Source: Phenylobacterium sp.
GTDB lineage: Bacteria > Pseudomonadota > Alphaproteobacteria > Caulobacterales > Caulobacteraceae
Reading direction: 5' to 3'
DNA length: 64,000 nucleotides
Assembly (NCBI GenBank): GCA_018001015.1
Contig: JAGNIV010000016.1
Location: forward strand, 18,526 to 82,525
Both the position numbers and the translations under genes were made by a program. The notes under the pieces are model-generated. The model was not told where the DNA came from, made no database searches, and saw only the letters and a list, made by a program, of their open reading frames with translations. This document shows positions 1 to 64,000 of the stretch, one piece after another. Within the stretch, counting starts at the first letter, position 1. The number at the start of each line of letters is the position of its first letter.

Positions 1-450
1 CATAGTAGCGGCGTCCTGCTGGCGGCCCACGCCCGCCGTCCCCCGCTCCGTCTGGCGCTCGGCTTGGGCGACACGCCGTTCCAGCTCCTGGCGATCCCGC
101 TCGGTCGGTTGATAGCCCCGCGCTTCGATGCCAAGCGCCATGGCAGCCAGCCAGGCCTCTCGCCGGAAATCCGGCTCGCCGTGCACGACAACTACGGTCC
201 AGCCGCGATGCTGAGCGACGTTCGCCATGTCGCGAATGGCGTTCGGATCGGCTCGTCCGCTCACCAGGCGAGGACCGTGGTCCCGGAACGCCGGGGTCTC
301 GATGCGGGCGTCGACATAGAAGCCAAGCCCTGGCCCGCCCTTCTCGTCGAGATAGTAGCGCCGGCGGATCGGGTCGGGGACGTCGCCCTTGTGTATTGAG
401 CGGCCCCTGCCCTCGCTGTCGATCTGGTTGCGGTCGATGTCGTCAGGCAT
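1..450 (-). CDS. LPD7-like / relaxase-associated protein, partial (runs off left edge)
   Basis: An open frame starts at ATG 450 and continues through position 1 without a stop, so at least 150 residues are visible. The ATG overlaps the virD4 stop by 8 bases, so the two genes are translationally linked in the transfer operon. The segment around residues 30-130 carries a YYLDEKGGPGLGFYVDAR stretch, a VVVVHGEPDFRREAWLAA stretch, and then GYQPTERDRQELERR. From memory this resembles the LPD7 domain of large conjugative-element proteins often encoded beside relaxases. The catalytic part, if any, lies outside the window. The family call is recall-based; that it is a real gene is well supported by its position and open frame. 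Confidence 0.6.
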   Translation of the reverse strand, partial: MPDDIDRNQIDSEGRGRSIHKGDVPDPIRRRYYLDEKGGPGLGFYVDARIETPAFRDHGPRLVSGRADPNAIRDMANVAQHRGWTVVVVHGEPDFRREAWLAAMALGIEARGYQPTERDRQELERRVAQAERQTERGTAGVGRQQDAATM

Positions 451-2299
451 GATCCAGCTCCGGGGTTGGACGCGCTGAGGCGTCGATGAAGCGCTCGACC
501 CAGGCTTCGACCTCGGCCTCTGTCGCGCCCATCTGCGGCAACGGTCCGAGGCCGGTCGCTTCGAGCGCCGGGATAACGAGGTCGAGATTCAAGCCGCTAT
601 CCGAGGAGCTTGCGGCCCGTCTGACAGCCCGCGGACCATCCGCGAGGGTGCGGGGCGCGACGACCGGCGGAGGCAAAATGCGTGCCGTGAACGCCTTCTC
701 GCGCCAGTAGACCACCTTCCGCCCGCGCACGGGCGGTAGCCCCGCGCGGAGGACGATGAGCTGACCCGGGTCCATCTGAATAAGTTCCTGCGGCATCATC
801 AATGCGCGGCGCTGGTCGGACTCGGTCGTGCTGCGGTTGCCCTTGGAAAGCAGGGTCGGCCGGCTATTCGAACGGCCTGTGTAGGTCCAGAAACCGAGGC
901 GTTCGGAGAGGTCCTGGGCGACCTTGAGCTCCTTGGGCGCGAAGGCGATCTCCAGGCCGCAGTTGGCCATGATCTCCTCGGCGAGATCCGGACCGTATTC
1001 GGCCCGTAGCTGCGCCGGGCTCTGCAGGACCGGCAGCAGGCGCAGGCCGTAGCCGGCGACGTAGGAGAAGCCGTGGGCGATGACAGCCGCGTGCCCGAGA
1101 CGCGCGAACTCGTCCATCACCATCAGCACCTGGACCGCATGCTGATCGGCAGTCGGGCGCTCTCGGGTGTTCAGGTCCACGAGCTGCTGCAGTAGGAGAT
1201 TGTAGAGCGGCGCCACCCGCGCCAGGTTGTCCGGGGAGACGGCCAGATAAAGCGATATCCGACGCTCCCGGAGGTCCCGTAGATCAAAGTCGCTGGCATC
1301 CGTCGCCGCGCAGACCCGCGGGTTTAGCCAGAGGTTCATCCGCGCCGTAATGGTCTGCTTGATCGACGCGAAGGTGTTCTCTGAGGCCGAGCAAAAATCC
1401 GAGAGCGCGCTGACGCATCCGTGGGAAAGCGGTCGGCCGGTCGCCGCGCGCGTGGCGACCTCTTCGGGAAGGCGGGCGCGAGGCTCACCTTGGGTCAGCT
1501 GCCGATAGATGGCGCCGAGGCTGAACGGCAGGTCCGGCGTCTCGGCGACGTAGGCGCCGACGCCGATGAGGCCTGTCCGGGCCGCCTCGGCCCAGAACGG
1601 GTCGCCGTGGTGGGGCGGCGGAAACAGCATGACCGCGAGCTTCTGCAACTCGTCGAGGACGGCGACGGCGTCGGTCCGATCGATATGGCCGAGCGGATTG
1701 AACCGTGCTGTGCGACCCTCGGGATCGAGCGGGTCGAACAGCACCACGTCCTGGCCGTGGGCGGCACGGAAGCCAGCGCTGGCCTCCCAATTCTCGCGCT
1801 TGACGTCGAGGACGACCACGGAGTCCGGCCAGGTCAGCAGGTTGGGGATCACGACTCCGACGCCCTTGCCGCTGCGAGTCGGCGCATGAAGCATGACGTG
1901 TTCTGAGCCGCCGAACACTAGGAGCCGGCCGCCCTTTCGGCCAAGGACGATGCCCTGGCGCGCCCGCAAGCCCGCGCCAACGAGTTCGGCCTCGCTCGCC
2001 CAGCGGGCGGCGCCGTACAGCGGTGGGCGGTGATTGCGCACGATCCCGATGGTGATGATGCCTGCGCCGCCAAAGGCCGACAAAACGCCAATGCCCAGCC
2101 ATTGCCGGACGTGAGGATCATCGCGGAAATACCAGAACCAGGCCGGCACCTGGGCCGGGTCGACATCGGGCGACAGGCGCTTCAGCCCAGCCAAGGCGAT
2201 GACGGCGGCGACGCCGCCTAGCAGGGCGACACCGGCGGCGGCCAGTGTGCCGAGATAGGCGGCCTTAAGCAGCCAGGGCGCGCTTGCGAAGCGGGTCAT
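443..2299 (-). CDS. virD4: VirD4/TraG type IV coupling protein
   Basis: 618 aa coupling ATPase that would bring the relaxosome to the secretion channel at the inner membrane. Two N-terminal hydrophobic segments (about residues 12-38 and 68-87) are followed by a Walker A APTRSGKG (about 139-146) and a Walker B-like VMVMDEFARLG. TraG/VirD4 features such as the LYLAVSPDNLARVAPLYNLLLQQ stretch and the PQELIQMDPGQLIVL stretch near the C-terminus are present. The start lies 35 bases inside the virB11 gene end, and the stop overlaps the next gene, consistent with one long operon. Length is normal for the family. Confidence 0.95.
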   Translation of the reverse strand: MTRFASAPWLLKAAYLGTLAAAGVALLGGVAAVIALAGLKRLSPDVDPAQVPAWFWYFRDDPHVRQWLGIGVLSAFGGAGIITIGIVRNHRPPLYGAARWASEAELVGAGLRARQGIVLGRKGGRLLVFGGSEHVMLHAPTRSGKGVGVVIPNLLTWPDSVVVLDVKRENWEASAGFRAAHGQDVVLFDPLDPEGRTARFNPLGHIDRTDAVAVLDELQKLAVMLFPPPHHGDPFWAEAARTGLIGVGAYVAETPDLPFSLGAIYRQLTQGEPRARLPEEVATRAATGRPLSHGCVSALSDFCSASENTFASIKQTITARMNLWLNPRVCAATDASDFDLRDLRERRISLYLAVSPDNLARVAPLYNLLLQQLVDLNTRERPTADQHAVQVLMVMDEFARLGHAAVIAHGFSYVAGYGLRLLPVLQSPAQLRAEYGPDLAEEIMANCGLEIAFAPKELKVAQDLSERLGFWTYTGRSNSRPTLLSKGNRSTTESDQRRALMMPQELIQMDPGQLIVLRAGLPPVRGRKVVYWREKAFTARILPPPVVAPRTLADGPRAVRRAASSSDSGLNLDLVIPALEATGLGPLPQMGATEAEVEAWVERFIDASARPTPELDHA

Positions 2300-3266
2300 A
2301 CCAGACCTCCGTCATGCGGAAGCGCCCGTCGACCCGGCGCAACTGCACCACCACGTCGACCAGCATGTGAAGGAGAGATCGGATGTCGTCGCGGGCCAGG
2401 TCGCGGCCGCCCTCGGACTCCTTCACCAGCAAGATAAGTTGCTCGAAGGCCAAGGTCGCGCTGTCGGCATGGATGGTGGTGATCGAGCCGGGATGGCCGG
2501 TGTTGACGTTGCGCAGATAGAAGAAGGCAGTCCCGTCCCGGAGTTCCTGCAGAAGGATGCGGTCGGGCCGCATGCGCAGGGCGCTTTCAAGGAGCTGCTT
2601 GGCGCCGACCTTGGCAAGCCCCTGCCCGTCCTTGGCGTAGAGCATGTGGACGGCGTTGCGGTGTGGAACCGTCAGCTCGCGGGCGTCCTCGATGGTCAAA
2701 AGCCGTTCGCTCTCGGGGATCAGCTGAACAAGCCCCTTGGCGAAAGTGGTCTTGCCCGATCCCGTCGCGCCGGAGATCAACACGTTTCGGCGGCTTTGCA
2801 CGGCCAGACGAAAGAAGGCTGGCCAGTCGCCGGCATCCCGCAGCGCCAGGAGCGCCGTTTCCTCCGCGGCGAGCGCGGTGGAGGCCAGGGCTACATCATC
2901 GAACATGCCGCTTCTCGCGAAGGCGTCGAGATCGAAGGTCGCCTCGGAGGGTTTGCGTAGAGTCAGCGACAGACGTTCGGCGGCTGGCGGGATGACGATC
3001 TGGCATCGCTCCCCGCCGGGAAGCACCGTCGAGCAAATCGGAGCCTCGGGCGTCACGTCCTGCGAGGTGAAGGCGGCGGCGGCCTTGGCGAGGGTCGAGA
3101 GCCAGGTTTCCGTCAGCTCGGGCGCGGCGCGCCATTCCCAACCGCCCTGGCGCTCGATGCCCAGTTCGCCTGGTCGGTTGACCACGACTTCGGTCACGCC
3201 GTCCGGCGCCAAGCAGGCCTGCAGCGGCTTCAGATAATGCTCGAGGACGGCGGTGTCTTGCGCCAT
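2265..3266 (-). CDS. virB11: VirB11 secretion ATPase
   Basis: 333 aa cytoplasmic hexameric ATPase of the secretion apparatus. Visible motifs are the Walker A GATGSGKTTFAKG (near residue 165), the Asp box ERLLTIEDARELTVP, the Walker B-type DRILLQELRDGTAF, and the His box GHPGSITTIHADS. The N-terminal domain (residues 1-140) shows the usual VirB11 pattern with EVVVNRPGELGIER. It follows virB10 by 3 bases and overlaps virD4. Nothing appears truncated. Confidence 0.96.
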   Translation of the reverse strand: MAQDTAVLEHYLKPLQACLAPDGVTEVVVNRPGELGIERQGGWEWRAAPELTETWLSTLAKAAAAFTSQDVTPEAPICSTVLPGGERCQIVIPPAAERLSLTLRKPSEATFDLDAFARSGMFDDVALASTALAAEETALLALRDAGDWPAFFRLAVQSRRNVLISGATGSGKTTFAKGLVQLIPESERLLTIEDARELTVPHRNAVHMLYAKDGQGLAKVGAKQLLESALRMRPDRILLQELRDGTAFFYLRNVNTGHPGSITTIHADSATLAFEQLILLVKESEGGRDLARDDIRSLLHMLVDVVVQLRRVDGRFRMTEVWYDPLRKRALAA

Positions 3267-3269
3267 GGG

Positions 3270-4394
3270 CTAACGGGACCTCAGGCCATAGACGCCGGAA
3301 AAATCGAAATCCTGGGCAACGAAGATCGAAACCTCGGACCCCTGCGCCTTGCGCAACGACGGCGCGATGTTGATCGAGTTCTGCACCGCCATGCCGGCCG
3401 CGTCCGAGGGCAGGCGGGTCACGTTGGCGCCGTTGTCCGGCCCTGCGACCGCAGAAACCGCATCATCCACGATGCTGAGCAACAGGGCGCCGCCGAAGCG
3501 GTCCCAGAAGTGCGTGTCGATCTCCCCGTCGAAGCCGGCGCGGCCAACCGGATCGGCAGCCGGTGAGCCCAAGGCGATGGCGACGCCGGCCGGCGTGACG
3601 GCCCGGGTCCAGAGTACGAACAGCCGGCGCTGTCCCTGGCGCAGGCTCGATCGGTACTCTCCAAGAACCTTGGTGCCCTTCTCCATCAGAACAACGGCCC
3701 CGTTGTCCGAAAGCACATCGCGCGGAATGAGGCAGCTGACGTATCCCGGCGTGGTGGACTCCATCGCCGTCTGCAGGATGCAGGGAAGGTTAGCGCCAGC
3801 GACGATCAGGAAATTGCGGTCAGGTAGCCGGGCGGCCCTGGCCTGTCCGATCGAGGATCCGCGCCCGAGTTGCTCGAGCTCGGTCGCCTCGCGGGCCGGG
3901 CCGTCGTGTGATGCAAGGACGGGGGCGATAGGCGTCGCCGCGCCGCCGCCCCGGCTGTAGGCCAGGATCGGCGCGCCTCGGATGGTGTTCACCTCCGCCT
4001 GACGCCTAGTCGCGGCGTCCGCCGCCCCGGTCTTCACGCCGGCGGAGGGCTGGATCGCGGGAACCTGGCCACCGGCTTGTTCTGGACCCAGGCCTGGCGA
4101 GTTGACACCCGGCGCCGCCAGCGTCGGTGAAGCGGGCGATGCCGGCTCGAATGGCACCACCTGTCGCGCGGGCTCGTCGCGCTCGGGTTCAGGCGGCGCC
4201 TTGTCGTGGCCCCAGGTCGCGGCGACGAACACGCCGCAACCGGCCACAAGGGCCGCCAACACAACGGCTTTGCCAGCCATCCTCGAACCGAGCTGACCGG
4301 CGATTGGCGATATCGAGCGCTCGAAGGCGGGCGGCGGCGACCTCGACTCCTCCGGGGCGGGACCTGCGTCGTGCGGTTCGGCGGCGTCAGTCAT
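3270..4394 (-). CDS. virB10: VirB10 core-complex protein
   Basis: 374 aa. I start it at ATG 4394, which overlaps the virB9 stop in an ATGA; the longer open frame reaching 5420 is just unselected sequence antiparallel to virB9. A cytoplasmic N-terminus is followed by one membrane helix (about 41-61), a Pro-rich periplasmic linker (about 70-150), and the TrbI/VirB10 beta-barrel domain with LPDRNFLIVAGANLPCILQT, the ESTTPGYVSC segment and VLMEKGTKVLGEYRS. VirB10 spans both membranes and senses ATP use by VirB11/VirD4. The C-terminal segment QNSINIAPSLRKAQGSEVSI is typical. Confidence 0.95.
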   Translation of the reverse strand: MTDAAEPHDAGPAPEESRSPPPAFERSISPIAGQLGSRMAGKAVVLAALVAGCGVFVAATWGHDKAPPEPERDEPARQVVPFEPASPASPTLAAPGVNSPGLGPEQAGGQVPAIQPSAGVKTGAADAATRRQAEVNTIRGAPILAYSRGGGAATPIAPVLASHDGPAREATELEQLGRGSSIGQARAARLPDRNFLIVAGANLPCILQTAMESTTPGYVSCLIPRDVLSDNGAVVLMEKGTKVLGEYRSSLRQGQRRLFVLWTRAVTPAGVAIALGSPAADPVGRAGFDGEIDTHFWDRFGGALLLSIVDDAVSAVAGPDNGANVTRLPSDAAGMAVQNSINIAPSLRKAQGSEVSIFVAQDFDFSGVYGLRSR

Positions 4395-5242
4395 GGCCTG
4401 CTGGCTCCCTGGTCGGTCCGTTGAACGTCGGGCGCAGCAGTCCCGGTCGCCGGATTGACGCCGTAGGGCTCGAAGGCCTGGTTGAAGATGCAGAGGACAT
4501 CCTGCCCACGGCGAAGCCGCAGTTGGCGGACCACAGCGTGGACAACGACGAACTCGCCTCGCACATCGAACGGGATGAGGCTTTCTGTCCCGCTCGACTC
4601 CACCTGGTAGATGGCTGGAACCTGCTGATTGGCCGGAAACCGCATGACTGTGAACCGGCCGTTGTCGGACACCTCTGACGGCTGCAGGGCGGTGGCGCCC
4701 TGGACGCCGTAGTTCAGGTTGCGCCTGCCCTCCACGACGGCGCGGTCGAGCTTGAGATCGACGATGCGGCGTTCGAGCTGAGCCGTTTGCGCGGTGACAG
4801 CCGCGCTGATCGCCGCGTTCTCGTCCTGCGGATATCGGAAGCGCAGACCGAAGACGGTGTCGGGGGTATTCCGCGCGGAAGAGCCGGCCCGCGTCGACAG
4901 CTCGAAGGTGTAGTTGCGGGTCTCGACGCCACGGCTGGTCGTTACGATCAGGTTGGTCGGCGGTCGCGCGGCCTTCGGCTTGACGAAGAGGATGTTCTTC
5001 TCGGCCGCAACGTCCCAACCGGTGGCGTCGCCAACGGCGACGTGCAGGATGGCTTCGTCCGGCCCAAGCAGGATCTGGGTCGCGGTGCGGAAGACGCCGG
5101 TGATCTTCACCACCGCCCAGGGATCGTAGTCTACGACCTTGATCCGAGGATCGGAGGGACCGGGCTTCGGGGTGTCCAGGGCAGAGGCTGGTGAGGCGCT
5201 CGCCAGCGCCGCCGCGATGAATAGGGCGCCCAGCGCTCTCAT
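4391..5242 (-). CDS. virB9: VirB9 outer-membrane core protein
   Basis: 283 aa with a Sec signal peptide ending near residue 21 (SPASA). The N-terminal half has DPRIKVVDYDPWAVVKITG and the TNLIVTT/RNYTFEL pattern of VirB9/CagX. The C-terminal half has LNYGVQGATALQPSEVSDNGRFTVM and GVNPATG. VirB9 with VirB7 and VirB10 forms the ring that opens the outer membrane. It overlaps virB8 and virB10 by ATGA at both ends. Confidence 0.95.
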   Translation of the reverse strand: MRALGALFIAAALASASPASALDTPKPGPSDPRIKVVDYDPWAVVKITGVFRTATQILLGPDEAILHVAVGDATGWDVAAEKNILFVKPKAARPPTNLIVTTSRGVETRNYTFELSTRAGSSARNTPDTVFGLRFRYPQDENAAISAAVTAQTAQLERRIVDLKLDRAVVEGRRNLNYGVQGATALQPSEVSDNGRFTVMRFPANQQVPAIYQVESSGTESLIPFDVRGEFVVVHAVVRQLRLRRGQDVLCIFNQAFEPYGVNPATGTAAPDVQRTDQGASRP

Positions 5243-5913
5243 CGCACCACCTCCGGATCGGCCCGGTAGCTGGTGACCTGGAAGCCCAGCGGATTGCGAA
5301 GTCTGTCCGCCTCGCCCATCGGCGCGCGGGTGTAGCCATAGGCCACCGTGGCGATCCAGTCGCTCTCGGTGATCTGCTGGCTCTGCCGCACGATGCGGTG
5401 GAAACGGACGTTGGCGACACCGTCCGAGACGAAGCTGACGGCCCGAATGTCGATCTGCGCTTCGCCGGCTTGGCCGTAGACTACCTGGGGGCTCGCCGGG
5501 TTGGCAGGCCGGAAGGCGTCACCCCAACGCTGCTGCTCGGACGGGGTCGACATGATCGAGACCTGCCGGAAGTTGGCTTCGGCCGCAGGAGCGAGCCAGC
5601 CTTCCCGGGCGCGGACATACTGGGCCAGGAAATGCTTGGTGACCGCCTCGTCATAGGTGAGCGGTTTCTCGGATTTGAGCGCCGTCATGACGTCCACAGC
5701 GCCGGTGGCGCGGTCAACGCGGACCACGAAAGGCTCGACGCTTTTCAATGGTGCCAGGGCCGCGACTGCCCCAACGGCGACGGTCGCCACGACCGCAGCG
5801 AAGCCCGCCACGCCCCAGGCCAGACGGCGCGATCGCTCGGCGCTGCGAACCTGGTCTGCGTTCCAGCTCTTCGCCTCGGCGAAATAGCCCTTCAGATCGG
5901 CTTCGGTCTTCAT
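5239..5913 (-). CDS. virB8: VirB8 inner-membrane assembly protein
   Basis: 224 aa bitopic protein. A short cytoplasmic N-terminus is followed by one transmembrane helix (about 31-53) and a periplasmic NTF2-like VirB8 domain. Recognisable segments are VEPFVVRVDRATGAVDV, LAQYVRAREGW and ANVRFHRIV. It nucleates assembly of the channel. It overlaps virB9 (ATGA) and the upstream small lipoprotein gene (ATGA). Confidence 0.93.
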   Translation of the reverse strand: MKTEADLKGYFAEAKSWNADQVRSAERSRRLAWGVAGFAAVVATVAVGAVAALAPLKSVEPFVVRVDRATGAVDVMTALKSEKPLTYDEAVTKHFLAQYVRAREGWLAPAAEANFRQVSIMSTPSEQQRWGDAFRPANPASPQVVYGQAGEAQIDIRAVSFVSDGVANVRFHRIVRQSQQITESDWIATVAYGYTRAPMGEADRLRNPLGFQVTSYRADPEVVR

Positions 5914-6149
5914 GCGCAGCTCCCGAACGACTTGGGCGACGCGGCGGAGGACAGGGTCATGGGCTTAGCCTCAGGGGTCCCCTCGGCCGACGGCTCTGCC
6001 GCACCTTCAGCGGGCGGGGCCAGGACCGTGCCGTAGGGATTGGCCGGGCGAAGGCGCTTGCCGTCGCAGACGGCGAGCTTGCCTTTCCCGGTCGTGGAAC
6101 AGGCGGCTAGGCCGAGCGCGGCCACAAAGACGAAAACTGGGATGCGCAT
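5910..6149 (-). CDS. VirB7-like small lipoprotein
   Basis: 79 aa. The start ATG at 6149 shares its A with the virB6 stop (TGATG), which fixes the start inside a longer open frame. A lipoprotein signal has the lipobox LAAC with Cys at about residue 17. The mature part is small and Pro/Ala/Ser-rich, with a further Cys in LAVCDGKR and one near the C-terminus (SFGSCA). Position between virB6 and virB8 is the virB7 position, so a VirB7-type role anchoring VirB9 is likely; sequence alone does not prove it. Confidence 0.75.
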   Translation of the reverse strand: MRIPVFVFVAALGLAACSTTGKGKLAVCDGKRLRPANPYGTVLAPPAEGAAEPSAEGTPEAKPMTLSSAASPKSFGSCA

Positions 6150-7084
6150 CAAGCGCGACCTCCGGCTGGACGAATGGAGCCGCCACCTTTGGGCGCGCTG
6201 CGGTTGGCCTCCTGTGGGCCTTGCGGCGCGCCGGGCCGGGGAACGCCACTGAGCGAGGCGGCGTTGGCGAAGTCGGCCAGGCCTGCGCTGGCGCCGCCCG
6301 CAATGCCGGCGGCGATGGCGGGGGTTTGCAGGAAGAAGATCGCGCCAAGCAGGCACAGGGCGATGAAGATCAGGCCGCCGGCCATGGGATCGGAGCCATC
6401 GATGCTGCCCCACTGCTGGGCGACCAGCGAAAGGATCAATTGGAAGACGGTGATGATCAGCGCGAAGAGGACCAGGTAGTTGACCGCCTGGCTGAGCCAG
6501 CCGAAGAAGAACCGCCGGGTTGCGTCAAAGAGGGCGCAGGCCACGAAGATGGGGCCGAGCGCGACAAGCAGAGCGAGAGCGACCTTGGCGATGAGGACCA
6601 CGCCGAAACCCACGGCGGCGGCGAGCGCGCCGACGATGTAGACTGTGGCGCCCAGGATCCAGGGACCGAAGTCGATCGGGCTGGCTTCCTTGGTGATCTT
6701 CTCGGCGAGATAGGCGGCGCGGTTGAAGAACTGATCGAACGCCGAGCCGACATCGGGCAGCCCTGCCCCGCTGATCGCCTGGGTCAGCGTGTCGGGAAGC
6801 ACATGGAAAAGCGGCTCGGTGACGTAGGTCGAATAGGCCACCGTCGTAGCCAGCATGTAGATGAAGGCCAGTTTGATGCTGCGCACAGCGAAATCCATGA
6901 ACGGCTCCTGGATCGCGCCACGCAGGATCGCGAAGCCATAGAGCAGCACGTAGAGAACAAGGGCGGCCCGCAGCGGCCCCGACACCTGCGCCATCACCGA
7001 GGTCGCGCGCTCGTTCAAAAACACGTCCAGCTTGCTGTCGACGAACTGATAGGCGGGCTGGAAGATTTGCAGGGTGTCGGCCAC
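6149..7084 (-). CDS. virB6: VirB6 polytopic channel protein
   Basis: 311 aa with a GTG start at 7084, 6 bases after the eexN stop. Several hydrophobic segments (about 35-55, 65-85, 140-165, 165-190, 200-220 and 235-265) are typical of TrbL/VirB6, as is the segment FDATRRFFFGWLSQAVNYLVLFAL. The C-terminal tail is Gly/Ala/Pro-rich and probably disordered. VirB6 forms part of the inner-membrane pore and contacts DNA. Confidence 0.92.
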   Translation of the reverse strand: MADTLQIFQPAYQFVDSKLDVFLNERATSVMAQVSGPLRAALVLYVLLYGFAILRGAIQEPFMDFAVRSIKLAFIYMLATTVAYSTYVTEPLFHVLPDTLTQAISGAGLPDVGSAFDQFFNRAAYLAEKITKEASPIDFGPWILGATVYIVGALAAAVGFGVVLIAKVALALLVALGPIFVACALFDATRRFFFGWLSQAVNYLVLFALIITVFQLILSLVAQQWGSIDGSDPMAGGLIFIALCLLGAIFFLQTPAIAAGIAGGASAGLADFANAASLSGVPRPGAPQGPQEANRSAPKGGGSIRPAGGRA

Positions 7085-7090
7085 GGGAAA

Positions 7091-7315
7091 TCAGAATCCT
7101 TTGCGATAGGCGTCCATGCGCGCGTCGCGCTTGGCGGCGCCAACACCGGCCTGAGCGTTCACGCATTCCAGACCGCGGTGGGCACCGGTGCGGCAGGCGG
7201 CCGCAACCTCCTCCGCCTCGTCCTGATGGGCCTCGAAATAGCTGGCGCTGCGCGGCTGGGGCGAGCAGGCCCCAAGGACCGCGAGCGCCAGAGGCAGGAC
7301 AACGCGCCCGATCAT
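7091..7315 (-). CDS. eexN: EexN-family entry-exclusion lipoprotein
   Basis: 74 aa with a lipoprotein signal (lipobox LGAC, Cys about residue 17). The mature part follows the EexN pattern: YFEAHQDEAEEVAAACRTG, then GLECVNA, with two conserved Cys. EexN proteins sit in the envelope and reduce redundant mating between cells carrying the same element. It lies between virB5 and virB6, where eex genes are usual, and overlaps virB5 by ATGA. Its presence argues for DNA conjugation rather than effector secretion. Confidence 0.82.
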   Translation of the reverse strand: MIGRVVLPLALAVLGACSPQPRSASYFEAHQDEAEEVAAACRTGAHRGLECVNAQAGVGAAKRDARMDAYRKGF

Positions 7316-8019
7316 TGGAAGCCCTGCTTGTAAGCGGCCATGCGCGCATCGCGCGCCGCTAGCATCCGTTCGCGCTCGCGCTGGGCCTGCAGCCGGTCTT
7401 CGGCGGCCTGCGCCATGGCGAAGCCCTGGAGCCGCATCTGGTCGTTGGCGATCATGGCCTGTTCAGTGGTCGCACGGACTTGCAGGTCCATCACCACCCG
7501 GGCGCTCGGGGCCGTGTCGATGGCGGCCTGAAGATCCCTCAAGCCTTCCAGCCGCTGAGCTCCGGCAGCGGTCACGCTCTGACCCAAGGCGAGGTCGCGG
7601 GCTGCCCGCTGTCCCGCCGCTTCGATGTCGGCGCCGTATGCGTCTTCGGTCGGAGCAGTCCAAAGTCTGTTGGCGGACCGGATCGTTTCCGCTTTGGCGC
7701 CGATTGCACCGAGCGCCGAGAAGTCGCCATTTGTTGCACCGCTGAAGGCCGAGGTGTCGGGCAGGAACGACCGCAGCGACGGCAGGCCAAGTGCGCTTGC
7801 GATCTTGCTGACGCCCGAGGCGTCGTTGAGGCTGGAGAACAGCTGCTGGCCCTGGGTGACCTGGGTCTTCAGCTCGTTGAGCTGGCTGACCGCCGTGGTC
7901 GCCTGCTCGATCAGCTTGGTGTAGCTGGTTGCGTCATAGACCGCGAGCTGGGCGTGCGCGGCCGAGCCGCCCAGGGTAACGGCGGTGGCCAGGGCGATGG
8001 TGGTCAACGAGCGCTTCAT
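7312..8019 (-). CDS. virB5: VirB5 minor pilus protein
   Basis: 235 aa, started at ATG 8019 where it overlaps the virB4 stop (ATGA); the longer frame to 8673 is spurious. A Sec signal peptide ends near residue 23 (AAHA). The mature protein is mostly helical, with the typical VirB5/TrbJ opening VYDATSYTKLIEQATTAVSQLNELKTQ (split here as two segments in the protein) and the C-terminal ARDARMAAYKQGF. VirB5 caps the conjugative pilus. The EexN C-terminus (DARMDAYRKGF) is strikingly similar to the VirB5 C-terminus (DARMAAYKQGF). Confidence 0.9.
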   Translation of the reverse strand: MKRSLTTIALATAVTLGGSAAHAQLAVYDATSYTKLIEQATTAVSQLNELKTQVTQGQQLFSSLNDASGVSKIASALGLPSLRSFLPDTSAFSGATNGDFSALGAIGAKAETIRSANRLWTAPTEDAYGADIEAAGQRAARDLALGQSVTAAGAQRLEGLRDLQAAIDTAPSARVVMDLQVRATTEQAMIANDQMRLQGFAMAQAAEDRLQAQRERERMLAARDARMAAYKQGFQ

Positions 8020-10394
8020 GGGATTGTCCTTCGTTCGCGATGAAAGGGTTCGAGCCAGTCCGCCGGGTCGTCCCCGACGCGGGCGCGGATGCGATCCAGG
8101 AGATCGACCGTTTCGGTCCGGCCGGAGAGCACGGCGACTTGATCGTCGAGCCCGTCGAGACGCAGCTCCGCGACCACGGAATTGAGCCCCTGCTTGATCA
8201 GGAACTGGCGGGACTCCGGCGCCAGCTCTTCCCGCACCAGCGCGAATTCGCGGCGGGTGAGGCCGAAGCCCTCGATGTAGTCGCGCTCGGCGGCGTGAGG
8301 GTTGGGCAGGAAAATCTTGGTCGCGCACTGCTCCAGGATGGTGTGGGCGATGGGCGAGCGCAGGACGTCGGCCGGCGACTGGGTACCGAACACCATGAAG
8401 GCGTTCTGCTTGCGGTAGGTCTTCAAACCATCCTGGGCCAGGCTCCGAAAGGCCTCGTCGCCAAGCGCCTTCCAGAACTCGTCGATGTCGATGACCAGGC
8501 GGCGCCCGTCGATCAGCGCGGCAAGCCTGTGAAACAGGTACATCATGGTCGGCGTGCGGACCTCGGCGTTGTCCAGCACATGGGTGATGTCGAAGCCGAG
8601 GAAGCGCGCGTCCAGGGCGAGCGCGTCCTCGTCGTTGTCGAGGACCCAGCCCAGAGCCCCTCCCCGGCACCACTTCTCCAGCCGTGCGCCGACACCACCG
8701 GCGTCTCGCTGGCCCAGCAGCGCGCGAAGCGCTGAGAGTGATCGCTGCGCTCGGGGAAGCGGGCCAAGGGCGACAACGGCATCATCGATGGCATGCTCTT
8801 CCTGCACGGACAGCGACCTTTCGCTCGCGCCGACCAGTTGCCGGATGAGCTGGCCGAGGAAGGCCGCGTTGCCGGGCGTGAACTCGAGCGCCTTGAGCGG
8901 CGCAAATCCGGTGGGTTCGCCGTTACGCAGGGTCAGGTAAGTCCCACCACAGGCGCGCACGAAAATCTCCGCGCCGCGGTCCTTATCGATGAAGACCTGC
9001 TGGGCGCCGAACTTCTCAAGCGCGGCCAACATGAAGTTCTGGACGACCGTCTTCCCCGAACCCGAGGGCCCGCAGATGAAGGTGTGGCCAAGGTCGCCGA
9101 CATGGAAGTTGAAGTGAAAGGGCGAACCGGCGGAGGTGCGCAGCAGCGCGACGGCTGGACCCCAATGATTGCCCTCGGCCCGACCGGCGGGATGAGTGTG
9201 GAAGGGCGCGAGGGCGGCGAAATTGCGCGAGGTGATGGCCGCCGGGCGCACACGCCGGCTGAAGTTGCCGGGAAACTGCGCCCAGAAGGCTGCCTCCAGA
9301 GCCAAGTCCTCCCGGGCCGTAACCAGCCCGGAGTCGGCCAGCAGCGCCCGGGCGCTCGAAAGGTTGTCGGCTAGGTGGCGGGGATCGTCGCCGTAGACCA
9401 GAACCGACGCCTGGTGATCGCCCATGGCGAAGCGGTTGGAAATCAGGTCGTCAAGGGCGTCGCCGAGGCCGGCGATCTGGGAGGCGGCCCGGTCACGGGC
9501 CGACAGCATCTGGTTCTGCTTACGCTCCATTACCGCTCTGGCGGCCGACTTCGAGAGGAAGGTGAAAGACTGGCTGGTGATGAAGGCGAAGCGGGCCGAC
9601 AGAAGGCCGTTCCAAAGACCTGGCCGGGTGACGGCCGGGTACTCCTTCACGCCGAACATGCCGGCGAAACGCGCGTCGGCGGCGTCCCGAATCTCCAAAG
9701 CCTCGCGGCCGAAAATCACTCTGGCGGAATAGATCGCCGAACCGAGATGGCCCCGGATCAGCGGTACACGTTCGCGCCGCCCCGTCAGGACGAGCCGCAG
9801 CACTTCAAGGGGTTCGGAAAACCAGCCGCCGTCGCGTTCATAGAGGCCGAGCGTGCGGATGCCGTAGCGACCCAGGTACTGGGCGAGATCGCGGCCCGCG
9901 TCCTGCAGTCGCTTGACCGCCTCGTCCTCGTCCGCGTCGGACCGCCGGCGCTTGGCGATCCACGCGCCGGCGCGCTCGGCGGCCTCCCGTCCCGGATGCA
10001 GTACCAGGGTCACGTAGAGCTCGTTGACGAACATCTGCGTGGCGCCGAGCCGCGCCCGATAACGCGCGTCGAGGTCGCTCGCGAACCCGGAGCGGAAGCC
10101 CCCGTCTGGGTAGCCCTTGTGACGTCGACGGACCAGATGATGCCAAACCGCCAAACGGTCGTTGGCCAGGTTGCGCCAGGCGCCATTGAGCTTGGCGTGC
10201 CAGTCGTTGAGATCGCGCACATCGGCCGTCTCGAAGCTCGCGCCGTCGAGCTGGAACGTCATCATCAAGGCCTGGGTATCGAGGCCGATGATCTCGTTGG
10301 TGACATGGCGCGCGTACGGCAGGGCGCCTCGCGGATCGAGATCGCGGCCCAGGGTCGCTTCGCGCGCCCGAGGCTGGAGCATGAGGCTAGCCAC
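8016..10394 (-). CDS. virB4: VirB4 secretion ATPase
   Basis: 792 aa from a GTG start at 10394, preceded by GAGGTGG and overlapping the virB3 stop; in-frame ATGs further upstream lie inside virB3. It has the CagE/TrbE/VirB4 N-terminal domain, Walker A GPSGSGKTVVQNF (near residue 443), Walker B LVIDIDEFWKALGD (near 638), and the GTQSPADVLRSP sensor segment. VirB4 energises pilus biogenesis and substrate transfer at the inner membrane. Length is normal for the family. Confidence 0.95.
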   Translation of the reverse strand: MASLMLQPRAREATLGRDLDPRGALPYARHVTNEIIGLDTQALMMTFQLDGASFETADVRDLNDWHAKLNGAWRNLANDRLAVWHHLVRRRHKGYPDGGFRSGFASDLDARYRARLGATQMFVNELYVTLVLHPGREAAERAGAWIAKRRRSDADEDEAVKRLQDAGRDLAQYLGRYGIRTLGLYERDGGWFSEPLEVLRLVLTGRRERVPLIRGHLGSAIYSARVIFGREALEIRDAADARFAGMFGVKEYPAVTRPGLWNGLLSARFAFITSQSFTFLSKSAARAVMERKQNQMLSARDRAASQIAGLGDALDDLISNRFAMGDHQASVLVYGDDPRHLADNLSSARALLADSGLVTAREDLALEAAFWAQFPGNFSRRVRPAAITSRNFAALAPFHTHPAGRAEGNHWGPAVALLRTSAGSPFHFNFHVGDLGHTFICGPSGSGKTVVQNFMLAALEKFGAQQVFIDKDRGAEIFVRACGGTYLTLRNGEPTGFAPLKALEFTPGNAAFLGQLIRQLVGASERSLSVQEEHAIDDAVVALGPLPRAQRSLSALRALLGQRDAGGVGARLEKWCRGGALGWVLDNDEDALALDARFLGFDITHVLDNAEVRTPTMMYLFHRLAALIDGRRLVIDIDEFWKALGDEAFRSLAQDGLKTYRKQNAFMVFGTQSPADVLRSPIAHTILEQCATKIFLPNPHAAERDYIEGFGLTRREFALVREELAPESRQFLIKQGLNSVVAELRLDGLDDQVAVLSGRTETVDLLDRIRARVGDDPADWLEPFHRERRTIP

Positions 10395-10731
10395 GGACCA
10401 CCTCGCAGGCGACATATCGGCGCTTGAGGGGAAGCGGTGTCGACGAACTGCCACCCCAGGTCGCGCCGTTACGGGCGCGGCCCTTGGTGTCGACGAACAT
10501 CCACAAGACGCGGAAGGCGTTGTGGTCGTGCTTGCAGATGGTCTGAAAGACCACGTGGACGGCCGGCGCGATCAAGAGATAGGCGGGCGAGTTGGCGGCG
10601 AGGAACACCGTGGCCGTCACCATCAGGTTCAGGCCCATAGCCTCCATCGGCACGCCGGCGACCATCGCCGGCCGCGTGCAGGCTAGGAAGAGGATGTCCT
10701 CGGTCAGGCGTTCGTCGGGCTCGGCGGTCAT
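10387..10731 (-). CDS. virB3: VirB3 inner-membrane protein
   Basis: 114 aa with the VirB3 pattern LACTRPAMVAGVPMEAMGLN near the N-terminus and two adjoining hydrophobic segments (about 28-62). It is thought to assist VirB4 in pilus assembly. It sits 3 bases after the virB2 stop and overlaps the virB4 GTG. A C-terminal extension after KGRARNG is not part of the core family and could be poorly conserved. Confidence 0.9.
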   Translation of the reverse strand: MTAEPDERLTEDILFLACTRPAMVAGVPMEAMGLNLMVTATVFLAANSPAYLLIAPAVHVVFQTICKHDHNAFRVLWMFVDTKGRARNGATWGGSSSTPLPLKRRYVACEVVRG

Positions 10732-10734
10732 TGA

Positions 10735-11049
10735 TCAAGCCCCGCCGCCGGTGATGAGATCCACGATGCCCGCGGCGCTGAAAATCACGATGATGCCCAC
10801 GACCACCGTGCCGGCTCTCCGCATGTCCAGATGCCCAAACATCCAGGCGATTCCGGTGATGATGATCGCGATCACGGCCAGCCCACGGATGACGTTGCTG
10901 TTGAGCAGATCGATGATGTTCTGGATGAAGGCGCCGATATTACCGCCGACGCCGGCCGACTGGGCGAAGGCGGGGCTGGCTGTGGCCAAGGCGACAAGGC
11001 CCACCAAGGCCAGGCGACCGACGAGGAGCCTTTTTCTGCGCATGCTCAT
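10735..11049 (-). CDS. virB2: VirB2/TrbC major pilin
   Basis: 104 aa. A long signal segment ends at SPAFA (about residue 29), followed by a mature pilin with two hydrophobic helices (about 40-68 and 78-100) around a short polar turn FGHLDMRRAG. This matches TrbC/VirB2 pilins. The start at 11049 overlaps the virB1 stop by ATGA; an internal Met at residue 3 is an alternative. It would be the main conjugative pilus subunit. Confidence 0.93.
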   Translation of the reverse strand: MSMRRKRLLVGRLALVGLVALATASPAFAQSAGVGGNIGAFIQNIIDLLNSNVIRGLAVIAIIITGIAWMFGHLDMRRAGTVVVGIIVIFSAAGIVDLITGGGA

Positions 11050-11678
11050 TGGGGACCTCCAGGCGCTGCAATGGAAAGCGTGGTGACGAAGTTGCGTTGG
11101 CCATGGCTGGCCTCACCGAACACGTCCCAAGCCGGCGGTGGGATTTCGGGCTCCGCTTCGGCTACCGAGAGCGTGGGACTGGCGGTCGTTGCGCCGCCTA
11201 TGGCAGGCACGATCCGCGCGGCGGCGTCGGCTACCCTGCTGACGTAGCCATTGCTAAAGCCGCGGACCGGGTGGCCGGTGTTGTAGTAGGAGAGCGCGGT
11301 CTGGACGGCGGCCTGCTCGCCGACGCGGACAGCGTCGCTTCGCGCGTAGCCCGCCTTCAGTATGCGCGCAGCCGCCCTCAAGTTGGTGCACGGCTCGAAC
11401 ACGTCTCGCAGGCTGAGCCCGAGCCACGACAGGTTCCTGCTGTTGATCTGCGCCAGACCAAGATCGATGCTCCGCCCCTCGGCGAGAAGAGCCCCTGCCC
11501 TGGCGACCGCCTCGTTGATCGAAGTTGCAGAGACCGCGATGTGTGGCGCCCCATTGACGCCGATGGCCAGGGGCTCGAACCGACTTTCCACCTCGACCAC
11601 CGACAGGAGGGTTTCCGGTGCGACGGTGGGGGCGCAATGCACAGCGAGGGCGAGAGCGGCGGCGAGGCTAAGAGCCAT
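11046..11678 (-). CDS. virB1: VirB1 lytic transglycosylase
   Basis: 210 aa from ATG 11678 (AGGTG upstream); the longer frame to 11771 adds a basic stretch without family support. A short hydrophobic N-terminus precedes an SLT domain with the catalytic Glu in VVEVESRFEPLAIG, then GRSIDLGLAQINSRNLSWLG, and ALSYYNTGHPVRGFSNGYVSRV. It cleaves peptidoglycan to let the channel pass. It is the first gene of the virB operon. Confidence 0.92.
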   Translation of the reverse strand: MALSLAAALALAVHCAPTVAPETLLSVVEVESRFEPLAIGVNGAPHIAVSATSINEAVARAGALLAEGRSIDLGLAQINSRNLSWLGLSLRDVFEPCTNLRAAARILKAGYARSDAVRVGEQAAVQTALSYYNTGHPVRGFSNGYVSRVADAAARIVPAIGGATTASPTLSVAEAEPEIPPPAWDVFGEASHGQRNFVTTLSIAAPGGPQ

Positions 11679-11777
11679 GGGATACACCTGATGGCGAGGG
11701 GCGAGCACCGAGGACCTGTCACGGCCTCGACGGCGATTTTGGCTGCACGGCCGGATCCTCGCGAGGCGCAAGCCTAC

Positions 11778-12107
11778 CTATTCGGAGGGGGTAGCCTTAC
11801 GGCGCGGGCCCGAAATGAGGCCGCGATCCCGGGCTATCACGACGGCCTGGACCCGCGTCTTCACGCCCAGGTGTCCGCAAAGTTTGATGAGATGCTTTTC
11901 GACCGTGCGCCCCGAGAGGCCCAGAATGGCGCCGATATCGCTGGCGCTTTTACCTTCCTGAACCCAGGAAAGGCATTCCAGCTGACGATCTGTAATCCGG
12001 CTGATGGTGGTCACAAGCGGCAATTGGTAGACAGTGTCCGAGCCAGCGAAGGTCCGTTGAGGGGGCAAGCTGCCGTCAGAATGATGGGTCACCGCAAATC
12101 TCTCCAC
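11778..12107 (-). CDS. LuxR-type HTH regulator
   Basis: 109 aa. A C-terminal LuxR/GerE-type HTH is visible: ITDRQLECLSWVQEGKSASD, then LSGRTVEKHLIKLCGHLGVKTRVQAV (read as consecutive segments). There is no receiver or autoinducer domain, so it is a stand-alone DNA-binding module. It lies 99 bases upstream of virB1 in the same direction and is the natural candidate for control of the transfer operon; that role is inferred from position. The N-terminal 35 residues have no clear match. Confidence 0.8.
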   Translation of the reverse strand: MERFAVTHHSDGSLPPQRTFAGSDTVYQLPLVTTISRITDRQLECLSWVQEGKSASDIGAILGLSGRTVEKHLIKLCGHLGVKTRVQAVVIARDRGLISGPRRKATPSE

Positions 12108-12445
12108 ATGGCTGGTTGCTGCGGCCTGCCGCAGGGTCCTTCGGGGCGCTCGCCCCGGTCATGTGGAATAGCCAAGCCATTTGCGAAGCGTACAGCGAGC
12201 GTGGCCGGAGCCGATTCTTGTTCCGCCGCAAAACTCCGCGTCGCGCACGCCGAAACCTGCGTGTTCTCCGTCAGTTTCTGCCGTAACGCCGCCGGATTTC
12301 GCCGGGCCGCCGCCAAAACCGCGCGAACCTCACCTTGCAAGGCCTAATCGGCGCATCCCTTGCGGGTAGAGAGCGTTAGCAAATACAACTTTTGCGGCCT
12401 ATAGGTCTGAGGCCAGCTGTGGGCGCTTAGGAAGGGAATGACGGC
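12108..12445. other. Divergent intergenic region between the transfer and metal regions
   Basis: 338 bases without a convincing gene, between the minus-strand LuxR-type gene and the plus-strand HTH gene. A GCAAA...TTTGC inverted repeat (12379-12383 and 12391-12395) sits about 50 bases before the HTH gene. A purine-rich ribosome site (GGAAGGGA) lies before the TTG start at 12446. Nothing else is recognised. Confidence 0.5.
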
Positions 12446-12979
12446 TTGAGCCCGCCCCGCCGACCAAGCAGCCTGGATTCGACCCCCGAGCCTGACCCGC
12501 GAGGACAGGCCGAGATGCTGTCGGAAATCCTGCGGGCCATCCGCCTGGAGCGCCGGCTGCGAACAAGTGATGTCGCCCGCGCCATGGGGATGCCCCTGCG
12601 ATCATATGAGCATTTCGAGGCCGGACGCGGCCGACTTGATCTTCAGCGGCTGCAGACGTTCGCCGACGCCACGGACAGCGATCCCTTCGCCATTGTGGCC
12701 GCGTTGATCCTCAAGCGTCCGGAATTCGCTCTGCGGGTGGCCGACAGCAAGTTGATGGTCGTGATGATGCTGTCACTGGACGACTTCAATGAGGACTTGG
12801 GTGAGGACATTCGTCTCATTGAGGTTCGTGTGCTGGTGGGCGCTTTCCGGCGGGTTTTTCAAGACCTGACCGACCACGTCCGCAAACGTGACCTCACCGC
12901 CGAGCGCTGGCTTGATGACCGGTCCAGGCGAATGGGGCTGCCCTCCCACTTCACGAAGGGGCGGTCGCGTAAGGCCTGA
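12446..12979 (+). CDS. XRE-like HTH regulator, paralogue of the gene at 61599
   Basis: 177 aa from a TTG start preceded by GGAAGGGA; an in-frame ATG at 12515 is the alternative. The HTH lies at about residues 28-75 (LRTSDVARAMGMPLRSYEHF), followed by a helical domain RPEFALRVADSKLMVVMMLS and DFNEDLGEDIRLIEVRVLV. Roughly half of the residues match the protein encoded at 61599 over about 120 aa. I do not know the family by name. The C-terminus RSRRMGLPSHFTKGRSRKA is basic. It may regulate the element or the metal genes; no target is evident. Confidence 0.75.
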   Translation: MSPPRRPSSLDSTPEPDPRGQAEMLSEILRAIRLERRLRTSDVARAMGMPLRSYEHFEAGRGRLDLQRLQTFADATDSDPFAIVAALILKRPEFALRVADSKLMVVMMLSLDDFNEDLGEDIRLIEVRVLVGAFRRVFQDLTDHVRKRDLTAERWLDDRSRRMGLPSHFTKGRSRKA

Positions 12980-13192
12980 TAAGCCGCTCCGCGCTGGTTC
13001 CCCAAATCGTCGCCACCGATCACTGCCGCGCCAACCGGAGCGAGGGTTTTCTGTGGACCGAGCTGACAATCGACGCAGACGGGCGCACGGCTCAGCCGTG
13101 GTCGCAAAGGGCTCCAAGACGGCGCGTCGCCGTCCCACACGACAAGGCAGGACATCCCATTGTCCACGCGCCGGCCATCTGTGAGAACGCCC

Positions 13193-13223
13193 TTGCTCCT
13201 CTAGCCACTAGAGCATGCACGAT
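13193..13223 (+). promoter_or_regulatory. MerR-type (CadR-like) promoter/operator of the Zn/Cd ATPase
   Basis: -35 TTGCTC (13193-13198), a 19-base spacer holding the dyad CTCTAGCCACTAGAG (13199-13213), and a weak -10 CACGAT (13218-13223). The overlong 19-base spacer with a central dyad is the hallmark of MerR-family promoters. Almost the same element precedes the czc operon at 23431-23461. A transcript from here begins after the upstream ATG at 13215, which supports the downstream start at 13248. Confidence 0.8.
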
Positions 13224-13247
13224 GGACCGAACCTAGGATTTCGGACC

Positions 13248-15434
13248 ATGGACCCGCTTAAGACCCGCTACCGCATCGATGGGATGGATTGCGGCGGATG
13301 CGCCGCAAAAATCGAGACGGCCGTGCGCCGCTGTGACGGTGTCACTGAGGTCGTGGTCTCGGTCGCCGGCCATAGCATGATGGTCGAACACGACCCGAAA
13401 ACAGACCTCACAAGCCTGACGAAGCGGGTGAAGGGTTTAGGCTATGGCATCACCGCAGCGGGCGGTTCGTTGCCTGAGGCCGACAACGATCACGCCGAGC
13501 CTCCGTCTACACAGCACGACAAGGGTCACGGCTCGCCTGGACATGTCCATGACCATGGGGAGCCTATTCAGGGTCCGTGGTGGAAGACCACGAAGGCCCG
13601 CTTGATGCTCGCGAGCGGGGCCGCGTTCGCAGTAGCCCTCATTGTTTCTCAGATCGCGCCTGGCCTCGGCCAATGGCCCTTCACAGCGGCGATGCTGATC
13701 GGCCTGATCCCCATCGGACGTCGCGCGTTCATGGCCGCGCTCAGCGGAACGCCCTTCTCAATCGAGATGCTAATGACAATCGCCGCCATCGGCGCGGTGT
13801 TCCTTGGTGCGTCGGAAGAGGGCGCGGCCGTGGTGTCCCTGTTCCTCGTCGGCGAACTGTTGGAGGGGGTCGCGGCGGGCAAGGCGCGCGCCAGCATCCA
13901 GGCCTTGACCAAGCTCGTTCCGAAGACAGCGTTCATCGAAAAAGGCGACGGCGTCATAGAGGTGCCTGCCGAGACCTTGGCCGTCGATGATGTGATCCTC
14001 GTCCGGCCTGGAGATCGCATCCCCGCAGACGGCGTGATCGTCTCTGGAGGCGGGTCCGTCGATGAGGCTCCGGTCACTGGCGAAAGTACGCCGGTTCACA
14101 AAGCGCCCGGCGACCAGGTCTTCGCCGGGACGGTCAACGCCGACGCAGCGCTACATGTGCGTGTCACCGCCGCAGCGGCCGACAATACGATCGCCCGGGT
14201 CGTGAAGCTCGTGGAGGAAGCTCAGGAGAGCAAGGCTCCGACGGAGCGGTTTATCGACCGGTTCTCCACCTTCTACACACCCGCCGTGGTGCTGGCCGCC
14301 GCAGCAGTGGCCGTCGTCCCGCCGCTGATGTTCGGCGGCGAATGGCAGGCCTGGATCTACAAGGGTCTCGCTATCCTGCTGATCGGCTGCCCCTGTGCGC
14401 TGGTTATTTCGACCCCCGCCGCGATCGCCGCTAGCTTGTCAGCGGGGGCGCGACGCGGCCTGCTGCTCAAGGGCGGCACTGTCCTCGAAAGCCTTGGCAA
14501 GATCACGCTCGCCGCCTTCGACAAGACCGGCACCCTCACGGAAGGCAAGCCCCAGGTTACCGACGTCTTAGCCTTCTCCGGCTCTGAGGCCGATGTGCTT
14601 CGCGACGCCGCCGCGCTGGAAACCGGTTCAAGCCATCCCCTGGCAAGCGCGATCCTCGCGAGGGCTGCCGCCGACAAGATCGCCCTCCCGAAAGTGGCAG
14701 ACGCCGCGGCTGTAGGTGGCAAGGGCGTCACCGGCACAATCGACGGCACACAGGTCTTCCTCGGTTCAGCGGAAGCGGCGAGTGCGCAGGTCTCCTTGTC
14801 GCCCGAGCAGGCCTCCCGGATCAACGAGCTGAACCACGAGGGCAAGAGCGTGTCGGTCCTGCTGCGCGGCGGCACAGTCTTGGGCGCCATAGCCATGCGA
14901 GACGAACCGCGCCCCGACGCTATGTCCGGTCTCGCGAAGCTGAAGGCCATGGGCGTCCGAACCGTCATGCTGACCGGCGACAACCCACAGACAGCGGAAG
15001 CCATCGGGCAGACGCTGGGCATAGAAGTTCGCGCCGGTCTGCTGCCGCAGGACAAGCAGGCCATCATCCGGGAGTTCCAGGCTCAGGGGTTCAAGGTCGC
15101 CAAGGTCGGTGACGGCATCAATGATGCGCCGGCTCTGGCAGCCGCCGAGGTGGGCATTGCCATGGGTGGTGGGACAGACGTGGCTCTGGAGACCGCAGGT
15201 GCTGCGGTGCTGCACGGTCGGGTTGGAGACGTGGCGGCCATGATCACGCTGTCGAAGCGGACCATGGGCAACATTGGTCAGAACATCACGATCGCGCTCG
15301 GCCTCAAGGCCGTCTTCCTCGTCACGACCGTCATGGGGATCACCGGCCTCTGGCCCGCTATTCTGGCGGACACGGGGGCCACGGTGCTGGTGACAATGAA
15401 TGCGATGCGCTTGCTACGCTCGCCGAAGGACTGA
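13248..15434 (+). CDS. Zn2+/Cd2+/Pb2+-exporting P1B-ATPase (ZntA/CadA type)
   Basis: 728 aa. One N-terminal HMA domain has GMDCGGCAAKIE (Cys 15 and 18). A His-rich linker (about 85-115, HGSPGHVHDHGE) is followed by membrane helices, the CPCALVIS ion-binding motif (near 380), the phosphorylation site DKTGTLT (near 425), TGDNPQTA and [24 protein letters not shown] is typical of the P1B-2 Zn/Cd/Pb class. I use ATG 13248 because the MerR-type promoter would place the transcript start beyond the ATG at 13215. It ends 4 bases before the convergent czc-side gene. Confidence 0.93.
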   Translation: MDPLKTRYRIDGMDCGGCAAKIETAVRRCDGVTEVVVSVAGHSMMVEHDPKTDLTSLTKRVKGLGYGITAAGGSLPEADNDHAEPPSTQHDKGHGSPGHVHDHGEPIQGPWWKTTKARLMLASGAAFAVALIVSQIAPGLGQWPFTAAMLIGLIPIGRRAFMAALSGTPFSIEMLMTIAAIGAVFLGASEEGAAVVSLFLVGELLEGVAAGKARASIQALTKLVPKTAFIEKGDGVIEVPAETLAVDDVILVRPGDRIPADGVIVSGGGSVDEAPVTGESTPVHKAPGDQVFAGTVNADAALHVRVTAAAADNTIARVVKLVEEAQESKAPTERFIDRFSTFYTPAVVLAAAAVAVVPPLMFGGEWQAWIYKGLAILLIGCPCALVISTPAAIAASLSAGARRGLLLKGGTVLESLGKITLAAFDKTGTLTEGKPQVTDVLAFSGSEADVLRDAAALETGSSHPLASAILARAAADKIALPKVADAAAVGGKGVTGTIDGTQVFLGSAEAASAQVSLSPEQASRINELNHEGKSVSVLLRGGTVLGAIAMRDEPRPDAMSGLAKLKAMGVRTVMLTGDNPQTAEAIGQTLGIEVRAGLLPQDKQAIIREFQAQGFKVAKVGDGINDAPALAAAEVGIAMGGGTDVALETAGAAVLHGRVGDVAAMITLSKRTMGNIGQNITIALGLKAVFLVTTVMGITGLWPAILADTGATVLVTMNAMRLLRSPKD

Positions 15435-15438
15435 GGGT

Positions 15439-15828
15439 CTAGGGCGCAACACAGTGGGTTGCGTCCCGCTTTGCGCAGACCCGAAACCGATCCGATGGTG
15501 TGACCTCCCAGGCGGTGACGAGGTCGAAGGTCTGGCAGTGGCGCTGGTTCACCGACAGGCCGGATAACGACTGCGAAGTGGACGCCAGGATTTGCCCGTT
15601 TGCGCCGATCCGCTCCACCCGAAGACGGGTCGGTGCGAGCGAACGCGATCGCCGGCAGACCGCCCCATGAAAGCGCGTGCCGTTGGGCGTTCGCGTTGCG
15701 CTGACCGTGCGCATCGCGAAGCCGCGCGGTGCGCTAACCTCGATCGGAACGTCGATCGTCCGCACGTCGGCGCTCGCGGACGAGGCGACCGAGGCAATTG
15801 CAAACAGGGTCAGAAGTCCCGATTTCAT
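15439..15828 (-). CDS. Hypothetical periplasmic protein
   Basis: 129 aa from ATG 15828 (AAAGG upstream). A Sec signal peptide ends near residue 21 (ASSASA). The mature part is beta-rich, with three Cys (FHGAVCRRSRS, NQRHCQTF, FRVCAKRDATHC); a paired-Cys fold is possible. It is the last gene of the czc operon, 60 bases after the CDF transporter gene. No family recognised; a role in metal handling is only inferred from the operon. Confidence 0.75.
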   Translation of the reverse strand: MKSGLLTLFAIASVASSASADVRTIDVPIEVSAPRGFAMRTVSATRTPNGTRFHGAVCRRSRSLAPTRLRVERIGANGQILASTSQSLSGLSVNQRHCQTFDLVTAWEVTPSDRFRVCAKRDATHCVAP

Positions 15829-15887
15829 GACAGGGCCTTTCGGAGAACTGCGAGTTGTTGGGGCTGGCCTCGTAGGGGCCAGCAGGA

Positions 15888-16805
15888 TCACGGATGAAGC
15901 TCTTCGTGGGCGTCGCAGGGTGTTCGCTCGGTCTGGATGGTCACGTGGTGAACATCGAACTCAGCTTCGAGGCGGGTCGCGACATCCTCCCGAACGCTGT
16001 CGCCATCGACCGCTTCGGCAAGCACGATGTGGACTGAGCAGTGCGGCTGGTCTGCTCCTGACACCCACAGATGAAGGTCATGGACGTCGGCTACGCCGGG
16101 GGTATCCGCGATGGCCTTCCGCAGCGTGGCGACCGCCACCCCCGTGGGTGCGCCTTCAAGGAGGATGTTGGTGCTGTCGCGCAGCAGCACCCATGTGCGG
16201 GGAAGAACCCAAAGCCCCACCCCTATCGCAACCGCAGGGTCCACCCAGCTCCACCCCGTAAGCCAGATGAGTATCGCGCCGCCGATGACGCCGATCGACC
16301 CGACCATGTCGGCCCAGACTTCGAGATACGCGCCCTTCACGTTGAGGCTTTTGTCTTTGCCGCCAGCGAGGACCCGCATTGAAATGAGGTTTGCGATCAG
16401 GCCGAGACTGGCCACGACGAGCATGCCCATGGATTGCACGGGCTCAGGCTCAAGGATGCGGCGCACGCCCTCAACCAGGACATAGATCGCCACACCGAAA
16501 AGCAGCACCGCGTTGAAGGCAGCGGCAAGGATTTCAAAGCGTCGATAGCCAAATGTCCGCCGCTCATCCGCAGCTCGCTGGCCGACCTTGATCGCAACGA
16601 GCGCGATGGTGAGGGCGGCGACGTCGGTGAACATGTGGGCGGCGTCGGAGAGCAGCGCCAAACTTTTGAAGACGATGCCGCCGACGACCTCCGCCACGAG
16701 AAAGGCGCCGGTCAGAGCCAGCGCTATGGCGATCTGCCGGCTGTTCGCATTTTGGACGTGGCTGTGTGCTGAACCCTTTTCCGCTGCGGGATCGTGAGTT
16801 TCCAT
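15888..16805 (-). CDS. czcD: CDF cation efflux transporter (CzcD/ZitB type)
   Basis: 305 aa with six predicted membrane helices and the two metal-site motifs SDAAHMFTD (helix 2) and WADMVGS (helix 5). The cytoplasmic C-terminal domain has DVHDLHLWVSG and VHHVTIQTE. The N-terminus contains a short His motif (SAHSHVQ). It exports Zn2+, and perhaps Cd2+/Co2+, to the periplasm by proton antiport and feeds the CzcCBA pump. It lies between a DUF190 gene and a small periplasmic protein gene in the czc operon. Confidence 0.93.
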   Translation of the reverse strand: METHDPAAEKGSAHSHVQNANSRQIAIALALTGAFLVAEVVGGIVFKSLALLSDAAHMFTDVAALTIALVAIKVGQRAADERRTFGYRRFEILAAAFNAVLLFGVAIYVLVEGVRRILEPEPVQSMGMLVVASLGLIANLISMRVLAGGKDKSLNVKGAYLEVWADMVGSIGVIGGAILIWLTGWSWVDPAVAIGVGLWVLPRTWVLLRDSTNILLEGAPTGVAVATLRKAIADTPGVADVHDLHLWVSGADQPHCSVHIVLAEAVDGDSVREDVATRLEAEFDVHHVTIQTERTPCDAHEELHP

Positions 16806-16863
16806 CAGGCAATCCTATCGCGCGCGGAGCGCATCTCATAGCTGAGGCGGGCGGGTCCGGTGG

Positions 16864-17208
16864 TCATTCGAGCTGCGCTGTCGGACGTGAGAGATGCACT
16901 GGAGCGATTACTTCGACGGCTTCGAGTGTCATCAAGCCCACTTCTGGGAGGTCGCTCAGGGTGGCGACGAAGCGGCGCAACGCAGCTTCTTCATCCACGA
17001 TCTCAATGACCACCGACTGATCGTCGTTGAGGATATGTCGAGTACGCACATGCGCGGTGCGTCCAAAGCCAAGCATCGCCACCAGGACGGTGGCTCCCGC
17101 TAGTTTCGCGTCGCGTGCTCGGGTGGTGATGACTTCAAAGACCTTCCGATCGCCGAAGTACGCAGCCTCGTCCGTGTAGATTCTGAGAAGTTTCATGGGT
17201 TCGCTCAT
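16864..17208 (-). CDS. DUF190 PII-like protein
   Basis: 114 aa with AAGGAG upstream of ATG 17208. It has the DUF190 pattern: LLRIYTDEAAYFGDRKVFEV, GATVLVAMLGFGRTAHVRT and VVIEIVDEEAALRRFV. The family has a PII-like trimeric fold and is found beside metal efflux, CrcB and Kdp genes. Here it lies between czcA and czcD, suggesting a small cytoplasmic sensor or modulator of efflux; the ligand is unknown. Confidence 0.85.
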   Translation of the reverse strand: MSEPMKLLRIYTDEAAYFGDRKVFEVITTRARDAKLAGATVLVAMLGFGRTAHVRTRHILNDDQSVVIEIVDEEAALRRFVATLSDLPEVGLMTLEAVEVIAPVHLSRPTAQLE

Positions 17209-17223
17209 GGGGGTCTCCTTCGA

Positions 17224-17254
17224 GCCCCTCCCAGCGGCAAGCGCCGGGAGGGGC
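17224..17254 (-). repeat. Strong hairpin between czcA and the DUF190 gene
   Basis: GCCCCTCCC (17224-17232) pairs with GGGAGGGGC (17246-17254), with further pairing inward. It lies 6 bases after the czcA stop and just before the DUF190 ribosome site. No U-run follows, so an RNA-stabilising or attenuating element is as likely as a terminator. Confidence 0.55.
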
Positions 17255-17260
17255 GTTCAC

Positions 17261-20200
17261 TTATTCAGCGGGTGCAAGCGCCGGAGAGCCGTCGCGGCCT
17301 TTTTGTCGCCGCATGGCAAAGCCGAGCACCACCTGGGTGATGGCCGGGAGCACCAGCAGGGTGAGCGCGGTTGAGGTGATCAGGCCACCGATCACCACCA
17401 TCGCCAGGGGCTTCTGCACCTCCGCACCGGTCCCATGGGCGAGCGCCATCGGGATGAAGCCGATGGCGGGCACCAGTCCCGTCATGACCACCGGACGAAC
17501 CTTCTCCATCGCCCCCTCAATGATCGCCTGGGTGAGCGCCATGCCGACTTCCAGCCGCTGTCGTATGCTGCTCATGACGACCAGCCCGTTCAGGACCGCC
17601 ACACCGGCGAGCACGATGAAGCCGACGGCTGCCGAGATGGAGAAGTTGATCCCCGTGAGCGCCAGAGCGAAAATCCCCCCGGCAAGGCCAAGCGGAACGG
17701 CTAGGAAGACGGCCGTTGCGGGCGCGAACCCACCGAGCGCCAGATAGAGCATGGCGAAGATGGCGGCGAAGCAGATTGGGACCACGATCCCCAGCCGTTG
17801 AGCCGCCGCTTGGAGGTTTTGGAACTGGCCGCCCCATTCGATGAAGACGCCGGGCGGCACCGCGACGGCATCGACCTTCGGCAGGGCCTCCTTGACGAAC
17901 GATCCGACGTCACGACCCCGCACATTCGACTGCACGACCACCCGACGCTTCCCGCCCTCGCGACTGATCTGGTTCAGGCCTTCGGTGTAGCGGAACTGTG
18001 CGAGTTGACTGAGGGGCACTGAGCCTCGCGCATGGCCGCCTTCCTCTGGCAGCATCACCGGTAGAGCGCCCAACGCATCGAGATCATTGCGCGTCGTCTG
18101 GGGGACGCGAACAACCACGTCGAACCGGCGGTCACCCTCGAACAGCAATCCCGCCTCCCGGCCGGCCATCGCGGCGGCGACCGTGTCGGCCACCTCCTCG
18201 ACCGTCAGGCCAAACCGGCCGATCGCGGCGCGATCGAACTTCACGTCGAGCGTCGGCGCCCCGCTGACCTGCTCGACCTTCACGTCGGCTGAGCCTGGGG
18301 TGGACTGGAGCGCAGCGGCGATACGGGCGCCGGTGGCGGTCATCTGGTCCAGGTCGTCGCCATAGATTTTCACCGCCACGTCGCCGCGAACACCGCCGAT
18401 GAGTTCGTTGAAGCGAAGCTCGATCGGCTGGCTCAACTCGAAGCCATTGCCGATGAGCGAATTGGCCTTGGCCTCAACGCGGGCGATGACGTCTTCCTTG
18501 GTCTTGACCCCCTTTGGCCAATCCTTCTGCGGCTTCAGGATGACGAAGCCGTCCGAGATGTTCGGCGGCATCGGGTCGGTGGCCACTTCCGCCGTCCCCG
18601 TCTTCGAGAACATGTAGTCGACCTCGGGCAACGTCTTGATCGCGGCTTCCACACCGCGCTGCATGCGAAGGGATTGTTCGAGCGAGGTGGAGGGGATGCG
18701 TTGTGACGCCAGCGCCAGGTTCTTCTCGTCGAGCTGCGGAATGAACTCCTGACCCAGGAAGGTGAACACCACTCCGGAGGCGAAGAACACCGCGGCGGCG
18801 ACGCCGATGAAGGGCCAGGGCCGCGCCACGGCGCGGTGCAGGAGAGGTTCGTAGCGCGCCTTGATCTTGGCGATCGCCCAGACTTCCTTTTCGGCGACCT
18901 TGCCGCGGATCAGCAGCGCCACCATCGCCGGCACGAAGGTCAGGGACAGGATGAAAGCGGCGGCCAGGGCCAGCATCAGGGTGATAGCCATGGGGGAGAA
19001 GGTCTTGCCCTCGACCCCGGTGAAGGTCAGCAGCGGCGCGAAGACGAGGAAGATGATCGCTTGGCCGTAAACGGTCGGCTTGATCATCTCCTGGGACGCC
19101 AGCATCGTCTCCTCCAGCCGCTCTCGCAGATTGAGCAGCCGGCCTTCGTGATGCTGCCGTTCGGCCAGTCTCCGCAGGCAGTTTTCGATGATGATCACCG
19201 CCCCGTCGACGATCAGGCCGAAGTCGAGGGCGCCTAGGCTCATCAGGTTGCCGGAGACACCCAGCGTGTTCATCCCGATGGCCGTCATCAGGAACGAGAT
19301 GGGAATGATCAGAACCGCGATCAGGGCGGCGCGCACGTTGCCGAGCAGGAAGAACAGCGCGATCGCCACCAGCACCGCGCCTTCGAACAGGTTTCGCTGC
19401 ACGGTGGCGATGGTCGCGTTCACGAGCTTGGACCTGTCGAGGGTCGGCGTGATCTTCACCCCCACCGGCAGGGATTTCTCGATGGTCTGAAGCTTGTCGC
19501 CGACCGCCCGGGCGACGGTTCGGCTGTTTTCGCCGATCAGCATCAGGGCGGTGCCGACCACGACCTCGTGACCGTTCATGCTGGCCGCCCCGGTGCGAAG
19601 CTCACCGCCCAGGCGCACGCTGGCGACGTCACGCACGCGCACCGAGACGCCGCCACGGGTCGCGATCACCGCGTCGGCGATTTCGTTGACCGAGCGGATA
19701 CGTGCGTCGGCGCGAACGAGATAGGCTTCGCCGGCACGCTCCAGGAAGTTCGCGCCCACCGATATGTTCGAGGCTTCCAGCGCCTTGGCGAGTTCGGAGA
19801 ACGAGACGCCATAGGCGCTCAGCTTCACCGGGTCCGGCTCGACCAGATACTGCTTCTCAAACCCTCCGATAGAGTCGACGCCGGCCACGCCATCGACGGT
19901 GCGAAGCTGTGGGCTGATGATCCAGTCCTGCACCGTTCGCAGGTAGGCGGCGCGCGAGACCTCGTCGGTGAGGCGCTCGCCCTCCGGTGTCAGGAAGCTT
20001 CCGTCCGATTGCCAGCCTGGTTTGCCGTCGACGATCTTCGCGCCCTTGCCGCCCGGATTGGAGTAGTCGACGGAGTACATGAACACTTCGCCCAGCCCCG
20101 TGGTGACCGGCCCGATCTGCGGCTGCACGCCGTCCGGGAGATTGTCTCGCGCTTGACTCAAGCGCTCGCTGACTTGCTGCCGGGCGAAATAGAGATCGAC

Positions 20201-20500
20201 CTTCTCGTCGAAGATCGCCGTGACCTGAGAGAAGCCGTTTCGGGACACCGACCGGGTGCTTTCAAGCCCAGGTATCCCCGCGAGCGCGGTCTCGACCGGG
20301 AAGGTCACGCGCTTCTCGATCTCAATCGGCGAGAGGCCGGGATCGACGCTGTTGATCTGCACCTGCTTGTTGGTGATGTCGGGCACCGCATCGATCGGCA
20401 GCCGCGTCAGTTGCCAGATACCGAAGGCCGATATGATCGCGATGATGAAAATGACCGCCCAGCGCGCCCGGACGGACAGGGCCATGAGACTTGCGATCAT
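17261..20500 (-). CDS. czcA: CzcA-type heavy-metal RND pump
   Basis: 1079 aa inner-membrane proton-driven pump of the HME-RND class. It has the first helix, the periplasmic loop with PDITNKQVQINS and VTTGLGEVFMYSVDYS, and the helix-4 motif DFGLIVDGAVIIIEN carrying the acidic relay residues typical of the Co/Zn/Cd (CzcA) subgroup. The second half has GQEFIPQLDEKNLAL and the QKDWPKGVKTKEDV segment. It is 2 bases after czcB. The inferred substrates are Zn2+, Co2+ and Cd2+, not Cu+/Ag+; the cusA-type gene at 29596 covers those. Confidence 0.95.
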   Translation of the reverse strand: MIASLMALSVRARWAVIFIIAIISAFGIWQLTRLPIDAVPDITNKQVQINSVDPGLSPIEIEKRVTFPVETALAGIPGLESTRSVSRNGFSQVTAIFDEKVDLYFARQQVSERLSQARDNLPDGVQPQIGPVTTGLGEVFMYSVDYSNPGGKGAKIVDGKPGWQSDGSFLTPEGERLTDEVSRAAYLRTVQDWIISPQLRTVDGVAGVDSIGGFEKQYLVEPDPVKLSAYGVSFSELAKALEASNISVGANFLERAGEAYLVRADARIRSVNEIADAVIATRGGVSVRVRDVASVRLGGELRTGAASMNGHEVVVGTALMLIGENSRTVARAVGDKLQTIEKSLPVGVKITPTLDRSKLVNATIATVQRNLFEGAVLVAIALFFLLGNVRAALIAVLIIPISFLMTAIGMNTLGVSGNLMSLGALDFGLIVDGAVIIIENCLRRLAERQHHEGRLLNLRERLEETMLASQEMIKPTVYGQAIIFLVFAPLLTFTGVEGKTFSPMAITLMLALAAAFILSLTFVPAMVALLIRGKVAEKEVWAIAKIKARYEPLLHRAVARPWPFIGVAAAVFFASGVVFTFLGQEFIPQLDEKNLALASQRIPSTSLEQSLRMQRGVEAAIKTLPEVDYMFSKTGTAEVATDPMPPNISDGFVILKPQKDWPKGVKTKEDVIARVEAKANSLIGNGFELSQPIELRFNELIGGVRGDVAVKIYGDDLDQMTATGARIAAALQSTPGSADVKVEQVSGAPTLDVKFDRAAIGRFGLTVEEVADTVAAAMAGREAGLLFEGDRRFDVVVRVPQTTRNDLDALGALPVMLPEEGGHARGSVPLSQLAQFRYTEGLNQISREGGKRRVVVQSNVRGRDVGSFVKEALPKVDAVAVPPGVFIEWGGQFQNLQAAAQRLGIVVPICFAAIFAMLYLALGGFAPATAVFLAVPLGLAGGIFALALTGINFSISAAVGFIVLAGVAVLNGLVVMSSIRQRLEVGMALTQAIIEGAMEKVRPVVMTGLVPAIGFIPMALAHGTGAEVQKPLAMVVIGGLITSTALTLLVLPAITQVVLGFAMRRQKGRDGSPALAPAE

Positions 20501-20502
20501 GG

Positions 20503-21663
20503 CTAGTGTTCCTCGCCTTCGCCCTTGCCCAGCTCAGCCTTGAGCAGGAAGGCGTTCTTCGCCGCGATGGCCTGGCCGGCGGTCAGGCCGCTGACAACCT
20601 CAGCACGCCCCGCGCTCCGTTGCCCGACCACGACTGGCTGAGCGCGGAAACCCGTAGTCGTCCGGATGAAGACCACATCACGGCCTTCAAAGGTCTGGAT
20701 CGCCTCGTCGGGCACGACGATGAGGGTGGAGGTGGAGACCGCTCTCGGAATGATGCGGACCCGCACAGATTGCCCTGGCTGCAGCCCGGTCGGCGCGAGT
20801 TCCAACACCGCCGTCGCCGCGCGGGTCTCGGCGTTCAAGCCAGGGGTCACCGAGCGCACGCGACCGTCGATCGTACGGCCGTCAGCCGTCTCGATGATCG
20901 CTCGGTCGCCGGGTGAAATGCGCGGCGCGTCGAGAGCGCTGAGCGCGGCTTCCACGTGAACGAGACCGGGGTCCGCGATCCGGAACAACTCCGTCTCGGG
21001 TTGGACGAAGGCCCCCAGGCTGACCGACGAGGCCGTGATCCGGCCAGCGATCGGACTCGACACAACGACGCCTCGGCCATCGGCCGTCACGTTCGCGGCG
21101 CCGGCCGCCGTTTGCGCACGGCGAGCTTCGGCGGACGCCACCGAGGCCTCGGCTTGCGCCTGTTCGTAGTCCTGGCGGGCCGAAACCCGCTGCTCATAGA
21201 GCCGCTTCTCACGGGTCAGGGTCTTCTGGGCCAGATTGGCGCGCGCCGAGGCGACCGTGCGGTCAGCCGCGATCTGTGCGGCCTCGCGGCTCTCGACCAC
21301 CGCCAGGGTCTCACCGGCTCGTACAGGGTCGCCCAGACGCTTATAGATGCGGGTTACAGCGCCCGCTGCGCGCGCGGTGAGAACCGCCTGGCCGTTGGGT
21401 GACGCCGTCACACTCCCTTGGGCGAGGACTTCGCCGGCGAACCCGCCGACGGAGACCGTCTGGACGAGGATGCCAGTGGCCTTGATCGCGTCGGGAGCCA
21501 TGGCGACCGCGTCGGCTTCGCCCTCCTTGTGCTCGGCTTCCGCCGCAGCAGGCGGCGCGGCGGCCTTTCCGCCCGTCACCTTGGCCAGACCAAATCCTGC
21601 GATCGCAGCGACCAGAACGGCCACGGCAGCGCCAGCGTAGAGGCGCGTATTGTCTTGTCTCAT
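20503..21663 (-). CDS. czcB: CzcB periplasmic adaptor
   Basis: 386 aa membrane-fusion protein. An N-terminal membrane anchor (about 9-29) is followed by a lipoyl/hairpin region with ARAAGAVTRIYKRLGDPVRAG, a helical hairpin (about 115-175), and a beta-barrel ending AKNAFLLKAELGKGE. It links CzcA to CzcC. The start overlaps the czcC stop (ATGA). Confidence 0.94.
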   Translation of the reverse strand: MRQDNTRLYAGAAVAVLVAAIAGFGLAKVTGGKAAAPPAAAEAEHKEGEADAVAMAPDAIKATGILVQTVSVGGFAGEVLAQGSVTASPNGQAVLTARAAGAVTRIYKRLGDPVRAGETLAVVESREAAQIAADRTVASARANLAQKTLTREKRLYEQRVSARQDYEQAQAEASVASAEARRAQTAAGAANVTADGRGVVVSSPIAGRITASSVSLGAFVQPETELFRIADPGLVHVEAALSALDAPRISPGDRAIIETADGRTIDGRVRSVTPGLNAETRAATAVLELAPTGLQPGQSVRVRIIPRAVSTSTLIVVPDEAIQTFEGRDVVFIRTTTGFRAQPVVVGQRSAGRAEVVSGLTAGQAIAAKNAFLLKAELGKGEGEEH

Positions 21664-22922
21664 GGTTGGTCTCCGAAGGGCGCGCGGCCGGCAAGGCGCG
21701 CGAGCGCCGCATGGGCGCTGAGCCGCTCAAGGGCGGCGTCGATGGTTTGGGCGCGCGCTTCAGTCAGCGCGCGGCGAGCGTTCAACACCTCGATCAGATC
21801 GAGCTTTCCGCCCTCGAAGCCGAGCCGCGTGAGCCGGTAGGCCTCGTCGGCGCTCTGCTCGCTTTCACGGGCAGCGAGTAACCGGCTTTGAGCCGCGACC
21901 TCCTGCTCCTGGCTTGCCCGAGCAGCAGCCTCCGCGTCGAGACGAGCGCCGTTCAGCCTGGCGTCTGCCGCCGCGAGGTCGGCCTGCGCCGCGTTGATGT
22001 TGCCCCGGTTGCGGTCGAACAGCGGCAGCGAGGTCGAGAAGCCCGCGACGATCGCTGTCGCATCGTCCGCCTGAAAACGCCGAAGCCCTACGGAGACCGA
22101 CACGTCAGGAATGGCGCGAGTCCCTTCGACACGCACACGGCGGGCGGCTGCTTCGCGCGCCCCCTGAGCTGCCATGTAAGCTGGGCTGGCGATGGGGTCG
22201 GGTCTCAGGATTGGTGCAGTCCGCTCAGCCTGGTTCAACAGGCTGGTCGGGATGGACGTCAGCGGTACAGGTGACCCGCTCATTGCTGTGAGGTTTGAGA
22301 ACGCCGTGACCCGCGCCGAACGCGCCGCATCGACGTTGGCTCTCGCGGCTTGAACGCCCGCCCTGGCCTGGACGCGACGCACGTCGGCTTCCCGACCGGC
22401 CTCGACCAGCGCCGTGGCGATCCGGGCGTCTTCCTCGGCGAGTGTGAGGGTCTCGATCGCCAATTGCAGCCGACGCTCCGACGCCTCCGCGAGCGCATAG
22501 GATTGGGCGAGGTCGAACGCGAACTCGGCGTTGACCTGGACTGACCGGGCCCGGGCGGCTTCGATCTCGGCGCGTCCGGCTGACACACGCGCCGAGCGCT
22601 TGCCGCCAAGCTCCAAGGTCTGACCGATGGACGCCGTTGTTTCAGCGAGATCCGTGCCCTGGAAGGGCCCGGAGCCGGAGAAGTTCTCGAACTCTACGTC
22701 GAGGGTTGGGTTGGGAAGCGCGCCGGCTTGACGGGCGAGCCCTTGGGCCTTGGCGACCTCTGCTCGGGCTTCGGCCAGCCGTGGGGCGGTGGCCTGAGCT
22801 TGGGCCAGGAGATTGGTGAAGGGCGGGGCTGGGTCGGCCAGCGCAAAGCTTACGCAGAGCGCATGGGCGCTCAGGCCCAGGGTGACCGCGCGCAGCGGTC
22901 GTCGACGAATGTGTGACAGCAT
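21660..22922 (-). CDS. czcC: CzcC outer-membrane efflux protein
   Basis: 420 aa TolC-family channel with a signal peptide ending near residue 29 (FALA). Two repeats of long helices are visible (AEARAEVAKAQGLARQAG and AAQADLAAADARLNGARLDA), as is the family segment LPNPTLDVEFENFSG. It completes the CzcCBA tripartite pump. GAGAAGG lies upstream of ATG 22922. The gene upstream encodes a small His-rich periplasmic protein. Confidence 0.94.
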   Translation of the reverse strand: MLSHIRRRPLRAVTLGLSAHALCVSFALADPAPPFTNLLAQAQATAPRLAEARAEVAKAQGLARQAGALPNPTLDVEFENFSGSGPFQGTDLAETTASIGQTLELGGKRSARVSAGRAEIEAARARSVQVNAEFAFDLAQSYALAEASERRLQLAIETLTLAEEDARIATALVEAGREADVRRVQARAGVQAARANVDAARSARVTAFSNLTAMSGSPVPLTSIPTSLLNQAERTAPILRPDPIASPAYMAAQGAREAAARRVRVEGTRAIPDVSVSVGLRRFQADDATAIVAGFSTSLPLFDRNRGNINAAQADLAAADARLNGARLDAEAAARASQEQEVAAQSRLLAARESEQSADEAYRLTRLGFEGGKLDLIEVLNARRALTEARAQTIDAALERLSAHAALARLAGRAPFGDQP

Positions 22923-22970
22923 GAACCTTCTCGCGAATGACGACAGAGCCCGCGCAAAGCGCGGCAGTCG

Positions 22971-23327
22971 TCAGGCGCGTGGAGGGCGTTCGAGCCTCGA
23001 CGTGGAGCGGGACATCAGCAGGCCGCAGGCAGGCGGCGCACGCGGTTCGGACGCAGCAGGCCGAACCGAAATCTCGCTGAGTTGCGGGGTGATCACCCAA
23101 CCGCCGTGATGGCAGTGGCCATGCTCACAAACACCGTCCTGAGTATTGGTGTCTGAACCATCTTGGTCCGACGACGGGACCGCGCTCGCTTGCTGTTCGG
23201 TCGCGGCGACAGGGGCCTCTAGCCCACACGCAAAGGCTTCCGCCACTGGCCCGAAGAGCAGTGCGAAGGCGAGCAAGAAAGCCCTGAGGCTCCCCAACCG
23301 TCGCCACCATGTACGAAGATCAGCCAC
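22971..23327 (-). CDS. Small His/Cys-rich exported protein (CzcI-like)
   Basis: 118 aa if begun at GTG 23327; the ORF start at 23432 lies in the promoter and cannot be used. A hydrophobic signal segment (LRAFLLAFALLFGPVAEAFA) is followed by an acidic linker and a metal-ligand cluster CEHGHCHHGG. First gene of the czc operon, a position often held by czcI-type proteins. It could buffer or sense periplasmic Zn/Cd. The exact start is uncertain because no clear ribosome site is visible. Confidence 0.65.
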   Translation of the reverse strand: MADLRTWWRRLGSLRAFLLAFALLFGPVAEAFACGLEAPVAATEQQASAVPSSDQDGSDTNTQDGVCEHGHCHHGGWVITPQLSEISVRPAASEPRAPPACGLLMSRSTSRLERPPRA

Positions 23328-23430
23328 GGTTCGGTCTATACGCGCAGAGGGGCGGAAGAGAAAACGATAACAATACCGCCTCGGGCACGTTGTCTCGTTC
23401 GTGGTGGGTCGGGGCGGGCGACATGCCGAC

Positions 23431-23461
23431 ACTCTGCATCCTCTAGTCTCTGGAGGAGCAA
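23431..23461 (-). promoter_or_regulatory. MerR-type (CadR-like) promoter/operator of the czc operon
   Basis: On the minus strand: -35 TTGCTC (23461-23456), a 19-base spacer with the dyad CTCCAGAGACTAGAG, and -10 CAGAGT (23436-23431). It matches the element before the Zn/Cd ATPase gene (13193-13223) in the -35, spacer length, dyad and -10. It lies in the 170-base gap between the czc operon and cadR, so CadR can also control its own gene from here. Confidence 0.8.
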
Positions 23462-23497
23462 GCCCCTATTTAAGGCAACGACTAGAGGAGGCAGCAG

Positions 23498-23935
23498 ATG
23501 GACATGCCGATAGGCCGGTTGGCGAAGGCCACCGACGTGAAGATCACGACCATCAGGTTCTACGAAGAGATCGGCCTTCTCCCCCAGGCAACACGCACTG
23601 AGGGCAATCGTCGGGTGTACGGCGACGAAACTCTTCGCCGTCTGGCCTTCATCAAGCACGCTCGCCAACTTGGCTTCTCGGTCGAAGCCATCCGCGATCT
23701 GCTCGACCTAGCAGCCCATCCTGATCAGCCGTGCGTGGACGCCAATCGCTTGGCCGAAGGTCATCTTGCCGTCGTCGAGGAGAAGATTGCGCAGCTCTCG
23801 GCCCTGAAATCGGAGCTGCAGCGCATGCTCGCCAATGGCTGTGATGGCCCGGTTGCAGATTGCCGGGTGATCGAGGTGCTCAGCGATCACAGCCTCTGCG
23901 CCCACGATCACGCTGGGGCGCCGGGTCACCTTTGA
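23498..23935 (+). CDS. cadR: CadR/ZntR-type MerR regulator
   Basis: 145 aa with GGAGG upstream of ATG 23498. An N-terminal MerR winged helix (IGRLAKATDVKITTIRFYEE) is followed by the dimerisation helix and a metal loop. Cys are at 79, 115 and 122, which matches the Cys77/112/119 pattern of CadR/PbrR-type divalent sensors, plus a C-terminal SLCAHDHAGAPGH with extra Cys/His. It would activate the two matching promoters at 13193 and 23431 on Cd2+, Zn2+ or Pb2+. Confidence 0.9.
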   Translation: MDMPIGRLAKATDVKITTIRFYEEIGLLPQATRTEGNRRVYGDETLRRLAFIKHARQLGFSVEAIRDLLDLAAHPDQPCVDANRLAEGHLAVVEEKIAQLSALKSELQRMLANGCDGPVADCRVIEVLSDHSLCAHDHAGAPGHL

Positions 23936-24149
23936 CGCAGCAGTGATCGGCCGACGGTCGTTGGGCGACGAGCTCAAGGATCGCGCCGCCCTATCCCCTC
24001 GCTTGGGATCAACTCCATCGGGCCTCGGGACTCCAAGCCGCTCCAAAACCGCGCAAGCAAATTTTAGGTTTACATGGCCAGGATGGTCCCCGTCCGACTT
24101 GGACACCGGCGGCAACGCCCTCTCAAGACAGATGTACAGGGTCGGAATC

Positions 24150-25289
24150 ATGATGCGGGCAGACACGCTCCATCCCTGCGATCTTACTGCGGACGACCAT
24201 GAGGCCTGGCGAGCCCTTTGCGCATCGAGCTCCGTCTTCGCCAGTCCTCTCCTAGGGCCCGACTTCGCCAACTATGTGGGTCGTTTCCGCGCGGACACCC
24301 TGGTGACAGTTTGGAGGACACTCGGCCCGGATGGTGTCGAGCGGCCAATGGCCTTTCTGCCGCACCATCGGCGTCTCGGCGGGGCTGCCTTTCCGCTTGG
24401 CGCGCCGCTTGGGGACTATCATGGACCGGTCGCCGCGGAAGGCTTTGATCTTGAGCGTGCGCTGCAGGGCGCTGGACTCACGGCCTACCGTTTCACCAGC
24501 ACCATCGCGCCCTCTCCGACCGCGGGCTCCCGAGAGGGGTTCCTGATTGAAGTGGACGGCTCGGCGGAGGTCTATCTGGAGGCGTTGCGCCAACTGCGAC
24601 CCAAAAGTTTCAAAAATTATCGCCGGCTGGGCCATGGCCTGGAGCGAACACTTGGCCCCCTCCGCGTCGCCGCCGTGACTGATCAGCGGGTGTTCGACAC
24701 CTTGCTGGACTGGAAACGTCGCCAACTCTCGCGCACCGGCGCCTTTGATTTCCTGCGCCCCGCGTGGGTCAATGGGATGCTGCAGGGATTGTTTCAGGAC
24801 AGCAACCCGGCTTTCGGAGGGTTGCTGGTCGGCCTTTACGCAGGTGAGCGGCTGGTCGCCGGTCATTTTGGCGTGCGCGCCGCGGACATTTTCCACCCCT
24901 GGATCGCATCCACCGATCCGGACCTGGCGGAATGGGCTCCCGGCCACATCTTCCTTATGCACGCGATCGACGCCATGCCGCAGTTGGGCCTGAAGACCTA
25001 TGACCTGGGGCCCGGACACGAACACTATAAACGGCTCTATTCGCTTTCCTCGCGGCCGGTCACCGCAGGTGTGTGCTTCGCTGCCGGCGACACCGGGATT
25101 TTGCAGCGGGCCGCCGATCAGGCCTGGATGCTGGCGGGGTCGGAAGGCCTCGGGATGGTCGGCCGCCTCCGTCGTCGGCTCGAAGTGGTTTCGGCGAGCC
25201 AGCCGACCGTCTTGGGGCGACTGAATGGTTTTGCAGACACAATGGTTGTCGCCGCGAAACGCACATGCACAGGCAACGCCACGGACTAG
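24150..25289 (+). CDS. GNAT-family acyltransferase (CelD/BcsL-like)
   Basis: 379 aa starting at ATG 24150 (AGGGTCGG upstream); the frame to 23943 is open but lacks family support. It matches the CelD/BcsL-like GNAT family: FASPLLGPDFANYVGRFRAD, then SFKNYRRLGHGLERTLGPLR, and LKTYDLGPGHEHYKRLYS. Such enzymes N- or O-acylate extracellular polysaccharide building blocks; the substrate here is unknown. It is not an obvious metal gene and stands alone between cadR and a YtkA-like gene. Confidence 0.75.
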   Translation: MMRADTLHPCDLTADDHEAWRALCASSSVFASPLLGPDFANYVGRFRADTLVTVWRTLGPDGVERPMAFLPHHRRLGGAAFPLGAPLGDYHGPVAAEGFDLERALQGAGLTAYRFTSTIAPSPTAGSREGFLIEVDGSAEVYLEALRQLRPKSFKNYRRLGHGLERTLGPLRVAAVTDQRVFDTLLDWKRRQLSRTGAFDFLRPAWVNGMLQGLFQDSNPAFGGLLVGLYAGERLVAGHFGVRAADIFHPWIASTDPDLAEWAPGHIFLMHAIDAMPQLGLKTYDLGPGHEHYKRLYSLSSRPVTAGVCFAAGDTGILQRAADQAWMLAGSEGLGMVGRLRRRLEVVSASQPTVLGRLNGFADTMVVAAKRTCTGNATD

Positions 25290-25605
25290 ATCCGCTCCGA
25301 CCCACGGCGTTCCCGACACAGGCGGGACAACGGGCGTTTGGGTCCGGGACACGGACATCCGCGCCGGAAACCTGCCCCGCCGGATCGGTCAAGGCCAGGT
25401 GAGGGGTGGCTCCAGCGACTTCAACCTCAAGCGCCTCTTCCGCAGCCTGACCATGTCGCTATTCATTGGGGCATGACGCATTTGGAGCATCCAATTCGCC
25501 TATTCCGCGTGGGCTTGCTCTCAATTCCGCGTTGATCCGGTTGGTCATCCGTCAAGCCGCCTGAATGGCCTTGCGTAGAGATCTACTCGATGCCCTCATC
25601 ACACG
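25290..25605 (+). other. Intergenic region before the YtkA-like gene
   Basis: 316 bases with no gene I can support. It probably holds the promoter of the gene at 25606. No strong dyad, terminator or RNA element was recognised. Confidence 0.4.
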
Positions 25606-26094
25606 ATGTCCAGCGTCAACCGCGCGTCGGCTTTGCGAGCGTTACGTTCGCGCCCGCTTGGCATGGCGGTAGCCCTGAGCATGGGAATGATCGGGCCTCC
25701 AGCATTTGCCGCCCCCGCCGACTACACATGGGAGGCCGTGGACCCTTTCCCCGCGCGCCAAGTGGGCGTGGTGTTAAGAGTGCGTCTGCGTGACGCAAGC
25801 GGCCGACCTCAACCTGGGGCCATCATCCTCACCACTCGGTTTGACAAGTCGCCTGACGGCCAACCAGCGGCCTACGCACCCGTTACGGTCGTGCCGACCG
25901 CCGAGTATGGGGTCTACGCCTTCAAGACGGACATCAACACGGACGGCCGCTACGCTCTTACGATCAGCGCGCAGCTACCCTACGAACGCCAACCGGTAAC
26001 CGGCTCGGTTGTGTTCACGTCGCCTCCCCCCAAGCCGGCCAAGGCCTCGGGAAAACCGGTCGTGCGGCGTGCGCGCGGAGCCGTCAGAGACTAG
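25606..26094 (+). CDS. Exported YtkA/FixH-like domain protein
   Basis: 162 aa. A basic N-terminus and hydrophobic segment (about 18-35, ending AFAAP) make a signal peptide. The mature domain has VGVVLRVRLRDASGRPQPGA and YGVYAFKTDINTDGRYALTI, the Ig-like pattern of YtkA/FixH-type domains found near copper and heavy-metal genes. The tail is Pro/Lys-rich and basic. The family call is from memory of the pattern; a metal-related periplasmic role is inferred. Confidence 0.65.
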   Translation: MSSVNRASALRALRSRPLGMAVALSMGMIGPPAFAAPADYTWEAVDPFPARQVGVVLRVRLRDASGRPQPGAIILTTRFDKSPDGQPAAYAPVTVVPTAEYGVYAFKTDINTDGRYALTISAQLPYERQPVTGSVVFTSPPPKPAKASGKPVVRRARGAVRD

Positions 26095-26303
26095 GTTGCA
26101 GGCTTCCTCAGCTCACAGCGTCAGCCCTAGGCAGCGGCCGAGGCTTGACGAGAGAGCCGTACATATTGAAGCCGAGCATCGGCATCGACGACAGGATCGG
26201 CGCCGGCCCGCGGGATGCGACCGGCCAGACGCGCCAGGCGGCAACCGGGATCGCTGAACGGGGTGGACGTCGGGTGGTGGCGCGGAGTGATCAGCAGAGC
26301 CCG

Positions 26304-26570
26304 TTAAAGGAACTTCGCCAGATCGCTGAGCCGCCCGAGCTTTTCGCGTGCGTCGGGACCAAGGTCCCCGACGATCTCTTCGAGGTGATGCTCGATGTGG
26401 TCGCGGATCAGCACCACCTTGGCGTTCTCCAGCGCGCTGATCACCGCCTGCATCTGCTGGGCGATTTCCATGCCGTCGCGGTTGGCCTCGATCATGCCGA
26501 CGATCTTGGCGAGGTGGCCATTGGCCCGCCTCAGCCGGTTGAGCAGTTGCTTGTCGGTGGTGTGGCTCAC
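26304..26570 (-). CDS. rcnR: RcnR/CsoR-family metal sensor lacking the usual Cys
   Basis: 88 aa from GTG 26570, with AGGAGG overlapping the rcnA stop. All-helical CsoR/RcnR fold: LLNRLRRANGHLAKIVGMIE and VLIRDHIEHHLEEIVGDLG. Ligand-type His at residues 3, 58 and 62 match His3/60/64 of E. coli RcnR, but the conserved helix-2 Cys is absent (Gly/Met at that place). It should repress rcnA and be released by Ni2+ or Co2+; the altered site may change metal preference. Confidence 0.85.
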   Translation of the reverse strand: MSHTTDKQLLNRLRRANGHLAKIVGMIEANRDGMEIAQQMQAVISALENAKVVLIRDHIEHHLEEIVGDLGPDAREKLGRLSDLAKFL

Positions 26571-26579
26571 CCGGTCCTC

Positions 26580-27770
26580 CTAGTGGCCGCCGCCCTGGAG
26601 GGCGATCCAACCGTTCACCCCGATGTAGACGCCGATCAGCAGGATCACCACGCCTGAAACGAAGGGCGCCTTACGCACGATCTCGCCGAAGCCGCTCCAA
26701 CGCTTGGAGACATGTTTCACGCTCAGCGCGGCGATCACGCCAGAGGTCACCATCGTTAGGGCAAGGCCAATGCTGAAGCACAGCACAAGCACCGCGCCCA
26801 GCGCCACCTGCTTGAGCTGCAAGCAGAGCAGCAGGACGGTGATTGCGCCTGGGCACGGGATCAGCCCGCCGGTGAGGCCGAACATCACGATCTGACCGGT
26901 GGTCACGTTCTGGTCGGCGAAGCGGCGTCGGATGTCATTGGCGTGGGCCAGCTCGTGGGCGTCCTGGTAGCCAGCGGCGACGTCGAGGCCGCGCAACTCC
27001 TCGTGCATATGGTCGTGGCCGCCATGGTCGTGCTCGACGAAGGCGACATCGTAGTGGTGGCCGTGGTCGCCGTGCGAAAGCGTCACCCGCGCCATGAACT
27101 CATGCGGCTCTGGGATTTCCTGCAGACTCTCCAGATAGCCGTCGCGGGTTACAAATCTGAACGCCTGCTTCGATCCGTCCGGCCGTTCGGTCTCCAGCGA
27201 GACCTGGCCCGCGCCCCAGTGATGGCCTGCCTCGACGAAAACTCGGAAGCGCGGCGGCACGCCGTCCTCGAACACCTCCAGGCGCAGCACGCCGTGACCG
27301 GTGTCGATGCGCGGGCTCCCGGCACGCGCGTGACCATGGTGGCCATGGTGATGATCGTCATGGCCATGCGGATGCGGATGATCATGGGAGTGCCCGTGAT
27401 CGTGATCGGCCACGGCGGCAAGCTGCTGCTCGCGCCGGCTACGCCAGAGCATCCACAGCGCCATGCCGACAATGATGACGCCGGAGGCGAGCTGGAAGTA
27501 CGGCTCGAAGGTTTCGCTGTCGACCCCGCGCCAGAGGTACATGCCCCCCAGCGCGATCACCCAAACGATCAGGGTGTGCGAGAGCGTCGCGCAGAGGCCC
27601 AGCAGCACCGCCTGCCGGATGGTCCCGCGCACGGCGATGATGAAGGCGGCCATCATGGTCTTGGAGTGGCCGGGCTCTAGACCGTGCAAGGCGCCGAGCA
27701 CGATAGCGCTCGGAATGAACAGCCACGCATGGGCCGTGCTTTGGGCGATCAGATCGGTGAATGGAGTCAT
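26580..27770 (-). CDS. rcnA: RcnA-type nickel/cobalt efflux protein (NicO family)
   Basis: 396 aa polytopic inner-membrane protein. The first helix region has GALHGLEPGHSKTMMAAFI, the NiCoT/NicO signature. A long His-rich loop (about residues 122-150, many HDH and HHHGHH motifs) is followed by an extra soluble insert. The second membrane half has FGLTGGLIPCPGAITVLLLC. It exports Ni2+/Co2+. It precedes its likely repressor gene rcnR by 9 bases and has an RcnR-like operator upstream. Confidence 0.93.
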   Translation of the reverse strand: MTPFTDLIAQSTAHAWLFIPSAIVLGALHGLEPGHSKTMMAAFIIAVRGTIRQAVLLGLCATLSHTLIVWVIALGGMYLWRGVDSETFEPYFQLASGVIIVGMALWMLWRSRREQQLAAVADHDHGHSHDHPHPHGHDDHHHGHHGHARAGSPRIDTGHGVLRLEVFEDGVPPRFRVFVEAGHHWGAGQVSLETERPDGSKQAFRFVTRDGYLESLQEIPEPHEFMARVTLSHGDHGHHYDVAFVEHDHGGHDHMHEELRGLDVAAGYQDAHELAHANDIRRRFADQNVTTGQIVMFGLTGGLIPCPGAITVLLLCLQLKQVALGAVLVLCFSIGLALTMVTSGVIAALSVKHVSKRWSGFGEIVRKAPFVSGVVILLIGVYIGVNGWIALQGGGH

Positions 27771-27806
27771 TTAGGGTCGCCGCGCAGACAGGTTTCTGCG
27801 CGTCCT

Positions 27807-27825
27807 TATCCTCCCAGGGGGGATA
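27807..27825 (-). promoter_or_regulatory. RcnR/CsoR-type operator upstream of rcnA
   Basis: TATCCTCCCAGGGGGGATA is a 9+1+9 dyad with one mismatch and a G6 tract, the form expected for RcnR/CsoR-family operators. It lies 37 bases upstream of the rcnA start. Confidence 0.7.
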
Positions 27826-27892
27826 TCCGCAAGCGCTGTGATTATGGCTGTGCGTTGTGTTCCGGTCAGTGGCCGATCTTCTCCAGAAGGAG

Positions 27893-29032
27893 TCAGGGCC
27901 GCGCGGCCGACACCTGAGGCAGACGTTCCGCTGGCGGAGCCTCGCGGCGCGAGAACGGCACGCCGTGGCGGCGCATGATCACGCGGGCCGGACGCTCTAC
28001 CAGATGATGGACAATCATCGCCGCGGGCAGGACTCCACCGAACATGACCAGCCACAGGGGCCAGGCCAGGGTTTCACCCGCCGCGGGCGCGAGGCGTTCG
28101 ACAGCCTTTCGAAACACAAGCTCCCAGGGGATGCACACCATGTAGACGGCGAAACTGACTTCACCGAGATAGACCCAGACCGGCGACGTCAGAAGCTTGG
28201 ACCCACTCGTCGTCAGGCTTGCCAAGCTCAGGATCAAGGTGCCGAACAACCACACCGTGAACCAGTCCGGCGCCCCAAGGACGGTCGCCCCAACGATGGC
28301 TGCGAGGCTGCCTGCCAAGCCGAGCACCGCGGCGCGCTTGGTCGGCATGACATCGGCCCGCCAGAGAAGCCAGATTGCGCAGCCAAGCGCGAAGCAGGGC
28401 ACGATCCGAAGCGCGCCCCAGAGGATCGTGGCCCTCGTGAGGGGGAAACCTGCCAGGTGCTCGAAGCCCACGTTGAGGACCAACGCAAGCAGCGCCGCAA
28501 GCGCGGCGGCGAGGCGCGGCCGGTCCCGCAGACGCCAGAACACGGCCGCGAAGGCCGGGAAAGCCAGATAGGCGAACCACTCGGCGGAGATGGACCAAGA
28601 GGGATGGTTCCAACCGCCCTGCGGCGCCAGACCCCACGCCTGAGTCAAGGTCAGGTGGGCCGGGATCGACGCCCAGACCACGACCTGCTCGCCGGCGTTC
28701 ACACCCGCCAGGCTGGCAGCGCCAATGAGGACGGCGAGGCCGAGCAGCGTGGCTATGTGGACCGGGTAGATCCGGGCCAGCCTCGCCCAGAGGAACCCGG
28801 CGTAGTTGAACCGCCCCTCGCCATGAGCCGCCATGTAGACGTGGCTCAGGATGAAGCCGGAGAGAACGAAGAACAACTCGACTCCCAGGTAACCTTTGGC
28901 CACCAGGGCGGGCGTGCCCAGTCCCAGGCTCGGCGTGTAGTGGAAGGCGACAACCCAGAGCGCCGCGAAAAACCGCATGGCCGTGAGGGGCTTGATATTG
29001 GCTGGCATGCTGGGCTCCGATCGCGGCGCCAT
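27893..29032 (-). CDS. Acyltransferase 3 (OafA/YrhL) membrane protein
   Basis: 379 aa, about ten membrane helices. It has the family N-terminus IKPLTAMRFFAALWVVAFHY with the conserved His, and LFFVLSGFILSHVY. These enzymes O-acetylate surface or envelope glycans. Two starts are possible: ATG 29032 (GGAAGG upstream) or ATG 29008 (GGAG upstream). It is upstream of rcnA in the same direction but has no metal link; cargo or a surface modifier. Confidence 0.88.
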   Translation of the reverse strand: MAPRSEPSMPANIKPLTAMRFFAALWVVAFHYTPSLGLGTPALVAKGYLGVELFFVLSGFILSHVYMAAHGEGRFNYAGFLWARLARIYPVHIATLLGLAVLIGAASLAGVNAGEQVVVWASIPAHLTLTQAWGLAPQGGWNHPSWSISAEWFAYLAFPAFAAVFWRLRDRPRLAAALAALLALVLNVGFEHLAGFPLTRATILWGALRIVPCFALGCAIWLLWRADVMPTKRAAVLGLAGSLAAIVGATVLGAPDWFTVWLFGTLILSLASLTTSGSKLLTSPVWVYLGEVSFAVYMVCIPWELVFRKAVERLAPAAGETLAWPLWLVMFGGVLPAAMIVHHLVERPARVIMRRHGVPFSRREAPPAERLPQVSAARP

Positions 29033-29149
29033 CGTGCCCTTCCGATCCTAACATTCAGCAAATGCTGGCCAGCCGAGCCGCCAGGCTGACAGGTGGCGCC
29101 AGCACTTCCGGGACAAGGCACAGTAGATCCCTGTCGTCTTCACTCTGCT

Positions 29150-29182
29150 GACGGTTGACCTGCTTGCGGCAGGCCAACCGTC
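29150..29182. terminator. Hairpin downstream of the cus operon
   Basis: GACGGTTG (29150-29157) pairs with CAACCGTC (29175-29182); six more pairs follow one mismatch, leaving a 5-base loop. It lies 10 bases after the last cus gene. There is no U-run, so termination is plausible but not certain. Confidence 0.5.
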
Positions 29183-29191
29183 TGCGCGAGA

Positions 29192-29599
29192 TCACTGCTT
29201 TTGAATTGCGGTGATCTCGCCGGCGCCGCCCCCAAGCTTCAGATCGAACGCCACCTTGTCCCCAGCCTTGACCTGAGCCACCAGAGCCGGCGACGCTTTG
29301 AACCCCATGGTCATTGCCGGCCAGCCGGCCTCGGCGATGGGACCGTGATCCAGGGTGATGGTGTTGGTCGTGGAGTCGACGGCGGTGACCGTGCCTTGGC
29401 CCTTGGCCATCTTGGCGTCGGCGGGCATCGCCATCTTGCCCATATCACCCGCCGGCGCGGCCGAGGCTGGGGTGGTTGAGGCCGCCATCGCGGTCGCAGC
29501 CTCGGGGGGCGCGGCCGCCTGATCAGGGGCCGGCTTTCCACAGGAGGCCAGGCCTGCAGTCAGGGCCAGGGCGGTGGCCGTTGCGAGGATGAGCTTCAT
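29192..29599 (-). CDS. cusF: CusF-type copper/silver chaperone lipoprotein
   Basis: 135 aa. Lipoprotein signal with the lipobox LASC (Cys about 20), then an Ala/Pro/Met linker. The CusF domain (about 68-132) contains [11 protein letters not shown] with the Trp and two Met that bind Cu+/Ag+, and the IAEAGWPAM histidine neighbour DHGPI. It delivers metal to the CusCBA pump. ATGA overlap with cusA. Confidence 0.92.
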
Positions 29600-32500
29600 G
29601 GGAATTCTCCTTGGGTTGAAGCGGTCGGGGAAAGGTTGGTTAGACGCCGTCTGCGGAGCAGCAGGTAGCCAGCCGGGATCACCAGCATCGACAACAGCGG
29701 CGCGGTGAGCATGCCGCCGATCATCGGGGCGGCGATGCGGCTCATGACTTCGGATCCTGCGCCATGCCCCACAAGGATAGGGGCCAAGCCGGCCAGGATG
29801 ACCGCCACGGTCATGGCCTTTGGCCTCACGCGCAGGAGAGCGCCTTGGCGCACCGCGGCTTCCACGTCCTTCTGGCTCGGGCTTGGTCCGCGTTCGGCGA
29901 GCGCGTGCTTGAGGTAGATCAGCATCACAACGCCGAACTCCGCCGACACGCCGGCCAGGGCGATGAAGCCTACGCCGGTCGCGACGGATTGATGGAAGCC
30001 CAGCAGGTAGAGCGTCCAGATCCCGCCCGTCAGGGCGAAGGGCAAGGTCGCCATGATCAAGGCGGCCTCATCGAAGCGGCCGAACGTGACGTAGAGCAGG
30101 ACGAAGATGATCAGCAGGGTCGCCGGAACCACCAGCTTGAGCCTTTCGGCGGCGCGCTGGAGGTATTCAAACTGGCCCGAATAGGCGACCGAGACGCCTG
30201 GGGGGAGCTTCACCTTCTGAGCGACCGCCTGCTGCAGATCCTTGACCACCGCCGTGAGATCTCGCCCTCGCACGTCAACATAGACCCAGGTCGAGGGCCG
30301 AGCATTCTCGGTCTTGAGCATCGGCGGTCCCTCGACGATCTGGACCCTGGCGACCGTTCCCAGCGTGATCTGCTGGCCGCTCGGGGTCAGGATCGGGAGG
30401 CTGCGCAGCCCCTCAAGGCTGTCGCGGAGTTCCCGCGGATAGCGGACGCTGATGGGGTAGCGGGCGACGCCCTCAACCGTCTCACCGACCGTCTCGCCGC
30501 CCACGGCGCCGGAAATGATCGCCTGGACGTCGGCGATGTTAAGGCCGAAGCGTCCGGCCGCGGCGCGGTCGATGTCGACATCGACGTAGCGACCGCCTGT
30601 CAGCCGCTCGGCCAGGGCCGAACTGACCCCTGGCGTGGTCTTGGCGACGGCTTCGATGGCGGTGGCCACGCGATCAAGGTCCGCGAGGTTGGCGCCAGAC
30701 ACCTTCACGCCGATCGGACTCTTGATGCCTGTGGCCAGCATGTCGATGCGGTTGCGGATCGGGGGCACCCAGACATTGGCCAAGCCGGGGACCTTGACCG
30801 CCCGATCGAGTTCATCGACCAGCTTGTCGGGAGTCATTCCGGCGCGCCACTGATCGCGCGGCTTGAACTGGATTGTGGTCTCGAACATCTCGAGCGGGGC
30901 CGGATCGGTGGCCGTCTCCGCGCGCCCCGCCTTCCCGAACACCGTGCTGACCTCCGGGACGGTCATGATCAGCCGGTCGGTCCGCTGCAGCAATTCCGAC
31001 GCTTTCGCAGCGGAAATCCCAGGCAAGGCGGACGGCATGTAGAGTAGGTCGCCTTCGTCCATGTGCGGGATGAACTCGCCTCCCAGCTGGCTGAGCGGCC
31101 AGGCCGTGGTGGCGAAGGCCAGGAGGGCGACGAGGAGGGTGCTCCTCGGGCGGCGCATAACCCAATTGAGCGCCGGCCTGTAAAGGGCCGTCAGCCAGCG
31201 GTTCACCGGATTGGCGTTCTCGGCCGGGATCCGGCCGCGGATAAGATAGCCCATCAAGACCGGGGCCAGGGTGACCGACAGGATGGCCGCGCCGGCCATG
31301 GCGTAGCTCTTGGTGAAGGCCAGCGGCGCGAACAGGCGACCCTCCTGGGCCTGGAGGGCGAAGACCGGCACGAAGGACAGTGTGATGATCAACAGGCTCA
31401 GGAACAGGGCGGGACCAACCTCCACAGCGGCTTCCGTGACGATCCTCCAGCGCTCCTGGTCAGTCATCTTCTGACCCGGGTTCTCATACTCCCAGCGCTC
31501 TAGATGTTTGTGAGCGTTCTCGATCATCACCACGGCGGCGTCGACCATGGCGCCAATGGCGATGGCGATGCCGCCTAGCGACATGATGTTGGCGTTGACG
31601 CCCTGGAGCCGCATGACGACGAAGGCGAAGAGCACACCGAGCGGAAGGGTCAAGATGACCACAAGGGCGGAGCGCATGTGCCAAAGGAAGAGAGCGCAGA
31701 CGAGCGCCACCACGACAAATTCCTCGGCCAGTTTGCTGGTGAGGTTCTCAATCGCCCGATCGATCAACTGCGAGCGATCGTAAGTGGTGACGACTTCGAC
31801 ACCGGCCGGCAGGCTTCGCTTCAGTTCCTGGAGCTTGCCCTTGACGGCCGCGATGGTCGCGCGGGCGTTCTTGCCCGAGCGCAGGATCACCACGCCGCCA
31901 GCGACCTCGCCCTGGCCGTTGAGCTCGGCGACGCCCCGGCGCATCTCCGGACCGATCTGCAGGGTGGCTACGTCGCCAAGCGTGATCGCGATGCCCCCGG
32001 CGGCGGTGCGCAAAGGAATGGCGCGAAAGTCGTCGAGAGTCCGCAGGTAGCCGGAAGCACGGACCATGTACTCGGCCTCGCCCATTTCCAGCACCGAGCC
32101 ACCAGATTCCTGATTGGCGCGCTGGATGGCGTCGACGGCTTGGTTGTGGGTGACGCCATATGCGGCGAGCTTCACCGGGTCGAGGACCACCTGATACTGG
32201 CGGACCATGCCGCCGATGCTCGCGACCTCGGCCACGCCTGGAAGGGTCTTCAATTCATAGCGCAGGAACCAGTCCTGCAGACCCCGGAGCTGGGAAAGAT
32301 CATGACGGCCGGTCTTGTCGATCAGGGCGTACTCGTAGATCCAGCCGACGCCGGTGGCATCGGGTCCGAGCGCGGGCCTGGCTGAGGCCGGCAGGCGGCT
32401 CTGGACCTGGTTCAGGTACTCCAGAACCCGCGAGCGGGCCCAATAAAGGTCTGTTCCGTCCTCAAACAGCACATAGACGAAGCTGTCGCCGAAGAAGGAA

Positions 32501-32754
32501 TATCCGCGCACCGTCTTGGCGCCAGGCACGGAGAGCATGGTGGTGGTCAAGGGGTAGGTGACTTGGTTCTCGACGATCTGGGGGGCTTGGCCAGGGTAGG
32601 AGGTGCGGATGATCACCTGCACGTCGGAGAGGTCGGGTAACGCATCGACCGGAGTGGATCGCACCGCCCACACGCCGACGGCGACCAGGCCAAGGGTGGC
32701 GAGCAGGACAAAGAACCGCGCTCTCACGGACGCGCGGATGAGGGCGGCGATCAT
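29596..32754 (-). CDS. cusA: CusA-type Cu+/Ag+ RND pump
   Basis: 1052 aa from ATG 32754 (ATGA with the cusB stop); the frame to 32895 is spurious. HME-RND features are [60 protein letters not shown] and [16 protein letters not shown]. The helix-4 and cleft motifs match the monovalent (CusA/SilA) group rather than CzcA. It pumps Cu+/Ag+ from the periplasm or cytoplasm through CusC. Confidence 0.95.
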
Positions 32755-34232
32755 TGGCCACCCGCCCGGCTGATGCGGCGCAGAGTCGGACCCGTGGGCG
32801 TCTGTTCGAAGCCGAAGCGGACCTGGTCGCCGACCTTGTAGCCTCGCACCAGGCCTGGGTCCTCCATGCGGAAGGTCATGGTCATGGCGGGCCACCGCAG
32901 GGCGGGAACCGGTCGGTGCGATAGGGTTATCTTGTCGCTGGCCACCTGCTCAATCCGCCCAATCGTCTCGTAGGTCGCGGCGACAGCCGGTCTGCCCGGC
33001 TCCGTCGCTTCCGCGCCCATGAGGCGGGGTTGTACGCCAGACAGGCTGGCCTCCGAGTCGATCAGGAACTGTCCGGAGGCGACCACCTTTTCGCCCTCGG
33101 AAAGACCGCCAAGCACCTCCGTCTTGCCGCCGGCCTCGCGGCCAATGCGGATCTCGGCGGGGAGGTAGCGACCACCGGGTTGCGCGATCATCACCAAGGT
33201 GCGCCTACCGGTCCGGATGACCGCCTCGGAAGGCACAAGGAGCGCCGGTTCGTCAGGCCCGCCAAGTTGGACGGTGGCGAACATCCCCGGGCGTAGCCGC
33301 CCGCCGCGATTGGGCAGCTCCACGCGAACCGTCAGGGTGCGGCTCTCGGCGTTGGCCTGCGGCAGGATGGCCGAGACGTGGCCGGAGAAGATCTCCCCAG
33401 GGAAGGCCGACAGCGTGGCGGTCACGCTTTGCCCCACCCGGACTTGCCCGGCGAGCGCTTCGGGCATGGCGGCGTTAAGCCAGATTTGGGAGAGGCCGTT
33501 CACTTCGGCCAGGGTTTGGCCGGCCGACACGGTCATGCCGTTTCGGACGTTGAGGGTCTTGATCACACCCCCCGTCGGCGTAGTCACCGTGACGACCGTC
33601 TGTGGTCGGCCGGAATGCTCGATCTGCGCCACGGTCGCCGGCGGCATGCCCAGCAGCAGTAGCCTTTGCCGGGCCGCGGAGGTCAGCGCGGTGTCACCCG
33701 TGCGCCGGACGGCCAGGAACTCACTCTGCGCGCCGCCCCATTCGGGGACCAGGATGTCGGCCAGGCGAGCGCCCGCCGCGACGATGTCGCCAGGAGCGCG
33801 GCTATAGGTCCGCTGCACGAAGCCGGCGGCCTTGGCCTGAACGATGGCGACGTCACGCTCGTTGAATTCCAGAGACCCTGCGACAGTGGCGTCAGTGGAA
33901 AGGGATCCGCGCTGGAGGCTCGCCAAGCGCACGCCCAGGTTCTGGATCCTCGCCGGATCGATCACGACGCCCGCGCCGTTCGCCTCCCCCCCTGCCCCGG
34001 CGTATTTCGGCACGAGTTGCATGTCCATGAAGGGCGACTTCCCCGGCTTGTCAAAGTGCTGAGCCGGAACCATCGGATCGTACCAGTAGAGAACTTGGCG
34101 ACCCGCAGGCTCGCTGGCTGCGGGCCTGTCCGGGCCAAGCTTCGCAAGGCCAAATCCTGCGGCGGCCGCAAGGGCGGCGATCACGACGCCGCCCACGGCA
34201 AGTCGGGTGTTCGATGAAGACCGAGCGGTCAT
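32751..34232 (-). CDS. cusB: CusB adaptor with fused C-terminal CusF domain
   Basis: 493 aa. An N-terminal anchor (about 12-28) is followed by the heavy-metal-binding domain [20 protein letters not shown] and the [10 protein letters not shown] Met segment. The central adaptor domains follow. The last 75 residues are a CusF-like domain ([17 protein letters not shown]). So this adaptor carries its own chaperone domain in addition to the separate CusF encoded downstream. ATGA overlaps at both ends. Confidence 0.94.
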
Positions 34233-35473
34233 TGATCATCACTCCCATACAAGAGGCTCAGGCGGGCCGCGTCCGTCGCGACAGCCGCCTCACGGTCCAA
34301 AAGGGTGAGCTGAGCGTTCGCCAATTGGGTGAAGGCCTGAACGACATCGGTCAGGCCCGCTCGACCGGCGCCGTAGCTGGCGGTTTCAAGGTCGGCGCGC
34401 TGCTTGGCCAAGGGGACGAGCACATCCAAGGATCGTCGCCACTGATCGTGGTGCATCAGATGCTCAGCAAGGCCGCTTTCAAGCTGAGCGACGATCTCGC
34501 GCCGTGCAGCCTCACGCTCGGCGCGGGCCTGGCCTGCGTCGGCCACCTTGCTCGCGATGATCGGATCCTGACGCCGGGAGGCGAAGATCGGCAGGCTGAT
34601 CGTCACGCCCGCCGAAACCATGTCACCGAACATCGGATCGCGCCGTTGATAGGCGAGTTCCCAGCTCCAGTCGGGTCGCCTGCCCGCCTGGGCGAGCTCG
34701 ACGTCAGTCTCGGCCTGGCGGGTCATGGCGTCCTGCGCGCCCAGCCGAGGGTTGCGCTCAATCGCCGCTCTCAGTGCACCGGGGTCCACCTCGAAGCTTG
34801 GGACCGGACCCGCGACGTCGGCGTCGGGATCCCCCGTCCAGCGGACAAGCTCGGCGCGGGATCGGCCGACTATGGCGACCAGTTCGCTCCGGCGATCTTC
34901 CAGGTCCGCCCGCATCTGTTGCGCCTCAAGGGGTTGGGCGGGCCGCGCCCCACCGGAGGCGACGGCGGACGATGTGGCCCTCCAGAGGGGAGCCAGGCCG
35001 GCCAGGAGGTCATCAAGGGCTTTTAGTCGGGCCTTGGCGTAGTTGAGATCTATCCACGCCACCGCGGCGCCCACATGAACCTCGCGGAGGCTCACACGCT
35101 CGGCGGCGCCGGCAGCGGCTATCGCTGTTCCCGCCTTGGCGCGTTCCGCCGACCGTTTGGCGCCGTTCGGCACGTCTTGGACGAAGCCCATCCTGGCCAT
35201 CGTCATGCTGTCGCCATTGAAGCGACCAGCCGGCGGACCCGAGATCGGAAAGTTTTCCACGCTCAATGCCAGCTTGGGATCTGGCAGCGAGCCGGCCGCG
35301 CGCGCAGCGGCGCGGGCGCTGTCCATCTGCAGCGAACGCGCTTGCAGATCTGGGGAGGACGTCTCGGCGGTCGCTAAAGCGGCGGCATAGGTAAGAGGCG
35401 CGGCGTGACTCACCGAGCTGGCGGCGAGCGCGCCGAGTGCTGACAAGCTGGCGGCGATCTTGGAAAGGACCAT
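34229..35473 (-). CDS. cusC: CusC/TolC-family outer-membrane channel
   Basis: 414 aa. Signal peptide (ends near SVSHAA), then TolC-type helices with LPDPKLALSVENFPISGPPA and YGAGRAGLTDVVQAFTQLAN. AGGA precedes ATG 35473. Outer-membrane duct of the CusCBA pump. First gene of the cus set proper, downstream of a small Cys/Met-rich gene. Confidence 0.93.
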   Translation of the reverse strand: MVLSKIAASLSALGALAASSVSHAAPLTYAAALATAETSSPDLQARSLQMDSARAAARAAGSLPDPKLALSVENFPISGPPAGRFNGDSMTMARMGFVQDVPNGAKRSAERAKAGTAIAAAGAAERVSLREVHVGAAVAWIDLNYAKARLKALDDLLAGLAPLWRATSSAVASGGARPAQPLEAQQMRADLEDRRSELVAIVGRSRAELVRWTGDPDADVAGPVPSFEVDPGALRAAIERNPRLGAQDAMTRQAETDVELAQAGRRPDWSWELAYQRRDPMFGDMVSAGVTISLPIFASRRQDPIIASKVADAGQARAEREAARREIVAQLESGLAEHLMHHDQWRRSLDVLVPLAKQRADLETASYGAGRAGLTDVVQAFTQLANAQLTLLDREAAVATDAARLSLLYGSDDQ

Positions 35474-35517
35474 TGCTTTCGTCCTGAATGGAGAGGGGAT
35501 AACGACCCTGAGCCCGA

Positions 35518-35561
35518 TGATCAGCGACCGCGTGCGCTCACGCGCACGGTCAGGCTGATCA
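35518..35561. repeat. Long imperfect hairpin before cusC
   Basis: TGATCAGC (35518-35525) pairs with GCTGATCA (35554-35561); inside it GACCG and TGCGC pair with GCGCA and CGGTC. A second small hairpin, CCCGCG-CGAA-CGCGGG, follows at 35569-35584. Both lie between cusC and the upstream small gene, so an attenuator or terminator is possible. Confidence 0.5.
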
Positions 35562-35589
35562 GGGGCGTCCCGCGCGAACGCGGGCCAAT

Positions 35590-35958
35590 TCAGACGATGC
35601 TTCTAGGTGGTCGTTCCGCTCGAGGTGGCGCGAGTGCGTCCAGCGGCAGTGTCGTCGCCGCAACCAGACGCACGGACGCCGTGTGGGCGCTCCATTCGCT
35701 CGAGACCGGAAGGGGCGCTAGCAGGCCAAACATCGTGGCGCAGGCCTGGGCGCAGGCCTTGCTCGATTGAGGGGCCTTGTCGCCGTGATCGCAGCAGGGA
35801 TCGGGGGCGGCTTTCGCGTCGCCCGATACCTGAGCCATGGGCATTTCCATGCCGGCCATCTCTGAGCCGGCGTGGGAGCAGCGCTCCTGGGCGGCCGCAG
35901 CCGCCATCGGAGCGAGCAGCAGACCCATGACGGCCATAAGGGCGAGAAGCGCGCGCAT
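35590..35958 (-). CDS. Small Met/Cys/His-rich exported protein
   Basis: 122 aa. Signal peptide (about 1-23). The mature N-terminus is rich in metal ligands: CSHAGSEMAGMEMPM, then DPCCDHGD and KACAQACATM. It lies just upstream of cusCBAF in the same direction, and divergent from copC. No named family recognised. A periplasmic copper buffer is inferred from composition and position. Confidence 0.65.
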   Translation of the reverse strand: MRALLALMAVMGLLLAPMAAAAAQERCSHAGSEMAGMEMPMAQVSGDAKAAPDPCCDHGDKAPQSSKACAQACATMFGLLAPLPVSSEWSAHTASVRLVAATTLPLDALAPPRAERPPRSIV

Positions 35959-36146
35959 TCGAGTTCCAGTTAGTCCGGTCTTGGCGAAATGTCGATCAGC
36001 AGCCCCCCGCAGAAACGCTCTGGCACGCAGCGGCAGATCGCGGCGGGGCGCCTTGTCGCCGGAGCCACCTTTGGGCTCGGTGAGGGATGGTCGATCCTGT
36101 TGCGTATATTTGGCAGCTACCAGTTTCAGCCAATGGGATTTTGACG

Positions 36147-36512
36147 ATGCGTAGACACCTCACCTTCGCAGGCCTCGCCGCCAGCGCCGCCCTTCTCATC
36201 GCGGGCCAGGCCGCTGCTCATGCCCACCTGATGACATCGACCCCGGACGCCAACGCAACGGTCGCGACGCCTACGGTCATCAGCCTGACCTTCAACGAGA
36301 AGCTGACCCCCGCGTTTTCCAAGTTCGAACTCAGCATGCCCGCGATGAACGGCATGAAGGTCAAGATGAAGACGTCGGTCTCCAAGGACCACCTGACCAT
36401 CGTCGGAAAGCCGCAGGGCAAGCTGATGCCGGGCGCCTATGTGATCACCTGGCACGCGGCGTCCGACGACGGCCACAAGATGGACGGTGTCGTCCCCTTC
36501 ACGGTGAAGTAG
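36147..36512 (+). CDS. copC: CopC periplasmic copper-binding protein
   Basis: 121 aa from ATG 36147. Signal peptide ending at QAAA. The mature protein starts HAHLMTSTPDANAT, giving the N-terminal His ligand of CopC. It also has LTFNEKLTPAFSKFEL and VITWHAASDDGHKMDGVVPF with the conserved His/Asp ligands. It carries Cu2+ and works with CopD, whose gene follows 3 bases later. Confidence 0.95.
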   Translation: MRRHLTFAGLAASAALLIAGQAAAHAHLMTSTPDANATVATPTVISLTFNEKLTPAFSKFELSMPAMNGMKVKMKTSVSKDHLTIVGKPQGKLMPGAYVITWHAASDDGHKMDGVVPFTVK

Positions 36513-36515
36513 CGC

Positions 36516-37442
36516 GTGCTCGAGCCTGCGGTCATCATCCTCAGGCTTTTGCAGTTCGCAGGCGCGATGGTCCTTTTCGGATCATCGCTCTTCCTGATCT
36601 ACGCCCTGCCCCGGGACGGCCCGGGATCGGGCGCGGAGCTGAGCTGGCCGCGAAAGGTTCTGGCCTGGTCAGCCAGTGTCGTGCTGGCGGCTAGTGTGGT
36701 GGGCCTCCTGGTCCACACGTCGATCCTCGCCGGATCGATCCGAGAGGGCATGACCGCGTCGTCTCTGTCGGCTGTGATGACGACCATGTCGATGGGGCCT
36801 TCGACGCTGATCCGGGCTGGCGCCGCGGCCCTGACGCTCGCCGCCCTGGCGCTGCGGGTCAGCCGCGCGACCTGGTGGCTCTGCGCCAGCCTGGGCGCCG
36901 TCATCTGCGCGAGCTTCGCTTGGATGGGTCATGGCGCCGCCACCGAGGGGGCGCCGGGACTGCTGCACCTGACCGCAGATATCCTTCACACGCTGGCCGC
37001 AGGCGCCTGGATCGGCGCACTCGTGGCGTTCTTCCTTCTGCTTCGACCTCGGGCGAAATCGGTCACTCTAGACAGCGTGCTGCACAGGGCCCTCCACGGC
37101 TTCGCCGGCGTCGGCACGGGCCTGGTCGCCGTGATTGTAGCCACCGGTTTGGCGAACAGCTGGTTCCTGGTCGGCCCCACCCGAATTTCCGGCCTCTGGA
37201 CCACACCCTACGGCCAACTGCTGTCGCTAAAGCTTGTGCTGTTCGTCAGCATGCTGGCGCTTGCGGCCGCCAACCGCTTCCACCTGACGCCAGCGCTAGG
37301 CGCGGCCGTCGATGGCGGCGAGGCAAGCGGTCAGGCGCTCGACGCACTGCGCCGCAGCCTGGCGATCGAGACCGCGGTGTCATTTCTGGTGCTGGGCCTG
37401 GTAGCCTGGTTCGGCACCTTGGCCCCAGTCTCCGCCGGGTAG
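36516..37442 (+). CDS. copD: CopD inner-membrane copper import protein
   Basis: 308 aa from GTG 36516. Eight predicted helices. Typical features are LQFAGAMVLFGSSLFLIY, HLTADILHTLAAGAWIGAL, and VATGLANSWFLVGP with conserved His/Trp. It works with CopC in copper uptake across the inner membrane. The next gene (copB) is convergent, 25 bases away. Confidence 0.93.
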   Translation: MLEPAVIILRLLQFAGAMVLFGSSLFLIYALPRDGPGSGAELSWPRKVLAWSASVVLAASVVGLLVHTSILAGSIREGMTASSLSAVMTTMSMGPSTLIRAGAAALTLAALALRVSRATWWLCASLGAVICASFAWMGHGAATEGAPGLLHLTADILHTLAAGAWIGALVAFFLLLRPRAKSVTLDSVLHRALHGFAGVGTGLVAVIVATGLANSWFLVGPTRISGLWTTPYGQLLSLKLVLFVSMLALAAANRFHLTPALGAAVDGGEASGQALDALRRSLAIETAVSFLVLGLVAWFGTLAPVSAG

Positions 37443-37467
37443 TCACCGCCTCTCTCGTTCACGTGCG

Positions 37468-38649
37468 CTAGAAGAAGCTCCGAACACCGAACACGACACT
37501 CTTGTCCTCAACGGTGTCACCAAGAGCACGCGCGTAGTCGGCGGTCCGGCCGACCTTCCGCTCCCAGGAGACGCCGATGTAGGGCGCGAACTCGCGCCGG
37601 ATCTCGTAACGAAGGCGAAGGCCGAGTTCGGCGTTTGACAGGCCTGACCCCGTGCCCGCGGCGCGGTCGTCCTGGGCCGCGAAATTCAGCTCGGCGCGGG
37701 GCTGGAGGATCCAGCGGTTGGTCAGCCGGAGATCGTAGCTGCCCTCCAGCCGTCCGAGCAGGTCGCCCTTGGTCGAGAGGAACGCCGCGCCCTCGACCTC
37801 GAACCAATAGGGCAACAGGGTCTCGAAGCCGACGGTGGCATAGGTGCGTCCCCGGGGCTCGAAGTCCTGACGCATGCCAACCTGGACGTCGGTGTAGACG
37901 CCTACCGCGCGCGAATAAAGCGCCTGCAGCTCGGCGCTCTCGACACCTTCACCGGAGGTCCCCTCGCCTTCGGTCTTCAGGACGAGGCGGTTGATGTCGC
38001 CGCCGAACCAGGCCTCGCCTTCCCAGCGGTAGCCGTCAGCGCCCTTACGCGCCTGGTGTTCGGCGAGGCTGGCCATGACCTTTGAGACCGGCATAGCGCC
38101 GTGCTCTTGGCGCAGTTGGGTCCGCGCCGCCGCCATGGCTTCCGGCGGGGAGTAGCGGTCCGCGGCGTGGTCGGCGGGGGGCGCCGGCGGGGGCGTCTTC
38201 GGGACCTCGATCTCGCTCAGCAGCGGCTGGCTGTCGGTAGAGCCCGGCATGACCATCTCCGGCATGGCGGCATGATCCATAGGCGGCGCTCCGGGCGCCA
38301 TTGTGTGCCCGGCATGCGGGTCGGGCGCGACGGGCGCCGTATGGCCAGCATGGGGATCGGCCGCGGAGGGCATCGTGTGCCCCGCGTGAGGGTCAGCCGC
38401 GGCAGGCATTGTGTGGCCAGCGTGGGGATCGACCGCCGGGGCTTTGGCGTGCCCGGCGTGGGGGTCCGCCGCCGCTGGCTTTGGCGCCGGTTTCCTGGTC
38501 CTGGCCGGTTTAGTCGGAGCCATTTTCGGGGTCGTCGTCGCAGTCCCCGGCATACTCATGCCGTGCATCTTCGAGTGATCCATCGGCTGGGCCAGGGCTG
38601 GCGCGGCCAGTACGAGCGGCATGAGTCCGATCAGAGCGAGACGGTTCAT
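37468..38649 (-). CDS. copB: CopB outer-membrane copper resistance protein with His repeat
   Basis: 393 aa. Signal peptide ends near residue 20. A Met/His-rich domain holds five DPHAGH repeats (residues about 61-118). It is followed by MDHAAMPEMVMPG and the conserved CopB beta-barrel domain (about 165-393) with RWEGEAWFGGDINRLVLK and GVRSFF at the end. It binds copper at the outer membrane. ATGA overlap with copA. Confidence 0.95.
   Translation of the reverse strand: MNRLALIGLMPLVLAAPALAQPMDHSKMHGMSMPGTATTTPKMAPTKPARTRKPAPKPAAADPHAGHAKAPAVDPHAGHTMPAAADPHAGHTMPSAADPHAGHTAPVAPDPHAGHTMAPGAPPMDHAAMPEMVMPGSTDSQPLLSEIEVPKTPPPAPPADHAADRYSPPEAMAAARTQLRQEHGAMPVSKVMASLAEHQARKGADGYRWEGEAWFGGDINRLVLKTEGEGTSGEGVESAELQALYSRAVGVYTDVQVGMRQDFEPRGRTYATVGFETLLPYWFEVEGAAFLSTKGDLLGRLEGSYDLRLTNRWILQPRAELNFAAQDDRAAGTGSGLSNAELGLRLRYEIRREFAPYIGVSWERKVGRTADYARALGDTVEDKSVVFGVRSFF
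38296..38469 (-). repeat. DPHAGH tandem repeat within copB
   Basis: Five tandem units, each near 11-13 codons, encode DPHAGH followed by a TMPAAA-like linker. It supplies His ligands for copper. Tandem DNA of this kind varies easily in copy number. Confidence 0.8.
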
Positions 38650-40484
38650 GCCGCACCTCCAGCGAGGGGCCGAACGCTGAACACCTGAAACATGCCAGCA
38701 TGCATGTGGTAGAGCATGTGGCAGTGGAAGGCCCAGTCGCCGGCGTCCGCTGTGAAGTCCCAGGATACCTTTCCCCCCGGCAGCACCGTCACCGTGTGCT
38801 TCCTCGGCCCGTGGCCGGCCGGCGCATGGGTCAGCTCGAAGAAGTGGCCATGCAGATGAATGGGGTGGGCCATCATCGTGTCGTTGATCAAGGTCACCCG
38901 CACCCGCTCGCCCGCCTCGAAGGCGTAGGGCTGGGAAGTCTCGCTAAACTTCAGACCGTCGAACCCCCACATGAACCGCTCCATGTTGCCGGTCAGGTGG
39001 ATGTCCAGCGCGCGGGTCGGCGTTCGAAGGTCAGGGTTGGGGGTGAGGGCGAAGAGATCCTTGTAGACCAGCACCCGGTGACCCACGCTCTCGAGACCCT
39101 GACCAGGCTCGCCGGTGCGGTCGACCGGCAGGGGCGCGATCGACTGCACGCCAGGCCCCATCTTCACCTGCGGCGCAAACTGTGGGTCGCGCATGGACAT
39201 TTCCATGCCGCCCATGTCGCCCATCACATCGGAGCCGCGCGGTTTTGGCGGCGCCATTCCAGGCGTCGCGGCCATACCCGGCATCGCCGCCATGTCGTGC
39301 CCCATGGCGGCATGGTCCATACCGGCCATGGCGTCGCCCGGTCCGCCTGTGGCCGGCGCGTGCATGGCGCTCATGTCCATGCCCATGTCCTTCATGGTCG
39401 AAAGTGGCCGCTGCCTCAGTGGCGGGACGGGCGCCGTCATGCCAGGACGGGGCGCGAGGGTCGCCCGGCCCATTCCCGAGCGATCCACCGCTTCGGCCAC
39501 CAGGGTGAAGGCCGTGTCCTCCAAAGGCTGGACGATCACGTCATAGGTCTCGGCGTTGGCGATCTGGAACTCGTCCACCTCGACCGGCCGGACGTTCTGA
39601 CCGTCCGCGGCCACGACGGTCATCTTCAGGCCCGGAATGCGCACGTTGAAGATCATCTGCGCCGCGGTGTTGATGAAGCGCAGGCGTACGCGTTCGCCCG
39701 GCGTGAACAGACCCGTCCAGTTGTCCGCCGGGCCGTGTCCGTTGATGAGAAAACTCAGAACCGCGCCGGTCACGTCTGAGATGTCGGTCGGGTCCATGAG
39801 CATCTTGGCCCACTCGGCCCGCTCCTGAAGCGTCTGGTCCTTACCAGCGAGGAGACTGGCGACGGTCTGCTTCTGATAATTGAAGACCCCGCCCTGCTGC
39901 TTCATCCGTTTGAAGATCAGGTGGGGGTGCATGAAGCTGTAGTCGGAGAGCACGATGACGTGCTCTCGGTCGTAGCCCACCGGGTCGGGCTCGGCCGGGT
40001 CGATGATGATCGGCCCATAGTGGCCCTCGGCCTCCTGTAGGCCGGAGTGGCTATGGTACCAGTAGGTGCCGGACTGCTTGAGCGGGAACTCGTACACGAA
40101 GGTTTGGCCAGGCTTGATCCCGGGGAAGGTGACGCCTGGCACGCCATCCATCTGGAAGGGCACCAGCAAGCCGTGCCAGTGGATGGAGGTGTCTTCATGA
40201 AGGTTGTTGGTCACTGAGAGGCGAACCGTCTGCCCCTCTTTGAAGCGCAGCAGGGGCCCTGGCACGGTGCCGTTGATTGTCACGGCGTGTCCGGTCCGGC
40301 CGTCCACCTTCAGTTCTGAATGTCCGATGCGCAGATCTACATTCGGCCCCATCAGGGTTGGCAAAGTCGGCGCGGCGCCAGGCGTCGCGCTTTGCGCCCA
40401 CCCAGGCAGCAGAGAACTGAGCGCCAAACCGCCGCCGATCACGCTCGCGCCGCGCAAAAGCTGTCGCCGATCAAAATCCTTCAT
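38646..40484 (-). CDS. copA: CopA multicopper oxidase
   Basis: 612 aa from ATG 40484 (earlier Met at 40502 and 40535 are less likely). The Tat signal DRRQLLRGASVIGG is followed by three cupredoxin domains with all four copper motifs: HWHG, WYHSHSG, HPIHLHGHFFEL and HCHMLYHMHAGMFQVF. A Met-rich insert (about 360-430, many MxxM and MGHDM motifs) is typical of periplasmic Cu+ oxidases. It oxidises Cu+ to Cu2+. It is co-transcribed with copB and probably the P-ATPase gene upstream. Confidence 0.95.
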   Translation of the reverse strand: MKDFDRRQLLRGASVIGGGLALSSLLPGWAQSATPGAAPTLPTLMGPNVDLRIGHSELKVDGRTGHAVTINGTVPGPLLRFKEGQTVRLSVTNNLHEDTSIHWHGLLVPFQMDGVPGVTFPGIKPGQTFVYEFPLKQSGTYWYHSHSGLQEAEGHYGPIIIDPAEPDPVGYDREHVIVLSDYSFMHPHLIFKRMKQQGGVFNYQKQTVASLLAGKDQTLQERAEWAKMLMDPTDISDVTGAVLSFLINGHGPADNWTGLFTPGERVRLRFINTAAQMIFNVRIPGLKMTVVAADGQNVRPVEVDEFQIANAETYDVIVQPLEDTAFTLVAEAVDRSGMGRATLAPRPGMTAPVPPLRQRPLSTMKDMGMDMSAMHAPATGGPGDAMAGMDHAAMGHDMAAMPGMAATPGMAPPKPRGSDVMGDMGGMEMSMRDPQFAPQVKMGPGVQSIAPLPVDRTGEPGQGLESVGHRVLVYKDLFALTPNPDLRTPTRALDIHLTGNMERFMWGFDGLKFSETSQPYAFEAGERVRVTLINDTMMAHPIHLHGHFFELTHAPAGHGPRKHTVTVLPGGKVSWDFTADAGDWAFHCHMLYHMHAGMFQVFSVRPLAGGAA

Positions 40485-40620
40485 GACGGTCCGAGGTCCC
40501 ATGAGAACAGGTGTCGCCGGGATGAACCGGCGCATTTCCAGGAGTACGCGCGAGGCCGGCCAAGGCCCTCATGACACCGGCAAAAAGCGAACGTCGCGGT
40601 CAAGAGGCGGCTAACCACGC

Positions 40621-42960
40621 TCAAAGCCTGACGGCCCGGAGCCGAAGGGCGTTTGTGATGACGCTCACTGACGACAACGCCATGGCCGCAGCGGCGATCT
40701 GGGGCGACAGTAGCCAGCCGAACACCGGATAGAGCACGCCTGCGGCGACTGGGACTCCGGCCACGTTGTAAATGAAGGCGAACACCAGGTTCTGGCGGAT
40801 GTTGCGCATCACAGTGCGCGAAAGGCGCCTGGCGCGGACCAGACCCTGCAGATCGCCCTTCAGCAGGGTCACCCCTGCACTCTCGATCGCCACGTCGGAC
40901 CCCGCGCCCATCGCAACGCCGACGTCAGCGGCGGCTAGGGCCGGAGCGTCATTGACCCCATCACCCGCCATGGCCACGACCCGGCCTTCCGCGCGCAGCT
41001 TCTGCACCACCTTGGCCTTGTCTTGCGGCAACACCTCCGCCTCCACCTCTTCGATGCCCAGCTTCCTGGCGACCGCAAGAGCCGTGGTGCGGTTGTCGCC
41101 GGTCATCATCACCAGCCGGACGCCATCGGCCAGTAGCGCCCGCACCGCCTCCGGCGAGGTCGGCTTGATGGGGTCGGCGATCCCGAGGACGCCCGCCAGC
41201 TGTCCGTCAATCGCGACGAAGACGGCCGTCGTCCCATCCTGGCGTAGAGCCTCGGCCTCAGTCAGCAACGGGCCCAGATCGACGCCCTGCTCGGCCATCA
41301 GCGGAGCGCCGCCGAGCACGACGTTCTTGCCGTCCACATTGCCGATCACGCCCCGGCCAACTGGAGAGTCGAAGTCGGCGGCCTCCGACAGCAAAAGGCC
41401 GCGTTCCTTGGCGGCGCGCAGCACGGCGTCGGCGAGCGGATGCTCGCTGCCGCGCTCGAGGCTGGCCGCGAGCCGAAGGAGGTCACCTTCTTCGATGCCC
41501 GCGATTGTCATGATGGCGGTGACGGCCGGTCGCCCCTCAGTCAGGGTGCCGGTCTTGTCGATCACCAGGGTATCCACCTTCTCGAAACGCTCGAGGGCCT
41601 CGGCGTTCTTGATCAGCACACCCTCGCGGGCGCCGCGGCCGACACCGACCATGATCGACATGGGCGTCGCCAAGCCGAGCGCGCAGGGGCAGGCGATGAT
41701 CAACACCGACACCGCCGCTACCAGTGCATAGGCGAAGCGCGGCTCGGGACCGACCAGCGCCCACATCAGGCCTGCGAGTAGCGCGACGGCGATGACCGCG
41801 GGCACGAACCACCCGGCCACAGTGTCGGCCAGTCGCTGGATCGGCGCGCGGCTGCGCTGCGCCTCGGCGACCATCTGAACGATGCGCGACAACAGCGTGT
41901 CGGCGCCCACCTTCTCGGCCCTCATGATGAATGAGCCGGTCTTGTTCAGGGAGCCGGCGATGACCTTGCCTTCGGCCTCCTTGGTCACCGGCATGGACTC
42001 GCCGGTGACCAGGGACTCGTCGATCGAGGCACGGCCTTCGGTCAGGGCGCCGTCCACGGGGATCTTCTCGCCGGGCCGCACACGAAGGCGGTCGCCGACC
42101 TGGATCAGGTCGAGGGTGACCTCCTCGTCGGTTCCGTCCTCACGGATGCGGCGCGCGGTTTTGGGCGCGAGGTTGAGCAGGGCCTTGATCGCGCCGGAGG
42201 TCTGCTCCCGGGCGCGCAGTTCCAGCACCTGACCCAGCAGCACCAGCACAGTGATGACCGCGGCCGCCTCGAAATAAACCGGCACGGCGCCGGACATGTC
42301 ACGGAAAGCGGGCGGGAACAGCCCAGGCGCCAGCACCGCGGCCACGCTGTAGACCCAGGCGACACCTACCCCCATGGCGATTAGCGTGAACATGTTGAGG
42401 TGACGAGTGACGAGCGACGTCCAGCCACGCTGGAAGAAGGGCCAGCCGGCCCACAGCACCACCGGCGTCGCCAGCGCGAACTGAATCCAGTGCGACGTGT
42501 GCGAGCTGACCAATCCCATCAGGCCCGGCAGGTGTCCGCCCATCTCCAGGACGAACACTGGCACGGCCAGCACGAGGCCGACCCAGAAGCGCCGGCTCAT
42601 ATCAGCCAGTTCAGGATTTGGACCGCTGTCGGCAGTCACCGTCTCCGGCTCCAGGGCCATGCCGCAGATCGGGCAGGACCCTGGACCGACCTGGCGGATC
42701 TCGGGATGCATTGGGCAGGTGTAGATCGCGCCGGGGTTCGCTGGCGGCTGCGCGGCGGCCGTTGGCTTAAGGTAACGAACCGGATCGGCCTGGAACTTGG
42801 TGCGGCATCCGGCGGAGCAGAAGTGGAAGTCGTGTCCGCCATGCTCGGCGTGATGGGGCGTCGTCAAGGGATCGACCGTCATCCCGCACACAGGATCGAT
42901 CACCTTCGAACCCGGCTCAGCAGATTGGAGGTGCGCGTGGTGTTGATGATCGGAACTCAT
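40621..42960 (-). CDS. Cu+-exporting P1B-1 ATPase with YHS and HMBD N-terminus
   Basis: 779 aa from ATG 42960 (AGAGG upstream); the frame to 43446 runs antisense to csoR and is not coding. It lacks an HMA domain. Instead it has a His stretch, a YHS domain ([11 protein letters not shown], then [16 protein letters not shown]), and a heavy-metal-binding domain ([20 protein letters not shown]). The core has [12 protein letters not shown] (near 423), DKTGTLTEG (near 466), and [10 protein letters not shown]. It exports Cu+ to the periplasm, where CopA oxidises it. Confidence 0.94.
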
Positions 42961-43007
42961 CGCAAGCCTCTTTGCTGGACGCCCGCGCGGCGCTGAGGGA
43001 TATTTAT

Positions 43008-43048
43008 ATACCCCTGTAGGGTATTTCAACCCATGCCCTCCAGGGGTA
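43008..43048. promoter_or_regulatory. Two CsoR-type operators between the Cu-ATPase and csoR
   Basis: Site 1 is TACCCCTGTAGGGTA (43009-43023), with perfect ATACCC/GGGTAT arms. Site 2 on the other strand is TACCCCTGGAGGGCA (43048-43034). They share 13 of 15 bases and face the two divergent genes, the pattern of a CsoR-controlled divergent promoter. Confidence 0.8.
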
Positions 43049-43074
43049 TATATGAAACGTACGGAGGACCGACA

Positions 43075-43347
43075 TTGATCCAGGACAACAAACCCAAGCT
43101 GCTGAACCGGCTCAATCGGATCGAGGGGCAGGTGCGCGGCATTTCGCGCATGGTCGAAGACGACCGCTACTGCATCGATGTCTTGACCCAGATTCAGGCC
43201 GTACGCGCAGCGCTGGGAAAGGTGGAAAGCGAGATGCTGAAAGCCCACCTCGACCACTGCATCGAGAGCGCCATTGTCAGCGGCGATACCCAGCAGCAGC
43301 GCCAGAAGGCGTCTGAGTTGATCGCCCTGCTTGAGCGGACCCGTTGA
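43075..43347 (+). CDS. csoR: CsoR copper-sensing repressor
   Basis: 90 aa from TTG 43075 with GGAGG 7 bases upstream; the ATG at 43033 lies inside an operator. The ligand set Cys33, His58 and Cys62 matches Cys36/His61/Cys65 of M. tuberculosis CsoR with a constant shift of 3. The conserved [20 protein letters not shown] is present. Cu+ binding would release it from the operators at 43008-43048. Confidence 0.92.
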
Positions 43348-43457
43348 GCTTTGCCACCGGGGGCTAGTAACCAGCCTTCTTCCGCGCCCCGTTTCAGCTT
43401 GCGGGATCGGGCGCGCGTCCTTCGTATAGTCAGTAGGCTGCGGCAAAGGACACGGCG

Positions 43458-43748
43458 ATGCGGGACGACCTGGACCATCTCATCTCGCGGTTGGCGGACG
43501 GCAGACCGGACCGGTCACTGGCCGGTTTCGAGCATGCCGTCCTGCAAGGCGTCGCGAGGCGTCGCGAGGACATTCAGGCCGCACGGGCCATGGCCCCTGT
43601 CCGGGTGGTTTCCATCGGCGTGGCGCTGGCCATCGGCGTGACGACAGGCGGTATCGCCGCGGCGAGCACCCTCACGCAACCACCGCAGGTCAGCCCATTC
43701 TCGACGGCGGCGCATCTCGCCCCCTCGACCCTGCTTGAGGGTGAGTAA
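43458..43748 (+). CDS. CnrY-like membrane anti-sigma factor
   Basis: 96 aa. An N-terminal cytoplasmic helix region ([20 protein letters not shown], residues 1-20) precedes a single membrane helix (about 48-70) and a short periplasmic tail. Size and layout match CnrY/NccY (about 95 aa), which hold the CnrH sigma factor at the membrane. It overlaps the CnrX-like gene by one base and is followed by the sigma gene. Sequence similarity is weak, so the call rests on context. Confidence 0.75.
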
Positions 43749-44188
43749 TGCCGCCTACGCGAGGCCTGCTGCTGACCATCCTGCTGTCCGTCGTCGCAGC
43801 GGCGGTGGGCGCCTGGGGCGGCGCACGCTACGTGGTCGGCCAGGTGCATCAGCCGGCATCGCTGCACCAGACGATGCACACGAGCCTCAACCTGACGGCA
43901 GAGCAAGACCGGCGGATCGGCGGCCTGGAGCGCGACTATGCCGTCCGCCGTCATGCGCTCGAAGCTGAAATGCGGGCCGCGAACGCCGATCTTGCTCAGG
44001 CAATTCAGGCAAACCACGCCTATTCGCCGGCCGTGCAGCAGGCGATCGACCGATCTCACCACGCGATGAGCGAGCTACAGAAGCAGAGCATCCTGCACGT
44101 GCTGGCGATGCGTCAGGTTCTTACCTCCGAACAGACCGCACGTTTTGACGACACAGTCGTAAAGGCGCTCACCGAAGACCCGTCGTGA
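43748..44188 (+). CDS. CnrX-like periplasmic Ni/Co sensor
   Basis: 146 aa. N-terminal membrane anchor (about 7-24), then a helical heavy-metal-resistance domain (LNLTAEQDRRIGGLERDYAV). The residues His40, His44, Glu61, His117 and Met121 correspond one for one, with a shift of 2, to His42, His46, Glu63, His119 and Met123 that bind Ni2+/Co2+ in Cupriavidus CnrX. It should relay periplasmic metal to the anti-sigma partner. It overlaps the sigma gene by ATGA. Confidence 0.85.
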   Translation: MPPTRGLLLTILLSVVAAAVGAWGGARYVVGQVHQPASLHQTMHTSLNLTAEQDRRIGGLERDYAVRRHALEAEMRAANADLAQAIQANHAYSPAVQQAIDRSHHAMSELQKQSILHVLAMRQVLTSEQTARFDDTVVKALTEDPS

Positions 44189-44793
44189 GTGACGCCGCAG
44201 ATCGATCCGATGCGGAGCTGGCGACAGCGGCTGCGACGGGCGATGAGCGCGCCTATGCGATCTTGGTCGGCCGCCACAAGGAGCCCTTATACCGGCTTCT
44301 CCGTCGCTACCTCGGGGACGCCGACGAAGCCTATGAGGCGGCGCACGAGGCCTTCATCGCGGCGTGGAGCGCCTTGGTGCGCTATGACCCGGAGCGCCCC
44401 TTCGGCGCCTGGCTACGGACCATCGCCATCAACAAGGCCCGTGATCGTGGGCGTCGGATCGCCGTGCGGCGGCTGATCTTCGGATCCCGGTCCTTTGAAG
44501 ACAGCGAGGCGCAGGTCCGCCCGGACGCGGCCCTCTCAGCCGACGAAGCTATGATCGAGCATGAACAGCTCGGGGAATTGGACCGCGCCATCGCCCGCCT
44601 GCCCTTGGCTCTGCGGGCGCCGCTGATCCTTACCGCGATCGAAGGGCTTCCACAGCAGGAAGCCGGCGAAATCCTCGGGATCAGCGCCAAGAGCGTCGAG
44701 ACCCGCGTCTACCGCGCGCGCAAGCTCCTCGCGCGGGCCCTCGACCGCAGTCTGCGACCGGGCAGGTCATCACCAAGGTCGCCGATCACGTAA
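44185..44793 (+). CDS. CnrH-like ECF sigma factor
   Basis: 202 aa ECF sigma-70. Region 2 has YAILVGRHKEPLYRLLRRYL and EAAHEAFIAAWSALVRYD; region 4 has LPLALRAPLILTAIEGLPQQ and ISAKSVETRVYRARKLLARA. Third gene of a Y-X-H set whose order matches cnrYXH. Its targets are not obvious in the window because no cnrCBA-type operon adjoins it. The 3' end overlaps the convergent ATP-grasp gene by 8 bases. Confidence 0.9.
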   Translation: MSDAADRSDAELATAAATGDERAYAILVGRHKEPLYRLLRRYLGDADEAYEAAHEAFIAAWSALVRYDPERPFGAWLRTIAINKARDRGRRIAVRRLIFGSRSFEDSEAQVRPDAALSADEAMIEHEQLGELDRAIARLPLALRAPLILTAIEGLPQQEAGEILGISAKSVETRVYRARKLLARALDRSLRPGRSSPRSPIT

Positions 44794-46060
44794 TAAAGAC
44801 CGGTGCAAACCCGCCGCCAGGCGTCCTGAAATTCGTGGTCTGGCCTTGATAGACCCGCGCCGCGGTCAGGAGCGGCGAGCCCTTGTAGGTGTAGAGGCGC
44901 ACGTCCAGCTTGAGCGCCTTGATCTCGCCGTCAATCCGGATCCGGCGTTCGCTCGGGGCGGCCAGTTCCTGGGCTATGTAGCCGCCCTGCTGAACTTCCT
45001 CCCAGACGCCACGGGTCATCTTGTCGCCGCGGTAGACCGCCTTGCCGCCGTGGCCGCCCGCCGGCTTGAAGAAGTAGCGCTTCCGAGCCGACCACAGCTC
45101 ATCCGCGTTCCTGGCCGTCACCATCACCGTGCGCGGGATGGCCGAAAGGCTTCGCCGCTGATCGGGCGTCAACTCAAAGGCGCTGGCAGCGACCGGATCC
45201 GACAGAAGGGTCAGGTTCCGTTTATCAGCGAAGAGCGCGTGGTTGCGGGGGCCAGGGGTCAGTACGACGGCCCCGGCGAGATACGCCTCATGCAGGGATT
45301 CATGACCCGCATCAGTCAGCGCGAAATCGACCAGGCGGTTGTAGACGAGATCGACCGTCTCGCCCTCGTACCGCAAGAGACCGTCGGCGAAGTGAAGCTC
45401 ACCGGGATCGACGATCCATGCCTTCAAGCCGTGGCGCTCGAAGAATCGCTGAGCCAGCAGAAATTCAGGAAACAAATACTGCTCGCGCGGTCGGTCATCG
45501 GCGATGGCGATCGAGCGCGGATGATCTGTCCGTCCCTGCGACCACCACTCCGCCAGGAACATTTCCCAGACAGCCGCGTCGAACTCGGCCATCGGCGCGG
45601 CGCGCATCGCGTCCTCGGCTTCGCGGCAGCAGGCGCCCTGTGCGCGGGCGAGGAAGGCGTTCAGGAAGGCGCCGCCGGCGTTGGTGTTAACCTCGATCAG
45701 CTTGGGCCCATCGGCGCCAAGATGAAAATCGTAGCCCATGAAGGCGCCGCGCGGACCGAAGTCATGTTCCGCAATCGCAGGCGCCCACGCCAAGACCTGG
45801 GCTTGATAGGCAGGATCGGCGGCCGTCGCCTCGACAGCAGCGATCAGGTCGAGCATGGCCTTCAGGTCATGCTGCGCCAGGAATACCGGCATGGTCGCGA
45901 AGAGATGCGGCCGAGCCACGAGCAAAGCCGCCGCAAGGTCCGGATCGGATGCTTCAGCCTGGATCGCCGTCAGCAAACTGGCGTTGTCCAAGGTGACGCA
46001 GAAGCACTCCCTGTTAAGCACTGCATCGCGATCCTCGGCTCGGAGTTCATCACCGGTCAT
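44786..46060 (-). CDS. ATP-grasp-like protein of unknown substrate
   Basis: 424 aa from ATG 46060 (GGGAG upstream). An ATP-grasp-type pattern is visible: GPKLIEVNTNAGGAFLNAFL (acidic/Asn metal site), KRYFFKPAGGHGGKAVYRGD (Lys, glycine loop) and KLDVRLYTYKGSPLLTAARV. The N-terminal part has LDNASLLTAIQAEASDPDLA. These enzymes ligate an acid to an amine or similar via acyl phosphate; substrate unknown. It is convergent with the sigma gene and has no metal-specific motif. Confidence 0.65.
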   Translation of the reverse strand: MTGDELRAEDRDAVLNRECFCVTLDNASLLTAIQAEASDPDLAAALLVARPHLFATMPVFLAQHDLKAMLDLIAAVEATAADPAYQAQVLAWAPAIAEHDFGPRGAFMGYDFHLGADGPKLIEVNTNAGGAFLNAFLARAQGACCREAEDAMRAAPMAEFDAAVWEMFLAEWWSQGRTDHPRSIAIADDRPREQYLFPEFLLAQRFFERHGLKAWIVDPGELHFADGLLRYEGETVDLVYNRLVDFALTDAGHESLHEAYLAGAVVLTPGPRNHALFADKRNLTLLSDPVAASAFELTPDQRRSLSAIPRTVMVTARNADELWSARKRYFFKPAGGHGGKAVYRGDKMTRGVWEEVQQGGYIAQELAAPSERRIRIDGEIKALKLDVRLYTYKGSPLLTAARVYQGQTTNFRTPGGGFAPVFIT

Positions 46061-46275
46061 GCAGGCTCCCCAATACGCGTTCCTGTTGCTGAGCGCCCAA
46101 AAGCCGCGAACGCGGCGGCCGCCGCCCAAGCCACAACTGGTATGCCGGTCCTATCTAAGGGAGGATGTCTTCCCTGCATTGGTTCCGCTTTGATTCCGCT
46201 CAAGCCAGGGTGGATGCTAGGGTCACAAACCAGCCTACCCTCATGCATCGTCAGACCCGTAACGCGGAGTGTCTC

Positions 46276-46812
46276 ATGCCTCGGACAACAAGCCCTCGGA
46301 ACCGCACCATGGGTACGGCAAGGATCGGCTTCGGGGCGCTTTTCGTAGCTGTCGTGATGACCGCAACTATGGCGGTGGCCCATCCGACAGGACCGGCAAA
46401 GCCGGCAGCATCGTCGCAGCCCACCTACGACTCCGCCGCCGCCGAGGTCGTGGACGCCTTCCACGCAGCGCTTGAAGGGGGCGACACTACAGCAGCGGCC
46501 GGGTTCCTCTCCGACGCCCTCGTCGTCTTCGAGGAGGGCGAGGCAGAGCGATCAAAAGCGGAATACGCCGGTCACCACCTCCCCGCCGACGCTGTGTTCG
46601 CCAAGGCGGTGGGCTCGCACATGCCTCGCCGAAGCGGCGGCTCTGGCGGTGATCTGGCGTGGGTCGCCAGTGAAGGCCGAACCCAGGGTCGCTACAAGGA
46701 CCGCGACATCGACCGGATCACCACAGAGACGATGGTGCTGCGGCGGGTGTCGGGCGCTTGGAAGATTGTCCACGTACATTGGTCTTCACGAGCGGCCATG
46801 CCGAAGCCTTAG
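46276..46812 (+). CDS. Exported SnoaL/DUF4440-like protein
   Basis: 178 aa from ATG 46276 (GGAG upstream); ATG 46309 is an alternative. Signal peptide ends near VAHP. The mature domain has AAEVVDAFHAALEGGDTTAA and VLRRVSGAWKIVHVHWSSR, the NTF2/SnoaL pattern. Such exported domains often stand beside copper-resistance genes. The exact ligand is unknown. Confidence 0.7.
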   Translation: MPRTTSPRNRTMGTARIGFGALFVAVVMTATMAVAHPTGPAKPAASSQPTYDSAAAEVVDAFHAALEGGDTTAAAGFLSDALVVFEEGEAERSKAEYAGHHLPADAVFAKAVGSHMPRRSGGSGGDLAWVASEGRTQGRYKDRDIDRITTETMVLRRVSGAWKIVHVHWSSRAAMPKP

Positions 46813-46866
46813 GGCGGTGCCTCGGGTCGAACTCCTTCTCGCGGCCCTTGTCTGTCGGGGGACGGC

Positions 46867-47064
46867 CTAGTCCGGCTGGGCGGGATAGCCGGCGGCAGCC
46901 AGCGCCTGGATCACCTCGGCCGGGTCAGCCGAGGTCGTGATCGACACTGCTTTCGTCCCCACATCAATGTCGATCTTGGCGTTGGTGTCCACGCTATGCA
47001 CCGCCTGGGAGACGACGATCGCGCAATGGCCGCAAGTCATGTCCGGGACCTTCAGCTTCAACAT
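46867..47064 (-). CDS. copZ: CopZ-type copper chaperone
   Basis: 65 aa from ATG 47064 (AAGGAG upstream; the TTG at 47070 is less likely). A single HMA domain with DMTCGHCAIVVSQAV. It would hand cytoplasmic Cu+ to the two-HMA ATPase encoded divergently at 47320, and perhaps to CsoR. Confidence 0.9.
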   Translation of the reverse strand: MLKLKVPDMTCGHCAIVVSQAVHSVDTNAKIDIDVGTKAVSITTSADPAEVIQALAAAGYPAQPD

Positions 47065-47164
47065 TTTCAAACTCCTTATGTGCAGGCCGACGAGTGCCGG
47101 AGGACCACTCTCGGGCTTCCCCCTGCTGGAAGGTCAAGCGGCGATTTCTCCGAAATTATGGTGA

Positions 47165-47178
47165 CGATCCTAGGATCG
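47165..47178. repeat. Perfect 14-base palindrome between copZ and copA
   Basis: CGATCCTAGGATCG, a perfect palindrome in the 255-base divergent gap. Possible regulator or methylation-sensitive site; no named operator matches. Confidence 0.4.
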
Positions 47179-47256
47179 GCGCGGCTGCCGAGGACTGTAG
47201 TTTGCTCAATATTTTCCATCGCTTGAAGCGAGGAGAATAAATCTCAAACACCCCCA

Positions 47257-47287
47257 TTGACCCTCCAGTGACTGGAAGCATTAGACC
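47257..47287 (+). promoter_or_regulatory. CueR-type promoter of the copper ATPase
   Basis: -35 TTGACC (47257-47262), a 19-base spacer with the dyad TCCAGTGACTGGA (47264-47276), and -10 TAGACC (47282-47287). The overlong spacer with central dyad is a MerR-family feature. It matches the cueR promoter at 49863 in -35, spacing and dyad. Confidence 0.8.
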
Positions 47288-47319
47288 TCTGGTCGAACGA
47301 TACTCAGAGGACAAGTTCC

Positions 47320-49866
47320 ATGAACGCTCCCTTCAATCCGACCGGCGTCTCCGTCAGACAAAACTTCCCGATCGCCGGTATGACCTGTGCGTCCTGCGTT
47401 CGCCGCGTGGAGCTTGCGATCGCCAAGGCGCCAGGCGTGGTCGCCGCGACCGTGAACCTCGCGACCGAAGCCGCCGACGTCACCTTCGACGCCGGCGTCA
47501 GACCTGACGCCGCCGGGGTGATCGCCGCGATCAAGGGGGCTGGCTATGAGGTTCCCGTCGAGACCTCGGAGGTTGAGATCGACGGCATGACCTGCGCCTC
47601 GTGCGTGCGCCGGGTCGAACTCGCTATCGCCGCAGTCCCCGGCGTGCTCAAGGCTTCGGTCAACCTCGCCACCGAGCGTGCCACGATCGAGACCCTGGCC
47701 GGCGACGCGCGCCGGGCGGACATCGACGCGGCCATCCGCAAGGCGGGCTATGAGCCCCGTCGCAGCAGCGCCGGCGCCACCGCGGCCACCGACAGCCGGG
47801 AAGCAGCCCGCGATCGCGAGATGTCTCACCTCAAGCGCGATCTCGGGATCGCCGGGGTGCTGACCCTGCCGATCTTCGTGCTCGAGATGGGCGCGCACGC
47901 AATCCCGGCCCTACATCACTGGCTCGCGATGACGCTGGGCCAGCGACCGCTCTATATCTTGTTCTTCGTCCTGGCGACGATCGTCCAGTTCGGTCCGGGC
48001 CTGCGCTTCTACAGGAAAGGCGTGCCGGCCCTGGCGCGCCTGGCTCCCGACATGAACTCGCTGGTGGTGCTCGGTTCGACGGCCGCCTGGGCCTATTCGG
48101 TGGTCGCCGTCTTCGCGCCGACGGTGCTGCCGTCCGGGACGGCCAACGTCTATTTCGAAGCCTCGGCGGTGATCATCACCCTGATCCTGTTGGGCCGGGT
48201 CCTCGAGGCCAAGGCCAAGGGGCGCACAAGCGAGGCGATCAAGCGGCTGATGGGCCTGCAGGCCAAGTCGGCCCGGGTGGAGCGCAACGGCGAATTCGTC
48301 GACGTGGCGCTTGAGGACGTCGCCGCTGGAGATGTCATCCAGGTGCGACCGGGCGACAAGGTGCCGGTCGACGGCGTGGTGTTGTCCGGCTCGTCGTTCG
48401 TCGACGAAGCCATGATCTCCGGCGAGCCGATCCCGGTTATTAAGGAGGCGGGGGCTGAGGTGATCGGGGGCACGATCAACAAGACCGGGAGCTTTACCTA
48501 TCGCGCCACCAAGGTCGGGGCGGACACACTGCTCGCCCAGATCATCCGCATGGTCGAGACCGCGCAGGGTTCCAAGCTGCCAATCCAGGCCCTGGTCGAC
48601 AAGGTCACGGCCTGGTTCGTGCCAGCGGTCATGGTCGCGGCGGCCCTTACGTTCGCGGTCTGGCTGGTCTTCGGGCCGCAGCCCGGCGTCGCCTTCGCGC
48701 TGGTCAATGCGGTGGCGGTGCTGATCATCGCCTGCCCCTGCGCCATGGGGCTCGCCACGCCGACTTCGATCATGGTCGGCACCGGCCGCGCCGCAGAACT
48801 GGGCGTTCTGTTCCGCAACGGCGGAGCGCTGCAGTCGCTGAAGTCGGTCCGGGTGGTCGCGCTCGACAAGACGGGCACGCTCACGGCTGGCAAGCCGGTG
48901 ATGACCGATCTGGAAGTCGTTGAGGGCTTTGAGCGCGCTCAGGTTCTATCCCTAGTCGCCGCCGTCGAGGGACAGTCCGAGCACCCTGTGGCGGCGGCCA
49001 TCGTCACCGCCGCCCAGGCCGAAGGGCTCGCCCTCGACGAGGTCATCGCTTTCGAAGCTGTGCCCGGCTATGGCGTCAACGCCACAGTCCGCGGCCATCG
49101 CATCGCCGTCGGCGCAGACCGCCAAATGGGCCAGCTGGGTATCGACGTAGGGCCGTTCGCCGAGACCGCTGTCCGCATGGGCGAGATGGCCAAGACCCCG
49201 CTCTACGCCGCCATCGACGGCAAGCTGGCCGCCGTGATCGCCGTCTCCGACCCCATCAAGCCGACCACGCCGCAGGCCATCCGCGCCCTGCATGATATGG
49301 GCCTCAAGGTAGCGATGATCACCGGCGACAACCGTCGCACGGCGGAGGCTATCGCGGCCCAACTCGGCATCGACGAAGTGGTCGCCGAGGTGCTGCCGGA
49401 CGGCAAGGTGGAGGCTATCAAGCGCCTGCGCGCCGGCGGCCGCGCCGTGACCTTCGTCGGCGACGGCATCAACGATGCTCCGGCCCTTGCCGAGGCCGAT
49501 GTCGGCATCGCCATCGGCACCGGCACGGACGTGGCCATCGAGAGCGCTGACGTCGTGCTGATGTCCGGCGACTTGCTGGGGGTCAGCAATGCAATCGCGT
49601 TGTCGAAGGCGACCATCGCCAACATCCGCCAAAACCTCTTCTGGGCCTTCGCCTACAATGCCAGCCTGATTCCGGTGGCTGCGGGCGTCCTCTATCCGAT
49701 CAGCGGCACGCTGCTGTCACCGATGCTGGCGGCCGGCGCCATGGCGCTCTCGAGCGTCTTCGTGCTGGGCAACGCCATGCGGCTGAAGCGCTTCAAGGCG
49801 CCGGTGCGCGTCCTCGCCGGCCACGTCGTGGCGGCCCGGGAGCCAACCTCTTCGGCTCAGCCTTGA
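47320..49866 (+). CDS. Cu+-exporting P1B-1 ATPase with two HMA domains
   Basis: 848 aa. Two N-terminal HMA domains each carry [15 protein letters not shown] (Cys 23/26 and about 91/94). The core has [14 protein letters not shown] (near 471), [21 protein letters not shown] and [10 protein letters not shown], and the [17 protein letters not shown] helix 7 typical of Cu+ pumps. It lies under a CueR-type promoter and is followed by cueR. It serves cytosolic copper homeostasis, apart from the YHS-type pump at 40621. Confidence 0.95.
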
Positions 49867-49893
49867 CCCTCCACTAACTAGAACCTTTATGCT
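49863..49893 (+). promoter_or_regulatory. CueR-type promoter of cueR
   Basis: -35 TTGACC (49863-49868), a 19-base spacer with a dyad (CTCCACTAACTAGAACCTT), and -10 TATGCT (49888-49893). The -35 overlaps the ATPase stop codon, so cueR has its own autoregulated promoter. Confidence 0.75.
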
Positions 49894-49920
49894 GACGGAA
49901 GTCGGATCGGAAATCGCCTC

Positions 49921-50331
49921 ATGAACATTGGAAACGCATCGGAAAAGTCGGGCCTCTCGGCCAAGACGATCCGCTACTACGAGGACATCGGCCTGCTGCA
50001 GGCCGATCGCGCGGACAATGGCTATCGGGACTACTCGACGTCTGACGTGCATCGCCTGCGCTTCCTCCAGCGCTCACGCAGCCTCGGCTTTTCGGTCGAG
50101 GAATGCCGGCAACTCCTGTCGCTCTACAGCGACAAGGATCGCGAGAGCGCGGATGTAAAGGCGATCGCCAAGGCCAAGCTGACAGAGATCGACCGCAAGC
50201 TCGCTGAACTGACCGAACTCCGCGACACGCTGCGGCATTTGGTGCGCAACTGCCACGGCGACAAGCGCCCTGACTGCCCGATCATCGAAGGGCTGGCGGG
50301 TAAGGACCGAGTCTCGACTCAGCCGATTTAG
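49921..50331 (+). CDS. cueR: CueR copper-responsive MerR regulator
   Basis: 136 aa. MerR winged helix at the N-terminus (IGNASEKSGLSAKTIRYYED). Ser76 stands where E. coli CueR has Ser77, the mark of a monovalent-metal sensor. Cys111 and Cys119 (CHGDKRPDC) match Cys112/120. It would activate the promoters at 47257 and 49863 on Cu+ or Ag+. Confidence 0.95.
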   Translation: MNIGNASEKSGLSAKTIRYYEDIGLLQADRADNGYRDYSTSDVHRLRFLQRSRSLGFSVEECRQLLSLYSDKDRESADVKAIAKAKLTEIDRKLAELTELRDTLRHLVRNCHGDKRPDCPIIEGLAGKDRVSTQPI

Positions 50332-50398
50332 GCCATCCGCTTCGAGTCAGCCAAGCTGAAGCGAACGATCCATGATCACCCTACGCCCGGATCAGCGA

Positions 50399-50620
50399 TT
50401 ATCGAATCTCGCCGCACAGCTGAGCCACATTGATCCCAAGAGCGTGAGCGAGTTTGAACATGGTCTTGATGCTGGCATTTCGCTCGCCCCTCTCGACCAG
50501 CCCAACGTAATTCCTATGGAGGTCCGACCGGCCAGCGAGCTCCTCCTGGCTAAGTCCCTTTTGCTTCCGCCAATGGCGTAAAGCTCGGCCAAAAGCCTCA
50601 AGATCTGCGTCGCGGCTCAC
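50399..50620 (-). CDS. XRE-family regulator
   Basis: 73 aa from GTG 50620, essentially one XRE HTH: FGRALRHWRKQKGLSQEELA, then RNYVGLVERGERNASIKTMF. It stands alone between cueR and the lasso locus. A perfect palindrome at 50654-50672 lies just upstream of its start, a likely autoregulatory operator. Confidence 0.9.
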   Translation of the reverse strand: MSRDADLEAFGRALRHWRKQKGLSQEELAGRSDLHRNYVGLVERGERNASIKTMFKLAHALGINVAQLCGEIR

Positions 50621-50653
50621 CCACTAAAGGTTGCTTTTCCAAGCGCCCTAAAC

Positions 50654-50672
50654 TACACACTGACAGTGTGTA
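50654..50672. promoter_or_regulatory. Perfect palindrome upstream of the XRE gene
   Basis: TACACACTGACAGTGTGTA: 9-base perfect arms around one A, 33 bases before the XRE start and 178 bases before fecI. Fits a dimeric XRE repressor operator. Confidence 0.7.
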
Positions 50673-50850
50673 TTTGGTCGGGTGGGCAATTGCCGGACCC
50701 ACCTGTCGAGAGCTTTACATGAGCACTGATCGATTCTGTTTGTGCACGAAACTGAGCACCAATGTTGTATGTCCTCAGCGCTTTGCGGTTCGAACGGTAA
50801 AGCTTGCCGTTCGCAACTGCTGCTGAGGCGAACACCCGGGACGCCATACC

Positions 50851-51336
50851 ATGTCATGGGTGAGGGAGTTTCAGGAACGGCTGGGCGGGCTCTACGCCAC
50901 CCACGCCAAGCGGATTTCGCGCAGCCTCGCCGCCAAGGGTCTCGCGAATTCTGAGGATGTGACGCAGGAGACCTTCGTCCGGCTCGCGACCGCCCCCATC
51001 CCAATCCGTCACCCCAAGGCCCTGCTGATGACTGTCGCGACCAACCTGGCGCGCGACGAGATAAGACGTCAGAAGCGCCAGGGGGGCGCCCACCTGTCGC
51101 TCGATCAGGCCTATGCTGAGAATGAGCCTTGGGCCGCGCCCGACCAGGAGACCGCCCTCCTCCTGAAACAGGTCATCCTGTCGATGCCGAAGCTCTACCG
51201 GAACGTGTTTGTCTTGAGCAGGTTCGCGGGTCTGAGCTATGAGGAGATTGCAGAACGCTGCAACGTGTCGGTCAAGACGGTCGAGTGGCGAATGACCAAG
51301 GCCCTGGCCCACTGCGCCGCGCTGCTGCGCGACTAG
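50851..51336 (+). CDS. FecI-type ECF sigma factor
   Basis: 161 aa ECF sigma. Region 2 has ATHAKRISRSLAAKGLANSE and VTQETFVRLATA; region 4 has MPKLYRNVFVLSRFAGLSYE and CNVSVKTVEWRMTKALAH. First of the plus-strand lasso set, followed by FecR and the TonB receptor. By analogy with FecIR systems, ligand binding at the receptor would free this factor to transcribe receptor and isopeptidase genes. Confidence 0.92.
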   Translation: MSWVREFQERLGGLYATHAKRISRSLAAKGLANSEDVTQETFVRLATAPIPIRHPKALLMTVATNLARDEIRRQKRQGGAHLSLDQAYAENEPWAAPDQETALLLKQVILSMPKLYRNVFVLSRFAGLSYEEIAERCNVSVKTVEWRMTKALAHCAALLRD

Positions 51337-51351
51337 CCGACCGGGAACGCC

Positions 51352-52368
51352 ATGAGCGCACAAGCCTCGGCAGATGATGAGCGCGCGCGCCTCGAAGCGG
51401 CCGAGTGGTTCGCACGCCTGAATTCCAAGACCGTCTCCACCGACGCCTTGCGCGACTTTCGCGTGTGGCGCGGAACGCCTGGCAACGCGGCGGCCTATGC
51501 CCACCTGGAGGCGATCTGGAAGGCGGCCGAACCCTTGGCCACGGACGCCGACATCGCCAGCGCGATCGAAGAGGCGTTGACCCCGGCGCGCACGGGCAGG
51601 AGCCTCGATGACTGGCTGCAGCTGGTGGTCCGCTCACCGCTGAAGTTCGCGGTCCTGGCTCTGCTCGGGCTGGGCCTGCTCAGCGTCTCAGCCGCCGTGC
51701 TCGCAGGTCTCGGCGGCCGGACCTATAGCTCCGGCCTGGGCGAGCAGCGCATCGTCCGTCTGGAGGACGGTAGCCAGTTGCGTCTCGATACCGACACCCA
51801 GGTGCGCGTTCGCTTCAGCAAAGACGCCCGACAGATACATCTCGGCCGCGGCCAGGCCTTCTTCGACGTGGCGCATGATGCGACGCGGCCCTTTACCGTT
51901 GCGGCCGACGACACCGAGGTGCGGGCCCTGGGCACGCGGTTCGACGTTCGTCGGGACGCCGGAGGGGTTCAGGTGACCCTGGTCGAGGGCAAGGTCCGGG
52001 TGCGGCAGACCGAGGGCGATCGCCAGTGGACCATGGGGCCGGGCGAACAGTTGCGGGTGACGGACGCCAAGCCCACCGCCCCCAACCAGGTCCGGCGCAT
52101 CGATGTCGCCGCAGCCACCAGCTGGACCAGCGGCCGGCTGACCTTCCACCAAACCCCGCTCGCCAGCGCCATCGCCGAGGTCAACCGCTATGGCCGCACG
52201 AAGGTGAGCCTGGACGCGCCCGGGCTGGCCGATCGCCAGGTCAGTGGCGCCTTCGACAGCGGCGATACCGAAGCCTTCGTGGCCGCTGTCGCCGAACTCT
52301 ATAACCTTGAGGCCGACCGCCGGGACGGCCAGATCGTTTTGCGGCCGGTGGGATCGGCGGCGAGTTAG
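51352..52368 (+). CDS. FecR-type transmembrane anti-sigma factor
   Basis: 338 aa. An N-terminal cytoplasmic DUF4880 domain (EAAEWFARLNSKTVSTDALR) is followed by one membrane helix (about 98-120), the FecR domain (LGEQRIVRLEDGSQLRLDTD and FDVAHDATRPFTVAADDTEV), and a C-terminal STN-like domain (about 255-335). It pairs with the FecI-type factor encoded 15 bases upstream and senses the receptor. Confidence 0.93.
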   Translation: MSAQASADDERARLEAAEWFARLNSKTVSTDALRDFRVWRGTPGNAAAYAHLEAIWKAAEPLATDADIASAIEEALTPARTGRSLDDWLQLVVRSPLKFAVLALLGLGLLSVSAAVLAGLGGRTYSSGLGEQRIVRLEDGSQLRLDTDTQVRVRFSKDARQIHLGRGQAFFDVAHDATRPFTVAADDTEVRALGTRFDVRRDAGGVQVTLVEGKVRVRQTEGDRQWTMGPGEQLRVTDAKPTAPNQVRRIDVAAATSWTSGRLTFHQTPLASAIAEVNRYGRTKVSLDAPGLADRQVSGAFDSGDTEAFVAAVAELYNLEADRRDGQIVLRPVGSAAS

Positions 52369-52448
52369 CCGCCCGTTTGAAAAAAGTTTGCGCGGTGAGT
52401 CAGGGTCGAGATCGCGTGCGGACGTCTCACCTCCCGACCCGCGCGGAC

Positions 52449-55400
52449 ATGAGACCGGCCACCACGGCCGACCGCCGCCCGGGTCTTGGGGGATACACCT
52501 TGGGCCCGTCCACCTTCCGTCGCCATCTCATCGCAGGCCTCGCCCTGCCCATGCTCAGTCTCGCTATGACCGCGCCTCCCGTAGCGGCTTCGGCCGCCCC
52601 GGTCTCAACGGTAAGCTTCGACATCCCGGCCGGCCCGCTGGACGTGGCTCTGAGCGCCTACGCCGCCCAGAGCCACCAACAGCTCCTCTACACACCGGAG
52701 CTGGTTGCGGGTCGTAGGGCGCCGGCCGTGCGTGGTGCCCTGCCCGCCAGCCAGGTGCTGCGCACGTTGCTGGCCGACAGCCCGATCACCGCGACGACCA
52801 TTCGTCCTGATGTTATCGTCCTGAAAGCCGCCGACGCCGACAAGCGGGGCGCCAGCTTTCCGGCGCCGCCGCTAGGCGTGGAGCGCGCGACGGCGCTGGC
52901 CGGCCCGACCGTGCTGGAAACCCTGGTGGTGACCGGGTCGCACATCCGCGGCGCCCGCGACGCCGCCTCCCCCATCGTCACCTTCGGGCGCGACGACATC
53001 GACCGCAGCGGCCGCTCCACCGTGGCAGAGGCGCTCAATGCGCTGCCGCAGAACTTCGGCGGACTGGGCACTCCGGCCAGTCTGCTCGCCGGCTCAGATC
53101 GCACTGGCGTCAACAGCCAGGCCGCCAACGGCGTGAACCTGCGCGGCCTGGGGGCCGACGCGACCCTGGTGCTGGTGGATGGCCGCCGCCTGGCTGGCAC
53201 CGGCCTGCGCGGCGACTTCGCCGACGTGTCCTCGATCCCCACCGCCGCCATCGCGCGGGTGGACGTGCTGCTCGATGGCGCCTCGGCGCTCTACGGATCC
53301 GACGCCGTGGGCGGTGTGGTCAACATCATCCTGCGCCGAGACTTCGATGGTGCGGAAACCAGGGCCCGCGTCGGGATCGCGTCCGGCGGCGGCGCGCGCG
53401 AAACCCAGTTCGCCCAGACCTTCGGCAAAACCTGGGACGGCGGCCACGCCCTCTTCTCCTATGAGTATTACGACCGTGATCCGTTGCCGGCGGCAAAGCG
53501 CGACTATACCGCCTCTGACGACCTGCGGCCCTTTGGCGGAACCGACCACCGGGGGTTCTACACAAACCCCGGCAACATCCTGGTCTTCGACGCCCCGACC
53601 AACGCCTACAAGCCCGCCTACGCCATTCCGGCGGGCCAGAACGGGTCGAGCCTGACGACGGCGAGTTTCCGGCTCGGAACGGCGAACTACGGCTCGGCGC
53701 GGGACGGCTCCGACATCCTGCCTGGCCAGACCCGCAACAGTCTCTATGCGGCCTTCGCCCAGGACCTCTCAGCGACGGTCGAGCTTTCCGCGGACGCCCG
53801 CTTCAGTCGCCGCGTCTTCGCCTATGCCAGTGCGCCGGCCACCACCGCGCTCTCGATCGGCTCGGCCAATCCCCACTTCGTCATGGCCCCCGACGGTCAG
53901 ACCTCGCAATTGATCGCCTATAGCTTCGGCGACGAGATCGGCCCGGTGCAGGCGAGCGGAGCCTCGGAAAGCCTGGCCCTCACGACAGCCCTGCGGGCCG
54001 ATCTCGGCCGCACCTGGCGGATCGAGGGTTACGCCGCCTTCGCCCAAGAGATCGGCACGAGCCTCAACGCAAACCTGATCAACTCGGCCTACCTCACCGA
54101 GGCGCTTGGAGGGTCCGACAACGCGTCCACCGGCTTCCGGGCGACCCGCGACGGATACTTAAACCCCTATGGCGATGGCGGCGCCAACAGCGCCGCGATC
54201 CTGGACTTCATCAGCTCCGGCTACAGCCGCGCGCGCAATGTCAGCCGCAATGAGACGATCAACATGCAGGCGGACGGGACGCTGTTCGCCCTGCCGGCTG
54301 GTGATGTGAAGATGGCGGTGGGCGCTAATTGGCGGCGGGAGATCTTCCGCCAGCAGAACCGCGCCCTGCTCTCGACCGCCGTCGAGCGGACCGGCCAGCG
54401 GCTGAGCTACCAGCGCACCGTCTCCTCGGCCTATGCCGAGTTGCGCGTCCCCCTGGTGTCCCCAGACGCCGCGCTGCCTGGCGTGCGCCGGCTCGACCTG
54501 TCCTTGGCGGCGCGGATGGAGGACTTCAGCGATGTGGGCCGGACCACCAATCCCAAGGTCGGCCTGGCCTGGGAGCCTGTCGAGGGACTGGCCCTGCGCG
54601 CGACCTATGGCACGTCGTTCCGCGCGCCCAGCCTGTCGGAAGTCTATGAGGCGCCCGATGTCAGCGCCTCGTTCCTGACCCGCAACGGCGCGCGAACCCT
54701 GAGCCTGATCCAGTATGGCGGAAACCTGGACCTCAAACCGGAGACCGCCACCTCCTGGACGGCCGGGTTCGACGTAACGCCCCCGGCCTTACCGGGCCTG
54801 AAGGTCAGCGGCACTTGGTTCCGCACGGACTTCAGCGACCGCATCGGCCAGCCCGCGCGCGAAAACCTCACCGTCGCCCTGCGCGATCCCACCCTGGCGA
54901 GCTTCGTGCATGTTATCGATCCGGGCAGCGCCGCCGATCTGGCGCAGGTCAACACCCTGATCACCTTCCCAACCTATCCCTACCAGGGCCTGTTCCCGGC
55001 CAGCGCCTATGGTGCGATCGTCGACGCCCGCTGGGTCAACACCGCCAGCGTCAAGGTGCAAGGGGTGGACGGTCAGATCGGCTACAGCTTCGATCGGGGC
55101 GCCGACCGCTTCGACCTCTCGGCGAACGCCTCCTACCTGCTGACCTTCGAGCGCCAAGTGACCCCGCAGGCGGCGCCAGTCGATGTGGTTGGCGTGGCCG
55201 GCAATCCCGCGCGCTTCCGGGGGCGGGCGCAGGCGGCTTGGCGCCGGGGTTCGGTGAGCGCGAGCCTGGCGGTAAACTACCAGAGCCAGGAGAAGGACCT
55301 AGCCGGCAAGACCATCGACAGCTGGACCACCAGCGACCTTCAGCTCGGATGGACATCGGACCACGAAGGCCCGCTCGGCGGCCTGACACTGGCGCTGAGC

Positions 55401-55523
55401 GTCCAGAATCTCTTCGACACCCGACCCCCATTTTACGACAGCCCCGCCGGGATCGGCTTCGACGCCGCCAACGCCGAGCCGCTCGGACGCTTTGTCTCGC
55501 TCCAACTGACCAAGCGCTGGTGA
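52449..55523 (+). CDS. TonB-dependent receptor with STN signalling domain
   Basis: 1024 aa from ATG 52449; a TTG at 52377 is open too but has no ribosome site. Signal segment (about 25-50), then an STN domain (about 55-125, FDIPAGPLDVALSAYAAQSH) that contacts FecR. The plug has LETLVVTGSHIRGARDAASP and ALNALPQNFGG; a 22-strand barrel ends VSLQLTKRW. In this cluster type it imports the lasso peptide, or a related ligand, for cleavage by the neighbouring isopeptidase. The ligand is inferred from context. Confidence 0.93.
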   Translation: MRPATTADRRPGLGGYTLGPSTFRRHLIAGLALPMLSLAMTAPPVAASAAPVSTVSFDIPAGPLDVALSAYAAQSHQQLLYTPELVAGRRAPAVRGALPASQVLRTLLADSPITATTIRPDVIVLKAADADKRGASFPAPPLGVERATALAGPTVLETLVVTGSHIRGARDAASPIVTFGRDDIDRSGRSTVAEALNALPQNFGGLGTPASLLAGSDRTGVNSQAANGVNLRGLGADATLVLVDGRRLAGTGLRGDFADVSSIPTAAIARVDVLLDGASALYGSDAVGGVVNIILRRDFDGAETRARVGIASGGGARETQFAQTFGKTWDGGHALFSYEYYDRDPLPAAKRDYTASDDLRPFGGTDHRGFYTNPGNILVFDAPTNAYKPAYAIPAGQNGSSLTTASFRLGTANYGSARDGSDILPGQTRNSLYAAFAQDLSATVELSADARFSRRVFAYASAPATTALSIGSANPHFVMAPDGQTSQLIAYSFGDEIGPVQASGASESLALTTALRADLGRTWRIEGYAAFAQEIGTSLNANLINSAYLTEALGGSDNASTGFRATRDGYLNPYGDGGANSAAILDFISSGYSRARNVSRNETINMQADGTLFALPAGDVKMAVGANWRREIFRQQNRALLSTAVERTGQRLSYQRTVSSAYAELRVPLVSPDAALPGVRRLDLSLAARMEDFSDVGRTTNPKVGLAWEPVEGLALRATYGTSFRAPSLSEVYEAPDVSASFLTRNGARTLSLIQYGGNLDLKPETATSWTAGFDVTPPALPGLKVSGTWFRTDFSDRIGQPARENLTVALRDPTLASFVHVIDPGSAADLAQVNTLITFPTYPYQGLFPASAYGAIVDARWVNTASVKVQGVDGQIGYSFDRGADRFDLSANASYLLTFERQVTPQAAPVDVVGVAGNPARFRGRAQAAWRRGSVSASLAVNYQSQEKDLAGKTIDSWTTSDLQLGWTSDHEGPLGGLTLALSVQNLFDTRPPFYDSPAGIGFDAANAEPLGRFVSLQLTKRW

Positions 55524-55585
55524 CGGCCACGCCGGGGCGGGCCTGAGCGCGCGCGCCGGCTTCCCCTCTTTCTAGGACCTTTCCC

Positions 55586-58009
55586 ATGCGCGCCTGGCTG
55601 CGCTCCCTTCTGCTTGGCTTGACCATGCTTGCGACCCCCGTCCACGCCCGCCCCTTCACGGTCGAGGACCTGTTCGACCTGTCCTCGGTCGAGGCCTATG
55701 CCGCCGATCCCACCGGCCGCTGGCTGGTGATCCAGACCAGCGGACCCTACGGTTCCGCCCCGACCTTCGACGACTTCGGTTATGTCGAGTTGCGTACCAG
55801 CCGGCTGCTGATGGCCGATCTGACTGCGCCTGCTCCTGCCAAGCCGCTGTTCGCGCAAGAGGCGGGGATCGGCTACGCACCCGGTCCCTTCTCTCCGGAC
55901 GGTCGGCGAATGGTGGTGTTCCGGCGCTACGGCCGGTCATGGGACCTGGGCGTTGCGACTCTAGAGAGCGGCGATGTGCGCTGGTGGCCGATCACGCCGG
56001 AACTCGCCCTCTATGGACGTACAGTCCAGTGGCGCTCCAATAGCCAACTGCTGGTCATCGCCCGGCCGTATGACGACCTGCCGCGTCACCTGCGCTTCGG
56101 ATCGGAGTCGATGCGCGATCTGCCGGACCGATGGGCGAAAACCGCGAGCGGCGGGGCGTCCGTCACCGCCATCGGCAGCGGCCGCTTCGAGACAGCGACG
56201 GATCTCCCGGCGGTCAACACGCTGCTCAACGTCAATGCCAGCAACGGATCGGCCACAGCGCTGGTCTCCGGCGGGTTCTTTGATCTCGAGCTCTCCCCCA
56301 GCGGTCTTTATGCCGCCCTGCTGGAGGACCTAGAGCCCCTGCCCCGCCCAGAACACGGCGCCTACTCGGCGAGCACCGCGCCACTACGAAGACGCAATCT
56401 GCGGCTTGTCGACCTGACGACCGGCATGGCCACGACACCCTGCCAGCATTGCGACCTGCTCACCCATTTGCTCACCTGGTCGCCGCGCGCCGACCGCCTA
56501 CTGATCTTTGGTCGGCGCCTTGGTGAGGCCTGGGGGGACGGTCGCCTGACCCTGGTCGAGCCAGGGGGCGTCACCCGCGGCCTCAAACCCGCCGGTCTGC
56601 GGCCGGTGATCTCAGTGACAGGCGAAGGCATCCCTTACGTGTCCGCCGATTGGCTCGGCGGCAAGCCGGTGGTGCGCGCGCAATCCACCCTGCCCGACGG
56701 GCGGATCGACTGGTATCGCTTGACCAAGGCCGGACCTCGCAATCTCACGGCCCGCTTCCCGACCCCGCCTCGACAAATCGCGGCGCGCGCCACGGCTGGC
56801 CTGTGGTTTGAGGCCGAAGATGGGGTTTGGGGCGTGGCGCCGGCCGGCCATTCAGTGCGCTTCACGCAGCGGGCGGGGATCAGCCTGCTCCGCGCTGGAA
56901 CCTTCGGCCAAGGGCAACGCTTCGATGTCAACGCGCCACCGCCTGCCAGCGCGGTCGCAGTCATCGACCGCACCGAGTCCGAGGTGCGGGTAGCGCCAGC
57001 GTTGGACCTGCTGGCTCCCCGATCGATGTCGGTGACCGACCCCACCGAGACGCTCGAAGTCGTGTCGCCGCACGGGGTGGTGACGCGTCACCGCGACGCA
57101 AGCGGATACGACCGGTTCGCATTCGTTGGCGATAACGGAAGGCGCACCGCTCTGCTCGACATCAATCCGCAGCTCAAAGCCTTCGACTTCGCAACGGTTT
57201 CGCCGGTCCGGCACGCAGGGGGTTCCGGCCAGCCAATCGTTGGTTGGCTCTATCTGCCGGCCGGCCATAGGCCACGCGTGCGCCTGCCGTTGGTGGTGAT
57301 CCCCTATCCCGGCGACGTCTATACGAGGCCACCCAGTTCAGGCGACCCGGGCTGGTTTGCCCCGTTCCCCAACATCCAGGTATTGGCCGCCCAAGGCTAC
57401 GCGGTCCTGGTCCCCAACCTGCCGCGCGCGCCCGGCGAGGAGCCGGCCGGCGGTTTGACCGGTCAGATCCTCGGGGCCGTGGACGCCGCCATCGCCGGCG
57501 GCGACATCGATCCCAAACGCGTGGCGCTCTGGGGCCACAGCTTTGGCGGATTTGCCGCCCTGGTTGCCGCCACTCAGACGGAGCGCTTCAAGGGCATCAT
57601 CGCATCAGCCGCAACGTCCGACATGGTGAGCCAATGGGCCGGCGTCGATCCGGCCCGGCGGTTCCGGCCTAGTGATGGCGTCGGCGGTTTCGGCTCGATG
57701 CGCTGGAGCGAGAGTGGCCAAGGCACAATGGGCGCGCCGCCCTGGAGCGACACCGACCGCTACCTGCGCAATAGCCCGCTGTTCGCCGCGGACAAGGTCA
57801 ACACGCCGGTGCTGCTGATCCATGGTGATCAGGATGAAAACCCGGTCGGTCAGTCCGAGGAGATGTTCTATGCGCTCTGGCGGCAGAACAAGGACGCCCA
57901 GTTACTGATCTACTGGGGCGAACATCACACCCCCAGCAGCCCGGGCAACCTGCGCGACCTCTATGGGCGGGTTTTCAAATGGCTGCGGATGACGATGCCC
58001 CCAAACTGA
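55586..58009 (+). CDS. Lasso-peptide isopeptidase (S9 / prolyl-oligopeptidase fold)
   Basis: 807 aa. Signal peptide (ends near VHARP) so probably periplasmic. A propeller-like N-domain (about 30-550) precedes an alpha/beta-hydrolase domain with GHSFGG (Ser652), HGDQDENP (Asp750) and GEHHTP (His780/781). This fits the S9-like isopeptidases that open lasso rings. Its end overlaps the macrolactam synthetase gene by 35 bases on the opposite strand. Substrate assignment is by gene context. Confidence 0.9.
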   Translation: MRAWLRSLLLGLTMLATPVHARPFTVEDLFDLSSVEAYAADPTGRWLVIQTSGPYGSAPTFDDFGYVELRTSRLLMADLTAPAPAKPLFAQEAGIGYAPGPFSPDGRRMVVFRRYGRSWDLGVATLESGDVRWWPITPELALYGRTVQWRSNSQLLVIARPYDDLPRHLRFGSESMRDLPDRWAKTASGGASVTAIGSGRFETATDLPAVNTLLNVNASNGSATALVSGGFFDLELSPSGLYAALLEDLEPLPRPEHGAYSASTAPLRRRNLRLVDLTTGMATTPCQHCDLLTHLLTWSPRADRLLIFGRRLGEAWGDGRLTLVEPGGVTRGLKPAGLRPVISVTGEGIPYVSADWLGGKPVVRAQSTLPDGRIDWYRLTKAGPRNLTARFPTPPRQIAARATAGLWFEAEDGVWGVAPAGHSVRFTQRAGISLLRAGTFGQGQRFDVNAPPPASAVAVIDRTESEVRVAPALDLLAPRSMSVTDPTETLEVVSPHGVVTRHRDASGYDRFAFVGDNGRRTALLDINPQLKAFDFATVSPVRHAGGSGQPIVGWLYLPAGHRPRVRLPLVVIPYPGDVYTRPPSSGDPGWFAPFPNIQVLAAQGYAVLVPNLPRAPGEEPAGGLTGQILGAVDAAIAGGDIDPKRVALWGHSFGGFAALVAATQTERFKGIIASAATSDMVSQWAGVDPARRFRPSDGVGGFGSMRWSESGQGTMGAPPWSDTDRYLRNSPLFAADKVNTPVLLIHGDQDENPVGQSEEMFYALWRQNKDAQLLIYWGEHHTPSSPGNLRDLYGRVFKWLRMTMPPN

Positions 58010-59753
58010 GCCGGGAAATCCGATCTTCCCAGTTGCGAACCCAGGATTCCAGAAAGGCCGCATAGCGAAGAGCCGCATAGCCGCCGTCCCACACCAACCG
58101 TTCGGGAACCAGGATTTGGTCCAACAACTCACGATCCAGCAGGCCCTCGGCCGCCAGCCGCCCCTCCATCAGGTGCTCGCGCAGGGCCGCCAGACCGGCA
58201 GCCAGCCGCCGGCCATAGGGCGCGGTCAGGTCGCCTTTCGACCAGCGGGACACGACGGCGGCCGGTAGGCGATCGGCGAAGACCTGACGCGCCAGGGCGC
58301 GATCCCGCACGCCCAGGGTCAGGGTTCCCGCCGAGACCGCCAGGCAGTGCTCGATCAACGGCTGCGACAACAAGGGATGGACGACATCGACGGCGCGGGC
58401 GCGCCGGCAATCGCCAAAATATATGCTGCAACCGATCAGTTCGCGGGCTTGCAGGCGCTTTGCTGGCGGCAGGCCTTCGAGGCCTTGGTGCCAAGGATGC
58501 TCGCTCCGCCAGGAAGGATTGATGGGCTTGATGAAAGCCGGGGCGCCCGGAGCCTCCGGATCATGCCCGCGCCCGGCGCGCGACATGGCGGCCAGCACCG
58601 ACCAGACCGAGACCTTGCGCCAGCGCGCGACGGTAAGAACGTGGGACGAGATATAGGCCCGCGGCCCCAAGGTGCGCAGGGCGTCGACCGCGACCTTGAG
58701 CGTCGGGAGCTGGAAAAAGAGGACGTCCCCGCCCTGCCCAGTCAGCATCATCTCCGCGCCGTCGGCTTCGCAGCGGGCCACCACGTCGCGGTCATAGCCG
58801 GGGTCCAGACCGCAAAGCGACGGGCGGTGCGCGGTCGCGGCCGGCCCAAAATCGAGGGGATCGAAGGCTTCGTCAGAGGTGGGCGCCTCGGTGAGACGCA
58901 CGTCCAGATGTTCGGCGACCGCACGCGCATAGGCGCGCTCGTCACCCCAGGGCTCCGGTCCAAAGTAGTTCAGCCAAGTCCGCGGCTGCGCGCCAGAGGT
59001 CTGGTGCAGCGCCCCCGCGACGATGGCGGAATCCAGCCCTCCCGAGACTTCGGTCAGCAGCGGCCGGCCCTGACCGGCATAGGCCGCCACACAGAGATCG
59101 ACGGCGTTTCGCAGGCCCGAGGCGGCGACGTCAGAATCCAGGATCGGGTTGGCTGCGAAATCCGCCGGCCGCCAGAGTGTGGGCATCCCACCGTCGTGGC
59201 GGAGGACGCCGGGGGCGACGCTCTCGACTCCCGTCAGCGCCAGACGACCGCCGACGTCGCCAGCATCGGCAAGCAACTCGGCGAGACGTTCCCAATCCAG
59301 GGCCAGCTGTGGCATTGCCTCCGCCGCCAGATCTTCCGGCAGATGCGAGGCGGCGAACCGCACCGGTCCGATCGACCAGGTAATGCAATCCAAGGCGCCG
59401 GACGGATCGCGAAACATGGCGGGGGAATTTCGCGGCCCCCGCAGCAGAGCCACATATCGCCCCCAGTACCCGCGCAACAGCAGGCATGAGAGTTCGGTTG
59501 GGGCGATGTCGGGCAAGTCTTGCAGGGCGCAAGCTGGGAGAACGGCGCTGGAGTGGTTGCGGAAAAGGTCGCCGACCACCAGTCCCTCACCATCAGCCAG
59601 GGCTCGCACCGGCACCCCCGGCGGCGTGGCTAGCCGCCATGGCCCGCCGGCATCGGTGATGGGCCAGCCCAGCGACCGGACCACAAGGTCCCACAGAGCG
59701 GCCCCGGCCTTGTCAGCCGCAACGGGCCAATGAGCGGCGAGGAAGGCGCGCAT
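57975..59753 (-). CDS. Lasso macrolactam synthetase (C protein, asparagine-synthetase-like)
   Basis: 592 aa from ATG 59753, one base after the B stop; the frame to 59846 is spurious. The N-terminal half is a degenerate glutaminase domain without the catalytic Cys. The synthetase half has the PP-loop VSGGLDSAIVAGAL (237-242 core). It adenylates the Glu9 side chain of the core so the Gly1 amine can close the ring. It acts with the B protein. Confidence 0.93.
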   Translation of the reverse strand: MRAFLAAHWPVAADKAGAALWDLVVRSLGWPITDAGGPWRLATPPGVPVRALADGEGLVVGDLFRNHSSAVLPACALQDLPDIAPTELSCLLLRGYWGRYVALLRGPRNSPAMFRDPSGALDCITWSIGPVRFAASHLPEDLAAEAMPQLALDWERLAELLADAGDVGGRLALTGVESVAPGVLRHDGGMPTLWRPADFAANPILDSDVAASGLRNAVDLCVAAYAGQGRPLLTEVSGGLDSAIVAGALHQTSGAQPRTWLNYFGPEPWGDERAYARAVAEHLDVRLTEAPTSDEAFDPLDFGPAATAHRPSLCGLDPGYDRDVVARCEADGAEMMLTGQGGDVLFFQLPTLKVAVDALRTLGPRAYISSHVLTVARWRKVSVWSVLAAMSRAGRGHDPEAPGAPAFIKPINPSWRSEHPWHQGLEGLPPAKRLQARELIGCSIYFGDCRRARAVDVVHPLLSQPLIEHCLAVSAGTLTLGVRDRALARQVFADRLPAAVVSRWSKGDLTAPYGRRLAAGLAALREHLMEGRLAAEGLLDRELLDQILVPERLVWDGGYAALRYAAFLESWVRNWEDRISRLSLGASSSAAI

Positions 59754-59754
59754 C

Positions 59755-60414
59755 TCAGACCGCCAGGATCGGCATGTAGCCGGCCACGTGATCGAGGTGG
59801 TCGTCGAGCACGAGATCACCGGCCTGCAGCCAGCAATGCGCCTCAAACGGCCACGTCCGCACGCCGAAGGCCCAGACCGCGTCCAAGCCGGCGTGACGGA
59901 GCAGGTTCAACAAGAGGAAGCTGCGGTAGAGGCAGACGCCCTGGAACGGCGCCCAGGGTAGCAGAGCCCGGAATGCGGCGACCTGATGCACGAGCGCCTG
60001 AACGTCGGCCGCGTCTTGTACCGGGCGCCGCCGACGGGCCGTCGCGATCAGATGCGCAAAGCTGCGACCGTGATAGTGCGCGGCGACATCGCCGAGCGCC
60101 TGTCCCATGCGCCAGACATCTTGACCTGAGGCGTGCCCGGCTTCGATGGAAAGGCTATGGGCGGGGCGGCGGAGGACCGGGCGTGGCTGCGCCGCAAATC
60201 CAGGGACTATCCAGCCAGCCTCAGCCAGGCCTTCAGCAAAGATGAGATCGGAAATCTCGAGGGCGAAATGCTCGCCTAGGTCCTGGACCAATCCGCCTCC
60301 GCCAGGGATGCAGGCATAGCGTCCGGCCGCCACGTCGAGAAGCACGAGATCATCGCCGCAGACGGCGATGTGGCGGTCAGGCGCGAGCCGCCAGGAGGAA
60401 GGGGAACTGCGCAT
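59755..60414 (-). CDS. Lasso leader peptidase (B protein, RRE plus transglutaminase-like)
   Basis: 219 aa from ATG 60414; the frame to 60519 overlaps the precursor gene. An N-terminal RRE-like domain (about 10-75, DRHIAVCGDDLVLLDVAAGR) binds the leader. The C-terminal cysteine-protease domain has Cys161 (FQGVCLYRSFLLLN), His193 (FEAHCWLQ) and Asp205 (LVLDD). One fused B chain is usual for proteobacterial clusters. It cuts after the leader of the precursor encoded just upstream. Confidence 0.9.
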   Translation of the reverse strand: MRSSPSSWRLAPDRHIAVCGDDLVLLDVAAGRYACIPGGGGLVQDLGEHFALEISDLIFAEGLAEAGWIVPGFAAQPRPVLRRPAHSLSIEAGHASGQDVWRMGQALGDVAAHYHGRSFAHLIATARRRRPVQDAADVQALVHQVAAFRALLPWAPFQGVCLYRSFLLLNLLRHAGLDAVWAFGVRTWPFEAHCWLQAGDLVLDDHLDHVAGYMPILAV

Positions 60415-60425
60415 GGCAGGCCCAA

Positions 60426-60451
60426 CTGGCGCCGGCTCGCGCCGGCGCCAG
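60426..60451 (-). repeat. Perfect hairpin between precursor and B gene
   Basis: CTGGCGCCGGC (60426-60436) and GCCGGCGCCAG (60441-60451): 11-base perfect stem, 4-base loop. It lies 6 bases after the precursor stop. Such a hairpin would stabilise precursor mRNA or attenuate B/C, giving more substrate than enzyme. Confidence 0.75.
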
Positions 60452-60457
60452 CCGCGT

Positions 60458-60571
60458 TCAGCCGGCCGGGTTGTAGGGCCGTTCGTCGAGCTCGTTCTTG
60501 GTGCCCGATTGCTGGCCACGGGTCAGAACCTTGGCGGCGCCGAGGCTGATGAGTTTCAGGGTCTTGGACAT
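60458..60571 (-). CDS. Lasso peptide precursor (A)
   Basis: 37 aa, ATG 60571 with GGAG 8 bases upstream. The leader is residues 1-18, ending KVLTR with Thr at position -2, the conserved lasso cleavage mark. The predicted core is GQQSGTKNELDERPYNPAG. Gly1 and Glu9 would form a 9-residue ring, leaving a 10-residue tail with Arg13 and Tyr15 as possible plugs. The length and Glu9 ring resemble caulosegnin-type peptides, as recalled. It lies between gntR and B. Confidence 0.88.
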   Translation of the reverse strand: MSKTLKLISLGAAKVLTRGQQSGTKNELDERPYNPAG

Positions 60572-60598
60572 GGAAGTCTCCGTTCCTGTTTTTTGAGA

Positions 60599-60613
60599 CC
60601 GCCTCCTAGGCGG
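60599..60613. repeat. Small inverted repeat in the precursor leader region
   Basis: CCGCCT and AGGCGG arms with a 3-base centre, between the gntR stop and the precursor start. Could be a regulator site or a mild attenuator. Confidence 0.4.
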
Positions 60614-60645
60614 CTTCCCAAGGAGGTTCCCGGCCTGCCGCATAT

Positions 60646-61311
60646 TCAAACTATATCCGGAATATATTCTCGGGGGCGGGCCGAGCGGAGGGCCTTGACC
60701 AGTTCCGAGGCTGCTTCCCGCCGTGGCCCGTAATAGGCGCCCAGCAGTTCCGCCAAGCCTGCCTGGTCGCCAACTCTCAGGCGGTCGGTCATTTCGGCCA
60801 CAACCGCCACGTCCTGCAGGCCGGCCCGGATCTCCGCGCGCCCGATAGGCGCCAGACGCTCGGCGATCCTCTGATAGGCGATGCTCAGCGTCTCGTTGCG
60901 CGCCCTCCCCACCAAGCACGAAAACAGGCGGCGAGCCGCGTCACCGACGTCAGGCTCAAATCCGCCCTCCCCGGCGCCGAGATCCTCAGAGTTTTCGACC
61001 AGGCGCCAAGGCGCCGCGAGCGCCGCGCTCACATAGAGCCGATGCAGATCGAACATCTCGACAAGTCGCTCGCTATCCAGTTGCGGACTGAAAAACCCCT
61101 GACCCCGACGTTCCTCAGCCAGGCCCTCCCCAGCCAAGTGAGCGAGAGCCTCACGAACTGGAGTCGGGCTCAGCTTCAATTCCCGAGCAAGCTCAGTGAT
61201 GGACAGCGGCGCTCCGGGCGCGTGCTGACCGACGATCAGCTGGTGCCTGATCGCGGCCAGGGCGGAACCAAAGGGATCGCGTCTCTGCGGCACGACAACT
61301 CCAGCGGCCAC
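60646..61311 (-). CDS. GntR-family regulator of the lasso locus
   Basis: 221 aa from GTG 61311. N-terminal winged HTH (SITELARELKLSPTPVREAL) and a helical FadR-type C-domain (about 85-215). It lies 74 bases upstream of the precursor gene in the same direction, and GntR genes accompany other isopeptidase-type lasso loci as I recall. It probably controls A-B-C. The effector is unknown. Confidence 0.88.
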   Translation of the reverse strand: MAAGVVVPQRRDPFGSALAAIRHQLIVGQHAPGAPLSITELARELKLSPTPVREALAHLAGEGLAEERRGQGFFSPQLDSERLVEMFDLHRLYVSAALAAPWRLVENSEDLGAGEGGFEPDVGDAARRLFSCLVGRARNETLSIAYQRIAERLAPIGRAEIRAGLQDVAVVAEMTDRLRVGDQAGLAELLGAYYGPRREAASELVKALRSARPREYIPDIV

Positions 61312-61435
61312 AACCTATTGTCGCGGCTTTGTGAGTAGATTTCAGACATGACGCAATCTCGATCCGTCGCACTTCCAATAGATTTCAGTCTTTCGCAAAG
61401 TACTTCGCACTCTTCCGCTAACCCTTTACGCTTTT

Positions 61436-61454
61436 TCCGCAAATTGTTTGCGGA
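61436..61454. promoter_or_regulatory. Perfect dyad between gntR and the HTH gene
   Basis: TCCGCAAATTGTTTGCGGA: 8-base perfect arms, 3-base centre. It lies in the 287-base divergent region between the GntR gene and the HTH gene at 61599. It shares the CCGCAA half-site with the fic operators at 63584-63630. Confidence 0.65.
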
Positions 61455-61598
61455 TATTCGATTTAACTCAACTGCACTGAAGCTCACCCATCTCTCTCAA
61501 CCTTGGCCTCATGCGGATCACACCCTTGCTTCAAGCCTCACCTTCCTGCACACCACGTCTTTCGGCACGTCAAAGTTGTTTCTCGCCGGTGCGTCTGC

Positions 61599-62087
61599 AT
61601 GACTCGAACCTCCGTGAGCGCTTCGAAATCCTCGAATGGGCTGGCCTCGGCCCTACGAGCCATCCGCCGTCACCGCCAGAGGCGCCCCGGCGATCTCGCA
61701 GAGGCTCTGCGCCTGCCGCGACGTTCATACGAGCACTTTGAAGCCGGCGGCGGCCGTCTCAACACCGATCGTGTGCAGGCGTTCGCCGAGGCGACCCAGT
61801 CCGACGCCTATGCGATCTTCGCCAGCCTTTGGATCGCCTCGCCGGAGTTTGCCGTGCGCTGCGCCGACAACAAGCTAATGACGATCCTGATTATGGCCTT
61901 GCAGGACTTCGACGCCGCCGCGGGAGACGATATCGCGCGTCTGGACGCGCGCACCCTGATCACCGCCTTCGACACGCTCTTCCAGACGCTCACCGCCGAA
62001 GCCCAGCACCGAAATGTGAGCACGGACGCCGAGATCGTTGAGCGTCTTCGCCGCCTAGCTCCACCGCCAAAGTCCACAGATGAATAG
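61599..62087 (+). CDS. HTH regulator, paralogue of the gene at 12446
   Basis: 162 aa from ATG 61599; the frame to 61503 is open but lacks support. HTH at about 17-60 (RRPGDLAEALRLPRRSYEHF). The C-domain has SPEFAVRCADNKLMTILIMA and DFDAAAGDDIARLDARTLIT. Roughly half of it matches the protein at 12446. It stands between the lasso locus and fic. Function unknown beyond DNA binding. Confidence 0.78.
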   Translation: MTRTSVSASKSSNGLASALRAIRRHRQRRPGDLAEALRLPRRSYEHFEAGGGRLNTDRVQAFAEATQSDAYAIFASLWIASPEFAVRCADNKLMTILIMALQDFDAAAGDDIARLDARTLITAFDTLFQTLTAEAQHRNVSTDAEIVERLRRLAPPPKSTDE

Positions 62088-62171
62088 GCTCGGCTAGCTG
62101 ACAGGAACAAAGCTCCTATCCGCCGGCATGAGGCCGCCGGATAGGAGACGAAACTCGCCTCCATACCAAAA

Positions 62172-63551
62172 TCAGAGGCCGCGCCGGATGGTCTGAGCGA
62201 CGGCCGCCACCAAGCGCTCGTCCGGATGAAACCCCGAGCCGTGCAATTCGCGCAGAAGCACCTCGAAGTCGGCGTATCGGGGCGGCTCCTCGGCTTTTGC
62301 GAGCACCTCCATCCGGTCGGCCAAAGCCTCCACCGCCCGCCGACGAGCTAATGTTTCGTCAGGGCTTAGAAGTCCGGCTCCGTCCCGAACGGTCTTGTCG
62401 GCGTGAAGCCGGACGTATCGAGCGACGGTCTCCAGAGCATCCCCCGCCGTGACGATCAGGACGTAGCTGGTGCTGCGCCCGCCACCGGGGTCCTTGGCTA
62501 GGACACCGCAGTCTATCAGGTCGTCGATATCCCGTGAGGCGGTGTCCTGCGAGCACTTGGCCAGTGCGGCGTACTTGGATGAAGTGAGTTTGCCCTCGAA
62601 GCCGTTGAGCAGGCGGTTCACCACCGTGCGCTGGCGGTCGTTCAGCGGCGCCCCCGTATGGGCCTCCCAGAAATGCGCTTTCCTGAGGACTGACGCTAAA
62701 ATGGACTCCGAGCCGGCGAACGCTCTGTCCAGGCAACCGAGGAACCACGCGATCCAGGCCGTGATATCCAAGTCGCCATGCTGAGCGGCCTCCAGGTGGT
62801 CGTAGTACGGTTTCCGCTCGACCCGGATTTGTGCGGATAGACTGTAGAACCGGCGCGGGCTGCCCTCCGAACGCGCCAAGGCCATGTCGGCGATGGCCCG
62901 GCCTATCCGGCCGTTTCCGTCCTCGAACGGGTGGATCGTGACGAACCACAGGTGAGCGACGGCCGCGACCAGAACCGGGTCGATCGCTTCCTTGGCGTTG
63001 AACCAAGCGAGGAAGGTGCGCATCTCACGATCGAGGACGTCGGCGTGCGGCGCCTCGAAATGGACGCGCTCGCGCCCGACAGGCCCAGAGACGACCTGCA
63101 TTGGTCCTGACTCAGCTGTGCGCCAAGCGCCGACAGTGATCTTGTTCATGCCGCTGCGCCCGGTCGGAAACAGCGCCGCGTGCCAGGCGAGCAACCGCTC
63201 CTTGGTAAGCGGGGCGGCATAGTTTTGTGTGGCGTCGAGCATCATCTCGACAACGCCTTCCACGTCTCGATCAACGGGCGTGAGGGCTCCGATGTCCATT
63301 CCCAGACGCCGAGCGAGCGAAGATCGCACCTGGTCGCGATCGAGAACCTCCCCCTCGATCTCGCTCGACTTGAGGACTTCTTCGGTGAGCGACTGCAGAA
63401 CGGCTTCCGCGCGCAGCTGGAAGCCGAGACCCTCCATCCGACCGATGAGGCGACCCTGGTGGTGGCGAACTGAGCCCAGCTGGGCGGCGAGCTGCACGTG
63501 GCTCCAAGTGAAGGTGGGCCAATCCGGCCGCTCGTGGATGTAGGTCCGCAT
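62172..63551 (-). CDS. Fic-family AMP-transferase with wHTH C-terminus
   Basis: 459 aa from ATG 63551. DUF4172-type N-domain (WPTFTWSHVQLAAQLGSVRH). The N-terminal inhibitory motif S62-S-E-I-E-G fits the (S/T)xxxE(G/N) pattern. The catalytic motif is HPFEDGNGRIGR (207-218), complete. The C-terminus has a winged HTH (KYAALAKCSQDTASRDIDDL). It would modify target proteins with AMP, repressed by its own helix, and may bind the operators upstream of its gene. Stand-alone gene. Confidence 0.9.
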   Translation of the reverse strand: MRTYIHERPDWPTFTWSHVQLAAQLGSVRHHQGRLIGRMEGLGFQLRAEAVLQSLTEEVLKSSEIEGEVLDRDQVRSSLARRLGMDIGALTPVDRDVEGVVEMMLDATQNYAAPLTKERLLAWHAALFPTGRSGMNKITVGAWRTAESGPMQVVSGPVGRERVHFEAPHADVLDREMRTFLAWFNAKEAIDPVLVAAVAHLWFVTIHPFEDGNGRIGRAIADMALARSEGSPRRFYSLSAQIRVERKPYYDHLEAAQHGDLDITAWIAWFLGCLDRAFAGSESILASVLRKAHFWEAHTGAPLNDRQRTVVNRLLNGFEGKLTSSKYAALAKCSQDTASRDIDDLIDCGVLAKDPGGGRSTSYVLIVTAGDALETVARYVRLHADKTVRDGAGLLSPDETLARRRAVEALADRMEVLAKAEEPPRYADFEVLLRELHGSGFHPDERLVAAVAQTIRRGL

Positions 63552-63630
63552 TCTCCGCGCCTCCTGCGGAGAATATGATCGCTAATCTCCGCAACAGCAA
63601 TTCTCTTTATCCGCAGCAGTTGCGGAGATT
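63550..63630. promoter_or_regulatory. Stacked inverted repeats before fic
   Basis: IR1 is ATTCTCCGC (63550-63558) with GCGGAGAAT (63566-63574). IR2 is AATCTCCGCAAC (63584-63595) with GTTGCGGAGATT (63619-63630), a 12-base perfect repeat 23 bases apart. A further ATCCGCA half-site lies between the IR2 arms. IR1 includes the first bases of fic. The layout fits repressor binding; the fic wHTH is the natural candidate. Confidence 0.7.
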
Positions 63631-63877
63631 AAGAGCGCCAATCCCCGCACCGCCGTCTGAAGACGAGCCCGACTCCACGTCCGAGCGTACAGGCCGCGGC
63701 GTTGTCGTAAGCCCCGAAACTCCAGAGAAGACACGGTCGCTAAGGGCGATCAAAGGCAAGGCCAGCGGGCGTCGGCGTGCACACGAAAGCGAAAGAAAAC
63801 GCGAACATCCGTGCGCTGCTCTCGCACATACGGGCAAATAACTATCTGTTTTTACTTATTAATCTTCCCAGTCCATC
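63631..63877. other. Intergenic region between fic and the right-hand DsbA-type frame
   Basis: Together with the fic operator this is a 326-base gap without a supported gene. The part near 63838-63870 is A/T-rich (ATAACTATCTG, then TTTTTACTTATTAATC), unlike the surroundings. It may hold a junction of the mobile element. An 88-codon plus-strand frame here (63575-63841) has no family support. Confidence 0.4.
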
Positions 63878-64000
63878 ATGGGCGGCCTGCGTCCGGGGAC
63901 CGACACGCCGATGACCGACACGGCCAAGACCGAATTGGCCGGCCACTGGACCCACGTCACCGAGGCCTCTGGCCTGCCCTTCGACCCGGCCGTGCTGGAC
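63878..64000 (+). pseudogene. DsbA-family (FrnE-like) frame lacking its N-terminus, partial
   Basis: The 41 visible codons from 63878 read IMGGLRPGTDTPM-type sequence (Ile codon just before the ATG) and HWTHVTEASGLPFDPAVLD, which resemble the interior of DsbA/FrnE-type thioredoxin-fold proteins. Those normally begin about 40 residues earlier with a CxxC domain (as in CSWC). Here an in-frame stop lies at 63860, 18 bases upstream, and there is no ribosome site. So the gene seems cut at its 5' end. The right edge also truncates it. An unknown short-N-terminal homologue is the alternative. Confidence 0.6.

Follow-up and report, generated by a model that had tools for sequence, protein, structure and literature searches.

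Does the 37-codon reading frame at positions 60458-60571 of this Phenylobacterium contig encode a lasso peptide, and, if it does, what kind of cluster surrounds it? We analyzed a 64,000-nucleotide stretch of the contig, referred to here as the window, and the features under discussion are collected in Table 1. The translation of the frame is MSKTLKLISLGAAKVLTRGQQSGTKNELDERPYNPAG, followed by a stop codon, and a GGAG motif lies a few bases 5' of the ATG. An initial annotation had placed the gene between a GntR gene and genes for the lasso enzymes B and C; its coordinates were right, and we add the strand (minus), which it lacked. The Thr that it reported at leader position -2 is confirmed by translation. 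The core, GQQSGTKNELDERPYNPAG, begins with Gly1, and Glu9 is the sole Asp or Glu at core positions 7-9, so that among the usual ring sizes nine residues alone is possible, in agreement with the Gly1-Glu9 ring pair predicted earlier. Recomputation also reproduces the mass calculated previously (2041.95 Da, 2+ near 1021.98): the predicted lasso has a computed mass of 2041.9453 Da and an [M+2H]2+ of 1021.9799, against 2059.9559 Da and a 2+ ion at 1030.9852 computed for linear GQQSGTKNELDERPYNPAG.

When searched against known families, the precursor scored 22.9 bits with the NCBIfam benenodin-family model NF033522, below its cut-off of 33, and it retrieved one chain from the PDB at E 0.0041. A longer in-frame precursor of 153 aa, starting from an upstream GTG, was considered and rejected, as the open frame of the sister species spans just 47 aa. 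Taken together, the sequence of the gene itself, the homology of the neighboring B and C proteins, and the conservation described below strongly support the assignment of 60458-60571 as a predicted lasso precursor gene.

Table 1. Features of the predicted lasso peptide cluster, ordered by position in the window
Feature	Position	Strand	Details
FecI-like ECF sigma factor	50851..51336	+	PF08281, PF04542
FecR-like anti-sigma factor	51352..52368	+	PF04773, 83.2 bits
TonB-dependent receptor with STN domain	52377..55523	+	start codon unsure; PF00593, PF07715, PF07660
S9 peptidase, isopeptidase position	55586..58009	+	807 aa; PF00326, 88.9 bits
C protein, predicted ATP-dependent macrolactam synthetase (asparagine-synthase family)	57975..59753	-	592 aa; PF00733
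B protein, predicted leader peptidase (transglutaminase fold)	59755..60414	-	219 aa; NF033537, PF13471
RNA hairpin between A and B	60423..60454	-	14-bp stem, 4-nt loop; fold -38.5 kcal/mol, z -2.8
Precursor gene A	60458..60571	-	37 codons; from translation
Gene A stop codon	60458-60460	-	
Gene A core	60461-60517	-	19 aa, GQQSGTKNELDERPYNPAG
Gene A leader	60518-60571	-	18 aa, Thr at -2, MSKTLKLISLGAAKVLTR
GntR-family regulator, upstream of A	60646..61311	-	PF00392, 49.3 bits
HTH protein gene, divergent from GntR	61599..62087	+	Pfam HTH_31, 22.4 bits, below cut-off 27

The two genes that follow A encode proteins with the expected biosynthetic folds. B exceeds the cut-off of the lasso_biosyn_B2 model NF033537 (64.2 bits against 33) and is the one lasso B2 match in the genome from which the window derives. 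Its residues Cys161, His193, and Asp205 are invariant in all 24 aligned rows, the window included, as is the motif SGGLDS (237-242) of C; we take both sets to be catalytic. About 108 residues precede the Pfam match in B and perhaps form an N-terminal leader-binding domain; at E 0.01 no domain, the RRE (B1) included, was detected there. C matches PF00733 at 87.6 bits (cut-off 21) and falls far under both NCBIfam lasso-cyclase models (74.6 bits against a cut-off of 300 and 25.3 against 525); because neither cut-off is reached, its assignment to lasso biosynthesis rests on genomic context. A PDB search with C returned no match. Relatives of C (E up to 1e-20) are encoded in 124 of 299 genomes of the family, a count that includes the window's own genome and AtxE2-type clusters, which rules out the notion that such clusters are rare in this family.

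Comparison with related genomes shows that the precursor is conserved. In a sister species, represented by the Phenylobacterium MAG contig NZ_JAUYAF010000097.1 (locus L002, genome G214), the precursor is identical at 37 of 37 residues, and the two A genes are separated by three synonymous and no nonsynonymous differences. The neighboring genes have accumulated amino-acid differences between the same two species at 16 of 219 codons (B), 46 of 592 (C), and 27 of 221 (GntR). The protein encoded by gene A is conserved while its own DNA drifts, which is more than chance. In a third species (G271), the corresponding position holds MSKTPQLKLVRLGSAKVLTRGAISGVKEELQGGYFPAG, with 64% identity in tblastn. 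In the L005 relative, TRG is retained at the leader-core junction, and Glu occupies position 8 as well as position 9. Precursor matches at E up to 0.01 occur in 6 of 101 genomes of the genus, the window's own among them. We additionally listed precursor candidates across 32 loci by a pattern that itself demands Thr at -2 and an acid, so that the list is no test of those rules; candidates were absent from six loci (L008, L010, L023, L024, L028, and L030). Seven loci (L012, L015, L019, L022, L025, L026, and L027) have two tandem candidates before B, and L032 has a single candidate with an internal repeat.

The initial annotation held that this core is not among named lasso peptides, and that claim stands against two sources: a search of literature text, which did not find the string GQQSGTKNELDERPYNPAG and had lists of predicted lasso peptides outside its scope, and Table 1 of PMC12427821, none of whose 62 entries it matches. 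Gapped alignments to 43 of these 62 entries (of the 19 omitted, roughly half bear disulfides) gave low scores throughout, the best being sphingonodin II at 19.0, with six identities, followed by brevunsin and albusnodin at 18.0 each; the core of the G271 relative scores 39.0 in the same kind of alignment. The same core can already be found in the public sister-species MAG contig NZ_JAUYAF010000097.1, and for that reason genome-mining lists may already contain GQQSGTKNELDERPYNPAG.

Beyond the precursor and its enzymes, the window contains the accessory genes of an isopeptidase-type lasso cluster. The initial annotation had recognized GntR, A, B, and C correctly and had overlooked the S9 peptidase, the TonB-dependent receptor, the FecI/FecR pair, the HTH gene, and the hairpin between A and B. 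With these included, one arm comprising HTH, GntR, A, the hairpin, B, and C converges on a second arm comprising the S9 peptidase, TonB receptor, FecR, and FecI, and it is their presence that makes this a standard cluster of the isopeptidase type. According to PMC9266682, the layout of the isopeptidase clusters known at the time is nearly constant: GntR precedes the precursor gene, and a TonB transporter and a sigma/anti-sigma pair lie on the far side of the isopeptidase gene; the window shares this layout, with GntR before A and the receptor and sigma/anti-sigma genes beyond the peptidase gene. Of the proteins scanned, seven from 37.5-49.9 kb and ten from the cluster with its flank, none was an ABC transporter.

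The arrangement recurs in relatives. Across 21 related loci of 13.7-21.8 kb—L002 plus 20 picked by hand from 30, largely by score—tblastn at E 1e-3 matched GntR in 21/21, HTH, the S9 peptidase, and the TonB receptor in 19/21 each, FecR in 18/21, and FecI in 17/21, and some of the absent matches (L035, L044) fall at sequence ends. L033, the closest precursor relative after the identical one, and L050 have no S9, receptor, or Fec match within about 8 kb. Variations on the layout include GntR and HTH genes on the far side of the cluster (L039), an inverted FecI (L037), and two GntR matches each in L040 and L048.

Several features of the surroundings deserve mention in their own right. In G271, the lasso genes sit, as judged by eye, between integrase-like and efflux-like ORFs (L033 2372-3709 and 10047-17450). 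The window also carries conjugation genes (VirB4-like, SLT transglycosylase) and metal-resistance genes (CopB, a multicopper oxidase, P-type ATPases) at 8016-49866, and in the sister species some of the P-type ATPase region is likewise found next to the lasso cluster. The HTH protein of the cluster and one encoded at 12446-12979 belong to one family (45% identical), and the latter lies near the VirB4-like and transglycosylase genes of the conjugation module. Next to the cluster, at 62172-63551, lies a gene for a Fic-domain protein with an N-terminal DUF4172.

The hairpin that follows the A stop codon is likewise a recurrent element. Twenty-two of the 26 loci with a precursor candidate entered the test (left aside were L001 and L002, as copies of other loci, and L026 and L032); the L027 gap was too short to fold, and L003 is the window itself. 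A stem follows the A stop in 20 of the 21 folded A-B gaps, the window included, with widely differing sequences, and the fold z is at most -2 in 16 of 21, lying above -2 in L012, L015, L016, L022, and L025; several of these loci are near-copies, so the 21 gaps are not independent cases. No T run follows the hairpin in the window, for which reason we do not call it a terminator. Such a hairpin is known, given that the astexin-1 entry in Table 2 of PMC7549694 lists "removal of the hairpin." In the window, the element probably increases the amount of precursor mRNA relative to enzyme mRNA.

The gene in the isopeptidase position encodes an S9 peptidase with a signal-like N-terminus (by eye). Ser652 and His781 are conserved without exception across 22 rows, acids are found at 748 and 750, and residues 517-803 align with AtxE2 (PDB 5txc) such that the Ser, acid, and His segments correspond. 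The protein scores 91.3 bits against the AtxE2 isopeptidase family NF033523, below the cut-off of 400; of nine relatives, eight score 42-79 bits and the ninth (L040) falls below the E 1e-10 listing. Proteins above that cut-off occur in 24 of 199 genomes of the family, spread over three genera. Other S9 peptidases in the PDB give better matches to the window enzyme than AtxE2. A tree built from 57 catalytic domains places the 21 caulosegnin-type enzymes in one clade (support 100/99), with the exact caulosegnin III locus L077 inside it, and nine AtxE2-type enzymes in a separate clade (support 100/99); the two lasso clades group together against 27 other S9 domains in 44% of bootstrap trees. These 27 rows came from three genomes, the AtxE2-type loci were ten chosen from those above the cut-off, and two rows, L083 (AtxE2-type) and L116 (other S9), were dropped when the script did not find its motif. 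L083 (8046-9845) scores above the family cut-off, and its active site may differ, given that the script found no GxSxG. The sub-cut-off scores and the distinct clade rule out the window enzyme as a plain member of the AtxE2 family.

Among the isopeptidases that PMC9266682 mentions are AtxE1, AtxE2, SpI-IsoP, and BenE. Judged from sequence, isopeptidase is the likeliest function of the window S9 protein. We know of no activity test for the caulosegnin S9 clade. A bolder proposal is that the S9 proteins of about 800 residues in caulosegnin-type clusters, that of the window included, constitute a second family of lasso isopeptidases that joined similarly arranged clusters independently of the AtxE2 family; we put this forward tentatively, as a possibility with the balance tilted against it.

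We propose that this Phenylobacterium locus represents a lasso cluster of the isopeptidase type and caulosegnin kind, to all appearances intact. We are highly confident in the biosynthetic part of this proposal, in which the leader would hold the 37-residue precursor for processing, B would cleave after Arg18, and C would activate Glu9 and link it to the new N-terminal Gly1. The predicted product is a 9-residue ring with a 10-residue tail of 2041.945 Da, presumably closed and threaded, and it would then be exported. The part concerned with uptake and opening we favor with markedly more reserve: the TonB receptor, equipped with an STN domain, probably reimports the lasso peptide and signals via FecR and FecI; cleavage of the isopeptide bond is the probable task of the S9 peptidase.

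Three alternatives to this proposal were considered. Biosynthesis might run as outlined and the S9 clade nonetheless act on some other substrate, as is suggested by the distance of the window enzyme and its relatives from the AtxE2 cut-off, by the better PDB matches to other S9 peptidases, and by a clade that stands apart from the AtxE2 type and joins it in fewer than half of the bootstrap trees. Against this, the gene occupies the position of the AtxE2-type peptidase in similarly laid-out clusters, and the alignment with AtxE2 brings the catalytic segments into register; we regard a different substrate as unlikely, if well worth keeping in view.

The remaining two alternatives concern the peptide itself. 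Silence or decay of the cluster in this strain, such that no peptide is made, is improbable when all ten annotated reading frames are open, the presumed catalytic residues are present, and the precursor protein has been kept despite DNA drift. Even less probable is a core that starts, or a ring that closes, elsewhere, which would make the predicted mass wrong. The cleavage site was predicted solely from the Thr-2 rule, which gives this idea its footing; that rule is, on the other hand, stated in PMC7549694, and the L005 relative keeps both the TRG junction and Glu9, albeit with Glu8 as well. We retain the isopeptidase-type lasso cluster as the preferred reading of the locus.

The biological role of the isopeptidase group of lasso peptides has been called enigmatic in PMC9266682. 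The locus adds to that group one well-supported predicted core whose mass can be tested. Because a single precursor was found and a receptor, a sigma/anti-sigma pair, and a peptidase are adjacent, it would offer a compact system for probing what such a peptide is for, and the same cluster would be suited to asking whether the S9 clade of caulosegnin-type clusters opens lassos as AtxE2 does.

Among named lasso peptides, several resemble the predicted product in part. The host of brevunsin is Brevundimonas, and the brevunsin core pattern was present in none of the 131 genomes of the genus searched. The core of zucinodin is presumably unlike GQQSGTKNELDERPYNPAG. Zucinodin, from Phenylobacterium zucineum, is a named lasso peptide of the same genus as the window, according to PMC11851819. 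Like GQQSGTKNELDERPYNPAG, brevunsin starts with Gly1 and has Glu9, and the two sequences end similarly (LYPPAG versus PYNPAG), with nine identities in a gapped alignment; brevunsin differs in having 21 residues where the window core has 19 (PMC12427821). Caulosegnin II matches the window core in its 19 residues and in Glu at position 9 (Table 1 of PMC12427821), and differs in sequence, with seven identities in a gapped alignment. The Caulobacter segnis cluster has three caulosegnin precursors, as given in PMC13352647, whereas one was found in the window.

At the level of whole clusters, AtxE2-type loci (those of the astexins and benenodin) have a similar layout, with C, B, S9, and TonB receptor matches in 10/10, FecR in 9/10, GntR in 8/10, and FecI in 4/10; unlike the window, none of the ten loci has an HTH match. 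Their S9 proteins score above the NF033523 cut-off and belong to the other clade, whereas the window S9 falls below it, and their C proteins score 153-212 bits against the window C, compared with 306 and 308 for two caulosegnin-like loci. When a Caulobacter-like genus (75 genomes) was searched for the published caulosegnin III core, four genomes matched, G185 over all 19 residues. The G185 locus, L077, which is of the caulosegnin type and has the exact caulosegnin III core, contains relatives of the HTH, GntR, TonB receptor, FecR, and FecI genes, with identities to the window of 36% for C, 37% for S9, 45% for the TonB receptor, and 23% for HTH. Its gene order and S9 clade are the same as those of the window, and on this homology the window cluster is a further predicted isopeptidase lasso cluster of the caulosegnin type, a grouping that is that of the present analysis.
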